From: Nannochloropsis oceanica
Taxonomy: Eukaryota; Sar; Eustigmatophyceae; Eustigmatales; Monodopsidaceae
Length of the DNA: 64,000 bases
Reading direction: 5' to 3'
Assembly: GCA_004519485.1 (NCBI GenBank)
Contig: CP038134.1
Coordinates: 1,214,674-1,278,673, forward strand
Part shown: in pieces, positions 1 through 64,000 of the stretch
How positions within the stretch are numbered: position 1 is the stretch's first letter
Layout: every line of letters starts with the position of its first letter
Translations under genes and position numbers: made by a program
The notes under the pieces: generated by a model
What the model was told of the DNA's origin: nothing
Seen by the model: only the letters and a program-made list of their open reading frames with translations
Databases searched by the model: none

Positions 1-2427
1 GAGAGCCACACGACCCGGACCCCGCGTGCTCACCAAGGCGTGCTCAAGCGCCTTAACGACCTCGGGCGATACCGCCCTTTTCCCCTCTTCCTGCCACTCC
101 ACCCCGTCTTTCTCTCCTTCCTCCGCCTCCGAATCGCTGTCACTCTCACTGCTACCACTGGTGGTATTCTCACTCTTCCTTCTCTTACCCTCCCCGCCAA
201 CCAGCATCAGCCAGTCCAAATAGACCCACCAACACCCAGCCACCGCTATTCTCCGCGCCTCCCCTTCCTCCTCCTCGCTCCCTCTTCCCTCCCCCAGTTC
301 GTCGATCCCTGCTGTAGGGCCCAATGCCTGTCGGGCTTTGGTGAACACGTCGCCCACCCTCCCCCCTTCTCCCCATGCCTCGGCCCGCAGCCTCGCCTCC
401 CAAAGGCGGGCATGCAAAGGGTGCGCCTTTACGGCCTTGTCCAAAACACGTCGAGCTTCCTGCACGTTCCCTTCCTCCTTCCCATCCTCCTCAACGTGGT
501 GTGCCAGCGGAGATGAAAGCACCGAAGGGGCCACCCACAGCGAGGCCCATATCAAGTACATTCCTGGCTCGAGGGTAAGGCCGCCTGCCACCTCTCCCTC
601 CCTTCCTCCCTCCCCGCTCAACGCTACCTCCCTCCGGGCAAACGCGGCGCGAAGGACAGAGCCAGGGGCGTGCAACAGCTCCAGCAGTCCACGCAAATAA
701 TACTGCCATATCTTGTTCAATAGGTCGTACCTCTTCCCTTTTTTGTCCTCCTCCGCTTTTCGGTCCAGGTCGGCAGCGGCAGCCAGTGTTGTGTCCAGCA
801 CGGCCATGCACTCACGGGCCCCGCCCTCAAGGCCCTCCCGCCAGCCCGTCACCGCCTTCTCGTCGTCAACCCAAGTCGCTGTCAAGCTTGATGAATACCG
901 CCGCTTCTTGCTGCTGCTGCTGCTGTTGCGCCGCACATTCGTCTTCCTTTTGTTCGTTGTCGCCCTCACTTCCACCTCCCCTCCCACCTGCCCTCCACGC
1001 CTAGTAAGGGCATGCTTCGCGCGGGCCCAGGCCGCCTCCGCCACCCCGAATGCCTCCTCAATACCTCCCAAAATCTCTTGCACTAAATCTTCAAAGGCCC
1101 CCTCGCTCCTTTCCTCCCTCCCCCCCTCCCCCTCTGTCTCACTCTGTTGCTGTTGTCCCCCCAGCTCTTCAAGGGTCTCAACGAAAGCAAGTCGCATATC
1201 CAAGTCCCGTGGCCGGGCTTTGATGGCCGACAAGTACACCATCCGAGGAACCGCTCCCGCTAACACAGCCCTTACACTTCGAGCGCGTGGGTCATCTTCG
1301 TTCCCTTTTTCCTCCTTCGCTTCCTCCTCAGTGTCATCGTCCTCACCCTCCAAGCGTGGGACATGGATCCCTTCGCTCTCTTCCTCTCCTTCCCCCCCCC
1401 CCTCTCCCTGCTCCTTCTTCGTACCCTCCTCTATGCCCAATGCAACCCGCCTCCCTCTCAATTTATTGACGTAAAGTACCTCCAGCTTGAAGTACTGGGT
1501 CCACAGCAAGGCCGATTCCTGCCCGTTCAGCCGCAACCCGCGCTGCATCAAGACACGCGCGGCGGGCGGGGAGGAATGCTCAAAAAATTCAAAGGAGGCA
1601 GCACGTATCCAGAGTCCCGCCGTACGGGGGAAGAGTTGGAGTGCTCGAGCGAGGGCGCGGGAGTGGGCTTTGTGGGAGGAGGTGGAGCAGCAATAATCCA
1701 GGTATTGGAGCCAGAGCTCCAGGTCGCCTTGGAACTTGCGCAGGGCTCGTTCAAATATGAAGTGGACTAACTGCTTTCCGGCGTGGTCGCTGACAGTGCT
1801 CTTGCTCAAGCCGGCCTTATTCTTGCGCAGGCGCCGGAGTTCTTCGAGATTGAGCTCGTGGGTGATGTAACGCAAAAAATCGCTTTTGCGGGCCGTGCGG
1901 CGACGCAGCAGGAACTCAAAGTCCCGCCGTTTGGCAGCAATGGCACGGACTTCCTCCTGTATAATTGGAAATAAAGAAGAAATTTAGTGGGATTGGATGG
2001 AATGTATAAATTGGTGAGAGGTAGTTGTTGTGAGGCATGAGGGGGCGTGGGGGGTAGCGGGGCTGAATGGAGTGGAGGGGGGCGCAGATAGAAGATGGTG
2101 GTGAAAGTTGCTCGGCGGAGCAAATACAAGGGCAGATAGCCGCCGTTCAAGATAGTAGCCTCTTTTCTCTTATGCCGAGGGCTCAGTGGTTGACAGGCAA
2201 GGCTTTGATATGAGAAGGAAGCAAAGTATCTGCGCGGATTTCTTAGAGAGCGTGGGGAGGTAAGAACGCAACCACTCATCACGCAAGAATCAACCAATTA
2301 ATCAATCAATCAGTCAGTGAATCAATCGTATCCACAAAAAACTTACCGCAGTGAAAAGACCCCGAACCTGCAAGTCTTCCAGGGCCGGGAGCATGCGGTC
2401 CAATGCTTGGTAGACGGCATCAGCCAT
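1..2427 (-). CDS. UTP6: UTP6, U3 snoRNP-associated protein (partial, 5' two exons)
   Basis: This is a component of the small-subunit processome (U3 snoRNP), which acts in the nucleolus on early 18S pre-rRNA cleavage. Exon 1 is 2347-2427 (27 codons, ATG at 2427, donor GTAAGT). Exon 2 starts at 1956 after a 390 bp intron and stays open to base 1, so the 3' end lies outside the window. The N-terminus reads MADAVYQALDRMLPALEDLQ, then RGLFTA, and continues in exon 2 with an arginine-rich RRRTARKSDFLRYITHELNL segment. That pattern is diagnostic of UTP6 and leads into HAT (half-a-TPR) helices such as WLQYLDYCC and WIRAASFEFFE. More than 670 residues are already visible, longer than the roughly 600 usual for the family. 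The extra length is acidic, low-complexity inserts between HAT repeats. The gene is transcribed divergently from NAXD. Confidence 0.92.
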
Positions 2428-2787
2428 GGTGTTGCTGGCTTACGCTTAACTAGATTAGGGATGAGGGGGATGCTTGGCCTAAGCTTGACTGTGATTTCGA
2501 TGGACTCCAAGCCTCCGTGGCCCGGACAGCACCGCGAGCCTGAATGACAAGCACTATATCAGTCGTGAATGTAATAGTGGCGTGTATTTACAAGAAAAGT
2601 GGGTGCATTATGCATGCATTGTTCGGAGCACAAGAGTATCACCAAACTAAGCCAAGCCAGGCACGACAATCATCATGGCTTGTTCTGTTCCACCTTGTGC
2701 CCTCTTCACACCTCGTCCCACATAGCAATCACAACACACCAAAAACAGAACGCACCCAGCCTGCAGCTTGTTACTTTTGCCCAGTCT
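2428..2787. promoter_or_regulatory. Divergent intergenic region UTP6/NAXD
   Basis: This 360 bp gap separates two start codons that point away from each other, so it should hold both promoters and 5' UTRs. I recognise no specific element in it. An upstream in-frame ATG for NAXD exists at 2599, but the sequence between 2599 and 2788 does not look like conserved protein. Confidence 0.5.
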
Positions 2788-4230
2788 ATGCCCGCCCCCC
2801 CCTCCTCCTGCCTTCCTCCTGCCTTTCTCCTCCAACAGCAGCACCATTATTATCACATTCGCCGCCAGCACCTCAAGCAGCGCGGCGGTGGCCCCTTGCG
2901 CCTTCTACCTTTGGCACTCACGGCCTTCACCACATTCTTCGGCTCCTCCTCCTTCAAGGCCAGCGGAAGTGCTGGTGGAACAACTGGTCAAGGCTTGTCT
3001 GCGGCTGCCATGCCTCTTGCTGCCGCTTCCTCGTCCTCGTCCTCGTCGGAGGCCACTATGTCCACGTGCCTCAACCACGCTACCGCCGCAGCCGACTTGG
3101 ACATGATCAAACGCCTGATCCCTCCATTAACAGACACGGCCCGTAAGGGACAAATGGGGAAGGTGGGTATCCTAGGAGGCTCACAAGACTTTACCGGTGC
3201 GCCCTTCTACGCGGGCATGGCCAGCCTCAAGTTGGGCGGCGACCTGTGCTATATCTTCACCGCAGACGAAGCCGCAGGCCCTATCAAGGGGTATAGTCCG
3301 GAGCTTATGGTGACGTCGGTCTACTCTGCCAAGGCCCTGGGGGTCGGAAGGAGGACCGGTGGTGCCACAGAGGAAGGAGGAGGAGGAAAAGGAAGCTCAG
3401 TCTTGCGGCTGTTCAACCGCACTGTCGGCAGAGGCAGAGAGGAGGAAGAGGAAGCTCTTGTGACCCGCTTTGTAGAGCAAGTGACGTCATTTTTCCCCAA
3501 GCTGCACGTGCTGGTGGTGGGGCCCGGGCTGGGTCGTGACCCTCTGGTAATGGAGGCGACGCACCGCATTTTGCTCGAAGCCAAACACCAGGCCTTGCCC
3601 GTCGTGATTGACGCCGACGGGCTCTGGCTCGTTGCGCACGCCCCCGACGTTTTGCACGACTATCCATCTGCAGGAGGAGGCGAAGGAGGCGAAGGAGGAG
3701 GAAAAGTAGGCGGGGTGGTGGTTACGCCCAATCTGATTGAGTTTGCCAGACTGCAGGCAGGGCTCGAGGGCGCCTCGATAGCTGATGCTGTCCCCTCGCG
3801 CAAGGCCCCGCAACCCAGGGACGTGATGAGGGTGGCTCAGGCATTGAGTGGAGAGAAGGGAAAGGTGACAGTGCTCTTGAAGGGAAAGGAGGACATCGTG
3901 GCGGACGGGCAGCGGTATTTGGTGGTGAGGGAGGAGGGATCCAAGCGGCGGTCAGGGGGGCTGGGGGATATTTTGGCGGGGAGCATGGGCGTGTTGATGC
4001 ATTGGTCAGCCTTGGTTTTGAAAGCACAAAGCGGTGGAGGGGAAGGGGAGGAAGGGGCTGGAGGAGGAGAGACGGCATCGTCGTCTTCGTGCGAGGCTAG
4101 ACGGCTCGAGGCGCGGGACACTGTGTTGTGGGCGTGTGGCACGGCCTCTTTCATTGCCCGGCGAGCGAGTCGGGAGGCGTTCAAGGAAAAGCGGCGGTCC
4201 ATGACGGCGCCGGATGCGATCGGTACGTGA
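2788..4230 (+). CDS. NAXD: ATP/ADP-dependent NAD(P)HX dehydratase
   Basis: This is a metabolite-repair enzyme (YjeF C-terminal/CARKD family). It dehydrates the S form of damaged NADHX and NADPHX back to NAD(P)H at the expense of ATP or ADP. The ribokinase-like fold is clear in the motifs GKVGILGGSQDFTGAPFYAG, VVGPGLGRD, VIDADGLWL, VVTPNLIEFARL and LLKGKEDIVADG, with the nucleotide/catalytic loop GGLGDILAGSMG. The reading frame gives 480 residues from the ATG at 2788. The first 100 or so are Ser/Ala-rich with basic residues and could be an organelle transit peptide. Gly/Glu-rich inserts interrupt the core near residues 190-215 and 290-300. The protein ends abruptly after DAIG at a sequence that is also a good donor (GTACGT), so a short extra 3' exon is possible. 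It is single-exon otherwise. Confidence 0.9.
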   Translation: MPAPPSSCLPPAFLLQQQHHYYHIRRQHLKQRGGGPLRLLPLALTAFTTFFGSSSFKASGSAGGTTGQGLSAAAMPLAAASSSSSSSEATMSTCLNHATAAADLDMIKRLIPPLTDTARKGQMGKVGILGGSQDFTGAPFYAGMASLKLGGDLCYIFTADEAAGPIKGYSPELMVTSVYSAKALGVGRRTGGATEEGGGGKGSSVLRLFNRTVGRGREEEEEALVTRFVEQVTSFFPKLHVLVVGPGLGRDPLVMEATHRILLEAKHQALPVVIDADGLWLVAHAPDVLHDYPSAGGGEGGEGGGKVGGVVVTPNLIEFARLQAGLEGASIADAVPSRKAPQPRDVMRVAQALSGEKGKVTVLLKGKEDIVADGQRYLVVREEGSKRRSGGLGDILAGSMGVLMHWSALVLKAQSGGGEGEEGAGGGETASSSSCEARRLEARDTVLWACGTASFIARRASREAFKEKRRSMTAPDAIGT

Positions 4231-5566
4231 TGTTACGAGGAGAAGATGGGGGAGAGAGGGAGAGGGAAGAGTACGCGAAGGATGGTGCAGGAATGAGAGG
4301 CAGGAGAGTGGTAATAGTAGTGTATGTCGTCGACAAATGAGGTTCTAGGATTTGAGCAGGAAGGTGGAAGTCGATTTAGAGAAAACAAGGGGCAAAGGGG
4401 GAAGCAGGAGGAAAATCAAACGGCGTCTTGTGCGAAGTTCTCACTGGTTACTTCAACCCCCCTTATACACGCACATTTTCACAGCACACCTGGGGCCAGT
4501 CCTGGAGGAGCTCAGTCCCACGACGCCTTGATCAAAAAGTCCCACGACGACTTGACCGAAAAGCGTCAGAGGAAAGGCATGAAAAAAGAAAAAAGAGCGG
4601 GTCAATAGAGACGATATAATGTCTCCTCGATAGAAACATGAGTGTGATTTGGTTGATGTTTGGATAAGTTTGAAGCGGCTTTGATTTACTTCAACAATCT
4701 TGGAGCACACAGACTTAATAGCCTTGCGATCTGCTTCCTGGACGGTAGCATCCTTTGGACTTTCGTCGCAGGGCTGCGGCTCGCGCGCCAGAGAAAACAT
4801 CATGTTGTGCAAGCAAGCCTCCTCGCTGGACAACCCATTAATTTTGGCCGATCCTGCTACTTTTTCCACCACTCAGCTTGTTCATCATGTTATATGCATT
4901 CATGTGTGCATTGGCACTAACACCTTTCAAATCGCTTCAAAAGCCTGACATTTGCCCCTGAATCGCACCGTGTCGATTTCGCAATTTAAACCCTCCGCGC
5001 AACGGCCCAGCGTCGGTTTCATCGTGACCTCCTGCTTACCGCAATCCACTTCTCTCCACCAAACCAAAGGCAAGGTTTGAAAGTTTAAACACGATTTCGA
5101 GGTACGCAGGACCATATCTTATCATGGCAAGATCGTAAAGCCTCCTGCCCTGGCACCAAGACATCCCACACTTTTTCTCCCAAGCCAAGCCAAGCTAAGA
5201 TCGCTTGTGGCGTTTTTCGTGTGCAATACCTCCTGTTTGTTCTTTGGTATTCTTCCAGCCTCAGCATCGTGTTCTTTGTTGTTGGCATGCCTATCCGGTC
5301 CATCAGTGAAAGCTTTTTACACACGACTTTCTGTCCGCATAAAAGATTAAACGAGTGTTTTTGGTTGCTTTGCTGCTTCATGCTCCTTGTCCCTCCTTCT
5401 ACTCCATGTCCACCGAACACGCACTCATACCCTTTCACGTCTACACCGCCTGCACACGGCACACCAAGACTCACGTCTCCAGCTTGAGCAGAAGCCATAA
5501 ACCTCTCGTCACCTTAGACAGCAGCCATCGGCCCACAGCCAGCCACCACACAACCTTTCGCAAATA
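4231..5566. other. Intergenic, NAXD 3' side and GH5 promoter
   Basis: This region of about 1.3 kb has no ORF with recognisable similarity on either strand. Its left part may hold a last NAXD exon: an acceptor near 4362 (after TTTGAGCAG) would add a few residues before a stop. The right part, with CT-rich and CACA-rich sequence just before 5567, is presumably the GH5 5' UTR and promoter. Confidence 0.4.
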
Positions 5567-6866
5567 ATGATGCTGCGTCGTCGCTCGCCCTTTGCAATTG
5601 CCACTACCACACTTCTAGCCCTCGCCGTCACCACTCTACTTCCCGCATCCGTCGCTGCAGACGAGACTGCGACCAGCATGAGCAGTGCCTATCGTCCTCG
5701 CCGCCTCCGCTCTGTCCCCTCCCGTCAGCTTCAGGATGCCGCCTCCTTGCCCAAGGTTGCGGACCTTTGTGTGGCCGAGCTCGACTGGACTTCGGAGGGT
5801 GGGGAGATCTTGGTCAATGGACAGCCCTTGCACGTCAAGGGCACTAGCTATTTTGGTTTTGAGACGCCCAATGAAGGTATGTTTGTCCTCAACTTAGTGT
5901 GCGTGTCCCGCCTTATTTTGGGTTCTCCATTTCTCTGTCGTCCACTCCTCCTCCCTCAACACTCTCCTAAATACTTTTGTTCCCCTCCCCGCCACTGAAA
6001 GTATTCTCATAAACAATGTTTTTTATCGTCTCATAGTTTAATCTGTCCTATCCTATTTATCGAACAACTGTACTCTCTCTCCCTCCTCTCAACCCCCCTC
6101 TCTCCCTCCCCCTCCTGCCCCCCCCTGCCCTTCAGTGCCCCATGGCCTGTGGTCCGTAACGCGCGATCAGATCTTCGGCTTCCTGCGAAACGAGAGCTTC
6201 AACGCGGTGCGGTTGCCCTTTTCCGCTGCCTTGGCCCTGACCCCCAACAAAAAGGTGAACGCTAATACCATCGAAACGGAGCTGCACAACCTGACGGCCA
6301 TCGAGCTGATTGGGAACATCATCGACAAGGCAGCCGAGTACGACATTCTTGTTATGCTTGATATGCACCGACTTAATGAGGACTTTATTCCCGAGCTCTG
6401 GTACGATGACAAGTACACGATGAAAGACGTGAAACAGGCCTGGGACAATCTCTTGACGGCCTTTGGGAACCGGTGGAACCTCTTTGCGATCGGTAAGTCG
6501 AAGAGGAAGGTAGGAGGGGAAGTACGAAGGAAGGTAGGAGGGGGTGGATCATCAGAAGTCCTTCGGAACTGTTGGTATCATTGTAAACCTTTGTAGTTTT
6601 ATCACTCCCTTGCACGGGCCGCCACTCATGCACTTTCTTCACACCTTTCTTTCCTCCCCTGCTGCAGACTTGAAGAATGAACCGCACGGCAAGGCCACCT
6701 GGGGCAGCGGCAACGACACTACGGACTGGAACACGGCAGCTGAGGTAAGGAGGGAACAAAAGGTGAAGGGGCAAGAGGCAATTGATTTCTATCCATGGCT
6801 AGCCTCAACACATGTGCGATTCACCCATATATTTTCCTTACTCCTTACATACCCACCCAACCCCAC

Positions 6867-6924
<58 letters not shown>

Positions 6925-7883
6925 CCCTCTCCCTCCCATCCACCTTTCTTCCTCTTAGGACCTGGCCAAGTACCTGTATGCTAAGCACCCCCAGTACAAG
7001 GGTCTGGTCTTTATCGAGGGTACGCAGCTGGCCACGGCCGAGCATCACAAGCTGGACACGAATAACAAGTGGTGGGGGGGAGACCTGGAGGGTGTGAAGG
7101 AGTTCCCGATCGACCTGGGCTCGGACGCCTTGAACAAGAAGGTCGTGTATTCTCCCCACGTGTACGGGCCTGACGCCTTTGTGCAGCCGTACTTCAGTGC
7201 CAAGAACTTCCCGAAGAACATGCCAGCGATTTGGAAGGACCAGTGGGCTTTTGTGGAGAAGGAGACGGACCGCGCGGTGGTGGTGGGGGAGTGGGGGGGG
7301 CATTACGAAAAGCAGGACAAGGTCTGGCAAGATGCTTTTGCCAAGTTTATCATGGATGAGTGCTTGGAGGACACTTTCTACTGGTGTTTGAATCCTAACA
7401 GGTATGGAAGGGTGAGAAGGGAGAGAGACGGGGAGGAACAAAGGAGGGTAAAGAAGGATGAGCTGGATGAGAAATTTTCCCCTACTCTCGCCTTTTCCCA
7501 CTGAACAGGGGTGAGGCTTTCACTCAAACCTTTCATTATCCCTTTCTCTCATGTCTGCGAGCAATCAACAACTCGCAGTTAGGCGCTAATTCTCACACAG
7601 TAATCGCCCACTTTCTTTTTTTCCTCTCCCCTGCCTTCCTCTTTCGGTCCCCTTTCTTCCTACTTCCTCAATCTGCCATAGCGGCGATACGGGCGGCCTC
7701 CTCGACTACGACTTCCTGACTCCCAAGGTGGAGAAGCTGGCCCTTCTTGCCAAGATCCAGCCTAATCCTACCTTTGTCAGCGCCAAGGCCCCAGGCCAGT
7801 ACTGCATCACCCCCGGCGCGTACGCAAACCCGAAGTGCGACAAGGGCCGTCGGCTCCAAGTCAAAGCCGCCACCACGGCCTAA
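5567..7883 (+). CDS. Secreted glycosyl hydrolase family 5 (cellulase-like)
   Basis: This is an extracellular or secretory-pathway retaining glycosidase of the GH5 TIM-barrel family. It probably acts on a beta-1,4-glucan or related wall polysaccharide. The exons are 5567-5876, 6136-6492, 6668-6744, 6959-7401 and 7682-7883. All junctions keep frame and give 462 residues. The N-terminus has a basic start followed by a hydrophobic stretch (ATTTLLALAVTTLLPASVAA), a good signal peptide. The barrel begins with GQPLHVKGTSYFGFE. The acid/base glutamate is in KNEPHG (about E227) and the nucleophile in VVVGEWGG (about E359). Further typical barrel segments are YDILVMLDMHRL and VVYSPHVYG. A cysteine-containing tail follows the barrel. 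The exact substrate cannot be told from sequence alone. Intron 3 carries a CT microsatellite. Confidence 0.9.
6876..6919 (+). repeat. (CT)n microsatellite in GH5 intron 3
   Basis: About 22 uninterrupted CT dinucleotides lie 40 bp upstream of the acceptor at 6958. They act as, or extend, the polypyrimidine tract of this intron. Confidence 0.95.
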
Positions 7884-8930
7884 GGAAAACAAAGAAAATC
7901 GAGGGGAGAAAGTTTAGATTTGGATAAAAATAGAGTACACTGCGACAGAGTTTAGACAAACCGGGTGTCTCTTTTTCAGTTTGATCAAGTGTGAAAGCTC
8001 CGGGCTTGTCACTTCCTTTTTTCTCCTTTTTGCGGGACGCAGAGAGATCCAGGAAAAGGGAGGGTGGACGACTGTTATAGACGATGGGTCGACTGGAGTC
8101 ACTTTCATGAGTATTATTTAAAATCTTCGTACGCGAATTTTTTCTTTTCCTATCAATCACACAGTGTCTGTGGTTTGTGGAGAAGTGTCCATACATTTAA
8201 CAAGTAAAGCGTAGATGATCACTGACCTCGCTGCGTGTGCGGAAAGCCAGACCTCAATTCTTCTTTGGGAGAAAATGGAGAACAGCAAAGATATTGAAGT
8301 AAACGCACATGGAGAGGTAACACACAAAAAAATATTGGATCATAGAAGGCACACAAAAAAGTACTTGGAGACGACGAAGGAGAAAAACAGATAACGGATA
8401 GGAAAGAAAATAAAAGTGCTGGTTGCTCTTCTTTTTTTTTGCTTTCAAGCCACAATAGCAGCCGCAGCAGCAGCAGCAACAGCAACAACAACAAAGACAG
8501 ATGATGAAGAAGAAAATCAATTCTTCGGAGGCGTGGAGATTCCATATACACATATGTCATATATACATATGAGCGTTCTTTTCTTTCATGAGTCTTTCTT
8601 TGGATTCCTTTTGGTCCTGCCAAATTTTCTCGCATGCATCGTCCTTTACCGTATACTCGCAGGCAGAGGGGCGGAGGAGCGGGAGGGAGGGAGGGTAGCT
8701 CTGGCCACTGAGGGCGTCCCTTCCTTCTTCCCCTGAGCATTTGCGCTCTTCATCTTTCCTCGGTTTCTCAACCAGATATAAATACACTACTAAATTGGTA
8801 AATGAATAAATAAATAAATTACATCTCGAACAATTGATTTCGTTCAGGCTTTTATCTTTGGCTTCATCGCTCAACACAAACAGACATACATACATTCATT
8901 CTTACTGTACTCTTCCTCTTTGTCCCCCTT
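7884..8930. other. Convergent 3' intergenic region
   Basis: This 1 kb gap lies between the GH5 stop and the stop of the large minus-strand gene, so it should contain only 3' UTRs and terminators. It is A/T-richer than its surroundings. It holds an (AAAT)n run near 8803-8818, a CAG/CAA-rich patch at 8459-8495 and a near-palindrome with two CATATG boxes at 8551-8571. I see no gene. Confidence 0.5.
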
Positions 8931-11900
8931 CTAATCATCCTCCTCCTCACTGTCCCCAGTGTCTCCTTCATTGTCTTCCTCATCCTCATCTTCGTCATCG
9001 TCATCCACCTCCTTTTTCCTCCTTCTCTTTCCTTCCCCCCGAGGTTGAGTCTCCTTCTGTATCGTTGCAAATCGTCTTTTTCCCTCGACTCCATTCTCCT
9101 TATCCTTATCCTCGTCCTCACCGTCTCCCTCCTCCAGAAACTGCTGCAAATGGCGGTGAGCGCATTGCACAGACCCATTCCGACGAGACAGCGTATCCGC
9201 TACCAGGGCCTGAAATGAGCACAGGAGCGAGGAGAAGACAGGGATGAAAAGGAAGAATAAAACATGAGGGGGTCGATAACTTTGGAAAACAGGGAAGATT
9301 AAGGGATTCTGTTTCTCAGACCCTTCCTCCCTCCCTTTCACCTTTCCCCATAGCCCCACTCACCGCATGGACGGCATCGAACGCCCGGACCGCCTTCCAT
9401 GACGACAAGAGCGCCGTTGTGGGCTTACCCCCGCCCTCCCTGGCTTCCTGGACCTGATCCATGCAGGCCCGGTAGAAGGTGGTCATCATTTGCCCGTATA
9501 ACGCCGCCAGGCGCTTGTCCTGTTCGATGGAAGGCGGCGGGTGGGATTAGATTAAGGAGGACAGAGAATATAGAAAAAGGTTACCACATGGCGTGTCATC
9601 GTCGTAGCCGATGACCTTCGGCGGCACCAACTCTTACTCATTCTTGTCTTGCTTTCCCTCTCTTTTTCAGCCAATTACACGTCTCACACTACCCTCCCTC
9701 CCTCCATCCCTCCTTCAGGACGCACCTTCCGCTGTCCCCGAATTAACCACGCACTGAATGCTGCACACATAGGCTCTGTGAACGCACCCGGGCTGGTTGT
9801 ACTGTTACCGGCCAACGAGAGCTGCCTCCCCATCTTCTTCCTCTTCTTCTTCATCGTCGTCTCCTTCCTCCCTTTTTCCAGCCACCGACGTTCCCCCTGC
9901 TTCTCTTCCTCCTCATCATCCTCCTCTTCCTCCTCCTCGTTGTTCTTGCCTCCCCCTACTCCCTCGTTGTGGTCCCCACGTCTCCGCTTTTTGTTGCCTC
10001 TGTTTCCGCCCTCGGCGCTGATTAGGCCTGTTGTGTCAGGCACATCGGGTGCAGAGGACGACCAGAGAGTGACCGACAAGAAAGTGAGAGAGGATATTAC
10101 AACCTCCCTCTTCTCTGAATTCGTGCTGCGCATGCGGCTCGCTTTTTATCACTTCTTCCCTCCCTCTCCCTACCTTCTTCCTTCAAGAAACCGCACAAAG
10201 CGTGAAATCCCAGCTGGGTGTTGGTGTGCCGCTGCTCCGATCCCAGAGCCGAGGAAAGGGGGGTTTCGTGCTTCCGAATGAAGGCGGCAACAGCGGGCCA
10301 GTCCTAGGGGGGCCAAAGGGGAGGAGCGAAGGAAGGAGGGAGGAAGGGAACAAGGGAGGGGAGAACAAGTGCATCATTTGATTAGAAAGGAAGGTTAGGA
10401 AGGAAGGGTAGAGTAATGAACGAGCCATTATCGCAGAGTACGACACCATGCCTCGTTCACTCCTCCCTGATTCCCCTCCCTCCTTCGCTCCCTCCTCTTC
10501 GCTCCCTCCCTCGCTCACTCCCTCCATACCTCAAACAAGGCCAAAGCCCTCCTCTTCTTGGAACCTTCATTCAATGCCAACACTTGTCGGAGGAGGGCGC
10601 ACACATGCGTCACGTAGCCGCGGCCTGCACATTAATAGGGTACAGAGGGAAGGGAAGAAGGAGGGATGGAGAGATTGTGGGGATGTACGCGACGGAGGAA
10701 AGGAAGGGGGGAGGAAGAGACAAGGAAAAAGGGCGAGTGAGAACAAAAGAGGGGGAGGGAGGGAAGAGATGGTTTACCGGTGAGGCTGGAGACCTCGCAG
10801 GTAACGCAGATATAGCTACGCAAGGTCTCGGCCATCCCATCTTTCAAAGTGGGGAGGGAGGCGAAAGGAACGGCGGGAGCCAGGGCAGCCGGGTGGGAGG
10901 CGGGAAGGGCAGCGGCGGCCCGTGACGGGTGTGGAAGGTTTCTGTGCGCATGCCGGGCTCGGATGTAGGAGGCTAGGTGGTCGAGGCCAATCCGGGTACC
11001 TTCGCGTCGGCGAGTGGAGGTGGAGGGGGGGAGGAAAGGGTGCAGAGAAGGGAATTAGTGTCCATGAAAAAATAAAGGGTGCGTGTGGTCGACATTGAAG
11101 TAGGGAGCACATCTCCCCGCTCGCTCCCTTCTTCTCTCTTTCCAGTCACATCTACCTCGCTCTTCCAGCTCGAGGGACTGTCGAATTGTGTCCTCGTACT
11201 TGGTCAAGAAGGCGGACACTATTGCCCATGAGACAAAGTGGAGATCATCTTTAAAGCTTGCTCTGGGAGGAGGGCGGGAGAGAAGGATGGGGAGTGGGTT
11301 GACGCGATTTCCAGTGAGCATCTGAGCAAGCCAAAATTATTTTTGCACTTTGCCCTCCCCCTTCCCTCGCTCCCTACCCTCTTCCTTCATCAACTGTATG
11401 CTTCAGATGTCTGTTGAGAAATCTACAGAGGAGACGGATGTGGTTGCCGGCCGTTGCAGGACTCACTCCTCGCTGCTCAACGATCCACCTCTGATTGATT
11501 AAGGGCGAGAGGGCGGGAGGATTGGAGGGAGGACGGGAGGGAAGAAGAGGAGGAAAAGAGTCAGTGAGGAATTGTTATGGGCATAAGTCGTCTCCTGAGC
11601 TGCCCCTCCTTTTGCTTCCCCCCTTTCGTAAGGCCCTTCCACCTTTCCTTCTTGCTGTTCACTGACCTTGAGTTTCTCCCGGTGCACTCGCTTGAGCCCC
11701 TCATTGAAGCCGATGGCTCTCGTGTACCACCCGGCTTCAGTGCAGGAGGAGGAGGAGGAGAAGGAGGTTGAAGAGGAGGAGGGTAGGACTATATTGGAGT
11801 GCGAGGGTGAAAGAACGCCAATGGAAAGTTTAGAATGAGCGGACTAAGGAGGATGGCAAGGAATGAAGGCAGGGAGGGAGGAAGAGGGCGGGGGGGGGGG

Positions 11901-14900
11901 GGATTACCATCGTCGTGGCGCTTCATGCTTTGGTAGGAAAGAGGCGCGTGCTTGAGATCAACGAAAGCTGCAAAGTGTCGCCTGTCGAGCGAGATGAAGA
12001 GAGTGGTGTCAGCCAGGCCTGTCCTCCCTCGTCCCCGCCCTCTCTCTCTTGCCTTCTTCCTGTCTTGCACTTCCCACCACCCAACCGCCCTCCCTCCCTC
12101 CCACCCGCCCACTGCTACCAGTAAAGGGAGAGGGCAGGCGAGCGGACTGCTTTCACCTCCTTCTCTAGGACCGTCATGGTGGGCTTGCGGAGCATCAGTA
12201 CCCCATTTTGAAGGCTGATGGAGGTAGGCGAGAGACCATAAAAGAAAAAGGAAAGGTGTTGAGGAAGGTTTAGAGGGGGGTTGAAGGAAGGGAGGGAAAG
12301 CGGAAGGAGAGGAAACGTACTGTTTTTGACGGCGTTCTTTCATAATGAGCCGCTGGAGGGAGACGCGGGAACCGAGGCCTATATGTGTACAAAGTACAAA
12401 TCCGGTAAATAATAGAAATGGCGTCGCGTCAGTCATCATCCTTCGTTCCCTCCCTCGTTCCCTCCCTCCCTTCGTCCCTCGCCATCCCATCCTTGCCTTG
12501 GGGCAGGCGCTCTCGAATCCCACACTGTCGGAGGGAGCGACGAATAAGTCGGTCTAGAGGCTTGATGCCTTTGTCGGCTTCTTGCCTGGAGGACACCTGG
12601 GGGAGGGGAGGGAGGGACGGAGGGAGGGACGGAGGGAGGGTTAGGCACAGGGGGGGGAGAGCACGTGAATTGTCGGCTTATCCAGGGAGGGAAGGATTAA
12701 GGGAAGGAGGGAGGGAGGGGAAGGGAGGGTATTTGAGCAAATGACGGAGAGGGAGGGCTTACCTTGCCCGTCTTGACCAGCCACGCCGGGAATGTCTCAC
12801 TGTCATATGCAGAAGGAGAGGAGGAAGAGGAGGAGAAGAAGGAGGTGGAGGAGGAAGGACCGCGGCCTTTGTCGACTCGAAGAGAGGGAGGAGGTATAGG
12901 GCGTGAGGAGGACGTCGAAGGCCTGTCAACAGAAATGTTGTGGACGAAGAGATTAAGGGCAAGATTAGCTGCCGTCCCCCTCTCGTCCTCCCTCCTTCCC
13001 TACCTACCTCATCTCCCTCGTCCTGGGGATAGGATCCATGGCAACAAAATCAAACAGCTTCAGCCATGTCGACTGAGAGCACCATATCCGCTCTGAGACA
13101 AGGGCCGCGTGGCGCCGGAGGAAGGAGGCAAGTTCTAAAGGGGGAGGGAGGGAGGGGAGATAAGCGTGAAGGAGGCAGCGAGGAAGGGGGGGGGAGACAA
13201 AGAGGAGGGCAGAGGGAGGGAAGGAGGGACGTACCAATGGGCGACGAAAAGGTTCCGCTTTCGTGAGCTGCGCTTCGGAGACACTCCAGGACGTCCTGTG
13301 GGTGTACACAGGGGATGCAAGCATGAGCATCGAGGGTGCGATGAACATGAGCAGTGCCCTCCCTCGCGCCCTCCCTCCCTAGTTCTTTTGTTCCCTCCTT
13401 CCTACCCTTCCTCCTTTTTTCTCTTCCTACCTGAACGAAGGCCAACTCTCTCTCGCTCCCTTTCAGAAAGTCCTTCAGATCATTCATCAAGTCACGGGTC
13501 ATGATGGGAGCACTCGGCCTCGCTGCTGCTGCTCCTGCTGCTGTGGCCGTTGTCGTCGCTACTCCTCCATTATTAGCAGGCCCCGGGGCAGAGGAAGAGA
13601 GAGAAGAAGATAGAAATGCTTGGGCAAATAAAGCCTCCTCCTCCTCCTCCTCCTCCTCCTCCTCCTCCTCCTCGCCCTCCCCTTCTTCCTCGCTACATGT
13701 GCCACTACCGCTCTCCTCGCTTTCTCCCTCGTCCTCGTCCTCATCCTCGCCTCGAGACAACGGCGAGCGCACTAGTAAGGCGGGAGGGAAGACGCCATTG
13801 CTTCTCTTCAACAGAGCACGGAGAAGCCCTCCCTCCTGCCGAGCCAGCAAGCTAAGGGAAGAGGATGAGGACGAGTACCTTCCACCACCACGACCGCCGC
13901 CACCAGCAGCAGCAGCGAGAGGGAGTAGATTTTTCCCATCTTCCTCTTCTGCGGCCTCCACCGCCTTGTTCTCACCCTCCTTAATGTGCTCAATCTCCCG
14001 CTTGCTGCTCCCCATCTCCTCCTCCTCGTCCTCCTCAGTCTGCATGAGGAAGGCGCACAAGCTCTTGTAGGCAGACGAATATCTCCTACCCTTCTCCTCC
14101 TTCCCCTCCTCCTCTCGCGCAGAGGAGAAGGAAAGGGTGTCGCTACTGACCGTCGGGTCGTTCTCCCCCCCCCCCTCCTTCACCTCCTGCTCCTGCTCTT
14201 GCTCCTCGACATCCAAACGATGAGCGACATCCCTGTATTAAAGGGAGGTCGTCCAAGGTAATGTGGTGAATCAAATAGCTCCTTTTCTCCTCCCTCCTTA
14301 CCCTCTTCTCGTCTTCCTCCTCCTCCACCTCCTTCCCTCCTGCCTGCCTTCCCTCCCTCCGCCCTTTCCCCCCTACCTGAGCAGTCCGTCGTACTTGACG
14401 ACCACGTCTGTCAGCCGCTTCCGGCCCAGGACACGCGAGACCTTACCTAGCTCCCGTCGAGTCGTGTCTAGGGAGGGAGGGAGGGGGGAAGAGAGGTACG
14501 GTAAGTACATTTCTTTTTAGGCAAGTGGGGATTTGTGCTTGTGCATCCATCCCGCTTCCCTCCCTTCCTTCCTTCCTCCCTCCTTCCCTCCCTCCCTCGT
14601 TTCCCACTCACCCAGCAACCGGTCCACCTGCTTCGCTCTCAGCGCCCTGCGCTCTCCATCTCCCTCCCCCCCTCCCTCCAGCCAGTGCACAAAATGGCGG
14701 GCCACGGACGCATCAATCGTTGTGAGGGGTGGCGGATCTTCCTTCATTCCCTCTCCTCCCCCCTCCCTCGTCTCCTCCCCCTGCACTACTCCCATCCCTT
14801 CCTCCTCCTGTCTTTTCCCCGTCTCCATATTCTGGCTCCCTCCCTCTCCCTCCCCTTCCCTCCGTCTCTCCTCTTCCTCATTCTCGGACCCTTCCTCGTC

Positions 14901-15124
14901 CTCCACGCTATCCTGCGGAGAAGGAGGAGGGGACGGAAGCCGACTCCCCTCCTCATCATCGTCAAATTGCCCACTCTCTTCCTCCCCTTCCTCCTGCCCT
15001 CCTTTCCTCCCTCCTTCCACCTCAACTGGCGCCGACGCCTGTGTTACAGCCGGTTGTTGGTCTCGGACTGCCTGCTGCTTCCTTCTTTTTTGCAGCTCTT
15101 CATTCTCCTTCTCCTTGTCGTGCA

Positions 15125-15168
<44 letters not shown>

Positions 15169-18100
15169 TCCTCCTCCTCCTCCTCCTCCTCCTCCTCCTC
15201 CTCCTCCCCTCCTGTCTCGTCTTCCCACTCGCGCGGCGACAACAGCGAAAAAAGTGCGCCTAGCTGCTGCTTCCCTTTCTTGCGACGTGACCTTCCTTGT
15301 TGCTGCTGTTGCTGCTGCGGCTGCTGCTGCTGCTGCTGTTGTAGTTGTTGCTGCTGCTGCTGCCGTTGATCCTCGGCTTCCCCATTTCGTGAGAGCGGCA
15401 GTAGCTGCGCGCCTCCTACATCAGGCAAGGTCACCTTCATCAGGACTCCCGCCTCTTCTTCCTCCTGCACTCTCTTCACTTCTCTTCCCCGCGCTTCATC
15501 CGTCTTGTCATCACCCTCTTTTTCCTCCTCCATCTCCCTCTCCTCCTCCTTCTCGTGTTCTCCATCCTCTACTAGCTTCTTCCCACCCTCCACCGCATCC
15601 AGCTCCTCTTGTTCTTCCGGTCGCAGCTGCGACTGCCTCCTCTCCTCTTCCTCTTCCTCCATATTCTTAACCTCTTTCACACCCTCCTCTTCCCTACCCT
15701 CTTCCTCCTCCCTCTCGACATCATCAGCCTCTTCACAATCATCCTCTTTCTCACCGTATTTTTCATTCACGTCTGGTGCTGCTGCTGTTGTTGTTGCTGC
15801 TGTATCTATTGCTGCTGCTCCTCCTTCCTCGGCTTCCCTCTTGTCCCATTCCCCTACCTGAGGGCGAGGAGGACGGACGGGTGAAATCAGGCGGGGACGG
15901 ACTGGCAAGAAAAAGTCAACCGGAAGAAGATGGCAAGAGACAGAAGGGGAGGGACAAAGGGGCGACGGTTGAGAGGGAGGATAAGGCGGAGGAAGTGCAG
16001 CAGTAGCTGCTGCTACCGCTGGTGGTTGTGGTGGCGGTAGTGGTGGTGCAAAGAAGGGAGGTGCGATTGGAGGAGGAGGAGGAGGTGGAGGAGGAGGAGG
16101 TGCGAGGAAAAGGGCGATGGAAGAAGATGGAGGAGAAGGCTGTGAAGGAGAAAATGACAAAGATCCTGTTGTCGCTGGTCCTCCTCCTCCTCCTCTTCCT
16201 CCTTCTCCTCCTCCTCCTCCTCCTCCTCCTCCTCCATTCGTCCCTGCCCCCGACGAGGAGGAGGAGGCAAGAGGGATTGGAGCAGAAATAAGAACACTGT
16301 CACCAGCAGTAACAGCAGCAGCAATAGCAGGAGCAGGAGCAGCAGAGGCAATAGCAAAAGGAGAAGTAGCTGCAGCCGCTGTGGTCAAAATCATTCTCCC
16401 TGCGCCAAAGTTTCCGCCTTCATCCGAGGGGGAGTCCCTTCCCCCACCATCCTTCGGGGAGTAGGGGCAGAGGGAAGAGAGGCCGAGAAAATCGAGGAAG
16501 AAGCGAGTGGCGGCCATGCGGGGGGATTGGTAGGGTCTGACCTCGGCCAGGTAAAAAGCCCTGTGTCGCAAGATCCATTGAGCCACCTGGGGGAAGGGAG
16601 GGAGGGAGGGAGGGAGGGAACGGGGGAGGGGGAGGAGGAAAGGCGGCTTCTCAGTTGTTTTGACACGTTGAGCCAGCGACCGAGCATCCTTCCTCTCCCT
16701 CCCTACCTCCTCTGTCGTCTCAAAGGGGGAGTTCTGGGACCGGCTGGTACCGCCCGACGCCCTCATTGCCTCGGATATAGCCGCATCGGACAGAAGAGCG
16801 TATCTGTGGAAGGAGAAAGAGAGGGAAGGATGACTCGGTAAAGACGAATGGCTTGTCCCATTTCCCACGTCGTTTCCCGCCTTATTCTTTCTCTCCCTCC
16901 CTCCCGTCCTCCCTCCCTTCCCACGCGTGTACCTGTGTAAGTTATTCGAAGCGACATTCCGGCCCCGGAGGTAGGTCTTGAACGCCCCCTTCAGCTCCCT
17001 CGACAGCACGCCTGCCCCCGTCCTCCCTCCCGCTCCTCCCCCTCCACCACCTCCTCCTCTCCATCCTGCATCTGAATAGGAACTTTGCCCTCCATAGTTC
17101 CGTTCGTGTGTGTTCGTGCCCGGCCGAGTGTCATTCTCCTTCTCCTCCTCCTCTTTCTCCTCCTCCTGCTCTTCATTCCTCTCTAGCCCTTTCTTCTTTG
17201 TAACAGTCACGTTCTTTCCCTGTTGTTTGTCTCCATCTCCTTTAAATGCCTTGTCCTTACTGCTAGCACTGGCGGTAGGAGGACGGGCATCAGTCCCGAT
17301 CTGGTTGGAGCGACGGTTGGCAGGAGGTAAGGAGGTCAAGGAGTTGGAAGAAAAGGAGGGAGGGTAAGGAGGGGAGGAAGCCGTAGCGGCAGCAAATGCT
17401 GCCGCTGTAGGTGCTTGAGTGGAATAAGACGGCGACGAGAAAGATGTGGGGGATGACAAGAAAGAGACATTAGCGGCAGTAGTAGTAGTAGTTGTTGTAG
17501 TAGCAGCAGCAGCAGCAGCAGTAGGTGTGTCGTCGCCCTTGTTTTTCTTGTGGGAGCGAGGAGGGGAATGGGTGAAGGACACGGCGGTGGAGGAGGGACT
17601 GCGTGGCGCCTCGCCTTCCCCTGCTGCCCCGGCCTGCATTCTGTGCACCCCCCCCCAATATCTCTCCATCAAAACTGCCGTGTCTTCCTCTGCCACTACC
17701 TCCATCCCTTCCCCCCCTTCCTCCCCTCCTTCCTCTCTCCCTCCCTTCTTCCCCCCTCTACTCGTGTGATTCCCCTCTCCCGGGCTCTGGCTTTGCAAAG
17801 CCGTCTCGGACTTGCTGCTGTTGTACAGATGGATCGGCAGGCTTTCAATGAGCACGTAACCCTTACCCCTCCTCGTTTCCTTTCCTTCCGCCCTACCTCC
17901 CTCCCCTCCCACCCCTCTTCCGCCCTACCTGCCTCCATCCTTTGTCTTGCCGGTCAGGCTGGCCAAGAGGGCCGAGTCGTTCTGCACCCAGGGATTCTTG
18001 TCCAGGGGGATCTGGAGGCCGGGCGGGAGGGGGAGAGGGAGGGAGAGAGAGAGAGGGAAGGAGGGAGGGAGGGAGGGTGGGAGGGTGTGAGAGAGGAAAG

Positions 18101-20858
18101 AAGGGGAGGGAAGGAGGGAGGGGAGGGAGGGGAGGGAGGTTTACCTGAAGGAAGAGGGAGAAGTACTTCCAGGAGGTCTTGTCCATGTACGTCCCCGCCC
18201 GCGTCTGTGTGTCGGACGAAAAGAAAGTAAGTAGACGACTCCCTACCGGCAACGAGCCTGCGTGCTTGTACCACTAACCCCGCCCCCGCCCCCCGCTCTT
18301 ACTCTTTCCAAGTAAACACACGAGGATTTTGGAGGCCCACGCACCCCCTCCGTCCCCTCCTTCCTCCCTCCCTCCCTCCCTCCTTACCGCCTCATAGAAA
18401 GCCTGCGCGTGCTCACTCACGTAGGCCTTGAGCTCAGCCTTCCCACGCGCCGTCAATCTGGATGTAGGTGTTGTGAAGCATTGATCAGATCTGTAGCCTC
18501 CCTCCTCCCTCTCTCCCTCCCTCCTTTCCACCCGCCTTCCCTCGCCCTTACCCCTCCTCCCCAAAGCTCGGGGCCAGCTTCCGCATGATGGCCCCGGGGG
18601 CTCGGGCGTAGTTGCGGAGGGTGGGTGGGGTCAGCCCGCCGCGCTCTATCACTAGCCTGTGCACAGACGGAGGGAGGGAGGGAGGGAGGGAGGAGGGAGG
18701 AGCGAGCAAGTGAGTGCGCGGGAAGGTGTGGAGGGTGGGACGACTGCCCTCCCTCATCAGCCCGCATGAGGGGAAGAGTGGGAGGGAGGGAGGCAGGGAG
18801 AGAGGGAGGAAGGGGACTCCACAGAGAGACACGAACATAACGAGGCTGGACGAGGTGATACCGAGACTTGGCCTGGAACCGACTACGACGCAACCGGCAA
18901 ATGCCCATGATGACTACACCCTTCCCTCCCTCCCTCCTTCCCTCCCTCCTTCCCTCCTTCCCTCCTCACCATTCCATGAACTGCCGCACCACCTCGTGCG
19001 TCATGACCCGATAGACCAGGCCGGTCGCCGTCCCCTCCACGGGTGCAGGCAGGGATGGAATGCGCCGGGAGGGCGGCTTCTTGATTCCCTCTTTCTCCTC
19101 CGCCTCCTCCTCTCCCTCCTGCGCCTGCCCTCCTTCCTCTTCCTCTGCCGCCTGCCGCCGGGTCGGCCCTACCTCCTTCTTCCTACCTCCTGTCCCTCCC
19201 TCTGGCTTCCAAGACTGACTCGTCGCTGCAGCTGGTGTCGACGAAGGGGGAGCAGGAGGGCGGGGGGGGAAAGGGGAGGGAGAGGCAGGACCTGCCGTCC
19301 GTCGGCGGTGGGAGGTCGCGTCTGCCTCGGGGCATTCCACCCCCAGGAATCTAAATTGGAGGTGAGGGCGAGGCAAGCAGGTGCGTGCACGTGAAAGAGG
19401 AGAAGGGAGGGAGGGATGGCGAGAAGAGCAGACCATGGGAAGGGAAAGAAGAAAGGGAGGAAGGGAGGGAGGGAGGGAGGGCGAGGTGGGCAGGAGCACG
19501 TGAAAGGGAAGAAGGGAGGTTGAGGGGAGGTAAGGAGGTGCAAACACGTGAAAGGAAGAGGGTGGAAGCGACGGAAAAGAGAGGGAGGGAGGGAGAGAGG
19601 GAGGGACGCACCGGAAGAATGCGAGCAAGTCCGCGGTGTCGGTGGGCTGCTTTCGAGTAGTCCCGGCCAGGGAGATCATCATGTCGCTGCGGTACTCCTT
19701 CATGGTCAGCGTCATCATCTTTTGGGGAGAGAGGGAGGGCGGGGGGTAGGAAAGCAAGGTGGGAGGGAGGAAGGGTCGAAATAGTTTCCTTCAGATATCA
19801 ATGAGTAGGGGAAAGAGGGAGGGAGGGAGGAAAGGTGGGAAGGAGGGGTGGTTTCGCCAAGAGCCAGGTTTTGGATATTTTCCCTCTTCTTCTCTCCCTC
19901 CCTGTCTCCCTCTACCCTTCTCTCCCTACCTCCATGCCCAGTCGTCGGCAGTAGAAACTGCCTGTGTGTTTCCTGACGATGTCTTGCGTCACCCGCATGG
20001 CCCGGGCTTGGGCCTCCGGGTCGTTTTGGTACGGACTTGAGAGCGAGGAACGGAGAGGGAAGAGGGAGGGATGGTGGGTGTGAGGAAACGAATATTTTGG
20101 CGGGAATCTATAAGAGTCGAGGAGGACAGGTGCTGACTAAGAACGCCATCTTTAAATTCCGGATAGGGTGGTTCACGTGGCACGTCAAGTCTCACAACCT
20201 CCCGCTTCGCTCCCTCCTTCCCTCCCTCCTTCCCTCCTTCCTCCCCACACTACCTATCCGGGCCCGCAAGCCAGGCCACGAAGCCCTCATGCACCGGCAA
20301 GGACAACACGGCGACGGAAGGCTTTTGCAGTGGCTGGGTGCTAAACGATAGTGTGCGGGTGGAGAGAGAGTCAGAAAGTAGAAAGACGTATTGGCTTTCA
20401 GTACTGCGGCATCGTGTTTTCTTGTCCATGTTTTCCTTGTACATCCGTAGTATGTAATTTTTTTTGAAAAACACCAGATCCGACTCCCATACACAACCAC
20501 GTACCAATTTTGATGCTCTCTACCTCCTCCGCTGCCGCCATCGGGCGCCTTGTCCTCGCCTTTCGCATTAACCGTTGTAGGGGAGGAGGTCCCTCTGCCT
20601 CCAGCCCCGCCTTCTCTTTCACTGCCCGCCTCGGATACCGATGCCCCCACATAGTTTTCACCACCTGGCGGCATGGATTCGATACAAATGAATATGGTGT
20701 TTTCCGGCTTGTGTGCCTGCGGATTTTGATGTAGGTGGAAAGGGAGGGTCAGTGAGGAGGGTGCTAGTTGTCAGTAGCAAGCGTGCATTCCGTCGCCGTC
20801 GCTGAAGACATAGCAACAGCACCGGACGCATAGACTGGTCGACACAAGGGCATACCAT
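8931..20858 (-). CDS. Giant multi-exon nuclear protein, family not recognised
   Basis: I could not assign this gene to a family. Exons on the minus strand are 20505-20716, 20254-20340, 19930-20035, 19612-19718, 18970-19350, 18552-18656, 18388-18457, 18145-18204, 17929-18011, 16933-17868, 16707-16803, 14612-16586, 14377-14467, 13431-14232, 13235-13295, 13008-13134, 12763-12922, 12497-12596, 12321-12378, 12119-12214, 11908-11981, 11667-11734, 11378-11490, 11156-11262, 10778-10999, 10530-10624, 10174-10303, 9726-10114, 9364-9519 and 8931-9209. A possible ATG-only first exon lies at 20856-20858. Every junction keeps frame, which supports one gene of about 2,449 residues. Helical blocks at both ends flank a disordered middle (residues about 430-1650) of poly-Q, poly-E, Pro and Gly runs. 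Basic KKRRR and KRRRKK clusters and an acidic tail suggest a nuclear location. Tryptophan-initiated helical motifs recur (FMEWLVIERGGLTPPTLRNY; WIVEQRGVSPATAGNHIRLL). The 17868 acceptor and the 12497 donor are less certain than the rest. Confidence 0.7.
15126..15207 (-). repeat. Coding CAG and GAG trinucleotide repeats
   Basis: About 13 CTG units (CAG on the coding strand) lie directly beside about 14 CTC units (GAG on the coding strand), inside the 14612-16586 exon of the giant gene. They encode poly-Glu followed by poly-Gln. A second GAG tract at 13635-13670 encodes poly-Glu in exon 13431-14232. Confidence 0.95.
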
Positions 20859-21481
20859 ACTCTGGCCTTCCACTTTATTCAATTACGTTGGACGACAAGG
20901 GCAAGATTTCTTGCTGTCCCTCACAGAGACACTCATCCACTCTCCTTGACTTTCTTCGACGTAGCACTGCTGCTGCTTCGCCAACAGCCCGGCGAAGTAC
21001 TGCTTCTTATGTTCTCAGGCTATGTCTGTACTGCACCGATGTACCTTCCTCCCTACAACGCCTTGTGAGCATGCCAAGTCAAGCTACACAGGCATGGGAA
21101 CACCGCCATGGTGAATTCCTCTCGAACCCCCGCTTCGCCCCCCACACACGCGCCGAGTATCTGAAGCAGATCCCGCACATTGCAATTCGATGCCAATAAA
21201 GGTGGCTCAAGCATGTATGAAAAATGGTTCTGACAAGCAGCGCCCCCTCCACCTTCCCACCACAGATCTTGCTACGCTCCGTTTGCTCTTCCGGTTTCAC
21301 ACCTCCTCTCACCCCGTCGAGTTCGCTGAGCGGAGATCGAAAGTAAGCGACCTCCTGCTGACTTTTCTCACTGCTTTGCCCTCTGCCCACGACAAGTACT
21401 GGGTCTGTCACGTACCACTCTGTCGAACCAAAGACTCTCGACCACCGTGCCGATACCAGTCCACCGCTCCAGTCGGAAGCC
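20859..21481. promoter_or_regulatory. Divergent intergenic region
   Basis: This gap of about 620 bp lies between the putative start of the giant minus-strand gene and the plus-strand gene at 21482. It should carry both promoters. No ORF or motif in it stands out. Confidence 0.45.
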
Positions 21482-24304
21482 ATGCATAACAACGACGAGG
21501 ACGAAGGAGGCTGGAGCAAGGCACCCACACGTGGAGGAGCACAACACAAGTCAAAGCCGCAGCAGAATCAGCCGAAGAGACCTAATGCCTCCCGTGGCCC
21601 ATCGTTTGCTCCTTCGCTCAAGCATTACAATTCCTCCTCCTCCTCCTCTTCCCATGCGACATCTTCCCCGTCCTTCTCCTCACCCAACCCGCACTATCCC
21701 TCCTCGCGCGGCCGCGCCCAGCAATCCAAGGCGAAGACAAATGTAAACGCCGCATCTGCCTCCCGCGTCCCCCCCGCCGCTCCCACCAACTCTCAGGGGG
21801 AAAAGATCTTTATTCCATCCTGCCGTGCCTCGAGAATAAAGCAGCCGGCCCGGCGCAAGGACTGGATGCGAGGTCTTAACGTACGGAGCGAGGGAGGGAG
21901 GGAGGGCGGCAGACGGGGGAAGGAGGGAGGGAACTCATTTTTAAGTTAGGGAGGATACTCTTCTGGCCCCTTTGTCTGTACAAGTTCCAAGTGACTAATG
22001 TGTCGTTAACAAGCTAGCGCACCTTCCTCCCTCCCTCCCTCCTCCCTAGGGCGACGACTCCTCGGACGACTCCCTGATCCACTCCTCCTCAGATGAGGAC
22101 GAGGACCGCGACCTGGTCCATCTAACGGAGCAGCTCTGCATGCCGTAAGAAGCAGCGAGGAGCAGGGACAGCGGGAGGGAGGGTGGGAGGGAGGGGAAAG
22201 GCGAGAGAGGTCGAGTCAGTCTTGTGGCTCAGTTTCTGGCCACCTGATCTTTTCTTGCCATCCCCTTTTTCTCCCTTCCCACTTCCCTTCCTCCCTATCT
22301 CCCTGCTTTTGCCTCCTAGGGTGATCGATGTGGACGGGAAGCAGGATGTCAATCCCTGCTTCGCCGACAACCTCGACCAAATCATCAAGCTCAACGTAGG
22401 AAATAAATCGCCGTCTTCCTCCCTCCTTCCCTTCCCAGCGGTCGCTTCTGTCAGGGTGTCGAGTAACAAACTCTCCCTCACTCCCTCCCTTCCTCCCTCT
22501 CTCAATTTCCTCCCTCCCTCACTCTCTCTCTCTAGATCGCCTGTCCCCTCTCCCGCACGGGCCTGACTGGCCTCGTGAACTCAGGGATTATGTGCGGGGA
22601 GGATCGGGACGATATTGAGGGCGACGCCGAGGTACTTGATGATAGCCCGCCCTCCCTCCCTCCCTCCCTCCCTCCCTCCCTCCCGCCCTCCTTCCTTTTT
22701 CGAAGCCCTTGTTGTGGAAGCAAGACGTCCTTTGACTAACTCGTCATTCCTTCTACCCTTCCTTCCTTCCTCCCTCTCTCCCTCACTCACTCCTTCTCTT
22801 CCTTCCTTCCTCCCTCCCTCCCTCCCTCCCTCCCTTCCTTCCTTCCTTTCTCCCTCCCTCCCTCCCTCCCTTCCTTCCTTCCTTTCTCCCTCCCTCCCTC
22901 CCTCCCTCCCTCCCTCCTTCGCCCAGCTTTGTAAGGGCAACACGCAGGGCTTCAACTCGTGGGAGGCCATGGCTGCCCATGCCCGGTCCTTCCAAGGTGA
23001 GCAAGTGCCGGGGAGGGAGGGAGGGAGGGAGGGGGGGCGGGAAGGAATGAAAAGAGCGCTTGGTCTTGTCTTGCCCTTGTGATTCATTGAGACCTTTCCC
23101 TCTCCTTTTCTCCTTCCCTCGCTTCCTTTCTCTCTCCGTGTTAAAAAAATCTGCCGCACGTGCACCCGCTGCTGTCTGACTGCAAACAATCTGACTGACT
23201 CCTTTCTTCTTTCCATCCCTCCCTCCCTCGCTTCCCCTCTCCATTCCTCCTCGTTCTATTCTTCTAGACATCTATCACACCTGCATCTGCCGTTACTTGG
23301 AGGTAAAAAAGGGCGTCGCCCCCCTCCGGCGCCAGGAGAACGGTAACTGTGCGAGGGAGGCTGAGAGGGGAGGGAGGGAGAGGGAGTATGGAGTTATGTT
23401 GATGTGAATGATGTTTGAAACCCTGCACTCTCCTCAGTCTCTCACTTATTCAGTCACAGCACCTTATCTGACCCTCCCCCCCTCTCTCGCGTCCCATCCT
23501 GCCCCCACATTAGCCACGTCTGCCATCACCCCTTCCACCGCCGCTCCTACTGATCTGGAGGCCCTCTATCGGTCGTCGTCCTTCCCGACGCGGCTCAAGC
23601 TCGCTAACCCGCCTTTGGTAGAGCTGACAGGCCTTAATCAGAGGCAGTGCAATAAGGTGGGCAGGGAACGTGGGCGAGAGAGACGGCTGAGTGCCAGAGG
23701 CCTAACTTTGACAGAGAGAGGGTTCGCGCCTTTTCTTCTAATCTACCCAACCCCCTCCCGGTGCGATACAATCCACAGGCGGAGATCTTGCAGTACATGG
23801 TCAACGCCCTTCTCGAGATTCAAGACGCCTCCGACGGGGGCTGCCTGGTCCTCTCGGTATGGATTCCTTGTTCCTCCCTCCCGCCTTCCCTTCCTCCCTC
23901 CCCTGATTAATTCCTCCCTGCTTTTTGCCCACCCACCCTTCCTTCCTCCTTTTCTACCTCCCTCCCTCCCTCAGATTCACCCTAAGTTTGGCAACGGGGG
24001 CAAGTTTATGAAGCGGGCCGCTGTCGAATTTCGCACCTCCAACAAGGGCAGGGCTGCCGCTCACTGCATCCTCACACGCCTCTCCAACAGCAAGGTATGG
24101 ACCCCCTCCCTTCCCTCCCTCATTCCCCTCCTCATTCCCTTTATTTCGCAAGATACCAGCTTAACCTCCGTCTTTATATTCTTCCAACCCTTCCTCCTTC
24201 CCTTTCTCCCCCCCTTCCTCCTTGAGATTCTCCACCCCATCCATGACGCGGATGCCATGCGTGCCAGCTACCCCAGGCTTTACAAGAAGCTCCATGACGA
24301 CTAA
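21482..24304 (+). CDS. Ten-exon protein, function unknown
   Basis: I do not recognise this family. The exons are 21482-21880, 22050-22144, 22320-22395, 22536-22631, 22927-22996, 23268-23342, 23514-23656, 23779-23856, 23975-24094 and 24227-24304. They join in frame to 409 residues. The start of exon 7 is the least certain (an in-frame alternative is 23454). The N-terminal 130 residues are Ser/Asn/Pro-rich and basic, ending in a SRIKQPARRKDWMRG segment. An acidic Ser/Asp stretch follows (DSSDDSLIHSSSDEDEDRDL). The C-terminal half is folded-looking, with AEILQYMVNALLEIQDAS, IHPKFGNGGKFMKRAAVEFR and a final YPRLYKKLHDD. No signal peptide or membrane segment is visible. The composition suggests a nucleic-acid- or protein-binding regulatory protein, which is an inference only. 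Introns are dominated by CCTCCC repeats, especially 22632-22926. Confidence 0.7.
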
Positions 24305-24685
24305 AGGCTTGGAGGGGGAGGGAACAAAAAAAACCAGAAAGGGTAATGCCTTGACACATGAATGTATAGCGATGCATATGCAGTATTCCTAGGCCGGAAA
24401 CCTGCAATGGTCGAGGATTTTGTTGTCCATGTCTAAAAGCGAAACCTGTTTGTTTGAAACACAGCAGAATTCTTAATCAATATTCAGCAGCCGAACACAT
24501 ACACAAAAGAAAACCACAAATCTATGCACGCTTTCCGAAACGTAGGGAAACATGAAGAAAAAGACAGCAGTCTCTACTAACTTCCATGCCATCTTATGTT
24601 TTTCCTTTATCATACGTTCTCCTATCTTCCTCTTTGTTCTCTACAAATACCTCTCGCTCCGTCCACTTTCTTTGTATACTTTCTC
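24305..24685. other. Convergent 3' intergenic region
   Basis: These 381 bp lie between two stop codons facing each other. They hold A-rich stretches but nothing gene-like, and presumably both polyadenylation regions. Confidence 0.5.
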
Positions 24686-27600
24686 CTACTTAAACCACTG
24701 ATTCATTTTCGTCCACAGCTTCTGGGGCATCCGCGGGGTTTCCATCGCATACGGCACGCCCGCCAACTGCTCCCTGACTGTGTGCTCCACAAACGCCTGG
24801 TCTAACCGCAACTCTTCTGCCAGCCGCCGAATCATCTGATGCGAAAATACGGCGTTCTCGCGGTTCGTGGTCAGGTACGTTTTCATCGCCTCGCAAATTT
24901 GCAGGAGCTCCGCCTCCTTCAAGTGCACACTAGCCTTGGTCGTGATGAACGGGTGGTCAAGCAGCTCCTCAGCGCTCCAGCGCTCCCCTGGCTTCTTCTT
25001 CAGGCACAAGGAAACGAACTCTCGAAAATTGGGCGAAAAGTCCTGAGAGGAAAGTTCCAGGTTCTGATTCACAATCGCCATTCTCAAGTCAAACTCATCG
25101 CCCACGGCGTCCTCGTACGGAAACTTTCCCTCGGCAAGCGCCCACAGCGATAGGCCGAAACTCCAAATGTCGGCCTTGGGGCTCAGTTGGTCTTTCTCGT
25201 CTTCGAGACGCTCCGGCGCAATGTACCGTTGCGTTCCCTGCACTTGATCTTGGGCCGCATCCAGAGAGACAGCCAGGCCGAAGTCGCCGATCTTGACAAA
25301 GCCGTCAGATGAGATGAGGAGGTTCCCCGGCTTGATATCCCGATGGATCATGTGTCGCTCGTGCAGGTAGTGCAAGCCCCGCAAGACGTTATATGACACG
25401 TCGGCCAGGAAGTCCTCGTCGCGAAAGCCGCCAGCACGGACCAGGTCTTCAAGCGAACCACCATCCCTGGTTAATTTAAAAGCGATAGACAGAGAGGGGC
25501 ACGAATTGTGGTGGAGTTAGAAAACAGTGAAGGAAAAAAGGTATACGAACGACGACCACGTATCCTTCCTCATTTTCTCCTTTCGCCCCTCCAACCTGAT
25601 ACCCTCAAACGTACATGTACTCATACACCAAGCATAGCCGCGATGACTTAAAGTCCGCATATGCATCATAAAAAGACAACAAATAAGGACAGAACTGATC
25701 CTGGGGCTGTTCCCTTCCGCTTTCTCCCTCCATCCGTCCCTCCTCATCCCCTGCCGAAATTCCGGCGGGAGAGGCATCAGACGACACACCAAACCTTCCT
25801 AGAAGAGGAGGAGCTGGGAAAGGAGAGAATGAGGACGAGAAAGATGAACGCCGTTGCTGGTGGTGCTGCTGCTGCTGAGTGGTGGGTGGGGTGATGCCTG
25901 CGCCACTACTGAAGTGCTGTATGAAGGAATTGTCTATCTCCGACAAAAATTGTGTCGGCCACTTGACATTTACGTTGCCCAAGCGGGGAAGGGACAGGCG
26001 CTTGCTTCCACCCTCGGCTTGAGGCGTGGAAGAGTGGAAAGTAGAGGGAGGATCGGTTGAAGCAGCGGTGGCAGCAGTCGCAGCTGCATGGGTGGGTGAG
26101 CTGGTGCTGTTGGCCTTAGGTCGCCGCAAAGCGGTGTTGGGCTGGACTGGTTCCCCTGCTTCCATGGACGGCGACGCCTTGTGGTGGTGCTGAGGGGTAT
26201 GCCTGGGAGAGCGGCCCATCTTTTTCCCGCACTCTTTTCCCCTCTCTCTAAATTCTCCCCCCTCCCCGTGTTCGATGAAGGCGGTGATGCTGACCATGTT
26301 GGCTTGGAGGGCGCGCAGTTCGGAGAGAATCTGCTGCATCCGCTCGGGGTGGTGGAGAGGGACCTTCTTGAGGGCCACGACTTTCATGGTGGGCACATGT
26401 AGCGCCTAAAAGAGGAGAGACATTGGGGATGAGGGTCGAAATAATGAGACCGCCTGCCTCCCTGTAATCGTATCTTCGATGCAAATGTGTCTCGCCAATA
26501 ACATCCCTCTCCGTTTCCCTCCCTACCTTGTAGACCGCCCCTCCATTCCCCGCGCCCAGCTCCATAAGTTCGATGAATTGATTTCCCCCCTGCCGATTTA
26601 CCAGGGGTGAGTGGTGGTGCCTCTCATCATTGGCAAAAACAATACCACTGCTACTGATCTTGAACAGCCCCTCCACGTCAATTCGACCGCTCCTGATGTT
26701 CCACCGGTCCGGGTTACCTCTCACCCCTCCGTCCCTCTCTCCATCCCACTCTCCTTCTAATCCTTCTCCTTGTCTGGACACCTCCGAATTCAGCCCCGCC
26801 TTTTTTGCCTCTTCTTTTTCCCCCACCCCACCCCCAATCCCTCCCTCCATCCCTGCGCCCGTGACCCCCTCTCCCTCAGCCGCCGCGGCCTTTATGTTCC
26901 TCTCTTTCTCCGCCTTCTCCGCCGCATAGTAGCGTTGGGCAGCAATTGCCTGCACATTGGCTTGGCTCTGCACGTTCTTAATGTCGTCGAACCGTAAGTC
27001 CAGACTTAGGCGTTTCCGGCGCGCGACAGAGGCTCGAGAAGCTACGCCTTGGTCTGGGACTGATGTAGGGGAAGAGGACGATGGTGATGATGATGGTGTG
27101 GAAAAGGAGGAGGAGGAAAGAGGAGCGACTGAGACGGAAGGAGAGCTGAGGGAAGAGAAGGCGGCAGAGGAGGAGGGAGGAGGGTTTGACGTGGTCAGGG
27201 AGGGTTGCTTGACGGGGGCTGATTGTCGCTTGCCTTCCCCCCCGTTCTCGTCCTCATCCTTGTCTTCGTCTTCCCCTTCTTCATCCAAGGATGACAAGAC
27301 TATCATCCCATTCCCAGCCTCCACCTTTGAGAAAATGTGCCCTCCTTCTCCCCCAACCTCGCCGTCCTCACCCCTCCTCAGCTGCTTCTTCCTTCCCTCT
27401 TCTCCCCCACCATTCTCGCCCTCTCCCCGAAAAACTGCCAAATCCAAAGAGGGCTCCTTCGATATCTCCCACCCACTGCCCGGCTCCTCCGGTGACAACA
27501 TCCCTCCTTCCCTCCTCCCCACTCTCACTCCTATTCCTCCTCCCCCTGGCAGAGGGTCTTGGGTGTGGTTGGAGGGAGTAGGAGGTCCATCTATTAAAGC

Positions 27601-27767
27601 CCAACTCAGCTTCTTTTCGTACACCCCTCGTTTCGTCCCTCCTTTTCCACTGCCAACCAGACCCCCCGGCCTAAGGGAATGCGATGGGGTTACGTTCTCC
27701 TGGCTACTCTCACTGCTGCTGCTGCTGCTACTGCTACTACTACTACTACTCCCCTTTTGAAGTAAAA

Positions 27768-27814
<47 letters not shown>

Positions 27815-28707
27815 GGCAAGAATTGTCCACCCGAAATTTTTCCCAAATGACTCTCTCCTCCTCCTTCTGTCTCTCTCCACGCGGCCTTAGGGGCTGTCAT
27901 TCCGAAATTCACCATGCCTCCCACTCGTCCACCCCCTCCTCCTTCTCCTCCCTCTCCACTCTCCTTCTCCTCCCGCTCGCGCATCGAGGCCGACAGGGCT
28001 GCACAAGCAGCCTCCGCCCTTATTTCCACCTCTTCGCATAATTTCCGTTTATGAATCAGGGCCATACGGTGCAGCAAGGCCACGTTCTGAATGGTGGGTT
28101 GCGACACGGCCAGCTCCATTGGTCCCCCAGAGATATGGAAAAAGGAACGACTGCTGGAGGAGATGGAGGGACTGGTGGAAGAAGAGGCAGAGGACTTGGT
28201 GCTGGAGGGGGCGAAGCGGGTGGTGTATGTTGAGGGACTGTTAAAGGCATAGGCGACCCGCTGAGTGGTTAGCAGACGGGGACTGGCGCCGCTGTTGGTG
28301 CTGAATAGGGAGGAGCCCTCCCTGCTACCGCCGTTTCCGATTTCAGCAAATGCATGGGAGAGATGGTCCATGTGCTCCTCGTTTTGCTGATGTTCTTGCC
28401 GCTGCTGGAATGAGTGTGGCATACGCGGATGAGTCATGGCCTCCTCATCGACTGCACTGTCGTTGGCTCCAAGGAAATCATAGGGGGAAGGGCGCTGGGA
28501 CACGGGCATACGGGGTGGGGAAGATGTCGGACGAGCACTGCCCGGAGCCACGACGGACACATCATCGAAGGACATGAGGAGCGAGCCATTGTCTTCAGCG
28601 GGTGGGCTCGAGGTGGAGGATGGAGGCGGGGGGGGCGAGAGTGACGACGAGGGCGAAGGCACTGGCCTGCCAGTAGATTTCTTGGTACCCAAACTGAAGC
28701 TTACCAT
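24686..28707 (-). CDS. MAP kinase kinase-like protein kinase 1 (long, three exons)
   Basis: This is a STE7/MAP2K-type protein kinase. Exons are 26527-28707, 25615-26405 and 24686-25466, giving 1,250 residues. About 700 residues of Ser/Pro/Glu-rich and poly-Gln sequence precede the kinase domain. The domain starts with the glycine loop GAGNGGAVYK and continues with VALKKV (ATP lysine), a helix-C segment MQQILSELRALQAN, HRDIKPGN (catalytic loop), DFGLAV and APERL. About 200 disordered residues are inserted between helix C and beta-4, which resumes at CPYLLSFYDAYAD. The activation segment has a Ser only at DFG+4 and lacks the usual paired Ser/Thr before the GT, so its activation may differ from canonical MAPKKs. 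After the kinase comes a helical module (HLKEAELLQICEAMKTYL to VREQLAGVP) shared with the neighbouring divergent kinase. The gene is head-to-head with that paralogue. Confidence 0.9.
27771..27813 (-). repeat. (CAG)n poly-Gln tract in MAPKK 1
   Basis: About 14 CTG units (CAG on the coding strand) encode a run of about 15 glutamines in the N-terminal disordered region. A Ser-encoding repeat (27723-27750) lies next to it. Confidence 0.95.
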
Positions 28708-29559
28708 TACACTGGCTTGTTCTGGAAATGTAGTAAATTAGACGGTCTATTTGGGTGCGAAGATGAATAAGAAGTTAAAGGGATTAGGGAGACATACGCA
28801 TGGGGGGGAGAGAAAAGAAGGATTTAATGAAGTGTGTCTCACAACGCAGCGCACGGGATTCCTCTTGAATCGTATGCTTGTTCTTGGACGCGTCCTTCAA
28901 CGCATGGCATCGTGCATATGGGGTGTAAAATCACACGAGCATGGCAACACGCTTTACACTGGGAAGAGACGGATGCCATTGTACACGATAATGACGTCCT
29001 GACAAGAGCTATGCCAGCGCAAGCAGGGCGACGACCGAGAGATAGGTGGAGCATTTTTGAATTTTTTTGACTTTCCGTTGGTCGAACAGGCACGCCACCT
29101 TCGAGCCCCTCGAAGACGGCCAAAGGATGAGGTCGAGATGTCAGGAATGAGTCATTGGGAGAATAGATTTAAGTGTTGCATAAATATCTGAGCATGTGAT
29201 GGCCAACTCATGGCTGTACTTGCAGCTTACAGCGGCTGTTTCCCATAGCTACGCCATCTCGATTCTTTGCGCTCCCTGCCCTCATTCGTTCACTCCCAGC
29301 AATCACAATCTTCCCTTGCTTACAGGTTTACTACTGCTCCAAAATTTACATTTACACACTAGCACACATGTACATGCACACGCACCCACCCTTCCACCAC
29401 AGCTTGCCCATTCTGCATCGTCGAGACGCAAACAGCAGGCCACGCCCCACAGAAAACCCCTTCTCCATAGGATTTCACTCGAGGTCCAGTTTAATATACC
29501 CCGGGCCTTGGGGTAAATGCTCTTGGCACGAATATAGGACCCCACGTAACATAAAAACG
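28708..29559. promoter_or_regulatory. Shared promoter region of the two MAPKK genes
   Basis: These 852 bp lie between the two divergent kinase start codons. If the pair arose by inverted duplication, this is where the original promoter or the duplication centre should be. I saw no long inverted repeat or recognisable factor site. Confidence 0.45.
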
Positions 29560-32500
29560 ATGCAGCGAGTACAGTCCACGTTGGGCTTGGGGGTGACGCA
29601 CTCCACAGCTCCTTCCCATCTGTCGTCCACCTCGTCGTCATCCTCGACAATTCAGTCGGAAGGGGCAACTTCCCCTGTTTCGACGCCTCCTCTTAAAATG
29701 TCAAGCCTGCGCTCTCTCTTTTCCAGACCACTTATCGGCTCGAAGATGCAGCTCGGCATCAGTACTGGCATTGACAAGCAGCCCGTCACTGTCGCTTCCG
29801 TTGCGACCATTGGAGAGGACGACGAAGTGTGCGTCCTCTCTCCATCCGCTGCCACATTTCTCTCGCCTTCGCACTCTGAGACATTGTCTCCTAATTCTCC
29901 CCACCCTGCTTCACCAACCATCCCCATGACGACCACCCGTACCACGGCAATGCCATCTAAGGCGGGCATGACCTCGATCATCGCCCTCTCCATGCAGCAT
30001 CAATGGTCCCTACTTTCACGGCCCCAGTCCTGGCGCATCTCCAGCCCCTTATCATCTCCCGGCACCTTGCATATTGCGGACAGCCTTCACCTTTCCCCCA
30101 GCCAACCAAAACCGCACCATGAGCAACAGCAGCAGGGACAGCTGCAGCAGCGGCAGCTTCCGGAAAGCGGCGGAGAAGGCAGTAGCAGCCCTCCTTCATC
30201 GTTGTTGAGTCCTTTGGAGCAACTACAGCAGCAACTTTACCCTCAGCGTCTGTTTGCCTTTACTGGCGTTCCATCTCCTCTTCATCGTGCCAGCAACCAC
30301 GCGAGTCGTTCCAACCTCAGCGGAAATGGTGCGGCTTGTCCATCATCACCATCATTCTCATCCATAACACCGTCAGCATCGGCGTGTCCGTCATCGCCCA
30401 TGCCCTCCCCTCTTCGAAATGTAGCGCCAGCATCTGCGCCAGTATCGACAGCTAGGACGTTAGCAGCAGAAGCTGCAGCAACAAAAACAACAACAACTTC
30501 AACAACAGCCCCTCCGACCCCTAATCATTCCCTCTCTTCGCGGCCACGCCTCGCCCTACCCCAGGCCTCTCGCCGCCCCATATCCATCAAAATCGACGCC
30601 GGCCCTGGCCCTAGCCCGCCCACCTCTCCCTATCACCATGAAGATGATGAAGATGGAAGGGGAGTTGAAGGACGTAGGCCCTCCGTTCCTGCCTCCGCGC
30701 ACCTTCGGCCTTCTGCCTCGACCAACTCCCTCCTTCACCAGCACTACCACCCTCACAAGCAACAACAGCACCACTTCGCTGAGGACGGAAGCATACGTCT
30801 CGGAGGGTTCGACATAGGCATTGGTGGGCTCAGCCCCTCCCCTTCCGAAAACGACATTTCGGGCCTTCTCCTCTCCTCACTCTCCTCCCTCACAGCTCCC
30901 TCCGGCAGCCACATGGAGGGAGGGAGTGCGGGCGGAAGGGATAAGAGCAGTAGCAGCTCCGCGTGCAGCAGCAACAGCAGCAGCAGCAGCAGCATGAGTC
31001 CATCACGACAACACGTGTCCCAGCGACTGAGCATCCACGCCAATGCCACGAGTAGAGGAGGAGGAGGAGGGAAGGGAGGTGGAGGAAAAGGAGGAATGGG
31101 AGGCTTGGGAGGGGTAGTGGGGGATGGGTGCTCGAATAATTTGGTGGTGGTGGGGAAGCTTGGAAGAGGAAATGGAGGGACAGTGATGAAGGCAATTTAC
31201 TTACCGACGATGAGGCCGGTGGCTTTAAAGAGCGTCCACCTCTACAATCCCGAGAGGCGCCAGCAGATGGTGCAGGAGCTGAGCATGCTTTATTCGAATC
31301 TGGCGGATATTAACTTTGAGGAAGAGGAGGGGGAGGGAGACAGAGGAATGGAAGAGAATGATGAGGAAGGGGGGACGAAGACGATGGAAGAGATCGTGAG
31401 CAAGAGAGAGCGGGTGGCTGTCAAGCCGGAAGAGGAGGAGAGGAGGAGAAAGGGCCACCGTCGAGGTTGGTCTGGCGGCGGAGGCGGGGACTGCATCAGT
31501 ATTGCTGACACTTGTATGGAGCGCGGGTCTTTTTCGTCCTTCCGCGACTCGTCTTGGAGAGCTGATTCTCTTGACGACGGAAGCGGGAGCAGTAACGGCG
31601 GAGCGCTTGGGAGCGGCGTGCGGGCGTCAATTTCCTCTTCCATGGAGAAGGAGAAAAAGAAGGAGGACACTGCTGTTGCATTGCCAGTGATTGCCACCAC
31701 TACGTGCGTCACATCTTTGTCTCCCGCCAGTATATTCATCGATTGCCACGCCCCCCTACCCCCTTCCCTCTCTACCGATGCACCCTCCGGCTCTTCCTCC
31801 TCCTTCGCGCGGGACAAGCGGGCAGTCTCGGCTCCGGCGTTGCCCACATTCACGCGCGGCCGACCTGTTCCCTTGTCGGAACTTCAGCCAGTCACTCCTC
31901 CTCGTCGTCAACCCATGTGCTCAATTGCAGGCGATGACGAAGCCGAAAAGGTAGAGGAGGTGAAGGGAGAGAGCCCGGTTGTGCCTCGTCCTTCCGTTAT
32001 TGCTCAGCAGCCGACAGTGGTGCCACAAGCCGATATACATCGCTTTGAAGCACCATCCTCCCATTTGCATTGCTCAGCAGCAAGCATTGACGAATTGAGT
32101 CCTGAGAGCAGCACCACAGTTGCGCCGAGTACCCCGCGCGCGACCCCTGCCCTAGCTCCGATTTGTCCTCTGCCATCCCCACAAGCTCCTCACTCCCCTT
32201 CTATGGACAAATCCAGTGACAGCTGCAGCAGGAGCCCCAGTAAGTTCACCCTGCCCAGTAGTGGTGCCCGCGGCGTAGGCTCACAGTTGCGGCTGACCAT
32301 TAACGAGGCAGTGACCGATACCGTGTCGCAAGCCTGTCCCTTCATCGTCTCATTCTACGATGTTTTTGCGGATCCAGCTCGCGGTACCGTCAACCTGCTA
32401 GTTGAGTACATGGACGGCGGCTCCCTCGAGGACCTGGTTAAAGCAGGTGGGTGCGATGACGAGGTTGTGCTGGCGAACATGGCAAAATGCATCTTGCTGG

Positions 32501-33945
32501 GCCTTAATTACCTGCACGAGCGACAAAAGATCCACCGGGATATCAAACCGGGTAACCTGCTCATGAACACAAAAGGTGTTGTCAAAATCGCCGACTTTGG
32601 CGTGTCACGGAACCTGACAGGGACTTCGGACCTATCTAAGACGTTTGTGGGCACGGTAGGGTACATGAGTCCGGAGCGGATCCAGGGACACAAGTACAAT
32701 GCCAAGGCCGATATATGGAGCTTCGGCTTGAGTTTGCTGGCATGTGCTCTGGGTGTATTCCCGTACGAGCGTCAAGTCTCTTCGCTAAGCTATTTTGAGA
32801 TGGTGAATGCCGTTTGTGATGAGCCCAGCCCAGAGCTGCCGCCTGGGGACGAACGCTTCGGATCCGAGTTACGTGACTTTGTGCGATTGTGTCTTCTCAA
32901 GGACCCCGCGGACCGGCCTTCAGCGGAAAAACTCCTGTTTCATCCTTTTTTACAACAATATGGTGGTGCAGGTGGAGTGTCGCTGCAGGGATTTGGGACA
33001 GGTGCGTCAAGTCGGCCCCGGATTACTGCCGGTGGGGTGATTGCAGCTGCGACAATCAAGTCTCTCAAAGTCAAACAAGCGGAGCTTCACCAAATAGCGG
33101 ACGCTCTGGCACTGCACTACGAACGCCGGCGTCTTTCTGATCGCAGGCAGAGCACAGCTTCACTCTCAGCCTCGGTGTCGACCAGTGGCTATGTTTTGGG
33201 CGGTAGTATCAGTGGGACTGGTGAAAGCGTGAGTGGAAGTACCTTAACGCCTCACTTACCTGCTCCCCCTATCCCCACTTCTCACGGATGCATTCAAATG
33301 GCTTACATCAGCGTCGGTCAGATCCACAAGCTGGCGGAGAATCTGCAGCTAGATGAGAAGTACGTAAGCCGGATACTTCACAACAAGCTCCAGGACCTGG
33401 TCATATTTCCGACAAAGGAGCAGGAGCCATGGGTATCGGGAGGCAGCGAAAGGGCGAATGTGACGTCAAGCTATGTTGGAGGGCATATGCAGCAGTCCTT
33501 ATCGTCCTCGTCCATCTCCGCGTCCGGTTCCGTCTCGGGCCAGCCGTGGCCTCCCTTGGTCGTGAGACGCGCGTCATCATTGATGAGGCAACGCACCGGG
33601 GTAAGCCAAGTATCACCAGATATCGAGGAAGAGAGGTCCTATCGGATCGAGCGACAGCAGCTGTTTCAGGGTATATCGGGGACATCATCTGGCAAGATTT
33701 CCGAAGAGATGGGGGAGCCGTACTTGCCGCCCTCTCCTATGAAGAAGAGGGCCATGACATTGATGATGATGGCCACCACCAATCATCAAGTGACCAGCAG
33801 CGGTGGCGGCTGTATTTATCGTAGGGATAGCATGGACAGCGGGTCAGCAACGTGGGGCACCAAACCCCTGGTGCTGGTGCCTGCCGAAGAAAAGATTCAG
33901 TGGCAGCGGCAGCGGGTGGCTTCGGGCTGTTGCATAATGTGTTAA
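29560..33945 (+). CDS. MAP kinase kinase-like protein kinase 2 (single exon, CaaX-like tail)
   Basis: This STE7/MAP2K-type kinase has 1,461 residues in one uninterrupted exon. The start at 29560 (MQRVQSTLGLGV) is the first ATG before credible protein sequence; an in-frame ATG at 29368 is less likely. A disordered N-terminus of about 520 residues precedes the glycine loop LGRGNGGTVMKAIY. VALKSV and the helix-C segment QMVQELSMLYSN follow. About 340 acidic/Ser-rich residues then interrupt the N-lobe before CPFIVSFYDVFAD. The C-lobe has HRDIKPGN, DFGVSRNLTGTSDLSKTFVG and YMSPERI. TSDLSKT fits the plant-type T-x5-T MAPKK activation site. The helical C-terminal module (KVKQAELHQIADALALHY and LDEKYVSRILHNKLQDL) matches the one in MAPKK 1. 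The last residues are GCCIMC, a plausible CaaX farnesylation box with an adjacent palmitoylatable Cys, which would place the kinase at membranes. Confidence 0.9.
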   Translation: MQRVQSTLGLGVTHSTAPSHLSSTSSSSSTIQSEGATSPVSTPPLKMSSLRSLFSRPLIGSKMQLGISTGIDKQPVTVASVATIGEDDEVCVLSPSAATFLSPSHSETLSPNSPHPASPTIPMTTTRTTAMPSKAGMTSIIALSMQHQWSLLSRPQSWRISSPLSSPGTLHIADSLHLSPSQPKPHHEQQQQGQLQQRQLPESGGEGSSSPPSSLLSPLEQLQQQLYPQRLFAFTGVPSPLHRASNHASRSNLSGNGAACPSSPSFSSITPSASACPSSPMPSPLRNVAPASAPVSTARTLAAEAAATKTTTTSTTAPPTPNHSLSSRPRLALPQASRRPISIKIDAGPGPSPPTSPYHHEDDEDGRGVEGRRPSVPASAHLRPSASTNSLLHQHYHPHKQQQHHFAEDGSIRLGGFDIGIGGLSPSPSENDISGLLLSSLSSLTAPSGSHMEGGSAGGRDKSSSSSACSSNSSSSSSMSPSRQHVSQRLSIHANATSRGGGGGKGGGGKGGMGGLGGVVGDGCSNNLVVVGKLGRGNGGTVMKAIYLPTMRPVALKSVHLYNPERRQQMVQELSMLYSNLADINFEEEEGEGDRGMEENDEEGGTKTMEEIVSKRERVAVKPEEEERRRKGHRRGWSGGGGGDCISIADTCMERGSFSSFRDSSWRADSLDDGSGSSNGGALGSGVRASISSSMEKEKKKEDTAVALPVIATTTCVTSLSPASIFIDCHAPLPPSLSTDAPSGSSSSFARDKRAVSAPALPTFTRGRPVPLSELQPVTPPRRQPMCSIAGDDEAEKVEEVKGESPVVPRPSVIAQQPTVVPQADIHRFEAPSSHLHCSAASIDELSPESSTTVAPSTPRATPALAPICPLPSPQAPHSPSMDKSSDSCSRSPSKFTLPSSGARGVGSQLRLTINEAVTDTVSQACPFIVSFYDVFADPARGTVNLLVEYMDGGSLEDLVKAGGCDDEVVLANMAKCILLGLNYLHERQKIHRDIKPGNLLMNTKGVVKIADFGVSRNLTGTSDLSKTFVGTVGYMSPERIQGHKYNAKADIWSFGLSLLACALGVFPYERQVSSLSYFEMVNAVCDEPSPELPPGDERFGSELRDFVRLCLLKDPADRPSAEKLLFHPFLQQYGGAGGVSLQGFGTGASSRPRITAGGVIAAATIKSLKVKQAELHQIADALALHYERRRLSDRRQSTASLSASVSTSGYVLGGSISGTGESVSGSTLTPHLPAPPIPTSHGCIQMAYISVGQIHKLAENLQLDEKYVSRILHNKLQDLVIFPTKEQEPWVSGGSERANVTSSYVGGHMQQSLSSSSISASGSVSGQPWPPLVVRRASSLMRQRTGVSQVSPDIEEERSYRIERQQLFQGISGTSSGKISEEMGEPYLPPSPMKKRAMTLMMMATTNHQVTSSGGGCIYRRDSMDSGSATWGTKPLVLVPAEEKIQWQRQRVASGCCIMC

Positions 33946-34569
33946 ATTCGTCGTGTAGATAAGAATAGGTTGGGAGATCCTAGAATGATAAATAGATAGT
34001 ATGCGTTTGCCGAAGTCAAGAGGAGTGAAGGAAATACGAGAGGAAGAAGGAATGGCGAGGAGAAGAGGACAGACCCCTCGACTCTAAATCGACATTAATA
34101 GTGATTCACCGTTAAAATATCTCAGCTGTGGATTGGTTTAAAGATTTTATCGCCTAATCCTAATCCCCCGCGCAGGGAGGGACAAAGAAAACAAAAGGCA
34201 GGAGGTTAGTCCCACTCTTGGAGATGGGCTCCACTGTTAGCCTTAGTTTTTAGATATTAACCCGAGCAGAGGGAATTAGAAAGGCATCAGTAGAAGGAAA
34301 TAGAGGAGATGAATAAGATGTACTAGTAAGTGGAGCGTGCAGGCATAGCGGGAATCCCGAAGAAAAAGAAGCCTCCCCCGCCCCCCTCCCCCTTTTTCAA
34401 AAATTTGACGACGAGCAACCTCCGTTTTTTCCCGTTACAATAACCCCAAAAATACGCCTTTCCAAAAGCTAACACCTCCCAAAATTTGCAGTTCTCCCTA
34501 TCCAAGTCTTGGCACCTTATGGTCTCCTCATTTCTTATGCTCCATTCAAATATACGCCCAATAGACGCC
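33946..34569. other. Intergenic between MAPKK 2 and the coiled-coil gene
   Basis: These 624 bp contain the MAPKK 2 3' region and the promoter of the next plus-strand gene. An A/T-rich portion lies around 34090-34260. No gene or clear element is seen. Confidence 0.45.
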
Positions 34570-36453
34570 ATGATAATGTCGTCGACCCAACCTTCCTCGT
34601 ATTCATCCCCGGCAACCGGCACAAGCCTAGGCGTCTCAATTGTAGGCTATGAAGCGGCGCTAAGACGGGAGATGGAGCGCATGGCCACAGGAGAGTGTAA
34701 ATTTTCCGTTGTCCTCAGCAGCCCGCGCTCTCTTGCGGCGTGCTTGCATGTGGGGCTCACACCAGAGGACCTCCGACCCGTCAGTCGATGTGAGTACGAC
34801 GAATGTCACCTATTTCTACCCCGCGTGACTTCCTCGCCAAAACATTTGTCGTCCTCGTCTACGTCCCCACGATCCTCCTCACCTACGATGAAAATGCTGC
34901 CACCGGAAGCGCAGGACAAGATTTACGCTCATTACAAGACACGACTTTTCGAAAAGGTGAACCTTATAAAAGAGCAACGCCGACAAATGATTATGAAGGC
35001 GCGGGGGGAGGAGGGGTACAATTTCTTGCTGCTTGATGATGATGATGATGAAGGCGGTACCAACACTGCTCAAGCGCATGGTGCTGGCAGCCTCGATCCA
35101 ACAGCTCTGTCTCGAACCCGAGCCTCTCCACGAAACATCCGTCCCCACGGCAAAGGCGGCGGGGAGGATGACAAGGAGCCACACGATATGGAAGCCCGCG
35201 CCGCATATTTGAAGTCTGCCATGATGGAAATGGAGGTACGAAGGATCGAAGCTGTGAAAAAGCGCCAGGAAAAGGAGTTTTCAAGGATGGTGGAGGGTGA
35301 GAAACGGACTATTTTGTTGCAGCAGAAGCTGTTGGCGGCATCAGAGGAGGAAATGGCCAGGAAGAAGGCACACGAGAAAGAAGTGGCATGGCATCGCAAA
35401 ATTGAATTCCAAAAGAAGCAGGAACGGGACCGGGAGGTGCAGCGACAAATGGAAGAGGAGCAGAAGCGTCGGAGGGAAATAGCTCGAAAGGACGGGGCAC
35501 TCAAGGACAAGTTGACGGCTGAGGCCCGGGCGGCAGAGCGAATACGACGCCATAAAGCTGTCCTTCGCGAAGAAGAGCGCCGTGCCAAGCTCGAGGTCTT
35601 GCGGCAGCGTACAGAAGAGATTCTAAAAGACCAGGAACGGCGAGGAGAGGCCCAACGCCGCGAGATTGAGGCGCGCGAGGCCAGAGTCAAGGCCCAGGTG
35701 ATGGCGAAGAAGGAAGCAAAAGCTAATGAGATCCAGACTGCACGGAACAAAGCTGAAAAACGAATTCAAGGTGCGTTGCTCAGAAATCATGCGATCCAAG
35801 AGGCCAAACGCAAAGCTTACCAAGCAAGAGCAGCCGAGGCTGCTGCCCGCGCGGAGCAGAATCACGTGGAGCTGTTGGAGGCAGCGGCCAAAGCGGCCGA
35901 GGGGCGCAAGGCCAAGCAAGCCAAGGCGGACGAGCGCTATCAATGTGCTGTACAAGGACTGCAAGATCGTATACAGAAAACGTTGACTCGGGCAGAGAAT
36001 CGCGCACATTTCTACGCTAAGGTGGCAGCAGAGCGAGCACAAGCCACGCTGTTAATGCGAGTGGAGAAGGAGCTGAGGCAGAAAGATAAGGAGGAGAACG
36101 TCAAAAGGATACAGCGGAAGGAAGAGTATGAAAAATCGTGTTTGTTGGCAAGGCAGGAGGCGGACACGGCGCGGTACGAGGAAATCAAGCGAGAGAGGGC
36201 GTACTTATTAGAGCAACGAAAAGCGACTGCGCAGGAGACAATGATAAGGAAGCATCGTCTGCGAGAGGCCATGGAGGAAATGAAGATTAAAAATCGATTC
36301 TGGGTTGAGGGGGTGGGGGGAGACGGAGGAGAGGAAAGACGAAAGGGTGGCAAGCCCCATGAGACAAGCTCGGTCGGAGGGGGAAGGGGAAGAGGGAGAG
36401 AACGAGGAAGTAAGGACGGAGGTGGAGGCCGCCCTGCGTCGGCCATGGTGTAA
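34570..36453 (+). CDS. Long coiled-coil protein
   Basis: This single-exon gene encodes 627 residues from the ATG at 34570. In-frame ATGs at 34486 and 34576 are alternatives. The N-terminal 60 residues include SSPRSLAACLHVGLTPEDLR, a motif common at the start of long coiled-coil proteins of protists. From about residue 120 to 590 the sequence is almost pure Arg/Lys/Glu/Ala/Gln heptad-like helix (for example EREVQRQMEEEQKRRREIAR-type composition), a very long coiled coil broken by a short Asp run near residue 155. A basic Gly-rich tail ends the protein. The composition resembles cytoskeletal or centriolar proteins, but that role is only an inference. Related coiled-coil proteins are often linked to cilia, which this type of alga usually lacks. 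Confidence 0.8.
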   Translation: MIMSSTQPSSYSSPATGTSLGVSIVGYEAALRREMERMATGECKFSVVLSSPRSLAACLHVGLTPEDLRPVSRCEYDECHLFLPRVTSSPKHLSSSSTSPRSSSPTMKMLPPEAQDKIYAHYKTRLFEKVNLIKEQRRQMIMKARGEEGYNFLLLDDDDDEGGTNTAQAHGAGSLDPTALSRTRASPRNIRPHGKGGGEDDKEPHDMEARAAYLKSAMMEMEVRRIEAVKKRQEKEFSRMVEGEKRTILLQQKLLAASEEEMARKKAHEKEVAWHRKIEFQKKQERDREVQRQMEEEQKRRREIARKDGALKDKLTAEARAAERIRRHKAVLREEERRAKLEVLRQRTEEILKDQERRGEAQRREIEAREARVKAQVMAKKEAKANEIQTARNKAEKRIQGALLRNHAIQEAKRKAYQARAAEAAARAEQNHVELLEAAAKAAEGRKAKQAKADERYQCAVQGLQDRIQKTLTRAENRAHFYAKVAAERAQATLLMRVEKELRQKDKEENVKRIQRKEEYEKSCLLARQEADTARYEEIKRERAYLLEQRKATAQETMIRKHRLREAMEEMKIKNRFWVEGVGGDGGEERRKGGKPHETSSVGGGRGRGRERGSKDGGGGRPASAMV

Positions 36454-37020
36454 GACAAATTACTGAGGCAATGGCACGCTAAATCAGGACGAGAAAAGTC
36501 AGTAAGGAACCACATCACTACATGTTCGCAGGGAAAATGGCGGCCAGGGGTGATGCAGTTGCACATGGCAGACCAAGAGATGCGCTGAAAAGGGCGAAGA
36601 AAGGCAAGCAAGTGGAAAAAGAAAGTGTAAATCGGAAGAGCAAGCATAAGGAAACCTTTCTACAATGCGATGGGGATCATTTTCCTACAGTTTTGGTGCT
36701 TTATTGCCTCCTTTCCGAGGAGCGCATTTAGGTCTCTCTGTCTCCGTGTTTCCGCTTCCCCCTCTCTCTTCGATTGCTGCCTCACAGACAAATCTTTTTG
36801 GAGGAAAATTTCCTACCGGTGACTATTTCACTCTTGGTATCCCCCCCCCCCTATATTATGTCATCTAAGGTCTTCTCTTATCTTTCTTCAAAATTTCCGC
36901 AATAAGACTTCACTCCATTCCGCCCCGCGCCTCGAATCTCCTCTCCCGTCCAACCAATCAAGGGCGCTGTAATTCTCCCTATCTCCCTCCCTTCATCGCC
37001 TCTTTCTCTCTCCATCTTTT
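36454..37020. other. Convergent 3' intergenic region
   Basis: These 567 bp lie between two converging stop codons. They include a C-homopolymer near 36841-36850 and CT-rich sequence towards the minus-strand gene. No gene is visible. Confidence 0.45.
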
Positions 37021-38316
37021 TTACTCCACCGCCAAGCACTCCTTCGATTCTTCTATCAACCCTCCTTCCAACCCTCCCTCCCTTTCCTTTAACCGCTGCA
37101 TTTGCAGCTCAAACGTTTCCCCCAATTTTTTCATCCCTCCCTCCCTGCCTGCATCCTTCTCCTCCTCCTGCTGCTGCGCCATCTCCTGCTCCACCTTCTT
37201 CGACCTCTCTTCCTGCTTTCCTTCAGAAATCCCTGCTGTCGGTGAGGTCCATGCTTTCATCGCAAGCAGCGCTAGCAGCGACGAGGACAAGGACTTCAAG
37301 GGCGTTGAAAGTGAAACGGACGCCTCCGATTCCTCATCGTCTATCTTCATCCTTCCCCCTCCCTCCTTCGTGTCTCCCTCCTCCCCTTCTTTCTTCTCCT
37401 CTCCCGCTACCATCGCGATCCCTACTTCATCTGCCACGCTATCCTTGCCCCCTGTTCCGCCCTGAACGTCCTCGACCTCTCCTTCCTCGTCCTTTCCGAC
37501 TGACCTCCTTTCCATCGCCATCAGCTCGGCTCGAACGATTGCTGCTTCGTCCCCGCACAGACAAGGGCATAATCGATTGCAACTACAATTTATCACACAC
37601 AACACTACCAGGAACATCGCCACAATAGCAATGACCAGAAAAGTGGAGGAGAGAAAGTCGTGTATAACTTTGTGACGGACGCCCCCCTGGTTTGGTGAGA
37701 GGCGGAGGAGGCGGGAAGGGGAGGGGAGGGCGTCGGAGACCGTCCCTTTTCGGGAGAAAGGCAAGGAAGCGATTTGAGGGATGGGTGAGTGTGTGGGTGA
37801 GGAGAAGATAAGATAAGATGAGTGATACTGGTTTTGAAGGAGAAGGGAGGGAGAGATTGAGGGCTGGAAGAAGGGAGGTAGAAACGGAGAAAGTGGTGCA
37901 GAGCAGAGAGTGCGTGGAAAAGGCAATGATGCCGGTCAACGCATAGCAACGATCAGAAATATATACGAAAGAGCTGTGCAAATGGGAGATGCAGACGGGC
38001 CTCAAGTGATTGCGTCACAAACTCCCTCATACCTCAAGGAGACAGCAGCCCATTCCACATTGAGAGTACCGCATCACATCCTCCGCCAGGCAGGCTTTCC
38101 CTTCCATATATCTATAGGCACAGCTACCTCCCTCCCACCTCTATTTGCTGATCGACTCAACGCACCAATTATTTTCTCGTCGACTTTGTAAATGTTTGAA
38201 CCTGTACGCGCGGACGTAGCCACAGAGTTGGTAATGCCGACATTGCTGGCGGTGAGGGTGGTGGCCAGGCACAGCAGGAGGAGCAGGCTCGTGGGTGGTA
38301 GCACCCATTGGGCCAT
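37021..38316 (-). CDS. Small type I membrane protein with juxtamembrane Cys cluster
   Basis: No family is recognised. Two exons, 38128-38316 and 37021-37686, join in phase 0 across a 441 bp intron and give 284 residues. The first exon begins MAQWVLPPTSLLLLLCLATT, a clear signal peptide, followed by a short lumenal or extracellular segment of about 70 residues. The second exon holds one strong transmembrane helix (FLVIAIVAMFLVVLCVI) directly followed by NCSCNRLCPCLCGDE. That is six cysteines within about a dozen residues on the cytoplasmic side, suitable for palmitoylation or metal binding. The rest is a highly charged Glu/Lys/Gly tail with a predicted coiled coil at the end (QEMAQQQEEEKDAGREGG). 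The topology is inferred from the order of signal peptide and membrane segment. Confidence 0.72.
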
Positions 38317-39295
38317 GGTACCGGCAAGGTGGCGTAGGGCGGGATGCGAAGAGCCTTGAGGAGGATGTTTTACTGTGATAATCACGTTGGGTGGGGGGAA
38401 AGGGCGAAGATCAAAAACAGTGGATAATGATAAAATCATGAGTTACGCACGAGAAAGAATGCATTGCAATTTGCACGCCGCGCAAGGCCAGCTGAAAGCA
38501 ACAAATCTGCCGAATTGCGAAACACAACCATCACCACAAGCATGTTCCAACAGGGGGTGTGAACGAAACATACATAGTTCTTCGCGCTTTGCGTTATTAT
38601 TATTTTGGAGAAGGCCCCCTTATCATCTTGCTCGCCCGTGTGGTACGATAAAAGCTTCATTTCAGTGGCGTCTGGGGGGATGGAGCCTGTACCAGGTACA
38701 GCACAGCATTCGCTGTCTTCTGAGTGCCGGGAACCACGAGATGTGTACCGGGAGGCATGTACAGTGACTGAGGATTTCGCCTCTCCTTCGCCCCAGCAAC
38801 TGCCTGACTCGTTACTGGTAGATGATCAATCAAAACGAAGCCCTCTGAAAAACTCACACCTCCATCCATCCCCAGACACCCATGGCCCAACAATCTCCCC
38901 GCCCACTGCCTACACACATTTGCCTATTGATGCCTTAACCAGCGTGGGGTTTAGCGGCCACGGGCGATGGTGGGGTGGGCGTCGAGTCTGAAAGCAAAAT
39001 GCTGTAGCAGAAAGGAAGCACGACGCCGGAACAAAGAAGGCGAAGACTCTCAACAGACGCCGCACTCTACCCACACTGCTGTCTGCTGATCTGCACATGC
39101 ACATCCTGCTTGCACGGGCGCAAATGCCGGGCGTCTGGGCTATGCCGCCCGGACTTCATTATCCCACCACCCACCCACATGCTCATGTTCCCGCCACCTC
39201 CTCCCCCCTTCTCCCCCCCCTCATGCTATGCACACAGGCCTCGACCCCATTCCCGCGACAACCGCCTGTCCTCCAAATCCTAATCCTGCATAATC
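38317..39295. promoter_or_regulatory. Divergent intergenic region (membrane protein/CUL1)
   Basis: These 979 bp lie between divergent start codons and should hold both promoters. No ORF looks real, and I identify no specific element. Confidence 0.45.
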
Positions 39296-42200
39296 ATGGC
39301 GGGTGCGCCTCCCCCCAACCCGGTGACGATCGAAGAAGGGTGGGAAAAGGAGATTCTGCCCAAGGCCATCCTGCCCCTTGAAAAAATTTTGAACGAGGGG
39401 TTGCAGGACCGGCAGAAACGCGATCTCTTCGGGCCGAGGGAGTACGTGCACATATACACGTACGTCAGGAGGGAGCGAGAGGGAGAGGACGGAGGACGGG
39501 GGGGGCACGGAAGTGGGAGGAGGGGAAACGAAACCTGAGGAGCGGAGCGTGGCGAGGTCTGTCCGACTTTTTATTTTTTTTCTGACCCTCCCTACTTCCC
39601 TTCCTCCTCCCCTTCCTCCTCGTGCCCTCTCTCCACCACGCCCATGACAGCATCTGCTACAACATGTGCACGCAGCGCAACCCGTTCAACTGGTCTGAGC
39701 AGCTCTATGCGAAGCACAACGAGGTATGCGCCGAGGAGGGAGGGAGGGAGGGAGGGAAGGAGGGAGAGAGGGAAGGAGGGAGGGCGGGAAAGAAGGAGAG
39801 AGGAAAGACGAAGGCAATGAAGGAGTGCAAGATGATTCAGGAAGACTAGCTTTGGCTCGTCATCGACGCTCTGCCTAAATCCATCTTGTCCCTACATCCC
39901 GCATAATGCAACACAACACAATAATCCACCCACCCCCCTCCCTCCCCTCCCTCCCTCTTTCCTTAGACCATATCCAACTACCTGACGCAGACCGTCCTCC
40001 CGTCCCTTAGGGACCACCACAGCGAGTTCCTCCTCGTCGAGGTCAAGCGTCGATGGGAGAATCACAAAATCATGAACGAGTGGATGCGGAAGTTCTTTAT
40101 GTACCTGGTCCGTACCTCCCTCCCTCCCTCACTCCCTTCCTCCCTTCCTCCAGAATAAGGACACACACTCATATGCTTCCCCCCCCGCCCCCTCCCTCCA
40201 TCCCTGCCTCCCTTGCGTCCTGCGACAGGACCGGTACTACGTGAAGCACAACTCCCTGCCCTCCCTCCATGTGTCTGGCATCAAGTTCTTCAAGGAGCAG
40301 GTAGGTAGGTAGGGAGGGAGGGAGGAGCTGGAGGGAAGGGATTGGCGAGGAAAGAAAGGAGCCCCGTTTGTGTCTCAGAAGCTGCTGCTTCCTCTTGGCT
40401 CCACTAACTTTCTGTCACTGACCCCCTTCCTCCCTCCCTCCCTCCCTCCCTCCTTCCCTGCTCTTTCTCAGGTGTACGATGTAGTCAAAGGGGACGTGGT
40501 GCGGGCCATGCTCGCGATGATTAACCTGGAGCGTGAGGTAGGTTGGGAGGAAGGGAGGAAGGGAGGGAGGAAAGGGGGGAGTCACCAAACACGAACATCA
40601 TCATCTAAACGACCCACCTTTCTCTTCCTCCCTCCCTCCCTCCCTCCCTCCCTCCCTCCCTCCCTCCCTCCCTCAGGGCCAGGTCATCGAGCGTGCCTTG
40701 ATGAGAAGCTGCGTTGAAATCTTCGAGACCATGGGCGATCAGAAAGAGTGGTAGGTGGCACCTCCCTCCCTCCCTCCCTCCTTCCTTCCTTCCCTCCTTT
40801 TCTGCCTCCCTCCCTCCCTCGTTCCGACACTCTTCGGCCTGCTTTGTTGCTCCCTTGCTGTCGAAAATCAAAGAGAACACGACTAACCCCATCCCACCCC
40901 TCTCCTTCCTCCCTCTTCCCCTCCCTCCCTCCCTCCCTCCCTCCCTCCCTCCCTCCCTTCCCCCCTCCCTCCCTTTCTCCCGCCAGCTACAAGGAAGACC
41001 TGGAAGAGACGCTCCTCTCCGACACCCGTGAATACTACGCACGCAAGTCGCAGGAGTGGATCGAAACGGACTCCACCCCCGCCTACCTCCTCAAAGTGCG
41101 CCCCCATCCCTCCCCCCCTCCCTTCCTCCCTCCCTCCCTCCCTCCTTCTTGTCGTTCCTGAGACTGTAATCTTTGTTCCCGGTCGCTAAGTCCCCTCCTT
41201 CTCTCCCCCTTGCCTCCCCCCCCTCCCTCCCTGCTCGTCGATGCAGGCGGAAGCCGCCCTAGATGAGGAGCGGGCCCGCGTCTTTAATTATCTCAATGGA
41301 GAGACGGAGGATAAGCTCCTCAAGGTAGGGAGGGACATTAGGGAGGAATAATAGGGAGGGATATTAGGGGGGGACATTAGGGGGGGATATTAGGGAGGGA
41401 AAGAGAACAGAGGGGAGGTTTTCTTCTCTCATGATTCTGCCAAGGGCGCGACTAAGCATGCAGGAATATCACGCTCATCCCTCCCTCCTTCCCCCCCTCC
41501 CTCCCTCCTTCGTTGCCTGGGCAGGTGGTGATGGAGGAGTTGTTGGAGAAGCAGGAGACGACGCTGCTGGAGCGGGAGGGGAGCGGGTGTGCCATGCTCC
41601 TCGCTAATGACAAATACGATGGTAGGGAGGGAGGGACGGAGGGTGGGAAGGAGGGATGGAGGGAAGGAAGGAGGGAGGGAAGGAGGTCCGAATCGCGCTT
41701 CACCCCCCCCAACCCACCCACCCTCCCCTCCCTCCTTTCTCCCTCCCTCCCTCCCTTCCTCCCTCTAGACCTCTCGCGGATGTACCGCCTCTTCTCCCGA
41801 GTCCCTAACGGCTTGCTGCCAATGGCCAAGATCGTGCAGGCCCATATCGAGCACATGGGTGGCGAGGTCATCAACCAACGCGAGGCCCGCATCAATGTAT
41901 GTCCTCCCTCCCTCCCTCCCTCCCTTCCTCCCGCCTTCGCTCTCCTTGTCCACGCACCTTTTTCTTCCCCCCTTGGACCTGACATTAAAAACCTCCCCTC
42001 GACTCCGACCTCCCAACCCCGATAGGAGGAGGGTGAGAAGGACTCCAACCAAGACCCGAACTTTGTCAAGGTAAGCCAGCCCTCCCTCCCTCCCTCCCTC
42101 CCTCCCTCCCTCCCTCCCTCCCTGTCCATCCAGCGCCCCCCTCCCCCCCTTGCGAGGTACCTCCATCTCACTCTGCCCTCCCTCCCTCCCTCCCTCCCTT

Positions 42201-45200
42201 CCTTCCCCCAAGGCCCTCCTGTCCCTGCACGACAAGTGCGTGGGCGTGGTGAACGCCCAATTCGAAAAGAATTCCCTCTTCCACAAGGCGCTCAAGGAGG
42301 CCTTCGTCGAGTTTGTGAACAAGGTACGTCTTCCCTCCCTCTCTCCCTCCCTCCCTCCCTCCTTTCCTCCCTCCTTCCCCTCCCCTCGTCCTTCCTCCCC
42401 TCCTTATTCTTTTGTCTCGCTTCCTTTGCCCGGCTTCCATTCATTCTCCCTCCGTCCCTCCGTCCCTCCGTCCCTCCCTTCCGCAGGACGTGGGCAAGTA
42501 CAAGAACGCGGACCTGCTGTCCTCCTTCTGTGACCGGGTGCTTAAGAAGGGCGGGGAGAAGCTCAGCGACACCGAGGTGGAGGATCACTTGGAAAAGGTA
42601 GGGGTGGGAGGAGGGTGGGAGGGTGGCGGTGGCGGACGGCAAATCTCCTCCCTCATGCGTCTCATGTCCCGAGAACTCTTACTTTATCCGTTATCCTGCT
42701 CACCAACGCCCCCTTCCTCCCTCCCTCACCACCTCCCTTTCCAGGTGGTGAATCTGTTCACTTACCTGACGGACAAGGATCTCTTTGCCGAGATCTACCG
42801 CAACCAGCTCGCCAAGCGCCTGCTCAACGCACGGTACGCCCCTCCCTCCCTCCCTCCCTCCCTCCCTCCCTCCCTCCCTCCTTCACCGACGCCAACTTTT
42901 TTTCTCCCGCCCTCCCCCCCCCTCTGCCTCCCTCCCTCGCTGTTCCAGGTCCTCATCGGACGATTGGGAGAAGCTGATGATCGGGAAGCTCAAGCATCGG
43001 TGCGGCGCGCAGTTCACGGGCAAGGTAGGGAGGGAGGGAGGAAGGGAGGGAGGGAAGAGCTGCATGAGGCTGTCAATCTTCCAGAGGAATCCCTCGGGTT
43101 TTTTCTTATCTCTTTTTCCTTCCTTGTCTCCCTCCCTCCCTCCCTCCCTCCCTCCCTCCTTCCCTCCCTAGATGGAAGGGATGTTGAACGACCTGGCCGT
43201 CGGCGTCGACCACCAGAAGGAGTTTCTCGAGCACCTCAAGGTACGATCTTCCTCCTTCCTTTTCTCCCTTCCTCTCTCCCTCCCTCCCTCCCCCCTCAAA
43301 ACAAGTCAAAGCCATCCGGCTTCTGCAGACCTCACCTTCAACCCCTGGACCTAACTCAACATGGACTCACCTCCCTCCCTCCCTCCCTCCCTCCCTCCCT
43401 CCCTTCCCCCCTCAGAGCAAATCATCCAGCGCCGGGGCGGCCTCGGCGGGCGTCTCTCCCCTCGGGCCTGGGAGCAAGATGGCACCCGAGGATTTCTCAG
43501 TCAAGGTCCTGACCACGGGCTACTGGCCATCATATCAGCAGGTAGGGAGGGAGGGAGGGAGGGACGAAGGGAGGGAGGGAGGGAAGAGTCTCTGAATGTA
43601 ACTTTCCCCCCCCTACACTTCCCTCCTCCCCACCCCCCGCCCACCCACACGCACCTCCTCGCTCTCACCTGCCTCCCAAACTCTTACATCCACCCACCCT
43701 CCGCGCAACACACCCACCCACCCACATATCCGCCCATCCATCCACCCGCCCACCCACACGCACCCTACACACTTGCAGATGGACGTCCGACTCCCCGATG
43801 AGATGCTGCGCTGCACCCAGGTACCTCCCTCCTTCCCTCCCTCCCTCCTTCCCTCCCCCTTCAATCACCCCTTCCCCCCGTCCCTCCATCCCTCCCTCTT
43901 CCCCTCCGCAGGCATTTAGGGCATGGTATGACCTCAAGAACCAGCGGCGGCGCCTGGCCTGGCAGCACGCCTTGGGCTCGGCCACCCTTCGCGCCAAATT
44001 TGGCGCGAAGACGTACGACTTGCAGACCAACACGTTGCAGGTAGAGAGGGAAGGAGGGGAAGGAAGGAGGGGAAGGAAGGAGGGATGGAGAGTCGATCGA
44101 AGTTGAGAAGTAGAATCTAATCAATATGTCCATCCATCCCGCCCTCCCTCGGTACCTCCTTCCCTCCGTCCCTCCCTTCCAGGCCGTGCTCCTCCTCTCC
44201 TTCCAGTCCGAGGGCGAGTCACTGGATTTCTCCACCCTGAAAGAACGCCTGAACGTGCCCGTGGAACAGATGAAGCCCCTCCTCCACTCTCTGTCCTGCG
44301 GCAAGTACAAGGTATGACGCTAGATGGGGAGGGAGCGAGGGAAGGCGGGAGGAATTGACTCGGGCTCGTCTCTCCTGAAATGATAGCTCTTATTGAATTG
44401 CACGGGATTTGGTCACGAAACTTTGGACTCTGGTAGGAATGACGACCCTCCTGCCCTCCCCTCCCTCCCTCCCTCCCTCCCCCCTTCTCCTCAGGTGCTG
44501 AGGAAGTCCCCCGCCTCGGACAAGATCAAAGAGACGGACTCCTTCGCGGTCCACACCGGCTTCTCCTGCCCCCAGCGCGTCATCCGCATCCCCATGGCCA
44601 CGATCGAAGAGAGCCACAACCCCAACAGGGTCGAGGTAGGGAGGGAGGGAGGGAGGGAGGGAGGGAGGGTACCGTAGGAGTAGCAGTCTGCTTTTTCCGT
44701 GTAGTGCTGGCCACGGAAGACTTCGGGCGCGAGGTAGTAGGCGTTGCCCGTGCACTGGGTCATGAAGCTGAGGGAGGGAGGGAGGGAGGGAGGGAGGGAA
44801 GGAAGGAGGGAGGACACAGGAGGTGCCTGCAAAGTTTTCCTGGGCTTGGCTTTGGTTACCATCCCTTGTTCTCTCCTTTCACTCTCTCATTCTCATCCTC
44901 ATTTCCCCTTGACTCTCATGTTTCTTTATCACTCTTGTTGTTATAGGAGGATCGCTCCATCGCCATCGAGGCCGCCATCGTCCGCATCATGAAGGCCCGC
45001 AAGGTACGTCATACTCCCTCCCTTCCTCCCTCCCTCCCTCCCTGCCTCCACCCCTTTCGCTTCCTCTATTCTGCGAGGCTTCCTGTCTGATTTCTCTCTC
45101 GCTCAGACACACCCTTCTCTCGCCATCTTCATGACCCTTTTTCCTTCCTCGGACTTTTCCCCCAACCACCTTCCAAACTCCCTCCCACCTCCTCTCCTCC

Positions 45201-45621
45201 CCTCCCTCCCTCTCGCCCTCCCTCCCCAGGTCCTGACCCACCAGCAGCTCACCTCCGAGGTGCTTTCCCAGCTAGCCTTCTTCCGACCCAGTCCCAAGGT
45301 GGTGAAGCAACGTATCCACGCCCTCATCGACCGGTACGTCAAATCAAGTCACTCGGGGAGGGGGATGCTTTTCGGGATCAAGGGATAAGTGGGGGGAGTC
45401 TTCGAATTACTCCGATTTTCGAAAGTTGGTAAATCAAAGTCTATCCGCCCTCGCTGATGGATTGAAAGGGAAGGAGGGTTGGAGGGTTGGAGGGAAGGAG
45501 GAACGGGAGGCAATTTACTCACTTCTTTCCCCCCCGTCCATTTTTCCTCCATTCCTCCCGAATAAATAGGGAGTACCTGGAGCGAGACGAGAACCCAAAT
45601 CAGTACAAGTACTTGGCGTAG
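39296..45621 (+). CDS. CUL1: Cullin-1, SCF ubiquitin ligase scaffold (24 exons)
   Basis: This is the scaffold of SCF-type E3 ubiquitin ligases, binding SKP1/F-box adaptors at its N-terminus and the RING protein RBX1 at its C-terminus. Exons: 39296-39459, 39651-39723, 39967-40107, 40229-40300, 40472-40537, 40677-40750, 40987-41095, 41247-41324, 41525-41621, 41769-41896, 42026-42070, 42213-42323, 42487-42597, 42745-42833, 42949-43024, 43172-43240, 43416-43541, 43779-43820, 43912-44040, 44183-44311, 44495-44635, 44947-45003, 45230-45333, 45570-45621. They give 760 residues, the normal cullin length. Plant-CUL1-like blocks include ICYNMCTQRNPF, RYYVKHNSLPSL and DLSRMYRLFSRV. The cullin-homology core has YLTDKDLFAEIYRNQLAKRL and LTTGYWPSYQQ. 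The neddylation motif is IVRIMKARKVLTHQQL and the end is REYLERDENPNQYKYLA. Many introns start GTAGGGAGGG and end CCCTCCCTCAG. Intron 21 contains an antisense kinase exon. Confidence 0.96.
41335..41392 (+). repeat. 13-bp TTAGGG-like tandem repeat in CUL1 intron 8
   Basis: Five copies of a 13 bp unit (consensus ATATTAGGGGGGG) start at about 41335, 41348, 41361, 41374 and 41387. Four of them include TTAGGG, the telomere hexamer of many eukaryotes. Confidence 0.8.
44673..44767 (-). pseudogene. Orphan protein-kinase exon, antisense in CUL1 intron 21
   Basis: On the minus strand a 95 bp segment has all the signs of an exon: an acceptor (CCCTCCCTCAG) just before it and a donor (GTACCC) just after. 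Its open frame reads FMTQCTGNAYYLAPEVFRGQ, then HYTEKADCYSYG. This is the end of a kinase activation segment (TGNxYYLAPEV, the APE motif) plus the start of helix F (Asp followed by CYSYG, equivalent to DVYSFG), most like tyrosine-kinase-like (TKL) kinases. No other kinase exon lies nearby in this orientation, so it cannot make a kinase by itself. It is a duplicated and relocated exon, or a remnant of a nested gene. Confidence 0.72.
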
Positions 45622-48600
45622 GCGTCAATGAGGGGAGGATGAAGAGGGATAGCGGGATAGAGGGATGGGGTGGGAAGGTGGGGGGATACCAGAACAACAG
45701 GAGGCGTAACATTTGTGAAATAGAGGGCGGTGGAAACAGGGGAGGAAGGAAGGGAAGAAGGGGAGCGAGTGAGTGACTCCACGGATTAAAAGACAGTCAA
45801 TAGATCGGAGCGAGACGAGGAAGGAGAAGTAGAGAAGCGGCGACTTCTCGGTAAAAGAAAAAAATCAACAAAGTTATAGTAAAACCCTCACACGCTTGTG
45901 TTATTGGGGCTTTCGTGCCACACACGTTTCGGCCTGCCCTCCCCGTGCCACTCTTTTTCTCTGTTCATACGGGATGCACCTTTTCTGCTGTTGATTCTGG
46001 CAGCATGAGCATGTGACTAAGGAGGACTGCGCGGTTAGGTTAGACGTTAAGTCGGTCAAACTCAAACTCTTCAAGTCAGAGAGAGAGGAGCAATCAAGGA
46101 GGGTTTGCTCTCCTTTTTGCAAGACCTACGCCTTTTCTTTCCACCCATATCACGCATTTCTTCTTTTGCTATGATTTGAGTGCGAACATTATCGTTCAGG
46201 CTCTCGTCCTCGCGCTTGGGGGTCAATGTTGCATCGAATTTGGACAACGTTCTCGATGTCTGGGCCTACATCTCAGCCTCCTGACTTCCCCTGTAGCTGC
46301 AGAATCCACTGCTTGGACAACCTCCGCTCGCCAGCACACGACACAGTGTCTGCTGCATTCTTTTATCATCAAAATGAGGGGCACATACAGGCCAAGATAG
46401 AGAAGAACCGTTTTTACATTTTTTCCTCTTTTTCTCGTCCCCCCAAACAAACGGGCCGCTCCAATCCTCGAGAAGACAAAACCCAAACCTGTTTATCCTC
46501 TTCCAAAAACATGTGTGCTTGACATTTTTCTTTTTCTTTATTCTTTGACGTGCGCCTTTGTACCTGCGTGATACTTCATCTTTCTTTCTTCCAGCAAATT
46601 TGACCTCTGAGACGCTCCATCTTCGATCCGCCAACCCTCTCCTAACCGCATAAGGGGCAAAGGGGCATCGAGAGACGTCAAGGCGACATTTCCTGTTTAT
46701 CATTTTGATGGCCCGTGGCCTGTACGACACACTCCCTATGCATCAAACCAGATTATTGACGGCCTTCCAGCCCTCGAGGTAACCACCACAAGTATTCCGG
46801 TATCTGCCCCACAGCCAGGCCGCCCCGCTCAGAACCTCGGGCGCAAGCGGCGGTACTGGACTTCCGGTAGAACGTTGAAAGATCTTCCAATGAATACTAG
46901 AGGCCACAGTGCGCACCGCTAACACGCCTCACTACACACCTACACGCACTCCGCACAGGCCTACGCTACACACCCAACCACCAAAAAAAAAAGTAATATG
47001 GTCCAGATCAAGGCAAGAATCTCTCTTTCCTTCCCTTCCTCTCTCCGCCTGTCCCTATCAGCTTTCAAATGCTCAGAAAAGACGCCTTCCCCTCCTCTAA
47101 CTTTCCTTTCCCTCCTCCCCCTCACCTACTTCACACCCAACAGGTCTACTCAACTTTGAAGAAGCACATCCCCATAATCCACCCCCCCATTCTGGGACGA
47201 TGAGAGTGTCCGCAGGCATGTCATAATGTTACAGAGTAACATTATGCGCCATGAAAGCCCTAAGTAGGTGCTCCGCAAATGGAGGAGGGAGGGCATAGAT
47301 GAAGGTGAGAAGATTATCTTACCGGAAGAGCAAACCTGGACAGGTATCATCAGATTGTCAGTGTGCAAGATCAAATTGACTGACGCATTGTCTATGAAAA
47401 TATGTAGAAATATTTGCGTAAATAAGGTAATAATTTCAAGATTTCAGGGCAACGGTAGCGGTCGCACTCCAGCCTCCTAACGGCACGGACCGTTGCGCGG
47501 AAATTGGTCGCACTTTCGGCAAGACACTCGTGCTAATGCTGCGGCTTGGAAGCGAAAGCCACAGAGAATATACTATGCACTACAACGAGAAAGTATGCAG
47601 TATTTTCCAAGCTCGTTGAACGCCGTGAAAGCTACAAAGGAACAAATGACGCCGTGCACTGTTGTGCGTTTATTTGACACAGCAACTGCCGCCACCGCTG
47701 TTTGCCGCGAATCAGCTGATTGTTGCCATCATCATCGATGCTTATGCCCTTCGTCTTGGTAGGGGAGGGGGGGAAATAGGGCTTCCCCGCCTCTTCGAAA
47801 TGTCGCAACTGTGCCCCAGAGCTACTGCTGCTGCTCGACCCAATGGGCCCTCTCGTCTTTCCTCACTACCCAGCGATGCTTGCTCACCCCGGTGCCTTAT
47901 CAACGATAAGGCGGTATTCACGACCATGGTATACCATGGCCAGCCCTAGACGAAAACGAAAGAAGAGCGCCCATACCTTCAACCCAGCAAAGTGTGCAAC
48001 TTTCGGGCGGTAGAGATGTGTACTTACGTTTCTAACAAAAGGAGATACCGAGATCAAAGTTCATATCAATCTTTTCCAACAAAGTGAAGGTCGCCTATTC
48101 TTAGTCACGTGTATTTCTTCTTTCTATCACTTTATTTCTTTTTGTACACAAACGTACGCATACAGCCGTGCATTCATGCGCAAAGACACTCATACAAGCA
48201 TCCTCCCTGATAGAGGCGATGCACATGTTCTTTCATCACGGTGCACATTTAAAAACATCACTGGATAATTTTATGTGCTTCTCTGTCCATTTTTTAAGAG
48301 TTTTTTTTACTGCTCTGTTTCACAGGTCTTTTTGTACCTAACTTTATTCCCTCTGTGTCGTCTATGCATATGTATCTACTGCTGCTGCGACAGCTATACC
48401 AGGTCTGCTTGAGCCGCCTCTTTGATCAAGACCATACATTTCTTCTGAAATGGCGTCAAGGACTCTATCTGTATGTCGAGTGAAGATGGGCGGGAGGAAG
48501 AGAGAGATGTGAACGTGAGTTATATACGTACGTACATGGCGGGATGAAAGAATGGGAGTAGCAGTTCTGTGACTGATGCTCAACTATTACGCCACCAATT

Positions 48601-48631
48601 TAGTCCCCCTTCTTCGCCTTCCTCCCCTTTT
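45622..48631. other. Gene-poor convergent interval
   Basis: These 3 kb separate the stops of CUL1 and the ethylene-receptor-like gene. This is by far the largest gap in the window and has no credible ORF. It contains a perfect hairpin at 47222-47246, a weak kinase-like remnant on the minus strand near 46743-46900 and otherwise unremarkable mixed-composition DNA. It lacks the CCCTCC tracts that fill genes here, which suggests it is not intronic. A non-coding RNA or decayed gene cannot be excluded. Confidence 0.4.
47222..47246. repeat. Perfect inverted repeat (11 bp arms, 3 bp loop)
   Basis: CATAATGTTAC, then AGA, then GTAACATTATG. The arms match at all 11 positions and could form a hairpin or a dyad binding site. 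It lies in the gene-poor interval with no gene within 1.3 kb. Confidence 0.9.
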
Positions 48632-50098
48632 TTACTCTCCCGCTCTGCTCACATCCATGAAATCCACCAAGGTGAGCACCCGACTTAAGATTCCGGCGCA
48701 CTTAATCCTCAGCCTTGCCAGCGCACACTCGGCCTCCCACACCCTGTCCACCTTCTCAAAAGGGGGACCCCTGTCATCCTTTCGTTCCTGTTGCTGGTCG
48801 AGTTGGTGCTGGAGCTGCTGCTGCTTCTCCTCCTGGCCGTGGGAGTGCGGATATAAGGTGCCCTCTCCTCCCAAAGCGGCCACAGGCAACGCCGTGGAGG
48901 AGCTGGAGGAATTTCGATGGAAACAAACAGGGGCGACTGGACCATCAGCAGCAGCAGCAGCAGTGGCCAAAAACGGTGCCTTAAACACAGCTGACTGGGG
49001 GGAGGGAGGGAGGGATGGCGCGAGGGCGGAGGAGGCTGCCTTGGACGTAATGCAGCTAGTTGGCGCGACCTTGTGGACCGAGGTCGTCGATGAGTATAGG
49101 CGGGTGCGGCATGCCTCCTCACTCCCTTTATCAACGTGTCTCCCTCCCAGCATTTCTAACCCTTCGTCTCGTCCTTTTCCTGTCACATACAAAGAGGAGG
49201 AGGAGGAGGAGGAGTTCAACTGGGTCAGACAAGGTTCACCGTCAAGTCCCCCTACTGGCTGATGATGCTGCATATTGGATTGGAAATTGTTGCGGAGGTG
49301 GGCGGCCTGTTGGAGGGCTTGCTTCATCTGCAGGCATACGTCGTGGAGCCACATGACTTGGGCCTCGTTTACGCGGGACCGTCGCAGGTGCATGGAGAGA
49401 CCGCCCATGATAGGGAGGGTGAGGACGTCACGAGGGGCGTGGAGGAAGTGGGGGGGAATGGCGTCGGTGGATATGTCGATCAGGGTCCGCGCAGGAAGGA
49501 TACGTCGGAGCTTGTGGCGGGCGTTGTCGATGATGGCCTCCTCCCTAAGGTCGCGGCGCACGGCTACCATGACCCCTCGGAAATCCTTCATTGATTTGTT
49601 CTCAAAGGTCAATTCTTTTATGAACTGGGGAAGGGAGAGCGCCTCAGGGATGACATGGAGGAGGAGCAAGGAGGTGCTGACGGAGACGATGGCCGTAGCC
49701 CACTTGGTGAAGAGGATGACGTTAGTGGGCAGGTTGAGCATATTGAAGAGGTGCGTGAGGCCGCAGAGGAGGATGAAGGAGATGAAGAGCGCCCCGGTGA
49801 ACCAGAAGCGGGGGTGCAGGTGCATCATGTGCCTGCCGAGGGTAATGAGAGAGGAAAAGGGATGAAAGTAGCAATAAGATAGGTGGAAGGGTGTATATAG
49901 CAGGCGACACCCTTTCTCGGCACGCCCGAACGCTTGCCCTCCTTCCCCTCCCTCCCCCCCTCCTTCTCTCCCTTCCACAGGCACGCACCGACGACGCAGC
50001 AAGTACATGGTAATCTCCACGGGAATGAAAAAGTAGGCAATGGCAATGACCAAGTCGGCCGTGCTCATGGCGCTCACGCCTGAGCCATCGATGCGCAT
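48632..50098 (-). CDS. Ethylene-receptor-like membrane protein lacking a kinase
   Basis: Two exons, 49989-50098 and 48632-49832, give 436 residues. The N-terminal three-helix domain matches the copper-dependent ethylene-binding domain of plant ETR1/ERS receptors. Helix 1 is DLVIAIAYFFIPVEITMYLL. Helix 2 holds FILLCGLTHLFN, with the Cu(I)-binding Cys and His (ETR1 C65 and H69). Helix 3 is TKWATAIVSVSTSLLLLHVI followed by PEAL. The following 150 residues align loosely with the GAF region. The final residues (ILSRVLTLVDFMDVSRAGE) resemble the second helix of a histidine-kinase dimerisation domain (plants: LMNDVLDLSRLEDG). A poly-Gln/Ser/Ala stretch replaces the first helix and its phospho-acceptor histidine, and there is no ATPase or receiver domain before the stop. 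The protein is probably in the endoplasmic reticulum or another endomembrane, as in plants (inference). Confidence 0.88.
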   Translation of the reverse strand: MRIDGSGVSAMSTADLVIAIAYFFIPVEITMYLLRRRCVPVEGREGGGEGGEGGQAFGRAEKGCRLLYTPFHLSYCYFHPFSSLITLGRHMMHLHPRFWFTGALFISFILLCGLTHLFNMLNLPTNVILFTKWATAIVSVSTSLLLLHVIPEALSLPQFIKELTFENKSMKDFRGVMVAVRRDLREEAIIDNARHKLRRILPARTLIDISTDAIPPHFLHAPRDVLTLPIMGGLSMHLRRSRVNEAQVMWLHDVCLQMKQALQQAAHLRNNFQSNMQHHQPVGGLDGEPCLTQLNSSSSSSSLYVTGKGRDEGLEMLGGRHVDKGSEEACRTRLYSSTTSVHKVAPTSCITSKAASSALAPSLPPSPQSAVFKAPFLATAAAAADGPVAPVCFHRNSSSSSTALPVAALGGEGTLYPHSHGQEEKQQQLQHQLDQQQERKDDRGPPFEKVDRVWEAECALARLRIKCAGILSRVLTLVDFMDVSRAGE

Positions 50099-51052
50099 GG
50101 TCGCTCAAGGCGAGATGTAATGGGACGTCAAAGAAGCAGTTCAAGGTAAATGCCCTTGAGTGATTAGACTGGCAGGCCCCTTTGTCGCGGTGATCGGTTT
50201 GTCTCTCTGAAAATACTACCACTCGTTTGATAGGGAGAAATGTCCTAAGGCAGCGTAGAAGATGCTGGTGCTACTATGGCTTCTAAACAAGCCGCTGCTC
50301 TTGCTTGTGCCTTGTGCTGCTGCGCTCCTCCTCCAGCTCGTGACGCACCGGAATTCACTTGGCTGCGCTACGCCTGCGTGAGGTGGGTTAAAGGCTGTAT
50401 GCGGAATGAGGAAAATAAGGATGAATTCCGGCAGAGAGCGCGTGATGGTCTTCCTGGAGCTGCGTGCTGGTGTACGGGTACCCCATAAACAGACCAACAG
50501 ACAAGCTGCTCAACATCATGATATTCTCGTCACTTATGGCATTGGCGCGGGGAGGAAGCAGACAATTAGTAAACATAATAGACCTCATCTGTGGACATTC
50601 TCGCTCGTGCTCGTCATGGTGTGTCTTGTGGTTCCCAGGCATTGGACATGTCGTTTTGCCGCCACTCGCCTCGCTCAAAGAGATAACAATTCCTCGCTTA
50701 TCGCCTCTTTCCACTTGTTCTTCTTGGAGCTCTGATGCAAGCGAGTAAGAAACAAGAATGATCATTGTGGTGGCAAACTTTATTTGGAATTTGAACATCC
50801 GAGCGCAATGTATGGATGGTACTATTATATGAATGAGGGGGGGAGGAGGGGTGAGGAGGTTGGAGGCGTCACTTAGCAAAGCAAATGAGTCATTGTCATT
50901 CAGCAAATCAACATTTTTTTGAAAGATCATCGCGTAATCACTTCATGAAACGTTGTGTAGTCCTTGCCTTTCCTTAGTAGCCGATCACTTTCACGCTCTA
51001 CCAACCAATCCTCCGTCTCTAATCCCCGGAGCACCACGTACACCCCTACATA
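50099..51052. other. Intergenic between COQ3 and the ethylene-receptor-like gene
   Basis: About 950 bp lie upstream of the receptor gene and downstream of COQ3, both on the minus strand. This should contain the receptor promoter and the COQ3 3' UTR. No ORF is convincing. Confidence 0.45.
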
Positions 51053-52757
51053 TTACGTTCCCTTCCTCTCATCCTGGACCAAGTGTATGGCATAATTCAC
51101 GTCAATATCATCCTTCTCAAGCTTCCACGTGTTATTAAATGGGTTGTAAATCATCCCGCACACATCCTCAACCCGGAGGCCGGCCGCGCGGCCCATCCGA
51201 GCCACTTCTTGGGGTTGTAGAAACTTGCTCCATTCGTGTGTTCCTAGGGATGGAGGAGGAAGAGAGAGAGGGAAGGCGGGAGGGGAGAGGGGAGGAAAGG
51301 AAAGAAGAGGGAAAGGGAAAACAAGAGAGAGGTTAAGTGGTGAGCTATCTTTACTTGACAAGCAAGGACGTTGCCTTTGTCTTGACGTGCCTAGAGCGGA
51401 ACAACAAGATGGAATTGATTGTAGGAAAACCGCAAGGAGGAGGGGAGGAGGAAGGAGGACCTTGGAAAGCGAAGGCAGAATGAAGTCTATGGAAAAAAAA
51501 ACGAGTGTACTTACCTTTGGGCACCATGCGCACGATGTACTCGGCTCCCAAGATGGCGAGGAGATACGCCTTGGCGGTGCGATTGATGGTGGTCAAGACC
51601 AGGTGCCCCCCGTCGCGGCTCTTACCTCCTGCCTCTTCTTCAGCTGCTAGCATGCCCGCCAAGGATTTGACGAAGGCATCGGGTGCAGCCACGTGCTCGA
51701 TCACTTCTGACGATACTACCGCATCGAAGCGCTCACCTGAAGCTAGACGAAGGGGATGGGGAGGGAGGGAGGGAGGGAGAAAAGAAAAGAGGAAAAAGTC
51801 GCTGATTATCAGTCACGGACAGACGACGAGGAACAAAACAGAGTCTTCCCTCTCCCTATCCACTCTCCCTCCCTACCCAAAAAGTCCTCCACCGCGGCGT
51901 GCTCGTATTTGATGCCCCGGGTGCGGGGGTCCACGGCGGCGTGGCTTCGGGCCACGTCGATGTTCCCGACTGCCGGGTCGATGCCTGTGACGGAGGCGCC
52001 GAGGCTGGAGAGGGATGATGAGGAGGGAAGAAAGAAGACAGAACGAATGGGCCAGTCTGCGCAAAAAACCTCTTGTGTCCCCATCTTCCCATCACCATAA
52101 CCCAATTGATAGCCGTACCGTGCGAGTGCCTCTGACAAGAGCCCGCCGCCACAACCCACGTCAAGTATCCGGACGCCTTGCAAGGTCTTCTTCGTCGATG
52201 GACCGCTACTATCGTTGCTGGTGCCAATGTTGGTGCTGGGAGGTGCGGCATTGAGGCTTCGACCGCATTTATTGAGGATGTATTTTACCCGGACGGGATT
52301 CAAGGCGTGAAGGGGCCCTGTAACGGGTAAAGGGGGGGGGAGGTGGGATTGGGAAGCCGGGCAGAGTGGAAGAAACGCATCACACTATGGTGATTATTGA
52401 ATGAAGGAAAAGGATGCAGTCTACAGAGGGGAAAAACGTACCTGCGCCCGTACGGCCGCTCGGGTCGTCCCACCACCCTTGGCCGTAAGCGTTGAACTTT
52501 TCGACCTCCGCATCGTGCACTGACGAGCGCGAGGAGAAGAAGTGGCGCGGGCGTCTCCGTGAAAGAGTACTTAGAAAAAAAAAGAGAAGGAAGCAAGTGA
52601 GGGTGGGTAAGCCAGTGTTAATGAAGCGGGATTGGGGTCCTGCGTGTGCCTCATGGTGGTCAAGGGGCACGCACCTTGATGTGGCGGCAAGTGATGAAGC
52701 TTGAAGAGACTGCGGTGGCCAGTACCGCGGCAGAGTGAAGACAAGCCTATGACGCAT
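51053..52757 (-). CDS. COQ3: Ubiquinone biosynthesis O-methyltransferase, mitochondrial
   Basis: This SAM-dependent enzyme catalyses the two O-methylation steps of coenzyme Q synthesis on the matrix face of the inner mitochondrial membrane, in the COQ complex. Exons 52675-52757, 52442-52569, 52119-52317, 51877-52004, 51515-51742 and 51053-51243 join in frame to 318 residues. The N-terminal 40 residues ([20 protein letters not shown] onward) are Arg/Ser-rich without acidic residues, a good transit peptide. COQ3 signatures are [14 protein letters not shown] near the start, the SAM motif [43 protein letters not shown], and [12 protein letters not shown] plus [13 protein letters not shown] near the end. 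Length and domain order are normal. It is divergent from the Borealin-like gene. Confidence 0.95.
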
Positions 52758-53182
52758 CGCGCTTGCCGCTTAGCTCGTTTGCTGTGATGGTATGTACGTG
52801 GGAATGTGATGGGGTGGTGAATGACTTGTACTCTTTCTCTTTCCCCCCTTGCTCTTGTTCCGACAATCATCACGTCGGATGATATTGCGAGAGAGAGAGG
52901 AGAAGAGGAAGCTCACTACACTATGCCTACTCTTCCTGCTTAGTGAACCGAACAAGCACACTCACGTTCACACACATGAAGGCCGGCATACACGCCTAGA
53001 CAAGACACGTCAGGCTGCAAGGCCGCTCGCTGTCTGTTTCGGCGGCGAGCGCGCAACGCATTCCATCTCCGTGGGCCAAGGCGAAATTTAACGTGAAGGC
53101 TGGTGCTCTGCTTAGTCCACGCTTACCACGACCAGTGGCATGAGAGGCGTTGCGCGATAGCATTACCACGCTAACCATACCC
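52758..53182. promoter_or_regulatory. Divergent intergenic region COQ3/Borealin
   Basis: These 425 bp separate divergent start codons and should hold both promoters. No specific element is identified. Confidence 0.45.
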
Positions 53183-55063
53183 ATGGCAGACGTACAAGCC
53201 ACACGTGTTGGCTTTTGCTTGTCTCACTATTCATGCCGGCCGCCTGCTTACCCTGATCGCTCCTCCTCATCTCCTTTACTCCCTGCTTCTCCATCCACGC
53301 TACAGACACATTCAAGTCAGCAGTGGTACCAGGACAAGACAAATTTCATGGGCACTGGACGTGCCACCACGGGCAAAAAGCGTGGGGGCGGGGTTGGCTC
53401 TGTGTCGGAGGCGGCGGCGTTGGCAAAGAGCAAGGCAGGACCGGAGGGAGTCTTGACGGCCTTGTCCAGCATCAAGCCGGAGGAGCTGCAGCACGTCATG
53501 GAGGAAATCGAGACGGAGGTGGGTTTTCAGGGAGATGAGAAAAGACTGCGGGATGGAACTGCGAACACCCATGACATGCTCTTTTTATAGTCATCAGACT
53601 CCTGATTCCTTCCCTCCCCCGACGAACCAGATGTACTCCCGCGCCAAGCGCCTCCGTTTGGAAGCGGAGGAGCACGCACTGTCCCTCCAGAATGCTTTTC
53701 ATGTAGAGTTGATGAAGTTGCCCAAGTCAGTGCGGGCCATGTCACTGCGGGAGTTCTCTGAGCAGTACGGCGAGGTGAGGGAAGGGAGGGAGAGAGGGAG
53801 GGAAGGAGGGCAAGAAGAAAGCAGAGTGGGGGGAAGATCATCGACAGCGCGAATTCTTGCCATGAGGACGTCTCTTCATCCTCCCTTTTCTCCCTCCCTC
53901 CCTCCCTATCTCAGGACATTCGCTCCGTGATGCGCCTGGCCGTGGAAGAAGAAGCCTCTCGCGCCCTCTCCCAAAGCCACCACAAGCAGCAGCAACGGCA
54001 ACAACAACAGCGGAGGAAAAAGGGTTTGACTGGCACAGTCGTAAAGGCTGCCCCGCCCACAGCGGGGCGGACGAGTCGAAGCGGTGCAGGAGGGCGAGCA
54101 GCAGGAGCAGCAGGAGCAGGAGCAGTATCACGGTCCTCGGAGGGAGGAGGAGGGGCCGGTGGAGGAAGGATGTCGACGCGGAGCAGCAGCATCAGCAGCA
54201 GTAGCAACACGGCCAGGAATAGCAGCAACAGTATTCGCACGAGCGTCAACAGTGGGGGGGGCTTGGTGATGACGGTCATGCAAACCCCTATGGGAGTCGG
54301 GGGGGGGAGGGCGACGCGCTCCGGTCGAGGGCGGGTGCGAGGGATGGGAGGGGTGCACCAGACCCCCATGATGAAATTCGATCCCCGCCTGCCGACAACT
54401 CCGGGTATTCGGGCGCCGAGGTATGGAGAGAGCGTGCTGAGTGTGAATGGCTCGCCGCTGCAGGTGCCACTGCCGGTGGACGCCGAAGCGATGGAAGGTA
54501 GGGAGGGAGGGAGGGAGCGCGGGAGGGAGGGAGGACGGGGCAGTGGAAAAAAGCGAATTTGGAGATTGCCCCTTGACATTTTTTGTTCCTATCATCATCG
54601 CATACATATACAATCACATATCAACATTTTAAATTCACAACAACATTTAATTAAACGCATATATGCGCGACACAGATGAAGACACGGCCGCCTTCACGCG
54701 CGCGGCCCTTGGAGGAGGGCGAGAGGGTGAAGGAGGAGGGAGTGGGTCACCGTCGTTGATGATTGAGCTGCCCAACGGCGGAGGAGAGAGTAAGTACGAA
54801 ATTAGCTGGAATACGAATACAAAGGAACAACCATTCCACTTCAGCAATCTGACACTCCCTCCCTCGCTCCCTCGCTCCCTCCCTCAGCTGTGGACATCTT
54901 CAAGGACCCCTCGGCTTTGGCGCACATGGACAGCCAAATGAAGGCGGACGTGGCGAGTAAGATCGAGAGACTGCAGAGTGGGCTTGCATATGTCTTGCAG
55001 CATATCGGGGGGGCGTTGCTTGGTGGAGGAGGAGGAGGGGAGGGAGGCGGGAAGAGCAATTGA
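53183..55063 (+). CDS. CDCA8: Borealin-like chromosomal passenger complex subunit
   Basis: Borealin links Aurora B and Survivin to INCENP at centromeres and the spindle midzone. Exons 53183-53518, 53631-53774, 53915-54497, 54676-54789 and 54888-55063 give 450 residues. The start is uncertain. A frame-preserving intron (donor at 53192, acceptor ending about 53304) could shorten the N-terminus, and ATG 53349 is another option. The helix that joins the INCENP/Survivin bundle is visible as LSLQNAFHVELMKLPKSVRA plus MSLREFSEQYGE (compare animal borealin EILRLPKALREMNW). A long Gly/Ser/Arg-rich linker follows. The C-terminal region has MMKFDPRLPTTPGIRAPRYG plus ESVLSVNGSPLQVP, close to borealin's TPRFDSRVFKTPGLR...GERIYNISGNGSPL. 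It then has IELPNGGGE and a terminal helical dimerisation segment (LAHMDSQMKADVASKIERLQ). No other family I know has this order. Confidence 0.82.
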
Positions 55064-56461
55064 AGATGGGAGTGAAACAGAACAAGAGGGTCACAGAAGG
55101 CAAGCGCAAGGTCACAGACATGAGTGTGAGAACTATAGGAAAACCACGACAAGGAGAACGAGGAAGAGGAAGATGGAGGAAAAGGGGTATCAAAATGAAG
55201 GGAAACTGAAGAAGTAGTGCGAGTATGTGCGTGTGTAGAGCGAGGATGAACGATTTGATGAGGAAACTAAAACGAAGGCCTTGGAGCAACCGCAGGATCC
55301 CGTGATTTTTTTTCTTTTCAGACACAGGAAAGAGATACTTTTTTTCAGAAAACGAATATTCGGTCTCATGGTAGCTTTCCCCTTTATTCGAAGCTCTCAA
55401 CGAAATCTGATGCGGCCATTGCGGGTGGTAGGTAAAAGCCCGGGGGGAATCTCCGAGTCTCTTCGTGCGGTTTGTCGAGGTCGTATGCCTGTGCCCTGTC
55501 TCGAGCCCACACCACGTGGTCCAAAAGGGCGGGGAATGCGTTAAAGCAGTGGTACCATATCCAAGACGTCGTCGATGCCGCTAAGTGTCCTGTCTAATCT
55601 TAAGCGTCGTGGCTTGCCTGGCCTTTTTCTTGTGCCAGTGTTTGCCATCGCTCGATTAACGTGCTTCAACGAAGTGGCGGCCGCAGATGCAGCAGCAGAT
55701 GCAGGGCCTTGATTCACTTGGCTCGATTATTCATTTTGTGCACTATTTTCTTAGCACAGGGTCTACCGACCCATGGATGCCTGGAACGACAACACTCTCA
55801 GCTATCTGGATGTGCTGCGGGATGTCTACAGTTCTTTGTAAGTAGAAATGAGAGATAAATGGGAAGAGGGAGCGGGCGATCAGCGTTGGTACGTACCCCA
55901 GAACGCTTGAGCGGCCACACAACCAGCCAAAGCCCGGAGGGCCTATGTTTCCACAACCATCACATGCATTACATAGATCTCTATGACTATCTGACATCGA
56001 TAGATGTGCAATATTTCCTTCATATTTCCCACCGCAGGAGTTTCCCAGGTTTCCCAGCGACAGAGGGCGTCGAAGATGCAGGTATGAATCTGGGCCTTGC
56101 ACCCTATAAGTGTCTCTGATCTATCCCATCTTCCCCATGCCTATGCCCATGGACATAGAAGCGAAGTGTCTAGTGCTATTGAGTTGGCTGGTCAGTCTTT
56201 TATCGGCACAAAACCTTCCAGAGTGGAGGGGAGATCCATCTCTTTTTTGCCACCTCCCCTCCCCCGCGAGCTTGAAGTGAACAGAAGCTGTTCTGAGCCG
56301 TCCTTTAGAATACCGAGGCACAATTAGTGCGCAAATTACTCACACTATCACTCTACGCACCCCCTTTCTCCTCAAACCTGCCCTGTGTGCACTCGAGCCC
56401 CAGATTCGTTGCCTCTTTATCTCCTCACCCGCTCTCTCTCCACCCTCGCTTAGATCCGGTG
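55064..56461. other. Intergenic before the GARP gene
   Basis: These 1.4 kb hold no convincing ORF. A strong acceptor-like site (polypyrimidine followed by CTTAG, ending at about 56453) lies just before the GARP start codon, which suggests a 5' UTR intron and a transcription start further upstream in this gap. Confidence 0.45.
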
Positions 56462-57313
56462 ATGGCGGGCATGACTGGCCAGCAGCAGGTGGGCAAGGAG
56501 GAGAGAAAGATGGGGAGAGTATGGGAAGAAGCAAGTGGCTTCGAGACCGCCCAGCAGTACTCAGCGCTGCACCATGAGCACAAAGCGGGGGAGGAAGGGG
56601 AGGAAGGGGAGTATATCGGCGGTGATCGTGAAGGGGATGTGGACGAGGAAGAGAGCGAGACAGAGGTAGGGAAGGGCGGGAAAAGCCCTCGAGCTCAGCA
56701 TCGACGTCAGTACCGGAATCGGAAGTACCGGCGGCTGTCCCAGAACCCTTCCTCTGAGGTCTTGGACACGGTGATGAGCAGCAGCAACAGCAACTCCTCC
56801 CTCCTCCTCAGCAACGATACCAGCAGCACCAACGGCCGCCGCAGCCGCAGCAACAGCATGGGGATGGTAGGAGAGGAGGAAATTGAGGAAAAAGGAAGAG
56901 CGGCAACAGTCATGCCGGTGGGTGGAGTGCATCATCCCGGTCGGGTGGGACTGGGGAAGGGGAAGCAGTTTCTCGTCCGCCCTCCCCTATCCCCTGCCTC
57001 GAGCCCCAAGCACAGCAGCAGCAGCAGTGGCACCAGCACCAGCAGCAATAGCCATAGCAAGTGCACTCCCCATACCCGATCCAAGCGCGGCGGCAGCAGC
57101 ACCAACAGCAACGGTAGTGCCGCTGCTGCTTCTGCCTCCTCCTCCTCCGGTAGCACCACCAGAAACCGACGCCGCGCGGCCCTCAAGGCCGAGGAGGCCA
57201 TCCACCGAGCCCAGGGCGGGAGGGAGGGTACGAACGAGGGCGGGAGCGAGGAAGAGGAGGCAAACCGCCGAAGCAGTAGAGGTGGTGGTGGCTGGCGTCG
57301 GAAGCCGGGCGAT

Positions 57314-57347
<34 letters not shown>

Positions 57348-58899
57348 GGGGGGAGGGGGAGCTTGACGAGGCGTTGATGAATCTCCGTTTTCCCGCGCAG
57401 CACGAGACGGATTTTGTGGGTGCCGTGTTTAAGCTGGGGCTGAAGTGCTCTTCGCCGAAGGTGTTGATGGACCTGATGCCCATGACGGAGACTCTGACGA
57501 CAGAGCACATTAAGAGCCACCTGCAAAAATACCGGCTGCATGGAAATAGGAGCAAGGACGAGTTCGTGGAGGTGAGTCGAGAGGGAAGAGAGGGGGCACG
57601 GGGAAAAGGCGTGTATGGCAGGGTCGATACTTGGTGATGGATGAAGGTATGAAGAGGCGCCTGTAGAAGGATCGTTTGCAGGGTGCCTGTGAGGGATGGG
57701 GGAGGGAGGGAGGGAGGGAGAGAGGGAGGGAGGGAGGAGCGATTGGCACCTACGTCAACATCTACCTTGATCTCACCCATGTCCTCGCCCCACCCTTCTT
57801 CTGTCTTGCCCAGTACTTTAACGGTTACATGCGTGGACCGTTTGCAAGCTTCTGCGCCCGGCGCGAGTGGGAGCACGAGCGCGGGTCCGAGGGAGCGACT
57901 GGGGGAGGGGTCGAAGGCATCCTCCCTCCTTTGTTTGCGCACGGCCACCGGCGACTTCCACTGCCCATGAGCGGCGGGAGTCGACAGCACCACTTGCAGC
58001 AGGTTCAGATGCTGACGGTAGGTGGCAAGGGGAGGGCGGGAGGGAGGGAAGGAGGGAGAGAGAGAGGGCGTGTGCGGTGTTGACATGAAATGGGCTCTCC
58101 TCATTCCTCTCTTCTTTCCCTCCCTGCCATTCCTCCTTTCCTCCCTCCTCCTGAGTCTTCTCCTCTAAGACATTTTAAACTTTTATTATAATTATTATTA
58201 TTATATATAGATAAATAATTACATGCTAAACAAGATCACCATGCACTTATCCCCCCTCTCTCCCTCCCTCGCTCCCTCCTTCCCTCCCTCCCTCAGGGCC
58301 AACTGCTGCAGACACAGCTGGAGTTGCAGGCCCAGGTGCAGCACTACATCACCAGCCAGGTCAACATCCAATCCGAGCTTGTCAAGGACACAGTCTCCTC
58401 CTCCATGGAAGTCATCAGCGGAGCGAGGGAGGGAGGGAGGGAGGAAGGGCAGGAACGACAGTGCCAAGAGGAAGAGATGCTTCCTCCCTTGGTTGTAGAT
58501 GAGGAGGGGGGGGAGGGGAGGAGGAAGGGAGGGAAAGAATTTCCGCACTCTCCTTCCTCTGATAACCAGCTGTTGCCCTCGACGGCCATGGCGGCCGCGG
58601 CAGCAGCGTCCATCAGGGGAGGAGGGGAGGGATGGAGGGAGGGAGGGAGGGATGGAGGGAGAGGGCTCGAGGCCCTGGCAGCGGAGGCGAGGATTCTGGA
58701 AGAGGCGTCAAGGGCTCGCCGGCAGCACCACCAGGAGCAACAACAGCTGCATTATCAGCAACAAGATACATTGTCGTCGCTGGAGGATGACGAGGATGAC
58801 GAGGAGGACGAGGAGGACGAGGGAGGGAAGGAGGGAGGATGGGGGGAAGACAAGTCATTCCAGTCGCGGCCTCGAACTGTAACAGTGGTGGCTTTATGA
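56462..58899 (+). CDS. GARP/Myb-like (SHLQKYR) transcription factor
   Basis: Exons 56462-57571, 57814-58017 and 58297-58899 join in frame to 638 residues, with the start at ATG 56462 (MAGMTGQQQ). About 300 residues of Ser/Asn/Gly-rich disorder lead to one Myb-related GARP (G2-like) DNA-binding domain. It reads HETDFVGAVFKLGLKCSSPK, then LMDLMPMTETLTTEHIKSHL and QKYRLH. The recognition-helix signature SHLQKYR is intact. The first conserved Trp of the family (usually RLRWT.ELH) is not evident, since FPAQHETDF takes that place. Exon 3 encodes a Gln-rich coiled coil (LLQTQLELQAQVQHYITSQV), reminiscent of the MYB-CC arrangement of plant PHR1-type phosphate regulators, then an acidic tail. It is likely nuclear. 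The target genes cannot be inferred from this window. Confidence 0.85.
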
Positions 58900-59439
58900 G
58901 GGAGGGAGGGAGGGAGAGAGGGAGGGAGGGGGGCCAAACTGGACGTGGAGGGTACTGAGGAGAGGTCGAGACTGACTGTAGTATATGTGCCGGTGTCTGT
59001 CGTGTGATCGGATGGAGGGGAAATTGAATGCTACGAGTGGGAGGAGGAGGAGGAGGAGGAAAGGAGGGAGGGTGAGAAAGAAGGGAATGAGGATATCATA
59101 TGAGCCCAAGGTTGGTTTGATTAGGAAGACGGTACACATCGGTCACTCAGGAGATAGGTAGGAAGTCAGAGAAGGAGAGAAAAAAGGTGGATCGATGTAG
59201 AGATCGCATGAAGAGTAGATCATGGGAAGAGGAGGAGAAGAAGAAGAAATAGAAAGGAGGAAATATGGCACACAGGCACACAGAAGAAAAAGAGTACCGG
59301 TCATCATGATATTTTCAAGCAAGAGATCAGACATGCGGTAGGGGGAGGGGTAGGAAGTGCAGAAGATGAAAGCCGGTATGGCGACACGTTTTGACAGTTT
59401 TGAGAGGCGCTCACACGCACACACACACACGCACACACG

Positions 59440-59472
<33 letters not shown>

Positions 59473-59773
59473 GCAGGACTGATTTTTCATAAAAAATAAA
59501 GAATGACAACGAAAGCCAGAATGAAGAGTAAAAGAGGTATGGGCCAGTCCCACTTTTCTTTGAATCCTTTTCCCTTTCTCTGATCCTCATCCCTCGCCCT
59601 TTCTCCATTTCTTCAGGCAGTGAACATCTGTTCTTCCAGTAGTCCTTCTTTCGCCCTTCCCTACCTCCCTCCCTCGGCGCTGGAACAGCGCATCCAGAGG
59701 GAGAAAAAGAGCAGAAAACTTTCTTCTTCTACCCCTCCCTCCCTCTCTCCCTCGCTCCCTCCCCCCTTCCTTC
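58900..59773. other. Convergent 3' intergenic region with CA repeat
   Basis: These 874 bp lie between the converging GARP and PP2A stops. Apart from purine-rich repeats at the start and an (AC)n microsatellite, I see nothing in them. Confidence 0.5.
59411..59471 (+). repeat. (AC)n microsatellite
   Basis: About 30 AC dinucleotides, slightly interrupted by GC steps, lie in the convergent intergenic region between GARP and PP2A. Confidence 0.95.
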
Positions 59774-63011
<3,238 letters not shown>

Positions 63012-63725
63012 CACGTGTGTGTACGGAAGGAAAGATGGGAGGAGGGAGAGGGCAAGCGGAGAGGAAGGAGGTGGGCTGCGCCCAACGGCAGATGTGAAAA
63101 CACACCCCGCAGTCCCGTCTGTGATGTAGTAATCATGATAAAGGCCGTGAGTGTACGTTGGTCATGAAGGGTGAAGTGTTCTTATTTTCCATCTTTTCTT
63201 GTTGCTCCGAACATCATCGATCAACCACCATCATGCGGCGGCGACGAGGCGGAGGGAGGAGGTCGCTCCAAGAGCTTACCAGACGCAATAAGGAGGTCTG
63301 GAGGTGGACCTCCGCCAGGCCACCCCCCCCCAACCATCCACAGTCTCCTCCACTAAAAATCTCCATGGTCAGGCACGCATCCACCTGAATTTGATCAAAT
63401 AATACGCTACTTCGATACCTCGGCGACCTCATCAAAATAACCAAAATTACCTCGACTTCGACTCAACCTAGGCGGCGTCCATTTTTTCCGGTACACCGAC
63501 GTAACCATTCAGCCTCTAAAACACAGACATAGTTAAGTGGAGGGGCCGCATAATAGTTGTGTCGGGTTCCTCTTGGCATGTGAATCAAGAGGCCCTGCTT
63601 CCACCACGTTGCCTTATTTCTTCCTCCCTCCCTGCCCCGCGTCCCTCACAGCCTACAGCCAACGCCCGCCCGCCCTCGCTAAACTTACAGCGCGCGCATT
63701 ACCACGCAATAATAAAAGCGTCATC
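63012..63725. promoter_or_regulatory. Divergent intergenic region PP2A/PRP18
   Basis: These 714 bp separate divergent start codons and should hold both promoters. No ORF or distinctive motif is seen. Confidence 0.45.
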
Positions 63726-64000
63726 ATGGAAGCCATCAAGGCGGAGCTGGCTAGGAAAAAGCAGGAGAAACTCGCGGCTGCCGCGGCATCGGGTACGCCC
63801 CATGCCCCCTTCCTCCCTCCGCTCCCTCCCTTTTCATCCTTCTCTCCCCGCCCTTCACCCGTCTATCTTCTTCCCTCGCACAAACTTATGCATATATACA
63901 GGTGCAAATGGCGGCAGGGGCAGTGCGCCGGGCGGGACCAAGTATTTTCGACAAGGTGATGTCATTAAAGCCGAGGCGGAGAAACGGGCCGCCGAGCAGG
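63726..64000 (+). CDS. PRP18: Pre-mRNA splicing factor PRP18 (partial, first two exons)
   Basis: PRP18 is a U5 snRNP-associated factor for the second step of splicing. Exon 1 is 63726-63792 and exon 2 starts at 63902 and runs off the right edge. The spliced frame reads MEAIKAELARKKQEKLAAAA, then a short Gly/Ser linker, then GGTKYFRQGDVIKAEAEKRA. The start (M..(I/L)KAE(I/L).RKK) and the KYF(K/R)..D/E block followed by a charged helix are the N-terminal signature of PRP18. Only 55 residues are visible, so the catalytically important C-terminal helical domain is not in this window. Confidence 0.82.

Follow-up and report, generated by a model that had tools for sequence, protein, structure and literature searches.

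The minus-strand open reading frame (ORF) at 48632-50098, read in the initial annotation as one uninterrupted coding sequence, is present exactly as described there, with 488 codons, in the window, by which we mean the entire 64,000-nucleotide stretch of DNA analysed here (C8:1214674-1278673, in a genome that spans 29.26 Mb on 32 contigs). The frame is open from end to end; that it is undivided did not stand, as a 156-nt intron is predicted inside it. Specifically, the ORF translation matched the Pfam profile ETR1_N (PF25487) with an E value of 2.5e-15 and 57 bits, the match being split into two stretches, and between these lie 156 nt bordered by GTGCGT...GGCAG that are in frame and stop-free, which is why a single ORF was apparent at first. 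When they were removed in silico, ETR1_N aligned as one stretch (E value 6.7e-18, 65.2 bits; residues 11-104 against profile positions 6-97), passing the curated cut-off of 27 bits. We infer that 49833-49988 (minus strand) is a GT-AG intron, so that the ORF translation probably includes 52 residues that the protein lacks. The spliced protein of 436 amino acids, with the predicted intron removed, is encoded by exon 1 (49989-50098, minus strand), which holds the start codon, a short N-terminus, and the first transmembrane helix (TM1) with D15, Y22, I25, and P26, and by exon 2 (48632-49832, minus strand), which includes the stop codon at 48632-48634. The sequence GTGAGC, a possible alternative donor, lies in the last codons (48647-48652, minus strand). 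Codon-usage scoring placed the certain ethylene-binding domain (EBD) part of exon 2 below some other frames. The unspliced ORF had no PDB match at E <= 1 when compared by sequence, nor was there a match in an NCBIfam search or in a viral scan with the ORF translation.

The ETR1_N profile search, which had been proposed as a check, confirmed the EBD at residues 11-104 of the spliced protein (49631-50068, minus strand, interrupted by the predicted intron). It comprises three transmembrane helices, and the three hydrophobic regions above the threshold used all fall within it; the N-terminus ahead of the first helix carries no cysteine. We aligned the ligand site with 32 bacterial rows (31 distinct genes, as L024 and L026 are the identical gene) and with the ETR1 sequence. 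The Cys/His pair claimed initially, FILLCGLTHLFN, is present, and its C60 and H64 (49751-49765, minus strand) align with C65 and H69 of ETR1. Seven ETR1 residues, D25, Y32, I35, P36, I62, C65, and H69, are essential for ethylene binding, and by this alignment all seven are kept. The full set of retained residues is D15, Y22, I25, P26, F56, I57, C60, H64, and K80, matching D25, Y32, I35, P36, F61, I62, C65, H69, and K91 of ETR1. Excerpts of the literature describe C65 and H69 as the copper site and I35, P36, and I62 as essential in ETR1 (PMC6586836), assign binding-site roles to Asp25, Cys65, and His69 (PMC12643061), report mutants of Y32, F61, I62, C65, and H69 (PMC8879215), and predict a D25-K91 bond, with K91 linked to receptor output (PMC11819568). 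Among the bacterial rows, the cysteine and the histidine are each present in 32 of 32, the aspartate in 30 (N in the other two), and the lysine in 26. The algal protein further has about five extra residues, HMMHL, in the TM1-TM2 loop directly past the splice site (49817-49831, minus strand), and we speculate that these might contact Cu(I).

Judged by sequence, the algal EBD is about equally distant from ETR1 (37 of 86 residues identical) and from the bacterial EBDs (30-40 identical over 81-92 aligned residues, about 35-49%). Its alignment scores with the 32 bacterial rows were 106-153, compared with 167-227 for ETR1 with those rows. Within its own genome, ETR1_N matched only the two exons of this one gene, and the ORF protein, used as a query, had six weak matches at other sites (E values 2.1e-4 to 0.0099, 18.3-24.1 bits), none of which ETR1_N matched. 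Hence, this appears to be a single-copy EBD gene with an intact predicted ligand site.

Past the EBD, the protein departs from known receptors. An AlphaFold single-sequence model and the VIA-align rows suggest that approximately residues 125-215 (49298-49570, minus strand) form a compact, GAF-like region; it had no Pfam match, and Foldseek alone was not significant. The exit helix ends in RNNFQSNMQHH (residues 217-227; 49262-49294, minus strand), which resembles an H-box. In a shuffle test against ETR1, 17 of 1000 shuffles did as well, for a stretch picked by eye beforehand, and a home-made HisKA profile aligned H226 with the phospho-acceptor histidine at -0.1 bits, a score exceeded by 5 of 200 shuffles. 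A low-complexity stretch rich in Ser, Ala, Pro, and Gln follows (residues 237-369; 48836-49234, minus strand) and is unstructured in the model. The claim that the phospho-acceptor helix had been replaced by a Gln/Ser/Ala stretch therefore holds for the low-complexity stretch itself and fails as a simple replacement, since the weak H-box-like segment R217-H227 precedes it. Two C-terminal helices are predicted at residues 370-388 and 394-428 (48659-48835, minus strand; helices 333-351 and 357-391 in model P0003, in a block with pLDDT 52-72). A relic of the second dimerization helix had been placed at residues 413-433 (48644-48706, minus strand); this proved marginal and near chance, with 27 or 75 of 1000 shuffles doing as well depending on the target and no match to the home-made HisKA profile, and we do not claim it because how significant it looks changes with the target. 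When the entire post-EBD region was compared pairwise with ETR1, there was no signal, as 237 and 331 of 1000 shuffles scored equally well.

No kinase was found to accompany this sensor. In the spliced protein, Pfam searches gave no HATPase_c or receiver match and no HisKA match at E <= 10, which leaves the motif-level look-alike; a receiver domain is likewise absent from ERS-type ethylene receptors. Genome-wide searches in which the best candidates were scored placed no HATPase_c, HisKA, or receiver match at E <= 1 on contig C8. Two home-made profiles, one built from 7 ATPase sequences and the other from 9 HisKA sequences, were run on 2027 fragments from a six-frame translation of the entire window and returned nothing convincing (best E values 2.4 and 1.2, respectively), and no kinase gene adjoins the EBD gene, the window holding no histidine-kinase domain by this search. 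As a control, the same profiles recovered the kinase on C4 even though several open frames share its domains (E values 5.6e-15 to 1.8e-28 for the ATPase, about 6e-14 for HisKA); the matches of both to the kinase on C1 (6.8e-47 for the ATPase) are circular because C1 segments sit in both home-made profiles. The initial annotation had also reported a missing ATPase downstream, and at the sensitivity used we found none on the contig or in the 64-kb window; ten open minus-strand fragments downstream of the ORF showed no kinase domain of the histidine-kinase type. We rejected one further candidate output domain, a protein-kinase exon at 44494-44886 (minus strand), as it is a 33-residue Pkinase piece of 24.5 bits (cut-off 31.7), lies 3.7 kb away opposite a cullin gene, and has no DFG/HRD-type motif in the open fragments nearby. 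The piece reads GNAYYLAPEVF..., and the cullin gene pieces fall on the plus strand between 42319 and 45388. Overall, the observation in the initial annotation was confirmed, and its interpretation was supported in part.

Elsewhere in the genome, the detected two-component set is small. Profile searches scoring the best candidates yielded 13 HATPase_c, 3 HisKA, 5 receiver, and 1 HPt match. The HATPase_c matches fall in 11 places, two of which are apparent hybrid histidine kinases (C1:459234-463982 and C4:192164-197716); by eye, the N-terminus of each is hydrophobic and multi-TM-like, and low-complexity stretches are inserted within the kinase domains. The other nine places, considered as the site of a possible orphan ATPase subunit, were read by eye as proteins other than histidine kinases, namely GyrB, three PDK/BCKDK-like proteins, three Hsp90-like proteins, a MORC-like protein, and topoisomerase II. 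Of the other receivers, one is on C4, where a protein-kinase frame (C4:918074-921409, serine/threonine-kinase-like by eye) has it between its catalytic parts, and another is in a frame on C16; a receiver match on C10, below cut-off, sits inside a frame reading as anthranilate-synthase-like. One sub-threshold HisKA match (19.2 bits) lies on C15.

EBDs without a kinase in the same polypeptide also occur in bacteria and phages. Among 146 genomes of one phylum (that of G001), 44 had an EBD match, and five matches were in open frames shorter than 250 amino acids, of which we looked at three. In one (L064, genome G042; 1666-3934, plus strand), a 193-aa EBD protein is followed 4 bp later by a 560-aa PAS/HisKA/HATPase protein; in another (L063, genome G017; 765-2616, minus strand), the genes for a 196-aa EBD protein and a 423-aa HisKA/HATPase protein share 11 bp. 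Both EBD proteins consist of an EBD and a coiled coil. The two loci are apparently split ethylene receptors and a possible precedent for an EBD acting in trans. The third (L048; 638-1866, minus strand) has a 203-aa EBD frame and then a separate frame that looks GGDEF-like by eye, and it may be a broken receptor cyclase gene. Across 59 genomes around and including G042, 19 matched the 193-aa protein, with 36 matches in all; the split form looks rare because the 34 matches outside G042 and G017 sit in frames of at least 389 aa. Among viruses, a 65-kb IMG/VR contig (L095) encodes a 174-aa EBD ORF at 2860-3384 (plus strand; ETR1_N 95.6 bits, scanned from residue 16), flanked on one side by a frame of 970 aa or more and on the other by one that matches Rz-spanin weakly (E value 0.096); L096 is a second viral match. 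Further, 8 of 50,697 phage records matched at E <= 1e-3, all of them Maribacter phages with RefSeq duplicates included, and a Pfam scan on Molly_1 alone gave 60.9 bits for the EBD of gene 65 (Molly1_65; L097, 1932-2801, plus strand), a 289-aa "hypothetical protein." This gene is directly upstream of an amidase gene. The viral-contig and Maribacter phage EBD proteins have no kinase and lie near tail and lysis-type genes. In the four kinase-less EBD proteins that we compared, N replaces D25 in all four and K91 is kept in none, whereas the algal protein keeps both; the Maribacter phage protein has also lost P36.

Taken against known systems, the algal product is an EBD-family protein by its sequence, not an ethylene-receptor histidine kinase. 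It shares with plant ETR1 and ERS1 the three-TM EBD with the essential residues, an adjoining region that is GAF-like in the model, and possibly a remnant of the H-box, but it differs in having no detected HisKA, ATPase, or receiver, no N-terminal Cys pair, and a GAF-like part of about 90 aa rather than roughly 150 aa. The cyanobacterial EBD proteins of the SynEtr1 and GeiEtr1 type (excerpts of PMC6682694; loci L024-L055), have EBDs about 35-49% identical to the algal one; in those that we read by eye, PAS, GAF, kinase, or GGDEF parts are attached, and many rows were cut off by the locus border. The stand-alone bacterial EBDs of L063 and L064 resemble the algal protein in having no kinase in the EBD polypeptide, yet they have a kinase gene directly adjacent, a coiled coil instead of a GAF domain, and N in place of D25. 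The Arabidopsis fragment etr1(1-349) is likewise a receptor N-terminus without a kinase that, according to excerpts of PMC4238421, can still signal; it is an engineered truncation, whereas the algal form is a natural gene.

The explanation that we prefer, at a probability of about 40%, is that the locus encodes a single-copy, kinase-less ethylene sensor built from an EBD, a GAF-like domain, an exit helix with an H-box look-alike, a disordered linker, and a helical tail that couples to a partner in trans. Under this model, an EBD dimer would bind Cu(I) and ethylene, and the ethylene-induced change would be relayed through the GAF-like domain and the exit helix. Lacking an ATPase itself, the protein would then couple through its helical tail in trans to a partner, which most simply would be one of the two hybrid histidine kinases acting with the single detected HPt protein. 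We favor coupling to a hybrid kinase because the bacterial loci in which the two are separate, neighboring genes suggest that fusion of an EBD and its kinase is not required.

Signaling of another kind is possible, although we would not bet on it: the protein could act as etr1(1-349) does, through the N-terminus independently of a kinase, which in plants is aided by RTE1 and does not pass through a histidine kinase. The domain content is the same (EBD, GAF-like, no kinase), the fragment's signaling is documented in excerpts of PMC4238421, and the D25/K91 pair, linked to output in those of PMC11819568, is retained; against this, no downstream partner is known. We also suggest, only tentatively, that a stramenopile alga may here have evolved an ethylene receptor that is free of a kinase by nature, its EBD and compact GAF region signaling via a separate partner, which would make it a natural counterpart of etr1(1-349). 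Somewhat more doubtful, though a serious rival, is decay, in which a former hybrid receptor lost its kinase and survives only as an ORF. The shortened GAF-like region, weak H-box, expanded low-complexity stretch, and divergent EBD scores would fit such a relic, but the frame is open over 488 codons and the binding residues and splice sites are intact despite the divergence, which suggests selection.

Two further readings fare worse. That the EBD fold serves another task, such as handling copper or another small ligand, as may be the case in phages, is unlikely: kinase-less EBDs near tail and lysis-type genes in the viral contig and the Maribacter phages, together with the extra HMMHL, speak for it, but the alga keeps D25 and K91, which the phage and viral proteins do not, and the Maribacter protein lacks P36 as well. 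Least probable is an incomplete gene model, in which splicing would join the ORF to an exon for a kinase, or the assembly would be broken at this point. The donor-like GTGAGC would permit such splicing, but a missing downstream kinase exon was looked for and, at the sensitivity used, rejected, since neither the contig nor the window gave an ATPase or HisKA match and the ten downstream fragments showed no histidine-kinase-type domain, while the C4 kinase, an independent control, was found.

Ethylene-receptor homologues with varied domain arrangements have been reported from stramenopiles and their relatives (excerpts of PMC6944256 and PMC7700396), the latter describing them as without functional study and their outputs as possibly broad, and the algal gene lengthens that list. 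Among open-licence papers on Nannochloropsis or stramenopile ethylene receptors and on stand-alone EBDs, the titles and abstract openings listed named no such gene. An apparently intact gas-binding part without the usual signaling enzyme raises the question of how the sensor passes its signal on, and kinase-independent signaling by the ethylene-receptor N-terminus was described as unresolved in plants in excerpts of PMC4238421 (2014). With a single-copy, kinase-less EBD gene in a small genome, where the histidine kinases detected number just two and the HPt proteins one, kinase-free signaling would be testable in this single-celled alga with few candidate partners.
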